Assembly (NCBI GenBank): GCA_024401915.1
Contig: JAKSKA010000031.1
Span: 1-10,851, forward strand
DNA: 10,851 bases
Reading direction: 5' to 3'
Origin: Bacteroidales bacterium
GTDB lineage: Bacteria > Bacteroidota > Bacteroidia > Bacteroidales > UBA932
A model generated the notes under the pieces. The model was not told the origin of the DNA and searched no databases. It was given only the letters and a program-made list of their open reading frames with translations. Position 1 is the stretch's first letter. Every line of letters starts with the position of its first letter. Position numbers and translations under genes: made by a program. Positions 1-10,851 of this stretch are shown here, piece by piece.

Positions 1-1129
1 CGCTTTCCGCAAAGGTGTCAAGGCTGTCACGCATAAAGAATACAGCCCTCTGGGTTGCCGAAAGCTTGTTCCAGTCGGGGAAAATCTGCGTCCACTTGAA
101 CTTGGTTCCATCCTTCCATTCGAAGTCATCCACAAACTCGGCCGCAGGCACAAGGCGCGTCCAGCTGTTGAGGTTGGTCCTGGAGCCGATGACCCACTGC
201 CAGCAGGAAGAGAATCCGTCGGTCCCGGAATGTTCCAGAGGGAATATCATCTCGCAGTTGTGCTCGTTCTCCGGCTGGAAGAGGGACTCCCAGCTGTGGG
301 TGGCATCGACCTGCCAGAGACCGAAGCCGCACTGCTTTACCTTATCGAAATCCTCAGCTGCCAGTTTGTAGTACTCCTCTATCTTTGCACTGCCTATGCT
401 TGCGCCGTCATCATAGATCTCAGGGTTCTTGTCGGCAGCAAGCCACATATACGCATTTCCGCGAAGAGCATAGGCCATACCCTTGGAAGGCTTGCAGGGC
501 CTGATTCCGGTAATGTTGTTCGTCTGGAACCAGGGGTCCTCTATACACTTCGTACACTCGTCGATGATCATCGCCCACACTTCGTCCCAGGTATTCTGGG
601 CCTTGGTGCACTGGCTGTTATCCGTCTCGTCGAGGTAGATCGGGACCTCACCGAAATACATATTCAAACGCGTGTAGCAATATGCCCTTATCATCCTGGC
701 TTCGCCAATATACTGGCCGTACAGCTCTTCGCCCACGACGTCCTTGTTCAGGTGGGCGATAGCCTTGTTGCACGCCATAATGGCCGTATAGTTGCTCTTC
801 CATTCCGCGGCGTTCTCAGAGCCTGATGCAATCTTCGTGGCCTGGCGCAGGAAACTGGTCTGGGAGCCGCCGTCGATGAGGCTGGTATAGCCGAGACCTT
901 CGGTGCCGATACGGTTTATTCCGCCCTTTCCATTGGTGCAGACCAGGTCGTTGAGCCCGTCGACGTGCCTGGTAAGGGGATACATAAGCCCGTCGATGCC
1001 GGCCGTGGACATTGACTTGCTGGTCCACATATTGCCGTCGGAAATCTGGTTTCTCGGGAAGGTGTCAAGCAGTCCGCTGCAGGAACAGATGGACAGGACA
1101 GCCGCTAATATGGTAATTGTTCTTTTCAT
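1..1129 (-). CDS. SusD/RagB-family outer-membrane glycan-binding lipoprotein (3' part outside window)
   Basis: This gene encodes a surface lipoprotein expected to cap the adjacent SusC transporter and bind the glycan substrate. I translated the minus strand from the ATG at 1129 and found an open frame of 376 codons with no stop before the window edge. SusD proteins are usually about 500-650 residues, so the C-terminal portion is missing. The start MKRTITILAAVLSIC is a short lipoprotein signal, with the probable lipidated cysteine at residue 17. It is followed by SGLLDTFPRNQIS, the typical SusD opening (CS..LDT.P). Further family-like segments are the helical stretch around GEARMIRAYCYTRLNMYFG with VPIY just after it (TPR-like core) and GMAYALRGNAYMWLA. 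The gene lies 12 bp after the SusC stop and is surely cotranscribed with it. The visible part has 12 cysteines, which is many for this family. The substrate cannot be told from the sequence. Confidence 0.95.
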   Translation of the reverse strand, partial: MKRTITILAAVLSICSCSGLLDTFPRNQISDGNMWTSKSMSTAGIDGLMYPLTRHVDGLNDLVCTNGKGGINRIGTEGLGYTSLIDGGSQTSFLRQATKIASGSENAAEWKSNYTAIMACNKAIAHLNKDVVGEELYGQYIGEARMIRAYCYTRLNMYFGEVPIYLDETDNSQCTKAQNTWDEVWAMIIDECTKCIEDPWFQTNNITGIRPCKPSKGMAYALRGNAYMWLAADKNPEIYDDGASIGSAKIEEYYKLAAEDFDKVKQCGFGLWQVDATHSWESLFQPENEHNCEMIFPLEHSGTDGFSSCWQWVIGSRTNLNSWTRLVPAAEFVDDFEWKDGTKFKWTQIFPDWNKLSATQRAVFFMRDSLDTFAES

Positions 1130-1141
1130 AATCGGTCCATT

Positions 1142-4100
1142 TTAGAAAGTTAACTGCAAACCGCCGCAAAAACTCCTGATAAGGGGGTATCCGACACCGG
1201 CACCTATCTCCGGGTCAAGTCCGGGGAATTTCGTGAATGTCAGGAGGTTTTCTCCGGCGACGAACACGCGGAGGCTGCTGATCGAAGCCGGCTCCATCCA
1301 TTTCTTGGGGAAGGTGTAGCCGAGCTGGATGCTCTTGAGCTTCACGTAATCGCCCTTGTAGTGGTAGAAGTCGCAGAGGCTGTCATTCATTGTCTTGTTA
1401 TACAGCAGACGCGGATATGTAGCGTTTATGTTGTTCAGCGAAGGGTCTCCCTCCGGATTGTAGTAATAGTGGTCGGAGGCTATCTTCCTGGAGATGGCCT
1501 GGCCCCTGTTGACTATAGTGGTATTGTAAACGCTTGTGTTCCAGTCGAGATAGAATCCGAAAGCACCCGTAAACAACGCATAGAAATCTATACCCTTCCA
1601 CGACATACTGATATTGAGGCCGGCCGTCACCCTCGGCGTGTTCGAATGGCCGGTAAAGGCCTTGTCGTTATTGTCGCCGTAGTTGCCGTCTCCGTTCGTG
1701 TCCGCATAGATGAAATCACCGTAGTAGAGGATATCCTTGCCGGTTGTTTTCCCGCCCTGGAACTTGTAGCCGGCTGCCATCATAGCCTGGACCCAGGCCA
1801 TATCGCTTTCCGTCCTGATCATTCCGTCCACAGGGCCTGCATTCACGTCCACGTCCCCACTGCCGGAATAGCCCTTGCCGCTACCATTGTAGAGATGGAG
1901 CATATACTGGTCTCCCAGCAGGTGGCCCTCGACTATATATCCGCCGAAGCCGCTCTGACCCACATCACCGATATTGTTGATGTAAACGTTTTCTCCGGTA
2001 ACGGGATCCGTGGACCATTCCTGGATGAGTTTTCCTTTATATTTGGTAACGGTCGTGCGGTTGTAGGCAAGATTGAGCCCTACGGAATAGCTGAAGTCAC
2101 GGCCTATGCCGTCCCTCCATTTTAGAGCCAGTTCCAGACCCCTGTTCCTCACGCCCGCGAGGTTCTCGTACGGAGCGGTGACGGCCCCCATAGTCATATA
2201 GATGGACGGACGGAAAAGGATACCGGTAGTGTTCTTGATGTATGCGTCGACCTCTCCGGTCAGCTTGTTGTCAAGGAACCCGAAGTCGATGCCGACATCA
2301 CTGGTCTTCGTGGTCTCCCACTGGAGGCTGTTGTTGCCGAGTTCGGTGACGAGCAGGCCTTTCGCGTCCACGCCCATAGATACAACGTTGACGGAGGTGA
2401 AGTTGCTCTGCCAGGCGTAATTGCCCGAGTTGTTGTTACCCGTGACGCCCCAGGATGCGCGCAGCTTGAGGTTGCTCAGCCAGGACGATGCGCCCTGCAT
2501 CCACTTTTCCTGGCTTATGCGCCAGCCGGCCGAGAAGGAGGGGAAGAAGCCCCAGCGTGACTGGGGAGCGAAGCGCGACGAACCGTCCGCCCTGAAATTC
2601 GCCTCCAGCATATATTTTCCGTCATAGACGTAGTTCAGACGGCCGAAACCTGACATCAGGCCCCAGTCCGAAGTACCGCTGTCGGATGCGTCGTATTCAG
2701 CGTATGCGGACATCTCGGTAATCACCCAGTCAGTCTTCGTCTTCTTCGAGACGGAGCTGTAGGGAGAGATATAGTGATTGACGGAGAAGCCGCCGATTGC
2801 TCCGATTTCGTGCTTGCCGAAAGTGCCGTTATATCTCAGGATCGCCTCGCCGTTGGTCCTGTAGCTGGCCGTGTGGGCCACCTCGTTCCAGGCGTTGCGC
2901 AGCGACGATTCCGACTGGATCGTATCGGAGACATAGTTCCAAATATCGGTCTGGGTTGAATACGAATGGGTGTAGCCGATGTTGAAGTTGTGGTTGCCGG
3001 TGAATTCGAGGGAGAGTCCCTTGTAAAGTTTCGCCTTCAGGTATGCAGTACCGGAGCCCCTGTAATAGTATTTTTCTCCGTCACGCTGCGCCAGGTTCTT
3101 GAAGATGTTGTTGGCATTGGCGCTTTCCTCGTCCGTCGCGATATACCCCCATTTGTTGGTGGAACCGGGATACATACCGGGAACGGCCATCTTCAGGTAG
3201 CCGAAGGCCGTACCGACATCCGCCAGACCGTAATCCTGGCGCTCGCCGAAGACCTTGACGCCCGCGCTGAGCCACTTCGTGACGTTCACGTCCACGTTGG
3301 CGCGGATATCGAACTTCTTCGTGCCGCTGTCCACCCCGTGATGGCTCATAACACCGGTATTGTCCATAAATCCGATGGAAATATAGCTCTTCACCGTCTC
3401 GTTGCCGGAAGAGACGGACAGATTGTGCTTCTGGAGGAGCCCGTGCTGGAAGGCCTCCTTGAACCAGTCGGTATTGGGGTATGCGATGCTGTTCTTGACG
3501 CCGTATGCGTTCAGCGCGTCGGGATTCCGCTTCGCGTTCTCCCACAGGTTGATGGTCTGGTCCGAGAAGACGTGGGTCACACCAAGATTGTCCGCGCCCT
3601 CATTGATCAGCCTCATCTGCTCGGCGTAATCGGTCACATAACCGAGATTGCCGAGATAGGGCGTCTGCATATCCATATTCATCGTATATGTGACGTGCGT
3701 CTTGCCGGCAGAGCCGCCCTTGGTCGTCACGAGGATGACGCCGTTGGCCGCGCGGCTGCCGTAGATGGCCGTCGAGGATGCGTCCTTGAGGACGGTGATG
3801 GATTCGATATCCTGGGGGTTGATTTCGTCCATAGAGTACTCGATGCCGTCGACGAGCACGAGAGGACCGTTGGAGTTCAGGGTGGTGTTGCCGCGGACGC
3901 GCAGAGTCGCACTGTCGCTGCCCGGCTGGCCGGAAGTCTGCATCACGGCAAGGCCCGGAGCGAGACCGCCGAGGGCGCTCGACACCGTCGTGATAGGCCT
4001 GGACTCCATTCCTTCGCTGAAATTGACCGTAGAGACGGCACCGGTGAGATTGGCCCTCTTCTGCACGCCGTAACCAACCACGACGACCTCGTCGAGATAG

Positions 4101-4648
4101 TTGGTGTCGGGCTTCATCTGGAGGTCAAGCTTTCCGCCTGCGGGAGGGAGCAGCGACTCCGCCTTCATTCCGAGACAGGTGAACTCCATTTCGGAAGTCG
4201 GGGCCACAGTCATCGAATACCTGCCGTCGATATCGGTTATGGTCGCATTCTTCGTGCCTTTTTCCGAAACGAACACTCCGGGAAGCGGAAGTCCCTGATC
4301 GTCAACGACAACGCCGGACACTTCAATGGACTTGCTCTTCTTCGGCTGCGGAGATGCGGGACTCAGGATAATCTGCCTGTCACTGATCTCGTACCTGACT
4401 GGAAGTCCGCCGAGCACCGCGCCCAGCACCTTGGTCAGGGAGCCTTCGACAGAGGCGGAAACCGGCGCATCCACGTCGATAAGGGAATTGTTGTAGATGA
4501 AATGGAAGCCCGTCTTGTTCTGGATATCCACAAGTACCGTGCTGAGTTTCACATCCTTGTAATCTACCGACAGCTCCTGTGCGAGAGCGTTCGACGACGC
4601 CATCACAACGGCTGCCAGGAATACGATTATTCTTTTTAACGATATCAT
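1142..4648 (-). CDS. SusC/RagA-family TonB-dependent transporter with N-terminal STN signalling domain
   Basis: This is the outer-membrane beta-barrel that imports oligosaccharides using TonB energy, with the SusD protein as its lid. The product is 1168 residues and appears complete. The signal peptide is residues 1-23, with cleavage likely at ALA|QE. Residues about 26-96 form an STN domain (from LSVDYKDVKLSTVLVDIQ to YEISDRQIIL). Residues about 109-178 form the carboxypeptidase-regulatory-like domain (SGVVVDDQGLPLPGVFV, then TDIDGRYSM). The plug follows from about 186, with DEVVVVGYG, LRVRGNTTLN, GPLVLVDGIE and AIYGSRAANGVILVTTKGG. The rest is barrel, ending in an aromatic-terminated strand (GGLQLTF). 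Known biology: the STN domain is present only in the subset of SusC proteins that signal to a FecR-type anti-sigma factor, and one is encoded at 7515-8492. The ATG at 4648 is chosen because it directly begins the signal peptide. The start lies 24 nt after a conserved motif in the divergent promoter region. Confidence 0.97.
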   Translation of the reverse strand: MISLKRIIVFLAAVVMASSNALAQELSVDYKDVKLSTVLVDIQNKTGFHFIYNNSLIDVDAPVSASVEGSLTKVLGAVLGGLPVRYEISDRQIILSPASPQPKKSKSIEVSGVVVDDQGLPLPGVFVSEKGTKNATITDIDGRYSMTVAPTSEMEFTCLGMKAESLLPPAGGKLDLQMKPDTNYLDEVVVVGYGVQKRANLTGAVSTVNFSEGMESRPITTVSSALGGLAPGLAVMQTSGQPGSDSATLRVRGNTTLNSNGPLVLVDGIEYSMDEINPQDIESITVLKDASSTAIYGSRAANGVILVTTKGGSAGKTHVTYTMNMDMQTPYLGNLGYVTDYAEQMRLINEGADNLGVTHVFSDQTINLWENAKRNPDALNAYGVKNSIAYPNTDWFKEAFQHGLLQKHNLSVSSGNETVKSYISIGFMDNTGVMSHHGVDSGTKKFDIRANVDVNVTKWLSAGVKVFGERQDYGLADVGTAFGYLKMAVPGMYPGSTNKWGYIATDEESANANNIFKNLAQRDGEKYYYRGSGTAYLKAKLYKGLSLEFTGNHNFNIGYTHSYSTQTDIWNYVSDTIQSESSLRNAWNEVAHTASYRTNGEAILRYNGTFGKHEIGAIGGFSVNHYISPYSSVSKKTKTDWVITEMSAYAEYDASDSGTSDWGLMSGFGRLNYVYDGKYMLEANFRADGSSRFAPQSRWGFFPSFSAGWRISQEKWMQGASSWLSNLKLRASWGVTGNNNSGNYAWQSNFTSVNVVSMGVDAKGLLVTELGNNSLQWETTKTSDVGIDFGFLDNKLTGEVDAYIKNTTGILFRPSIYMTMGAVTAPYENLAGVRNRGLELALKWRDGIGRDFSYSVGLNLAYNRTTVTKYKGKLIQEWSTDPVTGENVYINNIGDVGQSGFGGYIVEGHLLGDQYMLHLYNGSGKGYSGSGDVDVNAGPVDGMIRTESDMAWVQAMMAAGYKFQGGKTTGKDILYYGDFIYADTNGDGNYGDNNDKAFTGHSNTPRVTAGLNISMSWKGIDFYALFTGAFGFYLDWNTSVYNTTIVNRGQAISRKIASDHYYYNPEGDPSLNNINATYPRLLYNKTMNDSLCDFYHYKGDYVKLKSIQLGYTFPKKWMEPASISSLRVFVAGENLLTFTKFPGLDPEIGAGVGYPLIRSFCGGLQLTF

Positions 4649-4668
4649 AAAATGAATTTTTCCTGATT

Positions 4669-4699
4669 CTATTACACTTATCTCTATAATATCCCCGAA
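4669..4699 (-). promoter_or_regulatory. Candidate promoter/operator for susCD, minus-strand copy of a symmetric pair
   Basis: Read on the minus strand, this stretch contains TTCGGGGATA (4699 down to 4690), a 10-nt spacer, then AAGTGTA (4679 down to 4673) and ATAG. It matches the plus-strand element at 4713-4743 at 19 of 31 positions. The matches are concentrated in the two blocks, and the spacing is identical. The susC ATG follows AAGTGTA after 24 nt. No TAnnTTTG-type housekeeping -7 motif was found on this strand in the gap, which fits control by an alternative sigma factor. Whether the blocks are -35/-10 elements of the ECF sigma encoded at 6931-7503 or a regulator's binding site is inference. 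Confidence 0.55.
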
Positions 4700-4707
4700 T
4701 AGATTTG
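4700..4707 (+). promoter_or_regulatory. Possible housekeeping -7 element (TAGATTTG) for the GH3-sigma-FecR operon
   Basis: TAGATTTG matches the Bacteroidota primary-sigma -7 consensus TAnnTTTG exactly. It lies 48 nt before the GH3 ATG at 4756. No convincing TTTG-type -33 element is present about 20 nt upstream, so the match may be chance. If real, it would give basal expression of the sigma and anti-sigma genes. It sits at the centre of symmetry of the two outward-facing motifs. Confidence 0.3.
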
Positions 4708-4712
4708 CGTTT

Positions 4713-4743
4713 TTCAGGGATAAACCTTCGTCAAGTGTATTTG
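4713..4743 (+). promoter_or_regulatory. Candidate promoter/operator for the GH3-sigma-FecR operon, plus-strand copy of a symmetric pair
   Basis: The plus strand reads TTCAGGGATA (4713-4722), a 10-nt spacer, AAGTGTA (4733-4739), then TTTG. The same blocks with the same spacing occur on the other strand at 4699-4669, facing susC. The GH3 ATG at 4756 follows AAGTGTA after 16 nt. If TTC[A/G]GGG is taken as a -35 and GTGTA as a -10 core, the gap is 15 nt, a plausible ECF promoter spacing. That reading is inference. The end of the element (TGTATTTG) also resembles, with one mismatch, the TAnnTTTG -7 motif. Confidence 0.55.
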
Positions 4744-4755
4744 TTATGTAGTATT

Positions 4756-6918
4756 ATGCGCAAATTACACTATCTCTTACTTCTACTTCCCTGCATCTGT
4801 TTCGGACAGACGCGGAAACCGGGCCCGGCGGAGACGCTTGCAGGTATGACCCTGCAGGAGAAGGCCTCCTGCGTGGTAGGCCTCAAAAGGGATCTGTTCC
4901 CGCCGACGAACAATGGATTCGCCGGCCGGACGACACCCTTCCCCGGATACGGTATCCCCACGCTCACGCTCGCTGACGGCACGGCCGGGCTGAGGCTCAG
5001 CCGCCGCGGCAAGGAAAGGGCCACCGCGTTCCCGGACAATATGGCTCTCGCATCGTCCTGGAACGAGGCGCTCGTCAGGGAGGTGGGCGCAGCCGCGGGC
5101 TTCGAAGCGAGGAAATACAATGCGAACGTCCTCCTCGCCCCCGGAATGAACATCATCAGGAACCCGCTGTGCGGAAGGGATTTCGAATATTTCTCCGAAG
5201 ACCCTTATGTCACCGGAAAGATGGGCGCGGCATACGTCGTCGGCATCCAGAGCAACGGAGTGGCCGCTTCCGCCAAGCATTTCGCCTGCAACAACCAGGA
5301 GACAAACAGGACCCATAACGACGTGAGGGTAAGCGAAAGGGCTCTGCGTGAGATTTACCTCAAAGGATTCGAGATATGCGTGAAGGAGGCCGATCCCTGG
5401 ACGATAATGTCCTCCTACAACAGCCTCAACGGCACTCCGGTCCAGGAGTCGCCCCGGCTCCTCACCGACATCCTGAGGAAGGAATGGGGCTACAAGGGCC
5501 TCGTGATGACGGACTGGTCCATCTCGAAGCACAACACCGCAGCCCAGCTCCACGCCGGCAACGACCTGTATATGCCGGGAAAGGAGCAGCAGGTCGAAGA
5601 TATCATAAACGGCATAAACGACGGGTCGATCCGTATGGAAGACCTCGACAGGGCCTGCCTCGACATACTGGAACTCGGCCGCAGATGCGGTTTCGAGCAG
5701 AGCACTGAAAACCCTGACCTGAAGGCCGGGGAGGCCGTATCGCTGAAAGCGGCCTGCGAGAGCGCCGTGCTGCTCGAGAACAACGGGATGCTGCCGCTCG
5801 CCGGAAAAGGCGGGAAGGTGGCGCTGTTCGGTGTGCGCTCCTACGACCTCATATCGACGGGAGGCGGCTCCGGCTTCGTCGTCAGCCCGCACATCGTCCA
5901 GATCAGCGAAGCGTTCAGGGCCGGCGGCGTGGAACCGGACGCGAAGCTCGAGGACCTGTACACCAAATTCGCGGCTTTCGCGGCCGCGGACATCAAGTAC
6001 AACGAAAAGATCAAGATAGACATAGGCATCCCCCCGCTCCCGGAGCTCGAGATATCGGAAACGCTCATCAAGGCGGCGGCCGAGGCCGACGACTACGCAA
6101 TCATCACGATAGGACGCTCGGCCGAGGAGGGAAAGGACCGCAATCTGGAAAATGATTACTACCTTTCGGACACCGAAAAGAAGCTGATCACAGGGGTCTG
6201 CAACGAGTTTCACAAAAAAGGCAAAAAGGTGGCCGTAATCCTGAACATAGCAGGAATCATCGAAACCGAATCCTGGAAAAGACTGCCTGATGCCATACTC
6301 GACATCTGGCTTCCGGGACAGGAAGGCGGTAACGCCGTCTTCGACCTCCTCAACGGCAGGGCCAACCCTTCCGGCCGTCTGGCGCTCACCTTCCCGAAAG
6401 ACTATTTCGACCTGCCTACGGCGCGGAACTTCCCTTACGACAAACCGGCCGAGGGACAGAAGAATTTCGATTACACCTCATACGAAGAGGGGATCTACGT
6501 CGGATACAGGCATTTCTGCACCCGGAACATACCGGTATCCTATCCTTTCGGATACGGCCTGAGCTACACCTCATTCGATTATCCGGATATGAAGGTGACC
6601 CGCAGGAAAGACAAGGTCAGAGTATCCTTCACCGTCAAAAACACCGGGAGTCTTGAGGGGAAGGAAGCCGTGGGCGTGTATATATGCGCACCGGGAAAGA
6701 CTATGGACAAGCCGGCGAAGGAGCTGAAGGGCTTCGCGAAGACAGGACTGCTCGCTCCCGGCGAGGCCCAGACGATGGAAATCGAAATAGCGGTCAGCGA
6801 CCTGGCCTCCTACAACGAAAAGAGCGGAAAGTGGGAAATGGAGAAAGGGCGTTACACGGTTGTACTGGGAGCTGACTGCAGCGACCAGAAAGCAACAAGG
6901 ACAATCAACATTCCCTAA
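4756..6918 (+). CDS. Secreted glycoside hydrolase family 3 beta-glycosidase (beta-glucosidase-like)
   Basis: This enzyme is expected to release terminal beta-linked sugars from oligosaccharides, probably in the periplasm. The product is 720 residues. The ATG at 4756 is chosen over an in-frame upstream TTG because it begins a signal peptide (MRKLHYLLLLLPCICFG, cleavage likely before QTRK). No good lipobox is seen. The GH3 TIM-barrel domain carries GRDFEYFSEDPYVTGKMG, KHFACNNQETNR and the nucleophile motif VMTDWS, with nucleophile D253. The alpha/beta sandwich follows. Its segment GRSAEEGKDR holds the likely acid/base E458, by analogy with the GEGYDR segment of Thermotoga Bgl3B. A C-terminal fibronectin-III-like domain covers roughly residues 625-715. 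Length and domain order match Bgl3B-type enzymes. GH3 members act on glucosides, xylosides or other sugars, and the exact specificity cannot be read here. The gene heads an operon with the sigma and anti-sigma genes and is divergent from susCD. Confidence 0.95.
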   Translation: MRKLHYLLLLLPCICFGQTRKPGPAETLAGMTLQEKASCVVGLKRDLFPPTNNGFAGRTTPFPGYGIPTLTLADGTAGLRLSRRGKERATAFPDNMALASSWNEALVREVGAAAGFEARKYNANVLLAPGMNIIRNPLCGRDFEYFSEDPYVTGKMGAAYVVGIQSNGVAASAKHFACNNQETNRTHNDVRVSERALREIYLKGFEICVKEADPWTIMSSYNSLNGTPVQESPRLLTDILRKEWGYKGLVMTDWSISKHNTAAQLHAGNDLYMPGKEQQVEDIINGINDGSIRMEDLDRACLDILELGRRCGFEQSTENPDLKAGEAVSLKAACESAVLLENNGMLPLAGKGGKVALFGVRSYDLISTGGGSGFVVSPHIVQISEAFRAGGVEPDAKLEDLYTKFAAFAAADIKYNEKIKIDIGIPPLPELEISETLIKAAAEADDYAIITIGRSAEEGKDRNLENDYYLSDTEKKLITGVCNEFHKKGKKVAVILNIAGIIETESWKRLPDAILDIWLPGQEGGNAVFDLLNGRANPSGRLALTFPKDYFDLPTARNFPYDKPAEGQKNFDYTSYEEGIYVGYRHFCTRNIPVSYPFGYGLSYTSFDYPDMKVTRRKDKVRVSFTVKNTGSLEGKEAVGVYICAPGKTMDKPAKELKGFAKTGLLAPGEAQTMEIEIAVSDLASYNEKSGKWEMEKGRYTVVLGADCSDQKATRTINIP

Positions 6919-6930
6919 TTGCAGGATAGA

Positions 6931-7503
6931 ATGGAAACAGAAGACAATAATCTGGAACGTCTCAAAGAGATTGCGCTTGCGATAAAGGCAGGCAGCAAGG
7001 ACGTGTTCCGCTCCGTTTACAGGGCGGAATACTCCAATCTGCTGCACTTCGTCAATGCCTACGTGAGGAACAGGCAGGACTCCGAAGACCTCGTTCAGGA
7101 AACGATGCTGGCACTTTGGGAGAACAGGGATAGCATAAACCCGGAGCGCAATTTCCGCTCCTACATCTATACGATTGCGAGGAACAAGTCCCTCAACTAC
7201 CTGAGAGACAACTCGAAATGGATGAAGGATATGCCGCTGGCGGACGTCGAGAACATGATCAACTCGCTTGCACTGAGCTCCCAGTCGGTGGATGACGAGA
7301 TCAACGTGATGGAACTTCGCGGCTTCATCGACAGAGTCTATCTGTCCCTGCCGGAAAAAGTCGTCAACACCTTCAAGCTCAGCCGCCAGGACGGGCTTAC
7401 ATATAATGAGATAGCCGACAAGCTGGGCATCACCCCCAAGGTTGTCGAATATCATATAGGCATAACGCTCAAAGCATTGCGACGCAAACTCGAGTTAAGT
7501 TAA
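6931..7503 (+). CDS. ECF-type RNA polymerase sigma factor of the SusC/FecR signalling class
   Basis: This protein directs RNA polymerase to specific promoters, here presumably those of the surrounding glycan locus. It has 190 residues, the usual ECF length. The ATG at 6931 (METEDNN) is preferred to the in-frame TTG at 6919 that directly abuts the GH3 stop. An AGGATAGA stretch just before it may serve as a weak ribosome-binding site. Sigma region 2 covers about residues 20-90 (QDSEDLVQETMLALWENRD, then FRSYIYTIARNKSLNYLRDN). Region 4 covers about residues 130-185, with a helix-turn-helix (LTYNEIADKLGITPKVVEYHI, then LKALRRKL). The gene lies 12 bp after the GH3 gene and 11 bp before the anti-sigma gene, so the three form one operon. 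The target promoters are not known. The symmetric motifs at 4669-4743 are candidates. Confidence 0.96.
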   Translation: METEDNNLERLKEIALAIKAGSKDVFRSVYRAEYSNLLHFVNAYVRNRQDSEDLVQETMLALWENRDSINPERNFRSYIYTIARNKSLNYLRDNSKWMKDMPLADVENMINSLALSSQSVDDEINVMELRGFIDRVYLSLPEKVVNTFKLSRQDGLTYNEIADKLGITPKVVEYHIGITLKALRRKLELS

Positions 7504-7514
7504 AATCAAAGACT

Positions 7515-8492
7515 ATGGAAGAGAAAATCATATTGAGGTATATACTTGGAACCGCAGACAAGAATGAACGCAGGCAGGTCGCTTCCTGGATTCAGGAATC
7601 GCCGGAGAACGTCAACACCTTCGCCAGGATCAAGGCGCAGTATGTGTTCTCAGGTATGCCGAACAGCATAATCCCCGAAAAGAAGAGGATACTGCCGGTA
7701 TTGACCTATGTGGCGGCAGCGCTTTCCATTCCCCTTCTCGTACTTGGCATCTGCCTTTACTGCGGGATGAGGAAGGCGAACGACAGCTGCGCGTCCGCGA
7801 ACAGGCAGGTGGAGATACTGACCAGTCAGAATCCCGGCAGCGTGACCTATGTCGCGAATCCCGGAGTAAAAAGCACGATAGTGCTGCCTGACAGCTCCAT
7901 CGTGAAGCTTAACGGAGACTCGAAGCTCATCGCTCCGAATATGTTCGCAGCCGACAGCAGGAGGCTCTTCCTGTCCGGAGAAGGTTATTTCGAGGTCAAG
8001 CACCACGAAGACTGGCCTATGCTCATACAGACTGCCAAGGACGTGAGCATCAAGGTCCTTGGAACGACATTCGACCTCAAGGCCTACGAAAACGAGCCTA
8101 TGGTCAAGCTCACCCTGATAGAGGGCAAGGTGCTGGTCCGCGACAACAAGACCAACTGCGAGCACGAGGTGATGCCCCATCAGGAATTCAAGATCCAGGA
8201 TTCGCAGGATACGGGCTATCCCGAGATCAGGGATGCGGACATCCAGAAAAACACCAGCTGGACCAAGGGCGAACTCGTTTTCGACAACACTCCTATGACC
8301 GAGATAGCCAAGCAGCTTGAAAGATGGTACGGAGTGAAGGTCCACATTGCCGACAACAAGATTCTGAACTACCGTCTCACGGCAAGGTTCACCAACGAAT
8401 CCATCGTCCGTGTCCTCGACCTGATCCATTTCTCCTCGATGGTGAATTACGAGATCAGGGGTAACGACGTCTATATCAGCAATACCAGATAA
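7515..8492 (+). CDS. FecR-family anti-sigma factor, inner-membrane
   Basis: This single-pass inner-membrane protein is expected to hold the neighbouring sigma factor and release it when the STN domain of the SusC transporter signals. The product is 325 residues. Residues 1-50 are a cytoplasmic anti-sigma segment (LRYILGTADKNERRQVASWI). One transmembrane helix spans about 60-82 (LPVLTYVAAALSIPLLVLGIC). The periplasmic FecR domain covers about 110-210, with VLPDSSIVKLNGDSKL, RLFLSGEGYFEV and KVLGTTFDLKAY. A C-terminal DUF4974-type domain covers about 253-325, with FDNTPMTEIAKQLERWYGV and FSSMVNYEIRGNDVYIS. This domain resembles the STN fold and is a plausible contact for the transporter. The gene is separated from the sigma gene by 11 bp. 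No terminator hairpin was seen after its stop. Confidence 0.96.
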   Translation: MEEKIILRYILGTADKNERRQVASWIQESPENVNTFARIKAQYVFSGMPNSIIPEKKRILPVLTYVAAALSIPLLVLGICLYCGMRKANDSCASANRQVEILTSQNPGSVTYVANPGVKSTIVLPDSSIVKLNGDSKLIAPNMFAADSRRLFLSGEGYFEVKHHEDWPMLIQTAKDVSIKVLGTTFDLKAYENEPMVKLTLIEGKVLVRDNKTNCEHEVMPHQEFKIQDSQDTGYPEIRDADIQKNTSWTKGELVFDNTPMTEIAKQLERWYGVKVHIADNKILNYRLTARFTNESIVRVLDLIHFSSMVNYEIRGNDVYISNTR

Positions 8493-8497
8493 CTTTA

Positions 8498-8529
8498 CTT
8501 GTACTTGCGCTTATATTATTATATATTTG
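8498..8529 (+). promoter_or_regulatory. Bacteroidota housekeeping promoter for the lipoprotein-lpd operon
   Basis: TATATTTG at 8522-8529 is an exact match to the -7 consensus TAnnTTTG. CTTG at 8498-8501 lies 20 nt upstream, a suitable -33 element and spacing. The surroundings are AT-rich in an otherwise GC-rich region. The ATG at 8535 follows only 5 nt after the -7 motif, so the transcript should have almost no 5' leader. This promoter separates the following genes from the FecR operon. Confidence 0.75.
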
Positions 8530-8534
8530 CAAGT

Positions 8535-9383
8535 ATGAAAAAGATATTTGCTCTCATCGCGGCAGCGGCAGTTCTTGCCACGGCCTGCACCAAACAGAAT
8601 GCTGCCGAAAAGCAGCTGACGAAGGTCACTGTCAGCACCTGCGAACTGACGAAAACGTCTATGGGCGGTAACGAGGAAGGGACGCGCAGCGTTTTCTGGA
8701 GCGTCGGCGACGCAATCTGCATCAACGGCGTGCCCTCCCAGAATCTGACATCGGAAGACATCAACGCCGCGGGCACCACCGCCACCTTCAAGTTCGAAGG
8801 CCTGATCGACAAGCCCTACAACGTATACTATCCCGCATCCGGCTACAAGGACGCGTCCACGATCACGCTCCCCTCGGTCCAGGGCGACGCGAACGGGGAC
8901 AACTTCGCTAACGGGGCCGTTCCCCTCTACGGCTACCTCGAAGGTGAAGGCGGCTTCAAGATGCACCAGCTCTGCGCCATCCTGAAGATACAGCTCAAGA
9001 AGAAGACCCACGCCCACGACATCAAGTATGTCGAATTCAGCGGCAACGGCGGTGAGCAGGTATGCGGCAGCTTCACCCTCGACTACCAGACAGGTGCGCT
9101 CACGCCCACATCCACCGCATCCGCAGACCGCGCCGTGAAGGTCGCAGCATCGCGCACCCTCTCCACCGAAGAGGTGTCCGTGGTCAACATCTGCATTCCC
9201 GCAGGCACCTATACGGACGGCTTCAAGGTCCGCGTGGTCGACGTGAGCGGCCACTATATGGACAAGGCAAAGGCGAGCGAGTCAACTATCGAAAGAGGTA
9301 ACATCTACGTGATGTCGCCGTTCGAATTCGAGCCCACCGGGACAATAATGGATATCGAGATCGATACCGGCGGAACGAAATGA
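8535..9383 (+). CDS. Fimbrillin-like lipoprotein of unknown role
   Basis: The product is a 282-residue predicted lipoprotein. The ATG at 8535 is chosen over an upstream TTG at 8499 because it starts a clean signal (MKKIFALIAAAAVLATAC, lipidated cysteine at residue 18) and lies just after a strong promoter. The mature N-terminus contains LTKTSMGGN, then SVFWSVGDAICINGV. This KTS...W..GD.I pattern recurs in fimbrillin (FimA/Mfa-like) family proteins and related Bacteroidales surface lipoproteins. The middle (LYGYLEGEGGFKMHQLCAIL) resembles the strand that follows in those proteins. The rest is predicted to be beta-rich, with no enzymatic motif. The family assignment rests on pattern recall and is moderate. 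A structural or adhesive role at the cell surface is inference. The stop overlaps the next gene's start by 4 bp (ATGA), indicating translational coupling with the dehydrogenase gene. Confidence 0.85.
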   Translation: MKKIFALIAAAAVLATACTKQNAAEKQLTKVTVSTCELTKTSMGGNEEGTRSVFWSVGDAICINGVPSQNLTSEDINAAGTTATFKFEGLIDKPYNVYYPASGYKDASTITLPSVQGDANGDNFANGAVPLYGYLEGEGGFKMHQLCAILKIQLKKKTHAHDIKYVEFSGNGGEQVCGSFTLDYQTGALTPTSTASADRAVKVAASRTLSTEEVSVVNICIPAGTYTDGFKVRVVDVSGHYMDKAKASESTIERGNIYVMSPFEFEPTGTIMDIEIDTGGTK

Positions 9384-10723
9384 CCTATTCCCTCGCAGTA
9401 ATCGGAGGCGGCCCCGGAGGCTATACAGCCGCGGAGAAAGCGGCAGCAGCCGGAATGGACGTCATCCTTTTCGAGAAAAACGAGCCTGGTGGAGTATGTC
9501 TCCACGAAGGCTGCATCCCCACCAAAGCGCTTCTCCACTGCGCAAAGACCTATGACCACGCTCGCCACGGCGCTGCGTTCGGGCTCGTGTGTCCGGAACC
9601 GCAGTTCGACTTCGCGAAGATGATGGAGCGCAAGAAGCGGGTCGTCAGAAGACTCGCAGGCGGCGTGAAGGCCGGGCTCAGGGAGGCCGGGGTCACCTGC
9701 ATCAAGGAATGCGCCGTCATCGTGGGCAGGAACGCCGGCGGGCTCTTCACGGTCAGGGCCGGAGAAGAATGCTACGAAGCCGAAAGGCTGCTCATAGCCA
9801 CCGGTTCCTCGGCCATCGTGCCGCCGATACCGGGAATCACGGAATCAGACGCCGTGGTCACGAGCATCGGGCTGCTTTCGCTCACTGAAGTGCCGCAGAG
9901 CCTTTCCGTCATCGGCGGAGGCGTGATCGGGATGGAATTCGCCGCCCTGATGAGCACCCTCGGTGCAAAGGTCAGCGTAATCGAGATGCTGCCCGAAATA
10001 CTGGCCGGCTTCGACACGGAAACGGCAGCGGCACTGAGAGCGTGCTATGCTTCCAGAGGCGTGGAATTCCACCTTTCCTGCCGCGTCAGCGCCATAGACG
10101 GGAACACTATAGTCTTCACGGACAGCGAAGGCACGGAGAACCGCATCTGCGCCGAAAAGATACTCGTGAGCACGGGACGCCGCCCCAACACGGAAGGGCT
10201 CGGGCTCGAAAAGCTTGGCGTCGAAACAGGACGCGGAATAGTCACGGACGGCAGAATGCGCACTTCCGTCCCGGGAATATGGGCGGTCGGCGACGTCAAC
10301 GGACGCTCGATGCTCGCCCACACCGCAATACGCGAAGCCGGCGTGGCCGTCAGCGATATGCTCGGGAAAGAGGACACGATGGAATACGGCGCGATACCCG
10401 GAGTAGTCTATACCTGCCCTGAAGTGGCCGGGATCGGACTCACGGAAGAAAACGCGCCCGCGGACGCAGTGATAAAGAAGCTCCCCATCGCATTTTCCGG
10501 ACGCTATGTCGCGGAAAACGAAGACATCAGCGGTTTCTGCAAACTGATCTGCGACGGGAAGTCGGAAAAGATCCTCGGGGCCTGGATAGTCGGCAACTCC
10601 GCCGGCGAGATTATCCACAGTATCGCGCTCGCAATGGCGTCATCGCTTTCAGCTTCCGACCTGCGACGCACGGTATTCCCCCACCCCACCGTCTCCGAAA
10701 TCCTCCGGGAGACGATAGCATAA
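9380..10723 (+). CDS. lpdA: Dihydrolipoyl dehydrogenase (E3, FAD-dependent)
   Basis: This cytoplasmic flavoenzyme reoxidises dihydrolipoyl groups with NAD+ in 2-oxoacid dehydrogenase complexes or the glycine cleavage system. The product is 447 residues, slightly shorter than the usual 460-475, but complete by motif. The N-terminal FAD motif is VIGGGPGGYTAAEKA. The redox-active disulfide is C40/C45 in GGVCLHEGCIPTKALL. The NAD-binding motif is VIGGGVIGMEFAALMSTLGA. The second FAD motif is IWAVGDVNGRSMLAHTA. The C-terminal catalytic dyad is H435 and E440 in HPTVSE. The HPT..E ending and lack of a C-terminal Cys-Cys argue against mercuric reductase, and glutathione reductase is less likely. No E1, E2 or lipoyl-protein gene is in the window, so its partner complex is unknown. 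The start codon lies within the stop of the upstream lipoprotein gene (ATGA). Confidence 0.93.
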   Translation: MTYSLAVIGGGPGGYTAAEKAAAAGMDVILFEKNEPGGVCLHEGCIPTKALLHCAKTYDHARHGAAFGLVCPEPQFDFAKMMERKKRVVRRLAGGVKAGLREAGVTCIKECAVIVGRNAGGLFTVRAGEECYEAERLLIATGSSAIVPPIPGITESDAVVTSIGLLSLTEVPQSLSVIGGGVIGMEFAALMSTLGAKVSVIEMLPEILAGFDTETAAALRACYASRGVEFHLSCRVSAIDGNTIVFTDSEGTENRICAEKILVSTGRRPNTEGLGLEKLGVETGRGIVTDGRMRTSVPGIWAVGDVNGRSMLAHTAIREAGVAVSDMLGKEDTMEYGAIPGVVYTCPEVAGIGLTEENAPADAVIKKLPIAFSGRYVAENEDISGFCKLICDGKSEKILGAWIVGNSAGEIIHSIALAMASSLSASDLRRTVFPHPTVSEILRETIA

Positions 10724-10738
10724 GCGGTACCCCACCGC
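10724..10738 (+). repeat. Short perfect hairpin directly after the lpd stop
   Basis: GCGGT (10724-10728) and ACCGC (10734-10738) form a 5-bp stem with a 5-nt loop, starting at the base after the stop codon. No T-run follows, so a classical intrinsic terminator is not supported. It could protect the 3' end of the mRNA or be chance. Confidence 0.35.
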
Positions 10739-10747
10739 AATAGTTCA

Positions 10748-10764
10748 CTTTGTTATTGCCAAAG
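10748..10764. repeat. Short inverted repeat CTTTG/CAAAG
   Basis: CTTTG (10748-10752) and CAAAG (10760-10764) can pair around a 7-nt loop. The stem is weak and the repeat may be chance. It is listed because it lies within a row of inverted repeats that fill this gene-free end. Confidence 0.2.
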
Positions 10765-10780
10765 AGGCGATCGGCTGTCT

Positions 10781-10816
10781 CCGCCGGAACCCGTGCCCCC
10801 CGGCGGGCTAAAGCCC
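10781..10816. repeat. Two overlapping GC-rich inverted repeats
   Basis: CCGCCGG (10781-10787) pairs perfectly with CCGGCGG (10800-10806) across a 12-nt loop. GGGCT (10805-10809) pairs with AGCCC (10812-10816) across 2 nt. The two stems share bases 10805-10806, so one must open slightly when the other forms. No T-tract follows. The pattern resembles REP-like intergenic hairpin elements, but no second copy is in the window to prove repetition. Confidence 0.5.
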
Positions 10817-10829
10817 TTCTGCTCGGGCC

Positions 10830-10849
10830 GCAAGCCTAAAAAGGCTTGC
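10830..10849. repeat. Perfect 8-bp stem hairpin at the window end
   Basis: GCAAGCCT (10830-10837) and AGGCTTGC (10842-10849) form a perfect 8-bp stem with an AAAA loop. It could be a terminator, possibly bidirectional, or part of a repeat element. The window ends 2 bases later, so the presence of a T-tract cannot be judged. Confidence 0.55.
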
Positions 10850-10851
10850 TG

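Follow-up and report, generated by a model that had tools for sequence, protein, structure and literature searches.

Divergent promoter-like sites conserved between the two operons of a Bacteroidales glycan cluster, probably read by the cluster's own ECF sigma factor

How are two operons controlled when they diverge from a shared gap and one of them carries a sigma factor? In the window, i.e. the whole stretch of 10,851 nucleotides of Bacteroidales DNA analysed here, susCD runs leftward and GH3-sigma-FecR runs rightward, with a 107-bp gap between them, see Table 1. An earlier note on this DNA had found the pattern TTC[A/G]GGGATA-N10-AAGTGTA once on each strand of the gap, and had taken both copies for promoters recognised by the ECF sigma factor whose gene lies at 6931-7503. 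Comparative genomics supports this reading, short of proof. We consider it likely that the two motifs are divergent promoters of this sigma factor, which would give co-induction of the two operons and positive autoregulation. The case rests on sequence, namely on the motif, its conservation, its fixed spacing, its place just before gene starts and its clustering at the sigma locus.

Table 1. Genes and candidate promoter sites in the window.
Feature	Position	Strand	Details
susD-like lipoprotein	2..1129	-	cut by the window end
SusC/RagA-type TonB-dependent transporter	1142..4648	-	ATG at 4648; N-terminal STN-like stretch below the Pfam cut-off
Promoter-like site towards susCD	4673..4699	-	TTCGGGGATATTATAGAGATAAGTGTA; -35-like TTCGGGG 4693-4699, 15-nt spacer, -10-like GTGTA 4673-4677
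Promoter-like site towards GH3-sigma-FecR	4713..4739	+	TTCAGGGATAAACCTTCGTCAAGTGTA; -35-like TTCAGGG 4713-4719, 15-nt spacer, -10-like GTGTA 4735-4739
GH3 glycoside hydrolase	4756..6918	+	ATG at 4756; gene 1 of the rightward operon
ECF sigma factor	6931..7503	+	TIGR02985, 139.7 bits (cut-off 126.4); putative reader of the two sites
FecR-like anti-sigma	7515..8492	+	FecR and FecR_C domains

The sigma factor matches Sigma70_r2 and Sigma70_r4_2 as well as TIGR02985 over its cut-off, i.e., it has regions 2 and 4 only. The anti-sigma gene adjoins it, with FecR and FecR_C both over their cut-offs, and the STN match of SusC covers residues 48-98 with 25.1 bits against a cut-off of 28.4. Of the seven proteins annotated in the window, only the sigma factor was recognised as DNA-binding. 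After FecR, the same strand encodes a lipoprotein-like protein and then a dihydrolipoyl-dehydrogenase-like enzyme (8535-10723, +). Neither has a match in the ten orthologous loci described below (L001-L010), and the protein at 8535-9383 (translated from 8532) is without a Pfam match; tblastn against L001-L010 and L081-L091 gave no relative of it either.

Both copies of the pattern are exact, with their midpoint at 4706. Even when up to three mismatches are allowed they are the only two matches in 10,851 bp, compared with a mean of 0.04 in 200 shuffles, none of which held two; this figure is too flattering because the pattern was drawn from the sequence itself. The 31-nt copies agree at 19 positions, as had been claimed, and among inverted 31-mers of the gap that do not overlap, none match better. 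A match of 19/31 is also reached by 4/200 dinucleotide shuffles and is by itself only mildly unusual. The two-block form (at least 9/10 and 7/7 matches at equal spacing) was reached by 0/100 shuffles. For the pair as candidate sites, the decisive support is conservation in orthologues and not these window statistics.

Of 80 loci retained from a search with the sigma protein, ten have 67-76% identity and the next best has 28%. According to their titles, these ten come from ruminant-derived genomes (water buffalo, goat, sheep, and RUG, which we take to mean rumen uncultured genome). SusD-SusC diverges from GH3-sigma-FecR in five loci (L001, L003, L008, L009 and L010), and L002 has the same layout as far as the contig end, inside susC. 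GH3-sigma-FecR is present in L004 and L005, with no susCD within 5.8 kb upstream, and the sequences of L006 and L007 begin just before GH3 and inside GH3, respectively. The earlier note had staked its reading on conservation of the blocks in orthologous intergenic regions, and they are kept there. Using a relaxed pattern, a TTCRGGG-N15/16-GTGTA-like site is found upstream of GH3 in 9/9 loci and upstream of susC in 6/6 loci that cover the respective DNA, and a scan of the window and the ten loci with this pattern has matches in this gap only. The SusC-side sites are looser and weaker, including ATCAGGG-N16, ATTCGGG, ATTAGGG and ATAAGGA.

Seven of the ten GH3-side sites were compared pairwise, omitting L002 and L005 as near-duplicates and L010 for its 16-nt spacer. 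Identity is 96% and 100% in the two blocks, 35% in the spacer (27% expected) and 30% in the 20 nt upstream, which argues for selected sites rather than a duplication, as the earlier note had proposed. As identity is confined to these blocks, the conserved unit is TTCRGGG-N15-GTGTA, with TTAAGGG in two loci and N16 in a few as variants. Thus the pair first described is present, while its conserved core is narrower than the longer blocks then proposed. In the same way, the exact symmetry about 4706 is true in the window and is absent as a conserved feature in the orthologues; we regard it as incidental. What is found is an oriented two-block motif at a fixed spacing, directly upstream of genes and conserved above its spacer, the form expected of an ECF promoter.

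The motif also recurs at other genes. In seven sigma-bearing genomes TTCAGGG-N15-GTGTA has 11 matches, nine before genes and two inside ORFs (in G002 and G007), and the reversed pattern has none. When spacers of 5-25 nt were scanned in ten genomes, N15 accounted for 16/57 counted rows and the next best spacing for 5; one of the 58 rows was omitted, as it shares its start base with another. The additional sites belong to this gene cluster as well and are found upstream of a GH78 alpha-L-rhamnosidase, of a GH2-like protein followed by a GH92, and of lipoproteins with or without calcineurin-like phosphoesterase domains. They often form divergent pairs again, close or overlapping. The wider search proposed in the earlier note did yield further sites when run on relatives, chiefly upstream of other cluster genes. 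In 40 kb from two stretches beyond the cluster there was no intergenic site and one low-scoring match inside an ORF; the cluster stretches, too, have low-scoring matches in ORFs.

Among 200 genomes of the genus, the sigma factor is present in five, one of which (G201) has a match with stops in frame and zero exact pattern matches. The five contain 9 exact matches (8 before genes, 1 in an ORF) and the other 195 contain 44, with 19 matches of the reversed pattern over all 200. The match rates differ at a Poisson P of about 3e-6 if kinship between genomes is ignored, and at least one match is found in 4/5 genomes with the sigma and in 37/195 without it (Fisher P 0.007, the relatives not being independent). 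Several genomes are near-duplicates, so the site counts are not independent either. In contig 202 of G201 (L131), the sigma match is 64% identical with two in-frame stops and is accompanied by pieces of FecR; this system seems to be decaying or misassembled.

Part of the forward-pattern excess does not come from this sigma, as the genomes that lack it have 44 forward matches, against 19 reversed matches in all 200. These matches would fit a reading in which the two sites are promoters but serve a different sigma factor, or are shared within an ECF group, instead of serving sigma 6931-7503 alone; so would the related grammar, described below, before susC genes that adjoin other FecI-like sigmas. 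We find this unlikely, as the sites cluster round this sigma locus, and of eight of the 44 matches that were picked by eye and inspected, seven are in ORFs, one is outside called ORFs and none stands before a gene start.

The distance from the end of GTGTA to the ATG was taken for 38 sites, i.e., 44 rows minus six second-register duplicates, with a gene start required within 65 nt; this limit leaves out sites with longer leaders such as L130 14379, L103 4532 and L132 2668. It is 8-11 nt at 20 sites and 16 nt at one (the GH3 side of the window); 15 sites have 23-46 nt, two have 1-2 nt, and one of the 38, L103 1109, has a second in-frame ATG downstream. On the SusC side of the window it is 24 nt. 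As these distances fit a core-promoter position, the site is taken as a putative core promoter. Transcription from ECF promoters starts some 6-9 nt after the -10 block, and a GTGTA 8-11 nt before the ATG therefore predicts leaderless or near-leaderless mRNAs. With such a start, the GH3-sigma-FecR mRNA of the relatives is predicted to be leaderless or nearly so, and a leader of roughly 7-10 nt is predicted for the GH3 operon in the window. Among the 5' UTRs of B. thetaiotaomicron, those below 10 nt make up only about 3.7%, according to the available part of PMC7366714.

The paired sites also shift relative to each other. Measured in 15 pairs, the offset from one GGG core to the other ranges from -8 (overlapping, in three loci) to +26. 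This is a poor fit to the alternative given in the earlier note, in which both blocks are half-sites of a single symmetric operator, where a dimeric regulator controls both operons. The exact mirror symmetry in the window and a LacI-like gene that adjoins the operon in one relative (L099) would suit such an operator; it is nonetheless quite improbable, as the half-site distance is not fixed, oriented single sites stand upstream of other genes, the site occupies the core-promoter position at 8-11 nt before many ATGs, and the sigma factor is the sole recognised DNA-binding protein among those annotated in the window. A chance likeness or an old functionless inverted duplication, for which the shuffles that reach 19/31 could speak, has next to no probability given the recurrence of the site at other genes and orthologue blocks that are so much better kept than their spacer.

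A fixed helical phase between paired sites was considered and set aside: R was 0.85 with 11 pairs and, with four pairs more, P was about 0.04 (unique offsets), which is a weak lead. Second divergent pairs are seen at L092 19658/19661, L132 2668/2670, L103 4532/4544, L130 7530/7543, L133 9921/9934, L093 7701/7714 and L095 10413/10427, often with a gap of about 8-11 nt for one gene and a longer one for its partner.

We suggest that the two sites are core promoters in which the -35-like TTCRGGG and the -10-like GTGTA, 15 nt apart, would be read by RNA polymerase with the ECF sigma factor 6931-7503. By analogy with the family, a glycan engaged by the SusC-like transporter would make the FecR-like anti-sigma free the sigma, and the holoenzyme would then initiate at both operons, susCD to the left and GH3-sigma-FecR to the right. 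The transporter, the enzyme, the sigma and its anti-sigma would rise together, and the sigma, by raising its own level, would form a positive loop. As the sites abut or overlap, competition between two polymerases is possible. In this scheme we infer the identity of the sigma factor, the start points, the induction and the autoregulation. In the relatives, the same sigma probably drives more promoters of the cluster (those of GH78, of the GH2-like protein then GH92, and of the phosphoesterase lipoproteins), about half of them leaderless or nearly so. The cluster in G001 (L093) has several surface lipoproteins with calcineurin-like phosphoesterase domains beside GH78, GH92, GH2 and GH3, and one guess is that its substrate is a phosphorylated glycan.

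The locus resembles FecI/FecR/FecA cell-surface signalling and its Bacteroides glycan version in having a TIGR02985 ECF sigma, FecR and FecR_C domains and a SusC-type transporter. In PULs with sigma/anti-sigma pairs, transport through SusC changes the anti-sigma and the sigma is released (available part of PMC11501099). The locus differs from the FecI/FecR/SusC systems in the placement of its sigma and anti-sigma genes, which belong to a GH3 operon that diverges from susCD and have a candidate promoter of their own upstream. Classical ECF promoters have a GGAAC-type -35 and a CGTC-type -10. The sites share with them two short blocks at a fixed spacing near the gene start and differ in a -35-like TTCRGGG without AAC and a -10-like GTGTA; because the -35 lacks GGAAC/AAC, we class them only as a variant of an ECF promoter.

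Other promoters of the phylum can be compared as far as they are described in the parts of the papers available to us. The housekeeping promoter of Bacteroidota has TTTG at -33 and TAnnTTTG at -7 (PMC7366714); it likewise consists of short blocks just upstream of genes, and the conserved blocks here do not match TAnnTTTG. A perfect TAnnTTTG box of this type, TAGATTTG, is located between the two sites at 4700-4707 (+), pointing at GH3, and could be a source of basal expression for the sigma operon; it is present in 3/8 orthologous gaps only, where it lies outside the conserved blocks. SM6 of Flavobacterium psychrophilum, an ECF-type motif and also a candidate alternative-sigma promoter, differs by a CGT box at -10 and goes with type IX secretion genes (PMC9723704). 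Candidate alternative-sigma promoters are also described for B. thetaiotaomicron: PM2 is a near-palindrome with a link to oxidative stress (PMC12596196, PMC7366714), the 2025 motif for SigW-1 is reported as non-significant (PMC12596196), and the likeness to our sites lies in a TGTT box mentioned near -10 in two SigW-1 promoters (PMC12596196, PMC7366714). For EcfO of B. fragilis an ECF-type motif is in print, as cited in PMC7366714. A 2013 comparative study called the prediction of Bacteroidota ECF promoters challenging and in need of start-site data (PMC3878776), and according to a 2020 study, B. thetaiotaomicron then had no known ECF motif (PMC7366714). Our literature search, including the available parts of PMC9249621, PMC10766802 and PMC12632263, identified no report of the present consensus. 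The motif is likely, not certainly, novel, because the ECF reclassification may list predicted motifs per group and the EcfO motif is known by citation only.

A related site accompanies more distant sigma factors. Among 149 genomes of the family, six further genomes contain seven sigma genes at 43-46% identity, in the order sigma-FecR-SusC. Their FecR-SusC gap holds TAGGG or GAGGG-N15/16-GTGTA in 6/7 cases (4 distinct sequences), the seventh being without a gap. Unlike in the window, the site of these relatives stands before susC, and the 300 nt ahead of the sigma, whose start is approximate in 3 of 7, gave none.

For a wider view, FecR_C matches were collected from 35 of 59 family genomes and 33 of 61 phylum genomes and the downstream gaps taken, where the next gene need not be SusC. 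The family set has 70 stretches, many of its gaps coming from G039 and G040; 57 were used, as 11 lack a callable next gene and L147 (neighbour of a known relative) and L148 (the orthologue itself) were dropped. The phylum set has 49, of which 43 were used. Every combination of 4-mer, spacer and 3-mer was counted, without presetting the motif. The top-ranked dyad in the 57 family gaps is AGGG-N16-TGT, with 9 observed against 0.17 expected and at most 1 in 100 shuffles (direct test). The same count in the 43 phylum-level gaps gave no enrichment of it, and a phylum-wide motif was rejected.

A two-block mixture model, seeded with the hypothesised motif, gave TTTAGGG-N15-TTGTA for the family gaps, with 20/53 assigned and a log-likelihood of 88.0, where 20 shuffles reached 40.5 at most; at least two of these 20 sites look false (the one in L220 sits within a hairpin, and the one in L206 is 163 nt away from the start). 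On the phylum gaps the model drifted to a different pattern. The -35-like block is nearly constant in the family sites and the -10-like block is variable. Over the 200 genus genomes TTTAGGG-N15-TTGTA has 25 matches against 40 reversed, i.e., no genome-wide enrichment, so the grammar is bound to FecR-downstream gaps and not common elsewhere.

We lean slightly towards AGGG-N15-NTGTA being a general promoter grammar of FecR-linked ECF sigmas in the glycan clusters of one Bacteroidales family. AGGG would be shared, and the -10-like block (GTGTA, TTGTA, ATGTA, TTGTT or GGATA) could separate parallel systems; the clade of the window would have a self-amplifying, cluster-wide regulon with a leaderless or near-leaderless sigma operon mRNA. 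Gut and rumen Bacteroidota can have dozens of ECF sigmas. With a spaced consensus of two blocks that is linked to one sigma and has a counterpart across the family, the regulon can be put to a direct test, and so can a possible sigma/promoter code. The consensus offers a concrete sequence for a poorly defined promoter type, the Bacteroidota ECF promoter, and could be a source of inducible expression parts for Bacteroidota hosts.

At the phylum level (L201-L260 and L172-L200), what lies between FecR and SusC is in many cases, as judged by eye, a sequence resembling a hairpin and then an A/T-rich run, in place of the AGGG motif. A different mode of control is possible at these gaps.
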